From NCBI GenBank assembly GCA_946482625.1, contig CAMLSH010000086.1:1-10338 (forward strand): a DNA stretch of 10,338 nucleotides, in the 5' to 3' direction. Shown one piece after another: positions 1-10,338 of the stretch. Both the position numbers and the translations under genes were made by a program. Every line of letters begins with the position of its first letter. The stretch's first letter is position 1. The notes below the pieces were generated by a model. It did not search any database. It worked only from the letters and a program-made list of their open reading frames with translations, and was not told the DNA's origin. The DNA comes from an uncultured Opitutaceae bacterium. GTDB lineage: Bacteria > Verrucomicrobiota > Verrucomicrobiae > Opitutales > Opitutaceae.

Positions 1-188
1 CACCCGCCGAAGCCGCCGGCATCCAACGCGGCGATCTCGTCGCCCGCATCAACGGAGAACCCGTCTCCGCCTGGCCACTCCAACGCCTCGACACCCTCAC
101 CCGCCGCGCCCCCGAAATCACGTTCACCTTTATCCAAGGCAGCCGCGAAACGCCCACCATCGTGCCCACCTTCGAGCTCATCCCCTAG
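1..188 (+). CDS. PDZ-domain protein, C-terminal fragment
   Basis: The reading frame is open from base 3 to the TAG at 186-188 and gives about 61 residues; the start lies outside the window. The segment PAEAAGIQRGDLVARING, followed by a conserved EPV turn, is the typical carboxylate-binding half of a PDZ domain (xAAGLxxGDxIxxINGxPV). It is followed by a beta-rich end finishing in FELIP. PDZ domains bind C-terminal peptides or hydrophobic tails and occur in envelope proteases and in retropepsin-like aspartyl proteases, where a C-terminal PDZ ending in a similar LxP tail is common. That family assignment is a guess because the catalytic part is not visible. The gene converges on the proline-rich gene at 234-491 and is probably not part of the R-body locus. 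Confidence 0.75.
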   Translation, partial: PAEAAGIQRGDLVARINGEPVSAWPLQRLDTLTRRAPEITFTFIQGSRETPTIVPTFELIP

Positions 189-233
189 AGGCGGTCGTGA
201 ACTTGGTATTCCGAGGTGGAACGGGCGCTCCGC
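189..233. other. Short convergent intergenic gap
   Basis: These 45 bases separate the stop of the PDZ-domain gene from the stop of the proline-rich gene on the opposite strand. A bidirectional terminator would be expected here. I see no strong GC-rich hairpin followed by a T run on either strand, so termination is either Rho-dependent or lies inside the flanking coding ends. Confidence 0.4.
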
Positions 234-491
234 TCAGCTCTTCACCGGACTACCGGGCGGGTTCATCTTCGGAGGCGTGATCGTCGGTGGCACGATTCTG
301 GGCGGAATAATTTTGGGAGGAACGATGACTGGCACCACGATCGCCGGCGGTTTCAGTATTGGCGGCACAGGTACAGGTTCGCGCAACACGGGCGGTTGAA
401 CGACGGGGGGCCGCATTTCTGGCGGAGTCACCCGGGGAGGAATCAGCACCGGTGCGGGCGGCAGTGGCGGGATCGGCACATCGGAACTCAT
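234..491 (-). CDS. 85-aa proline-rich PPxxx repeat protein
   Basis: Unrecognised family. After MSSDVPIPPLPPAP the protein is almost wholly built of five-residue units beginning with PP followed mostly by hydrophobic or basic residues (PPRVT, PPEMR, PPVVQ, PPILK, PPKII, PPRIV, PPTIT, PPKMN). It should form a polyproline-II rod. It has no signal peptide or membrane segment. At DNA level the repeat shows as GG-G doublets every 15 bases on the plus strand. The ATG at 491 has no Shine-Dalgarno sequence; the gene follows the nucleotidyltransferase-like gene by 40 bp and is the last member of the array. The regular amino-acid pattern, kept in this frame only, argues that the gene is real even though it is short. 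A structural or linker role is inference. Confidence 0.6.
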   Translation of the reverse strand: MSSDVPIPPLPPAPVLIPPRVTPPEMRPPVVQPPVLREPVPVPPILKPPAIVVPVIVPPKIIPPRIVPPTITPPKMNPPGSPVKS

Positions 492-531
492 GACGCGGCG
501 TCCGGGTGGAGAAACACAGTGAACCGGGAGA

Positions 532-2538
532 TCAGGAGGTGATTATTTCCTTCAACAATTCGTATTGGGAGCTGATGCCGGTCTTGATCAGGTAATTGTC
601 GATGAGCGCGGCCATGACCTTGCGCTGGTTTGCCAGCTCGTCAGGTGGACAGCGCGGAATGGCCGCTTCGCCCTCGGCGGGGCTGGTCAGGAACGGTAGC
701 TCCACCGGAGAAGCCGTTGTCAGTGTGAAGACGGCGACGGGGCGCTCGGCGTTGAAGATGACGAAAATGCACTCGTGGGTCGTGCTATGCGGGCGGGTGG
801 TCTGGAGGAGCTTGTGCCGGACGGTGAAGTTTGCGGCGGCGGGCAGGGCCGGAGCGAGGGTCGCGAAGCGATTGAGGAAGCGGCCCGTTACCAACTGCAA
901 CTGGTCGTGGTTGGCGACCCGGACGACAAGGGCCTGGTCGATGCCGGAGAGACGGACGTGAGTCGCGTTGAGATAGGCGTTTTCCAGAAGCGTATCGATG
1001 AGGACGAGGTCGTCGGAGTATGCGTAGATGCCGGCAAGAGGAACGACGGCACCGGCGGCGCTGAACGAGGCGGCGAGCCAGTTGAGATAAAAGGTGCCGT
1101 TGAGACGGACACGGGCCTGGTGGAAGGCCTGCACGGTTTCCCGGCGTGGTTTGCCTTCAGGCGTGAAGACCGGGAGGGCTTGCTGCGCGGCGGTCTGGCT
1201 TTCGACCTCGGCCATCATTTTCCACGCGAAAAGGTAGGGGTTGGGGTTCGGGTTGCCAGCAACCGGTGCGGCGGGCACTCCGGCAACGAGCCCGACGCGA
1301 ATAAGTTCTGGGCTGATCCGATTGTATACTGGCCCTACGGCCGGAGGAGTGGGAAGGGTTTCAATGCGCCGGCCGACGAAGGTGGCGGCGATGTTCATGA
1401 TCGCGACGGGTGCCAGGTAATTGTCCCAGATGAGTTCGAAGCGCCTCAGGCGTTTGTGGATCTTGTCGGCGTGGCGGGAACTGCCATCGGCGACCTCGCA
1501 CATCATCGTGAGCAGCTCGCGAAGGTGATAGCGGATGTCGGGCAGGGGCAGGTCGCGGCCGATGGTTTCGTCGATGGAGTTGTCGGGCAGGCGCGCATCG
1601 ACGGTGATAACTGCGTCGGTGAGGTTGATGTGGTTTTGCGCAAGCTCCTCCCAGACGGTGATGGCTTCGATGGTGTCACGACGCGGGATGGTGACGTCGA
1701 TGAGCTCCATGAGGAGCGGCCTCGTGACGGCGGGGAAGCCGTTGACCTCGGTGTGCATGTGCCAGGCATACCCCACGCGGTAGAGGTCGAAGTGTCTGAT
1801 GGCGGCGTTGAACACATGGCCGGGCATCCACTCAGGATGGGCCATGTTCTGATCACCGAGACGCTGGCGGGTGTCGGTCCAGAGACCCACTTCGTCGCGG
1901 TCATAGATTTTGCGGATGGTCTGCGGGTCGTCGTAATCGAGCGTGTAGATGCCGCCGTTGAAGGGAGGAGCCGGCGGCGGGGTTGGCATGTGTGGCGGCG
2001 GTGGTGGAGGCGGCGGCACGGGCGGCGGGTTGGCCCAGAGGAATTGCGTTTGCTCGACGAAGTTACGCGGAGGCGGCGGTGGGGGCGGCGGGCCGTACAG
2101 GAGGTATTCTTCCTCGCGGAGGGCGATGCGCTGGCTGACCTGGCGGAACTCGTCGAGCACGATGTCTTCGACGAGGCCGTAGACGAGCCGTTGCAGCGGG
2201 AGCGGGGCCCAAGGATCGATCATGACCTGGGTGTCCCAGTCGGAATCGCCGCCGCCGAGCCGGGTGGCTTTCGGACCGGCGAGGTTGCAGATGCAGTCGA
2301 AAGCGTTGCCTCCTTTCATGTAGAAGCGCACGAGCGGGCGGTCGATGCGCACATGGTGTTTCTCAAACAGCACCAGGTTGAGCACTGAGAATCGGCTGTA
2401 GAGATTGGAGAGCGCGACAATCACCTCGCCGCGGATCGCGCTGCCGAGGTTGCGGTCGAAGCCACCGGAGTTGATCACTCCGGTGAGCCAGGCGCTCGCT
2501 TCGCGCCGGATTTTGTATTGTTCTTCGGTTTCGGCCAT
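532..2538 (-). CDS. Nucleotidyltransferase-fold protein with polyproline inserts, 668 aa
   Basis: I choose the ATG at 2538 (MAETEEQYKI) over an in-frame start 66 codons upstream. That extension is arginine-rich and unlike a folded domain, overlaps the end of the upstream gene, and AGGA lies 7 nt before the ATG at 2538, the only clear Shine-Dalgarno in the array. Residues 74-80 read MKGGNAF and residues 98-105 read DSDWDTQV. This fits the nucleotidyltransferase signature GG[ST/N] followed by DhDh (D100, D102); the third acidic residue may be E278 or D281 in MELIDVTIPRRD. The family transfers NMP groups to nucleic acid, protein or small molecules; the substrate here is unknown. Polyproline runs at residues 150-157 and 171-193 sit between the two halves of the putative active site. 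The C-terminal half (about 360-668) is unassigned. A polymerase-like, poxvirus/giant-virus-type NTase or a toxin are the main alternatives. Confidence 0.65.
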   Translation of the reverse strand: MAETEEQYKIRREASAWLTGVINSGGFDRNLGSAIRGEVIVALSNLYSRFSVLNLVLFEKHHVRIDRPLVRFYMKGGNAFDCICNLAGPKATRLGGGDSDWDTQVMIDPWAPLPLQRLVYGLVEDIVLDEFRQVSQRIALREEEYLLYGPPPPPPPPRNFVEQTQFLWANPPPVPPPPPPPPHMPTPPPAPPFNGGIYTLDYDDPQTIRKIYDRDEVGLWTDTRQRLGDQNMAHPEWMPGHVFNAAIRHFDLYRVGYAWHMHTEVNGFPAVTRPLLMELIDVTIPRRDTIEAITVWEELAQNHINLTDAVITVDARLPDNSIDETIGRDLPLPDIRYHLRELLTMMCEVADGSSRHADKIHKRLRRFELIWDNYLAPVAIMNIAATFVGRRIETLPTPPAVGPVYNRISPELIRVGLVAGVPAAPVAGNPNPNPYLFAWKMMAEVESQTAAQQALPVFTPEGKPRRETVQAFHQARVRLNGTFYLNWLAASFSAAGAVVPLAGIYAYSDDLVLIDTLLENAYLNATHVRLSGIDQALVVRVANHDQLQLVTGRFLNRFATLAPALPAAANFTVRHKLLQTTRPHSTTHECIFVIFNAERPVAVFTLTTASPVELPFLTSPAEGEAAIPRCPPDELANQRKVMAALIDNYLIKTGISSQYELLKEIITS

Positions 2539-2600
2539 GGCGGTTCCTGGGGCGGGACGGCGGTGGAGCGGACGAGCGTTGCGGCAACGTCGGGCGTGGA
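2539..2600 (-). promoter_or_regulatory. Spacer with the only clear ribosome-binding site of the array
   Basis: In the 62-bp gap upstream of the 668-aa gene, the minus strand carries AGGA seven bases before the ATG at 2538. No other start in the array has a comparable Shine-Dalgarno match. I see no terminator hairpin in the gap, so transcription probably continues through it. Confidence 0.45.
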
Positions 2601-3164
2601 TCAGGTGGAGGGCGCGTGCAAATCTGGACGGGAGGAGAAGCGGGCGCGGATGGACGGGCCCGGATCGCGTGGAGGAGTGGGAGCGACGGGCCGCAGCGGG
2701 CCGCTCAGAGCAAGCGCGAAGGGCCGGCACGCGCACGAGGCTTCGAGGACGCAGCCGTCGGAGCTGCCGACGACCTGGATGGAAAGTTCGCCCAGCTGGC
2801 GGGTGTGCGTCATCTCGCCGATGAGGGCAACCGCAGGGCTGGAAAGCAGGACGCCGAGATTTTTCAGGACAGTGATCGACGGCGTGAATACAGCGGCGGG
2901 CAAACCATGAACAACTCGTTTGGCGCCGGGGCGGACGGCGACCTGCAAGGTGCTCGGATCGGGAAAAGAAATCAGCACGTCGCCGTTGCCGGACAATTCA
3001 AGGCCGCTTGTCAGCTGGAAGACGGCGTTCTCAAACTTCACCGTGGCCACCGTGGCGAGCGTGTCGGCGGCGAGCGCGTTCTGACGTACCGCGGCAGCGA
3101 CGATGGACCGCCGGATATGCAGGCGCAGCGTCGGAAGCGGCTGGTTGGTGGCCGCCGAACTCAT
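2601..3164 (-). CDS. Unrecognised 187-aa protein
   Basis: The ATG at 3164 overlaps the TGA of the preceding gene as ATGA, which implies translational coupling and supports this start. The N-terminus (about 10-40) looks helical. Residues about 41-155 alternate short hydrophobic stretches (VKFENAVFQL, DVLISF, TLQVAV, ELSIQVV) that suggest a compact beta-sandwich-like domain. Three cysteines cluster at 138, 144 and 146. The tail from about 157 is proline- and arginine-rich and probably disordered. There is no signal peptide and no family I recognise. Its place between RebB-like and nucleotidyltransferase-like genes suggests an accessory of the R-body locus, for example an adaptor or chaperone; that is inference only. 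Confidence 0.65.
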   Translation of the reverse strand: MSSAATNQPLPTLRLHIRRSIVAAAVRQNALAADTLATVATVKFENAVFQLTSGLELSGNGDVLISFPDPSTLQVAVRPGAKRVVHGLPAAVFTPSITVLKNLGVLLSSPAVALIGEMTHTRQLGELSIQVVGSSDGCVLEASCACRPFALALSGPLRPVAPTPPRDPGPSIRARFSSRPDLHAPST

Positions 3165-3571
3165 GGCTGCGCGGGATGCGGATCAGAGGAATGCGTGGCT
3201 TCCTTGAGCACGGCAGAAGCGATTTCCGCCGGGACCGAGATCGGCCCGAGCACCGGCGCAATGTCTGACACCACCGTGGCGACTCCATGCACGGCTTTGG
3301 CGACTTCATCCCAGCCATGATGCGGCTTCGCGGCAGGAACGGTCGTGTTGGGCGAGGTGTTGGTATCAGCTGCGGGCGCAGGTGGTGAGGAAGCTCCTCC
3401 ACCGAACTCAGCCGGGATCGATGAAGACCGGAGGTCATTCAAGGCCATCGCGGCGATGGCCTGGCCAATGGTGTCTTCGCTGGCCGCGGTGGTATCAAAG
3501 GAAGGAGCCGACGTGACGGCAGTCTCTTCCGGCATCGACTGCTGGGTTTCTGAGGGAGTGGATGAGTTCAT
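3161..3571 (-). CDS. Unrecognised 136-aa Ser/Thr/Pro-rich protein
   Basis: I place the start at the ATG at 3571 (MNSSTPSETQ); a GTG three codons upstream is possible but neither has a Shine-Dalgarno. The first 85 residues are rich in S, T, A and P and probably disordered, apart from a short helix around 33-50 (SEDTIGQAIAAMALNDL). A conserved-looking amphipathic to hydrophobic helix pair follows at about 87-125 (WDEVAKAVHGVATVVSD, then PVLGPISVPAEIASAVLKEA). This hydrophobic part is glycine/alanine-rich, as in proteins that insert into or coat membranes, but too weak to call a transmembrane segment. The stop overlaps the next start by four bases. No family recognised; an R-body accessory by context. 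Confidence 0.6.
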   Translation of the reverse strand: MNSSTPSETQQSMPEETAVTSAPSFDTTAASEDTIGQAIAAMALNDLRSSSIPAEFGGGASSPPAPAADTNTSPNTTVPAAKPHHGWDEVAKAVHGVATVVSDIAPVLGPISVPAEIASAVLKEATHSSDPHPAQP

Positions 3572-3631
3572 GGGGAACACGCGCTGAGAGGAAGGTGAAC
3601 AAGCGCAGATCTCGTGAGGGTGCTGACGAGA

Positions 3632-4117
3632 TCAGCTAGGAATGGTCTCTGGCGTTGGTGAAGGTGCCGGAGCGGGCGCTGGATTGATGGCTGGAGTCGG
3701 AGTCGCGGGTGACGACGGAGTCGAAGGCGTGCTGGCAGGCGTAGCCGGCGGCAGCGTGGTTCCAGGGCCACCTACAACCGCCGGGGCCGGCGCAGGAGCC
3801 GGGGGCGTTGGAGGGAGCGGAAGCGGCGGCGGAGTCGTGCCACTTGTTGGTGGGGGCGGCGGAGGAGGCGGAGGCACCGGCGGTTTCGGCGGTGGGGGCA
3901 CCACGGCTCGCACGGACAGCATGCGAGCGCACGCGCTGGTCACTGCGGCGGCACCGAGCATCTGCGCGCTGTTCTGGGCGGAGATGGCGTTGTACATGCC
4001 CATGCCGACGGTCTCGGTCATGACGGCGTTGAGCATCGCCTGGGTTTGCGAGGGCGCGGTGTTGACCGTGAAAAATTGGGCGAGCCGGACGGAGTCGGTG
4101 ATCTGGCTGTTGGTCAT
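3632..4117 (-). CDS. RebB-like protein fused to a proline-rich tail, 161 aa
   Basis: I use the ATG at 4117 (MTNSQITDSV); a TTG two codons upstream is the alternative. Residues 3-70 follow the RebB pattern of this locus: NSQITDSV at the start, then alanine-rich helices with NAxSAQ (NAISAQNSAQ) where the canonical copies have NATTAQQQ. The C-terminal RebB motif LYS[IL]DTAS is replaced by ACARML, which is close to VCARMI in the gene at 6026-6232. From about residue 72 to the end (about 90 residues) the protein is P, A, T and V: first runs of up to nine prolines, then PAPAPAP and TPSTPSSPATP. The tail looks disordered and extended. A plausible role is a cap, tether or surface-displayed subunit of the R-body ribbon. 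It lies 34 bp after the DUF4157-like gene. Confidence 0.75.
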   Translation of the reverse strand: MTNSQITDSVRLAQFFTVNTAPSQTQAMLNAVMTETVGMGMYNAISAQNSAQMLGAAAVTSACARMLSVRAVVPPPPKPPVPPPPPPPPPTSGTTPPPLPLPPTPPAPAPAPAVVGGPGTTLPPATPASTPSTPSSPATPTPAINPAPAPAPSPTPETIPS

Positions 4118-4151
4118 AAACAAAGCAGAGGTTGAGGATTAGCTCCGCGCG

Positions 4152-5630
4152 TCAGGAGGACACCGGAGCGGCGGTCAGATTAAATTGGCTCAAGGTCAGG
4201 CAGCCCTGCGCATCGAGCATAAGACGGGCATCGCCGTCCGGGCCCGTGAAACGGTACCAGCGCGTGACACCGTCTTGGCAGAGCTGGATTTGCGGATTCT
4301 CCGCTGAAGTCGCCCGGGCCGCGGCTTCGGGCTGCAACATGCCGCCGACGCGCAGGAGACATTCTCCCATGCGCCCGCCTGCGTCGGCAGGCAACGGCTG
4401 GGTGAGCGGGATGGCCCCATTCGTCGCACAAGCGGCGATCGCCACGCCGATCGTCGGGAAGCCGACGAAGGGCGACTGCCGCAGAAACGAAGCGAGCGCG
4501 TCGAGCACCACCCAATCCGTCGAGCCCGGGGCGACGAAGGGGCATTTCAAATAATCTAAGACGAGCGGCGAAAATGCCGTCCACAATGCCGGCACATCGC
4601 CAGGGTCCACGCCGGCCGTGCTCCCGGGCGCAGGCGCGATCGCGTTGAGATAAAAGGCGTACGCCGCGCCAAATTCCGGCGTGCTCTGGGCAACACTCGC
4701 GGCGAAGCGCGCCGCAGCGGAGGCATCGGCATCGGATACCGAAGGATCACGCGCCGTGACGAACGTATCGAATAAACCGATCTGTTCAGCCAGACTCGCA
4801 GTTGTCGCCGTGAGTTGGCCAGCCACTCCGAGTGTTCCCAGCGTGCGGGCGAGCTGGCCGAAATCCGCTTCCGCGTGGAAATTATTTTTCGCCAGCACAG
4901 CCTGGGCAGCCGGCGTGAGCTGGCCGAGTTGCAGGCTGGCCGTGAGATTGCCCATATCGGGATCGGGCAAGGACAAGATCACGGATGGCGCGATGCGCAG
5001 CCCGGCGGATTGGAAGAGCGCGACCGATGAGCCGTGCAGGCCGAATTGGATTTGGGCGATCAGATCGACTTCACTCTCGGCCGGATAGATCGGGCCGTTC
5101 AAACGAAGCGCCCATTGCAACCAGTCCGGACCTTGCGGGATGAGCGAGAGCACTTGCTGGAAGTTTTGCGAAAACTCCGCCGCCTTGCTCCGTGTATCTC
5201 CCGCCACCGAGATGAGCGGCTGGAGGACTGGCGGCCGAGACCGAGCGCGCTGCGGGGCGCGCAGGCGCAGGACTTCGCCCCGCAAAATCGCGCGGGCGCC
5301 CGCCTCGGCCTCTTCTTCGAGTTCAGCCGAGCGACAATATGGCAGACCGGCGAAATGCGTATCCGCGTCCACACGACCCGCGCGTTGCTGGAACACATGC
5401 ACGAGTTCGTGGGCGAGCACGCCGAGCAGAGTCCCGGCGTCGCGTTCCAGAAGTTCATCCCGCACTAAAACCACGTCGCCAAACGTCAGCGCGGCGGCGG
5501 GCAGCTCGGACAAAAACACAATGCGCACACCCGACAAATCGGCGTCCACCGCCTGCGCCAGCTGAAGACGGAGCCGGGTGAGAGAGGATGCGGAGCGGGT
5601 GCCGGAGAGGATCATCGCGGGGACGGGCAT
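4152..5630 (-). CDS. DUF4157/eCIS-core-like putative metallopeptidase, 492 aa
   Basis: The N-terminal 110 residues match the DUF4157 (eCIS_core) layout: a helix, a strand with AVDADLSGVRIVF, then DVVLVRDEL and the motif VLAHELVHVFQQ. H74, E75 and H78 form the zinc-binding HExxH, and the acidic helix SAELEEEAEA (101-110) can supply the third ligand. DUF4157 domains are known in proteins tied to extracellular contractile injection systems, often ahead of variable toxin-like regions. After an Arg/Pro-rich linker (about 122-137) come about 350 residues that I do not recognise: a helical part up to about 400 and a Cys-containing beta-rich end (450-492). There is no signal peptide. The ATG at 5630 overlaps the previous stop as TGATG. 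Processing protease for R-body assembly, or R-body-delivered effector, are both possible. Confidence 0.75.
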   Translation of the reverse strand: MPVPAMILSGTRSASSLTRLRLQLAQAVDADLSGVRIVFLSELPAAALTFGDVVLVRDELLERDAGTLLGVLAHELVHVFQQRAGRVDADTHFAGLPYCRSAELEEEAEAGARAILRGEVLRLRAPQRARSRPPVLQPLISVAGDTRSKAAEFSQNFQQVLSLIPQGPDWLQWALRLNGPIYPAESEVDLIAQIQFGLHGSSVALFQSAGLRIAPSVILSLPDPDMGNLTASLQLGQLTPAAQAVLAKNNFHAEADFGQLARTLGTLGVAGQLTATTASLAEQIGLFDTFVTARDPSVSDADASAAARFAASVAQSTPEFGAAYAFYLNAIAPAPGSTAGVDPGDVPALWTAFSPLVLDYLKCPFVAPGSTDWVVLDALASFLRQSPFVGFPTIGVAIAACATNGAIPLTQPLPADAGGRMGECLLRVGGMLQPEAAARATSAENPQIQLCQDGVTRWYRFTGPDGDARLMLDAQGCLTLSQFNLTAAPVSS

Positions 5631-5977
5631 CAGTTGCTCGTGGGGAAGTTTTTAAGGATGTCCGTGGCGTTCTTGCCGACGGTGGCGAGTGTGCCGGCCG
5701 CGCTGGTCACGATGCCGGTGGCTTTGTCGATGGCCTGGAGATACTCGGCATCTTTGGTGGCGAGGAATTGCGCGAGGGCCACGCCCATCGCGGTGGTCGC
5801 CATGGTGGTGGTGTTGCGCAGGCTGTCGGTCGCGTCCTGCACGGCGATGGCCATGGATTGGGCGACGGACTGGTAGGCTTTCCCCGCGCCTTGCATCACG
5901 ATGATGTCGGGCGTGAGCGTCGCGTTTTGAGAGACCACGATCGCGTCGGAAACAGCCGAAGAGGATTGTCCATTCAT
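5630..5977 (-). CDS. Divergent RebB-like protein with C-terminal extension, 115 aa
   Basis: The ORF aligns with the canonical copies through VSDAI (for ITDAV), AYQSVAQSMAIAVQDAT (for LYQATAQALSNAAHNAT) and TTTMATTAMGVA (for TAQAATTMGVA). The APAMAMGN segment is replaced by PDIIVMQG and the LYSIDTAS end by QFLATKDAEY. It then continues about 40 residues past the usual end with ATGIVTSAAGTLATVGKNAT, an alanine/glycine/threonine-rich helix. It may be a specialised ribbon subunit or a terminus-forming protein. Its stop codon overlaps the start of the DUF4157-like gene (TGATG), so the two proteins are probably made in linked amounts. The start ATG at 5977 has no Shine-Dalgarno. Confidence 0.75.
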   Translation of the reverse strand: MNGQSSSAVSDAIVVSQNATLTPDIIVMQGAGKAYQSVAQSMAIAVQDATDSLRNTTTMATTAMGVALAQFLATKDAEYLQAIDKATGIVTSAAGTLATVGKNATDILKNFPTSN

Positions 5978-6025
5978 GGAGTTGGAACCGGTTAAACGTT
6001 AGAGCTGTGGAATGAGTCCTGGCGG

Positions 6026-6232
6026 TCAGGCCGGGGGTTTGAGGACGGCGATCATGCGGGCGCAGACGACGGTCGTGGCCGAGGCGGCGACGACCTGCAT
6101 ATTCTTCTCGGCGGTCACGGCGTTGTTCATCGCCAGGGCCAGCGACTGGGCCATCGCGACGTAGGTCCACGCCATGCTCACGGCGGGAGCGGCTCCGACG
6201 GAAAGAGCGAACAGATCTGCCGGGCCGGCCAC
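6026..6232 (-). CDS. Short divergent RebB-like protein, 68 aa (GTG start)
   Basis: The only plausible start is a GTG at 6232. The core SVGAAPAVSMAWTYVAMAQS followed by LALAMNNAVTAE aligns column by column with VLGDAPAMAMGNLYQATAQA-L-NAAHNATTAQ of the canonical copies. The N-terminal ITD-VTQAN segment is missing: the frame stays open upstream but reads Pro/Arg-rich residues with no RebB likeness. The protein ends VVCARMIAVLKPPA, matching the CARML region of the proline-tailed RebB-like protein but stopping just as the prolines begin. It could be a small regulatory or capping subunit, or a 5'-damaged gene; the gap of 116 bp to the upstream gene would leave room for lost N-terminal sequence. Confidence 0.6.
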   Translation of the reverse strand: MAGPADLFALSVGAAPAVSMAWTYVAMAQSLALAMNNAVTAEKNMQVVAASATTVVCARMIAVLKPPA

Positions 6233-6348
6233 GCTGTGAAAAGGCGGAGATCTTCGTATCGGAACCGGACCGACACCGCGCCGGCCTGATTTCAGGAATG
6301 CAGGCCGGCGGGCGTCGCGGTGACGCGGCGCGGATCAACCGGGGAAAC

Positions 6349-6615
6349 TCAGGCGAAGACTTTCGCCGTCGCCTCTCCGGCCGAGGCCGTGTCGAGCGAG
6401 TACAGGGTGGTGATGCCGGAGGTCATGGCCGCTTGCGCGGTGACCGTGGCTTGTTGTTGCGCGGTGGTGGCGTTGTGCGCGGCGTTCGAAAGCGCCTGCG
6501 CGGTGGCCTGGTAGAGGTTGCCCATCGCCATCGCCGGCGCGTCGCCAAGAACTTTGACGTTGGCCTGCGTGACGGCGTCGGTGATCTGGGAGTTAACTGC
6601 GGTTGGATATGCCAT
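6349..6615 (-). CDS. rebB: RebB-family R-body subunit, copy 6 (88 aa)
   Basis: Canonical RebB (killing-trait) protein: MAYPTAVNSQITDAVTQAN, then VLGDAPAMAMGNLYQATAQA, then NATTAQQQ and the closing LYSLDTASAGEATAKVF. The protein is all helical with conserved alanines and lacks any signal peptide. Its N-terminal 56 residues are identical to copy 5, while its C-terminal third (TSGITTLYSLDTASAGEAT) goes with copy 4. It carries AAMTSG where the others have AATT. It ends in VFA, one residue shorter than most copies, like copy 2. The gap to copy 5 is only 38 bp. Confidence 0.95.
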   Translation of the reverse strand: MAYPTAVNSQITDAVTQANVKVLGDAPAMAMGNLYQATAQALSNAAHNATTAQQQATVTAQAAMTSGITTLYSLDTASAGEATAKVFA

Positions 6616-6842
6616 GATAGTGTCCGTTCAGGAGTTGAGGGATGAAGGGCGGCTCAGGAGCCGAGGATCTTCGTGGTGGCGATGCCGGTGGAGGCAGTGT
6701 CGATGGAGTACAAGGTAGCGACGCCCATGGTCGTCGCGGCCTGCGCGGTGATGGCGGCCTGTTGCTGCGCGGTCGTGGCGTTGTGCGCGGCGTTCGAAAG
6801 CGCCTGCGCGGTGGCCTGGTAGAGGTTGCCCATCGCCATCGC
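6467..6842. repeat. 68-bp perfect direct repeat in rebB copies 5 and 6
   Basis: Bases 6467-6534 recur exactly at 6775-6842. The repeat covers the middle of each gene, from the AAHNAT codons to the PAMAM codons. Flanking 3' portions of the two genes differ much more, which marks the edge of a recent duplication or gene-conversion tract. Confidence 0.85.
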
Positions 6843-6923
6843 GGGAGCGTCGCCGAGGACTTTGACGTTGGCCTGTGTGACGGCGTCGGTGATCTGGGAG
6901 TTAACTGCGGTTGGATATGCCAT
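6654..6923 (-). CDS. rebB: RebB-family R-body subunit, copy 5 (89 aa)
   Basis: Canonical RebB protein, identical to copy 6 over its first 56 residues, but with a C-terminal part (TTMGVATLYSIDTASTGIAT, then TKILGS) that goes with copy 3. This A-type end differs from the B-type end of copies 4 and 6. The ATG at 6923 is preceded by the AT-rich stretch CAAAATATAACTCAT shared with copy 2 and has no Shine-Dalgarno. Copies 3/4 and 5/6 therefore look like two rounds of an A-B gene pair. Confidence 0.95.
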   Translation of the reverse strand: MAYPTAVNSQITDAVTQANVKVLGDAPAMAMGNLYQATAQALSNAAHNATTAQQQAAITAQAATTMGVATLYSIDTASTGIATTKILGS

Positions 6924-6989
6924 GATGAGTTATATTTTGGATGTCGTTAATGACCGGTGGGTCAGAGGTGTTAATTTCTACAAGGCGGT

Positions 6990-7259
6990 TCAGGCCCCGA
7001 AGATCTTGGTGGTCGCTTCACCGGCGGAGGCCGTGTCGAGCGAGTACAAGGTGGTGACGCCGGAGGTCGTCGCCGCTTGCGCGGTGACTGCGGCCTGCTG
7101 TTGCGCGGAGGTGGCGTTGTGCGCGGCGTTCGCGAGGGCCTGAGCGGTGGCCTGATAGAGGTTGCCCATCGCCATCGCAGGGGCGTCGCCGAGGACTTTG
7201 ACGTTGGCCTGCGTGACGGAGTCGGTGATCTGGTTATTAACTGCGGTTGGGAATGCCAT
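6990..7259 (-). CDS. rebB: RebB-family R-body subunit, copy 4 (89 aa)
   Basis: Canonical RebB protein with MAFPTAVNNQITDSV at the start, the full VLGDAPAMAMGNLYQATAQA core, NATSAQQQ, and a B-type end (TTSGVTTLYSLDTASAGEAT, then TKIFGA). The sequence TSAQQQ is shared with copies 2 and 3, whereas copies 5 and 6 have TTAQQQ. The leader upstream of its ATG (TCAAAAACTAAATCATC) resembles those of copies 2 and 5. It lies 82 bp after copy 3. Confidence 0.95.
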   Translation of the reverse strand: MAFPTAVNNQITDSVTQANVKVLGDAPAMAMGNLYQATAQALANAAHNATSAQQQAAVTAQAATTSGVTTLYSLDTASAGEATTKIFGA

Positions 7260-7341
7260 GATGATTTAGTTTTTGAGGGTGTACGTTCAGCGGGAGAAAA
7301 CGGCCGGGCGGGACGCCGGAGCGCTCAAGCGGCCGGCAAAT

Positions 7342-7611
7342 TTACGAGGAAAGGATTTTCTTGGTCGCGATGCCGTCGGACGCGGTGTCGATCGCATAAA
7401 GCGTGGCGACGCCCATCGTGGTCGCGGCCTGTGCGGCGATCGCAGCCTGCTGCTGCGCGGAGGTGGCGTTGTGTGCGGCGGTCGCGAGCGCCTGGGCGGT
7501 CGCCTGGTAGAGATTGCCCATCGCATTGGCGGGGGCAGAGCCGAGAACCTGGACGTTGGCTTGCGTGACGGAGTCGGTGATCTGGTCGTTGACGGAGGTT
7601 GGAAAGGCCAT
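7342..7611 (-). CDS. rebB: RebB-family R-body subunit, copy 3 (89 aa)
   Basis: Canonical RebB protein: MAFPTSVNDQITDSVTQAN, VLGSAPANAMGNLYQATAQA, ATAAHNATSAQQQ, and an A-type end (TTMGVATLYAIDTASDGIAT, then KKILSS). Two positions that are near-invariant in the neighbours differ: GDAPAM becomes GSAPAN, and YSIDTAS becomes YAIDTAS. It is the only copy with a double lysine near the C-terminus. It follows copy 2 after 50 bp and has no recognisable Shine-Dalgarno. Confidence 0.95.
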   Translation of the reverse strand: MAFPTSVNDQITDSVTQANVQVLGSAPANAMGNLYQATAQALATAAHNATSAQQQAAIAAQAATTMGVATLYAIDTASDGIATKKILSS

Positions 7612-7661
7612 GGTGAGGAGCGGTTATTGAGTTGAGCGGACGAGAAAGTGGGTGGACGCGA

Positions 7662-7928
7662 TCAGGCGAAAACCTTCGCGGTGGCTACGCCGGTGGAAGC
7701 CGTGTCGAGCGAGTAAAGAGTCGAGATGCCCTGAGTCGTCGCCGCCTGCATCGTGACGCCATTTTGCTGCTGGGCACTGGTGGCGTTATGCGCGGCGTTC
7801 GCGAGCGCCTGGCTGGTGGCGACAAACAGGTTGCCGAGAGCGACCGCCGGTGCGTCGCCGAGAACCTTGAGGTTGGCTTGGGAGACCGAATCGGTGATCT
7901 GGTCATTAACTGCAGTTGGATAGGCCAT
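7662..7928 (-). CDS. rebB: RebB-family R-body subunit, copy 2 (88 aa)
   Basis: Canonical RebB protein, more diverged in the middle than copies 3-6: GDAPAVALGNLFVATSQALA in place of GDAPAMAMGNLYQATAQALA, and QNGVTMQAATTQG before the conserved STLYSLDTASTG. These changes keep the helix pattern but alter the exposed faces, so it may occupy a distinct place in the ribbon. The ATG at 7928 follows CAAAATATAACTC without a Shine-Dalgarno. A 115-bp gap separates it from copy 1. Confidence 0.95.
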   Translation of the reverse strand: MAYPTAVNDQITDSVSQANLKVLGDAPAVALGNLFVATSQALANAAHNATSAQQQNGVTMQAATTQGISTLYSLDTASTGVATAKVFA

Positions 7929-8043
7929 GAGTTATATTTTGAGGTGGATGAGTTGTGTTGTGGTGAGAGGCATCGGTCGGCGTAGCAGCGGTCGGCGAAG
8001 TATCCGCCGGTGCGGAAAGCGAAGGGAGAGAGTGTGTGTTAAC
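7929..8043. other. Longest spacer inside the rebB array (115 bp)
   Basis: The gap between copies 1 and 2 contains a direct repeat (GGTCGGCG at 7975-7982 and again at about 7990-7997) and an imperfect hairpin CGGCG-aagtatc-CGCCG near 7994-8010. No T run follows, so this is not a clear terminator. It might attenuate or process the transcript between copy 1 and the rest, but the evidence is weak. Adjacent to copy 2 lies the AT-rich CAAAATATAACTC. Confidence 0.3.
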
Positions 8044-8313
8044 CTAACCGCCGAAGATCTTGGCCGTGGCGCGGCCAGTGGAGGCGGTGTCGAGTGAGTA
8101 GAGCAGAGCCACGCCTTGGACGGTGGCCGCCTGCGCGAGGATGTTGGCCTGCTGCTGCGCGAACGTCGCGTTGTGCGCGGCATTGGCGAGGGCTTGGGCG
8201 GTGGCCTGATAAAGGTTGGCCATGGCGACGGCGGGCGAGTCACCGAGGATGGCGAGGTTCGCCTGCGTGACCGCGTCGGTGATCTGGCTGTTGACTGTCG
8301 TGGGGTATGCCAT
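8044..8313 (-). CDS. rebB: RebB-family R-body subunit, copy 1 (89 aa)
   Basis: First structural gene of the array: MAYPTTVNSQITDAVTQANL, AILGDSPAVAMANLYQATAQ, ALANAAHNATFAQQQANI and an end reading TVQGVALLYSLDTASTGRAT, then KIFGG. Distinctive changes are GDSPAV for GDAPAM, MANLY for MGNLY, and FAQQQ for [ST]AQQQ. The VALLYS(I/L)DTAS end is the form I associate with RebB family members from other bacteria. The start lies 27 bp after the AraC-type gene, so the two are very likely on one transcript. It is the only array member terminating in TAG at its end. Confidence 0.95.
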   Translation of the reverse strand: MAYPTTVNSQITDAVTQANLAILGDSPAVAMANLYQATAQALANAAHNATFAQQQANILAQAATVQGVALLYSLDTASTGRATAKIFGG

Positions 8314-8340
8314 GGGAAAAGAGGTACTCGTTGGAGAACG

Positions 8341-8862
8341 TCAGCCCGCCACACAGGCCACGGCCTTCCGGCGGCCGCCTGGCGAATCGGCCCCGGAGCC
8401 TCCGCGCCAGTCGACACCCGTGACGACGGACTGGCTGATCGCAGAGGATGTCACCCGGTTGCGCGTGGCCAGTGAGGCCGCGTATTCCGAACAAGTCACC
8501 CCGTGGTAGATCTTAAACTCTCGGCAGAACGAGGAGACCTGCTGAAACCCCAAGGCGTACGCGACCTCCTTCACCGAGTGCATGACCTCGATCAACTCAC
8601 CCGCTTTCGCCATTCGCAGATCACGCAGCCATTGCTGAGGAGAACGAGCAAAGTGTCGCTTCACATAACGTTCGACCTGCCGCTGGCTGATACCGAGATG
8701 CCGGACAAGATTCGCGGTGCGAAAACCAGACAGACGGGCGAGTTCGATCCACTGCGCCTGGTCGTAAAAAGAGATTTTGGTGATGAGTCGTCCCATAACG
8801 TCGAGAGCTAGGCGTTGGGTGAAGTGTTGCCTGGGCTCCGCAAAAGAACGCCTGCGCGCCAT
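8341..8862 (-). CDS. Small AraC-type HTH transcriptional regulator
   Basis: Residues about 36-128 form an AraC/XylS DNA-binding domain: first helix-turn-helix in LARLSGFRTANLVRHLGISQ plus RQVERYVKRHF, the linking SPQQWLRDLRMAKAGEL, and the second in SVKEVAYALGFQQVSSFCRE with the typical closing FKIYHGVTCSEY. At 173 aa it has no room for a ligand-binding domain; the tail from about 130 is Ser/Arg/Gly-rich and probably disordered. The ATG at 8862 gives the full ORF; an internal ATG at 8796 (MGRLITK) is almost as good, since neither has a clear Shine-Dalgarno. It leads the R-body array 27 bp ahead of the first rebB and is the obvious candidate regulator, perhaps autoregulating the long upstream region. 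Confidence 0.88.
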   Translation of the reverse strand: MARRRSFAEPRQHFTQRLALDVMGRLITKISFYDQAQWIELARLSGFRTANLVRHLGISQRQVERYVKRHFARSPQQWLRDLRMAKAGELIEVMHSVKEVAYALGFQQVSSFCREFKIYHGVTCSEYAASLATRNRVTSSAISQSVVTGVDWRGGSGADSPGGRRKAVACVAG

Positions 8863-9493
8863 TCGTGAACCCAGCCCACCCTCTCCGGATCAAGCGGAAG
8901 AAACCGGCTGAAGGTCGAGCGAACCGACCTGCCATAAAAAACGGCGCACACACCAACCAGTCCCCCTGCAAAACCCGCCCAAACCGCGGATACGTTGCGT
9001 ACTGTGTTCCCGTTTTCCACACGATCATTCAACACCGGGAGAATGACCACCGGCACTCTTATAGGACTGCCCGGAAACGTCATTTGTTATCGCGGGCCGA
9101 CAGCCGCTCCGAACATATTCCGTAAAACCCCGCGCTCACGGTGATGCGTTCCGAAACAGATGCGTCCACTTGCGCGTAAATTCGAAAATCCGGCCAAAAA
9201 TCCCGCCGCATGACCGGAGTTCGCTTAAAAAACCGCAGCCCCGCTTTGCGCCCGCCTCCACCCTGTAGCAACGACGTGACGTATTCCTCATTAAACTACA
9301 CAACCGGCTCGCACCTCGTGACTGTACGCCGGTCACGGCCCTGATTCCCGTCAATTCCCCGTAGCCGAAAATAACGCCATGCACCGCCGCCTGCCGCCAT
9401 TGATCCCTCGACAGAGCGCGCCGGCTCGGGTCCAAACGAACAAAACTCCACCCTTTACAACACATCTTCAAATCCAGATGCGTTGATCTAAGC
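8863..9493. promoter_or_regulatory. 631-bp divergent intergenic region between the AraC-type gene and metF
   Basis: No ORF here has the composition of a real protein; the open frames on both strands are Arg/Pro/Ser-rich and unlike any family. The region must hold the promoters of both the R-body array (leftward) and metF (rightward). A possible leftward -10, TATAAG, is read on the minus strand at about 9057-9062, but no -35 with normal spacing fits. I see no SAM or SAH riboswitch pattern ahead of metF. A six-base inverted repeat lies at 9317-9337. Confidence 0.45.
9317..9337. promoter_or_regulatory. Inverted repeat CGTGAC-N9-GTCACG
   Basis: A perfect six-base inverted repeat with a nine-base spacer sits about 155 bp upstream of metF. 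Size and spacing would suit a dimeric regulator operator or a small hairpin. With one copy and no T run, the function is unproven; chance occurrence in 10 kb is quite possible. Confidence 0.25.
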
Positions 9494-10338
9494 ATGACTC
9501 CCGATCGGTCCATCGTTTCCCTTTTCGCGCAAAACCGCCCGCTCCGTTCCCTCGAATTTTTCCCGCCCAAGGACGAAGCCGGCGTCGCCGCCCTCCGCGC
9601 CACCGCCGAGGTTCTCCAGCGCATCGCCCCCGACTTCGTGTCCGTTACCTACGGCGCCGGCGGTAGCACCCGCGAACGCACCGCGCAGATCTGTGCGTTC
9701 CTCAAAGCCGATTTCGGCTTCACCGTGATGCCCCACCTCACCTGCGTTGGCCACACGCGCGACGATCTCTACGCCCTCGCCGATCAGATTCATGACAACG
9801 GCTTCCGCAACATCATGACCCTCCGCGGCGATCCGCCCAAAGGCGCGACCAGTTTCACGCCCACCGCCGACGGCCTGCGCTACGCCAGCGAACTCGCCGC
9901 CCTCCTCAAAGCCCGCCACCCCGACTTCTGCTTGGGCGTCGCCGGCTATCCGGAGAAACACCCTGAAGCGGCATCGCTCGACGCCGACATCGACAACGTG
10001 AAGCGCAAGATCGACGCCGGCGGCGACTTCATCACGACCCAGCTCTTCTTCGACAATGCCGTCTACTTCCGCTTCGTCGAAAAATGCCGCGCCCGCGGAA
10101 TCACGGCGCCCATCGTCCCCGGCATCATGCCCGTCCTGTCGTTGAAACAAATCCAGCGTTTCACCCAAATGTGCGGCGCCACGCTTCCCGAGAAACTCAT
10201 CAAACGCCTCGAAGCCGCTGGCGATCACACCGACGCCGTCGAAGCCGTTGGACTCGACTGGGCGCTCACACAAATCCGCGAACTCCTCGCCCAAGGCGCG
10301 CCCGGTTATCACCTCTACATTTTGAACCGCGCCAAATC
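9494..10338 (+). CDS. metF: 5,10-methylenetetrahydrofolate reductase, 3' end cut by the window
   Basis: MetF reduces methylenetetrahydrofolate to 5-methyltetrahydrofolate, the methyl donor for methionine synthesis, using FAD and NAD(P)H in the cytosol. The 281 residues seen carry the family landmarks: LEFFPPK with E21 (counterpart of the catalytic Glu28 of E. coli), VSVTYGAGGSTRERT, MPHLTC, LRGDPP (D113, FAD/folate contact), GVAGYPEKHPEA, KRKIDAGGDFITTQLFFD with Q183, PIVPGIMPV and the C-terminal YHLYILNRA. Length to this point equals nearly the whole family, so only a few residues are missing. The start at MTPDRS fits family N-termini, although no good Shine-Dalgarno precedes it. It points away from the R-body array and is a housekeeping neighbour. 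Confidence 0.97.
   Translation, partial: MTPDRSIVSLFAQNRPLRSLEFFPPKDEAGVAALRATAEVLQRIAPDFVSVTYGAGGSTRERTAQICAFLKADFGFTVMPHLTCVGHTRDDLYALADQIHDNGFRNIMTLRGDPPKGATSFTPTADGLRYASELAALLKARHPDFCLGVAGYPEKHPEAASLDADIDNVKRKIDAGGDFITTQLFFDNAVYFRFVEKCRARGITAPIVPGIMPVLSLKQIQRFTQMCGATLPEKLIKRLEAAGDHTDAVEAVGLDWALTQIRELLAQGAPGYHLYILNRAK

Follow-up and report, generated by a model that had tools for sequence, protein, structure and literature searches.

The window (the whole stretch of 10,338 nucleotides that was analysed) holds 15 open reading frames (ORFs) on the minus strand between positions 234 and 8862: an AraC-type regulator, nine Reb-like genes and five others. An earlier note on this DNA had the strand and the layout right, including the short gaps and overlaps (from a 4-base overlap to a 116-base gap, by coordinates), and had counted fourteen genes instead of 15. 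The ORFs are listed from the regulator onwards.

8341..8862, minus strand: g1, AraC-type regulator (HTH_18), 173 aa; Pfam HTH_18, 71.9 bits
8044..8313, minus strand: g2, canonical RebB, 89 aa; PF11747, 100.6 bits
7662..7928, minus strand: g3, canonical RebB, 88 aa; PF11747, 101.8 bits
7342..7611, minus strand: g4, canonical RebB, 89 aa; PF11747, 97.0 bits
6990..7259, minus strand: g5, canonical RebB, 89 aa; PF11747, 106.4 bits
6654..6923, minus strand: g6, canonical RebB, 89 aa; PF11747, 109.0 bits
6349..6615, minus strand: g7, canonical RebB, 88 aa; PF11747, 104.9 bits
6026..6232, minus strand: g8, short divergent Reb of HP1.4 type, 68 aa; PF11747, 51.0 bits (profile positions 12-64 of 68); Group 1 loci have relatives
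5630..5977, minus strand: g9, HP1.2-type protein, 115 aa; no Pfam family passes; 35-53% identity to 13 reb-locus proteins
4152..5630, minus strand: g10, fusion of a metallopeptidase-like DUF4157 (eCIS_core) domain at the N-terminus (about aa 1-130) with HP1.1 (about aa 139-492); PF13699, 33.7 bits, and C-terminal alignment
3632..4123, minus strand: g11, long divergent Reb of HP1.3 type with a proline-rich tail, 163 aa; PF11747, 51.4 bits (aa 8-71); Group 1 loci have relatives
3161..3580, minus strand: g12, unknown protein, 139 aa; no Pfam or NCBIfam family
2601..3164, minus strand: g13, unknown protein with close relatives only, 187 aa; 4 matches
532..2538, minus strand: g14, predicted nucleotidyltransferase-fold protein, 668 aa; motif, predicted fold and reb co-occurrence
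234..491, minus strand: g15, proline-repeat ORF of doubtful coding status, 85 aa; no family over cut-off

R-bodies are coiled protein ribbons, and some bacteria kill protists with them. An HMM search with the Pfam RebB family (PF11747, cut-off 24 bits), as the earlier note had suggested, returned 8 of the 15 ORFs (g2-g8 and g11). The six canonical RebB proteins claimed there are borne out (g2-g7, 97-109 bits); they are 67-88% identical and therefore form no recent array. Two of the three proteins it had called divergent RebB-like, g8 and g11, pass as such; no Pfam family exceeds its cut-off in g9, which nevertheless belongs to the HP1.2 family of reb loci. Only the HTH part is visible in g1. 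Of ten ORFs tested near reb loci, among them one slot gene in L055, seven combine an AraC-type HTH with a sigma-54-type AAA part, and such a regulator also lies near the Eleftheria reb locus. A phage origin is unsupported: g6 had no match in 50,697 phage records, and no viral contig carried any of six peptide patterns of g14, whose reach is limited to close relatives.

By gene content the locus belongs to the Group 1 reb clusters described by Raymann et al. (2013). As far as the available text of the sources goes, Group 1 clusters (PMC3583457; Group 1 with S1/S2/S3, Dorr et al. 2026, PMC13430693) resemble it in having several canonical reb genes together with HP1.4, HP1.3 (with a proline-rich tail), HP1.2 and HP1.1, all four of which are present in the window. 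The assignment of g8, g11, g9 and the C-terminus of g10 to HP1.4, HP1.3, HP1.2 and HP1.1, respectively, rests on matches to the families that occupy the corresponding positions of other loci; size, similarity to Reb and an Azospirillum plasmid, and not Raymann's own sequences, serve as anchors. An A. brasilense plasmid is named among Group 1 in the available part of PMC3583457, and these families are also present on the Azospirillum plasmid that was compared here. Because g8, g9, g11 and the g10 C-terminus match these partners, much of what had been taken for an extension with accessory genes was already known, and Caedibacter rebA-D was the wrong yardstick of size. The clusters of Caedibacter taeniospiralis (rebA-D) and P. 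aeruginosa (rebP/rapA) have RebB-family ribbon proteins in common with the window, but the HP1 set is not part of their description in the text available; PA14 has other regulators (rcgA, fecI2) and another partner (rapA).

The window differs from published Group 1 clusters in its partner order (1.4-1.2-1.1-1.3) and in the N-terminal DUF4157 domain on HP1.1. In the available text of PMC3583457 the order HP1.1-1.2-1.3-1.4 is given as found "often", so it is not defining. Linked g14 loci have the order 1.4-1.3-1.2-1.1 where the partners were recognised, and HP1.2 also precedes HP1.3 in L032, L050 and L055. The Group 1 set was recovered from Alteromonadales, Cellvibrionaceae, Xanthomonadaceae, Burkholderiales and Azospirillum; a Nitrospinota genome was assigned from its reb genes and g14 only. 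An order-wide search found HP1.2 in 3 of 394 genomes. Going by one named relative, the window probably comes from Opitutae and hence from Verrucomicrobiota; within that phylum Dorr et al. (PMC13430693, available part) report a single taxon in which at least three reb genes occur.

The DUF4157-like putative metallopeptidase of the earlier note corresponds to the N-terminus of g10, which exceeds the PF13699 cut-off of 22 bits and has HELVH as its HExxH motif. The C-terminus aligns with a protein of about 340-366 aa from proteobacterial reb loci. Both parts are present in 13 relatives; among five scanned, PF13699 passes in P0002, P0003 and P0013 and falls short in P0005 and P0008. The HP1.1 of one relative carries a partial RebB instead of DUF4157. 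The structure model (pLDDT 88) gave nothing firm by Foldseek alone; after re-alignment the matches concern mainly the N-terminus, for which nearly all of the 50 matches listed are zinc-metallopeptidase-type chains. Alignment against PDB sequences gave chance matches only. DUF4157 is a marker of eCIS toxins (PMC8213781, available part), and g10 resembles eCIS-associated DUF4157 toxins (PMC8213781, PMC11297309, as far as available) in that a DUF4157 with HExxH forms the N-terminus and a further domain follows. Unlike theirs, its partner domain is the R-body protein HP1.1, and no eCIS gene (sheath, tube or baseplate) was found among the 17 window ORFs scanned (10 kb).

The start of g14 is placed at 2538, where its relatives begin, and not at 2736 as listed. 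A protein search returned 58 matches, one being the window's own; in an alignment of 34 of them K75-G-G, S99-D100-W-D102 and D281 are invariant. The motif and the predicted fold agree with the nucleotidyltransferase-like claim of the earlier note: the best fold matches of the model (pLDDT 87.8) are nucleotidyltransferases including MenT3. No Pfam, NCBIfam or PADLOC family was assigned, nor any sequence family of AbiEii/MenT-type toxin nucleotidyltransferases, and alignment against PDB sequences gave chance matches only. From the MenT3/TglT (Rv1045) toxin g14 differs in its length of 668 aa, two nucleotidyltransferase-like halves, the lack of a Pfam match and the lack of an identified antitoxin.

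Two motif patterns were used to gather the g14 loci L001-L024, so each has the K-G-G motif, the SDWD motif or both by construction, and conservation of these motifs is read from the 34-sequence alignment only. In the co-occurrence survey, likewise suggested earlier, reb genes were found in 23 of the 24 g14-bearing genomes; at 13 loci g14 follows the rebs downstream on their strand, as it does at two further loci whose cluster is truncated by the end of a contig. One of the g14 loci (L019) is the cluster of Hydrogenophaga taeniospiralis, a producer of R-bodies. Two family samples (200 + 247 = 447 genomes, some already met in the motif search) had reb genes in 5 of 200 and 55 of 247 genomes (54 of the 55 over the cut-off). 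HP1.2 was found in reb-bearing genomes only. The 2 of 200 and 4 of 247 genomes with g14 all had both reb and HP1.2 (association of g14 with reb: Fisher p 5e-4 and 2e-3); over both samples, g14 occurred in 6 of 8 HP1.2-bearing genomes and in 0 of 439 others.

This co-occurrence with reb across genomes rejects chance clustering of g8-g11 and g14. That the downstream genes are unrelated neighbours sharing a strand by chance is very improbable: the idea fits g12, g13 and g15, for which the searches made gave few relatives or none, and is contradicted by the restriction of HP1.2 and g14 to reb-bearing genomes and by the recurrent downstream position of g14. It is largely refuted for g8-g11 and g14 and stands for g12, g13 and g15 only. 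The one functional system of the earlier note is supported by HP1.2 (g9) and g14; g12, g13 and g15 are not supported as general partners.

Other reb loci differ in their downstream genes. On a plasmid of Vibrio sp. THAF191d the reb and HP1.2 genes are followed by a protein passing the NCBIfam model of the T6SS effector BTH_I2691, with a VasX N-terminal region, beside two membrane-like paralogs; HP1.1 was not recognised there, and effectors of this type are absent from the window. A phospholipase-C-type phosphoesterase (PF04185) and an Rv2525c glycosidase-like protein lie downstream in G119, a PtuB-like HNH protein at six loci, a lysozyme-like GH25 protein in L015 and L033, Nudix with Rv2525c-like proteins in L008 and Eleftheria, and Nudix in L011. 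M269 has a free DUF4157 protein 4 kb from its rebs, the sole one found in that genome.

As far as searched, these variable downstream contents, the tie of g14 to the Group 1 cluster type and the DUF4157-HP1.1 fusion of g10 appear to be new. Among open-licence papers, none was found on VasX with R-bodies, on R-body, toxin and nucleotidyltransferase together, or on DUF4157 with an R-body. The descriptions of Group 1 clusters (PMC3583457, PMC13430693) do not include g14 and the downstream enzymes in the parts available.

The explanation judged best, at a shade under even chances, is an R-body weapon locus made of a fixed chassis and exchangeable payload and release genes. It is backed by the genes present, their families and co-occurrence, the variation of the downstream contents and the predicted folds; ribbon formation here, cargo attachment, toxicity and the target are matters that we infer. 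The reb genes would build the coiled ribbon, g8, g9, g11 and the HP1.1 part of g10 would be its conserved Group 1 partners, and the downstream genes would supply the payload and release enzymes as a module open to exchange. In the lineage of the window the main payload would be g14 and the DUF4157 metallopeptidase-like domain on HP1.1. The nucleotidyltransferase possibly modifies tRNA, or some other target, and so blocks translation; the DUF4157 domain would ride on, or process, ribbon-bound cargo. When a grazer ingests the cell, the ribbon would unroll, the cell would burst and the payload proteins would be delivered.

It is rather unlikely that HP1.1, the DUF4157 domain and g14 instead process Reb proteins or control ribbon assembly in the producer, with none of them delivered. 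HP1.1-HP1.4 do recur in most Group 1 loci, whereas toxins usually vary, and Reb subunits could be substrates that a peptidase trims. RapA of PA14, likewise a partner of reb genes, co-localises with the ribbon (PMC8322103, available part). Yet g14 and DUF4157 are inconstant among Group 1 clusters, and T6SS-effector-type and phospholipase-type proteins take the downstream positions elsewhere.

The wall-hydrolase-type genes of reb loci (GH25 and Rv2525c-like) would suit a suicide module whose downstream enzymes shut down and lyse the producer so that ribbons escape, as would the PtuB-like nuclease and the MenT3-like fold, which belong to systems active in their own cell. This is considered improbable, since family scans recognised no lysin in the window and since VasX/BTH_I2691-type proteins and phospholipase C are exported.

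A wider form of the chassis-and-payload explanation is possible, though on balance doubted: Group 1 R-bodies might be polymers for delivery whose toxin module can be swapped. They would then be the counterpart of contractile injection systems and would have recruited the same kinds of parts (DUF4157, VasX/BTH_I2691-type effectors and their membrane-protein partners, nucleases, phospholipase, nucleotidyltransferase), with HP1.1 serving as the cargo adaptor on the ribbon.

The toxin in R-body killing is still called unknown (PMC13430693), ribbons form from RebA, B and C alone with no killing, and the delivery of species-specific toxins by R-bodies was put forward as a speculation by Raymann et al. 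(both PMC3583457; available parts of either source). The exchangeable enzymes are good candidates for this long-sought toxin. Concrete candidate genes can now be named; in the samples g14 is restricted to genomes that carry HP1.2, and DUF4157, a hallmark of the toxins of contractile injection, is linked to an R-body protein, so that the toxin question becomes testable by deletion and proteomics.

Third-position GC is lowest in g12 and g15 (0.66 and 0.65; 0.70-0.87 in the other 13 ORFs), and neither has a Pfam or NCBIfam family over a cut-off; g15 may be no gene. No match to g12 was found in the fetched loci or slot proteins. Its position is about that of an Ala/Gln-rich protein in other loci, with no similarity shown. 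No slot protein of other loci matched g13; its 4 matches include a 99% copy, and two others have longest contigs of 8181 and 5405, the same as for two g10 relatives.

The window carries 15 open reading frames (g1 to g15) on the minus strand, running from 8862 down to 234, with at most 116 bases between neighbours and small overlaps at g9/g10 and g12/g13. The flanking genes, a methylenetetrahydrofolate reductase and the end of a PDZ-domain gene, both lie on the plus strand. The reb locus described in the earlier note was confirmed, but with 15 rather than 14 frames, and the proline-repeat frame g15 (234..491) is doubtful as a gene. All six RebB proteins that had been called canonical (g2 to g7) scored 97-109 bits (cut-off 24). 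Among the three called divergent, g8 and g11 reached about 51 bits each against the same cut-off, and g9 is Reb-like through family membership only. A relative of g13 (window 2604-3164), P0074, is 99% identical, with two residue differences and a longest contig of 10,758 bases; more than one assembly of the locus therefore seems to exist. By eye, no obvious Shine-Dalgarno sequence was seen at the reb starts of the window. The sequence AAAATATAACTC is present twice, immediately upstream of the starts of g3 (7929-7950) and g6 (6924-6945).

Group 1 reb clusters are marked by HP1.1 (~360 aa), HP1.2 (~110-120 aa) and the distant Rebs HP1.3 (~170 aa) and HP1.4 (~60-80 aa), and an A. brasilense plasmid is named as carrier of all four (Raymann et al. 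2013, PMC3583457). These families were recovered, by single-sequence and Reb-profile searches first and profiles afterwards, in loci found by g14, a protein of 668 aa (532..2538) with a predicted nucleotidyltransferase fold. The usual order there is four rebs, HP1.4, HP1.3, HP1.2, HP1.1. An Azospirillum argentinense plasmid gave matches to the four HP1 proteins. Since g8 (HP1.4 type), g11 (HP1.3), g9 (HP1.2) and the C-terminal part of g10, from residue ~139 onward (HP1.1), match the HP1 families of other loci, much of the 'extended R-body locus' is of the known Group 1 type. In the survey by Dorr et al. 2026 (PMC13430693), the secondary Reb groups S1-S3 accompany group 1 and one Verrucomicrobiota taxon has at least three reb genes; the authors state that they left HP1.1 aside. 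The window itself is probably from Opitutae, a placement given by one named relative (P0015).

The scan of genome contigs yielded 24 g14 loci, a biased set because g14 was the bait. The expected co-occurrence with rebB was borne out: RebB genes are present in 23 of the 24 genomes, the genome of locus L018, where none was seen, being the sole exception. Rebs lie within the same fetched locus as g14 in 13/24. In L007 and L014 the contig with g14 also carries HP1.2 and HP1.1 and starts at that point, with rebs at the end of another contig; L004 and L006 have their rebs and g14 each at contig ends, consistent with a possible break of one cluster between contigs. In L017 the rebs are ~31 kb from g14, both contigs measuring 810,833 bases and being taken as one. 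In L003 and L021-L024 the reb and g14 contigs differ in size and are thus separate. In a tree made rough by long branches, the unlinked g14 copies from S. maltophilia and Alteromonas a30 are placed within or next to the linked ones.

Two family samples, not fully independent because they contain genomes already known from the g14 scan, gave RebB in 5, HP1.2 in 3 and g14 in 2 of 200 genomes from one family, and RebB in 55 (54 above cut-off), HP1.2 in 5 and g14 in 4 of 247 from a second family. Every HP1.2 genome has rebs and every g14 genome has HP1.2; g14 occurs in 6/8 genomes with HP1.2 versus 0/439 others. Of the two lacking g14, G361 has a locus reaching the start of its contig, whereas the cluster of G119 is complete and contains different genes.

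Downstream families at other reb loci were selected by inspection. An Ala/Gln-rich protein follows the HP1 genes in most loci examined. GH25 proteins occur downstream in L015 and L033. A Nudix protein is found in L008, L011 and Eleftheria, joined in L008 and Eleftheria by an Rv2525c-like protein. G119 has an Rv2525c-like protein with a PF04185 phosphoesterase, the latter nearest to phosphocholine phospholipase C, under that model's cut-off. Locus L055 (G628) has two HP1.2-type genes and a downstream 372-aa protein without clear family. PtuB-like HNH proteins, one family by sequence, follow the HP1 genes in L001, L015, L016, L027, L033 and L041, the gene being spread over two frames in L015 and L016. 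PADLOC matched PtuB in both loci tested (L001, L015); the L015 protein is under the NCBIfam PtuB cut-off. The R-body loci with these proteins, which are related to a Septu/retron defence nuclease, belong to Alteromonadales and Sessilibacter.

Acidification inside grazers makes R-bodies unroll, and a toxin of unknown identity is presumed (PMC13430693). RebA-C suffice for ribbons, not for killing (PMC3583457). In worms, the R-body genes of PA14 promote cleavage of ribosomes and a block in translation (PMC8322103). From the gene content, families, co-occurrence, varied downstream contents and predicted folds observed, HP1.1 may be a cargo adaptor whose release or processing would be the task of the DUF4157 domain; g14 would be an enzyme aimed at translation, and wall hydrolases would serve release. 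A less likely reading is that HP1.1, the DUF4157 domain and g14 act on Reb processing or ribbon assembly in the producer. Less likely still, the downstream enzymes would shut down and lyse the producing cell, freeing ribbons.

An AraC-type HTH joined to a sigma-54-type AAA part was found in 7/10 frames tested near such reb loci, and in Eleftheria. The AraC regulator of the window, g1 (8341-8862), is without this AAA part.

An Azospirillum 1174-aa protein after HP1.1 (L049:11261-14785) weakly resembles g14 in two colinear stretches (9.0 bits, against 2.7 for the best of 2000 shuffles; E 0.011 among 379 frames). The D-x-D motif of g14 is absent, and by its sequence the protein is possibly a pseudo-enzyme version of g14. 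A further locus is:

L050:9366-14755, Vibrio sp. THAF191d reb locus, effector-type protein with two paralogs and two HP1.2-type genes

No HP1.1 was recognised in the Vibrio, Marinomonas and G628 loci, which are therefore Group 1-like, not full Group 1. The Vibrio 1187-aa frame has a VasX N-terminal region (E 6.9e-22), exceeds the NCBIfam threshold for T6SS effector BTH_I2691 (156 versus 150 bits), and precedes two 297-aa paralogs that have membrane-like segments. As VasX immunity proteins are membrane proteins, a toxin-immunity reading of this frame and the 297-aa pair may serve as a lead.
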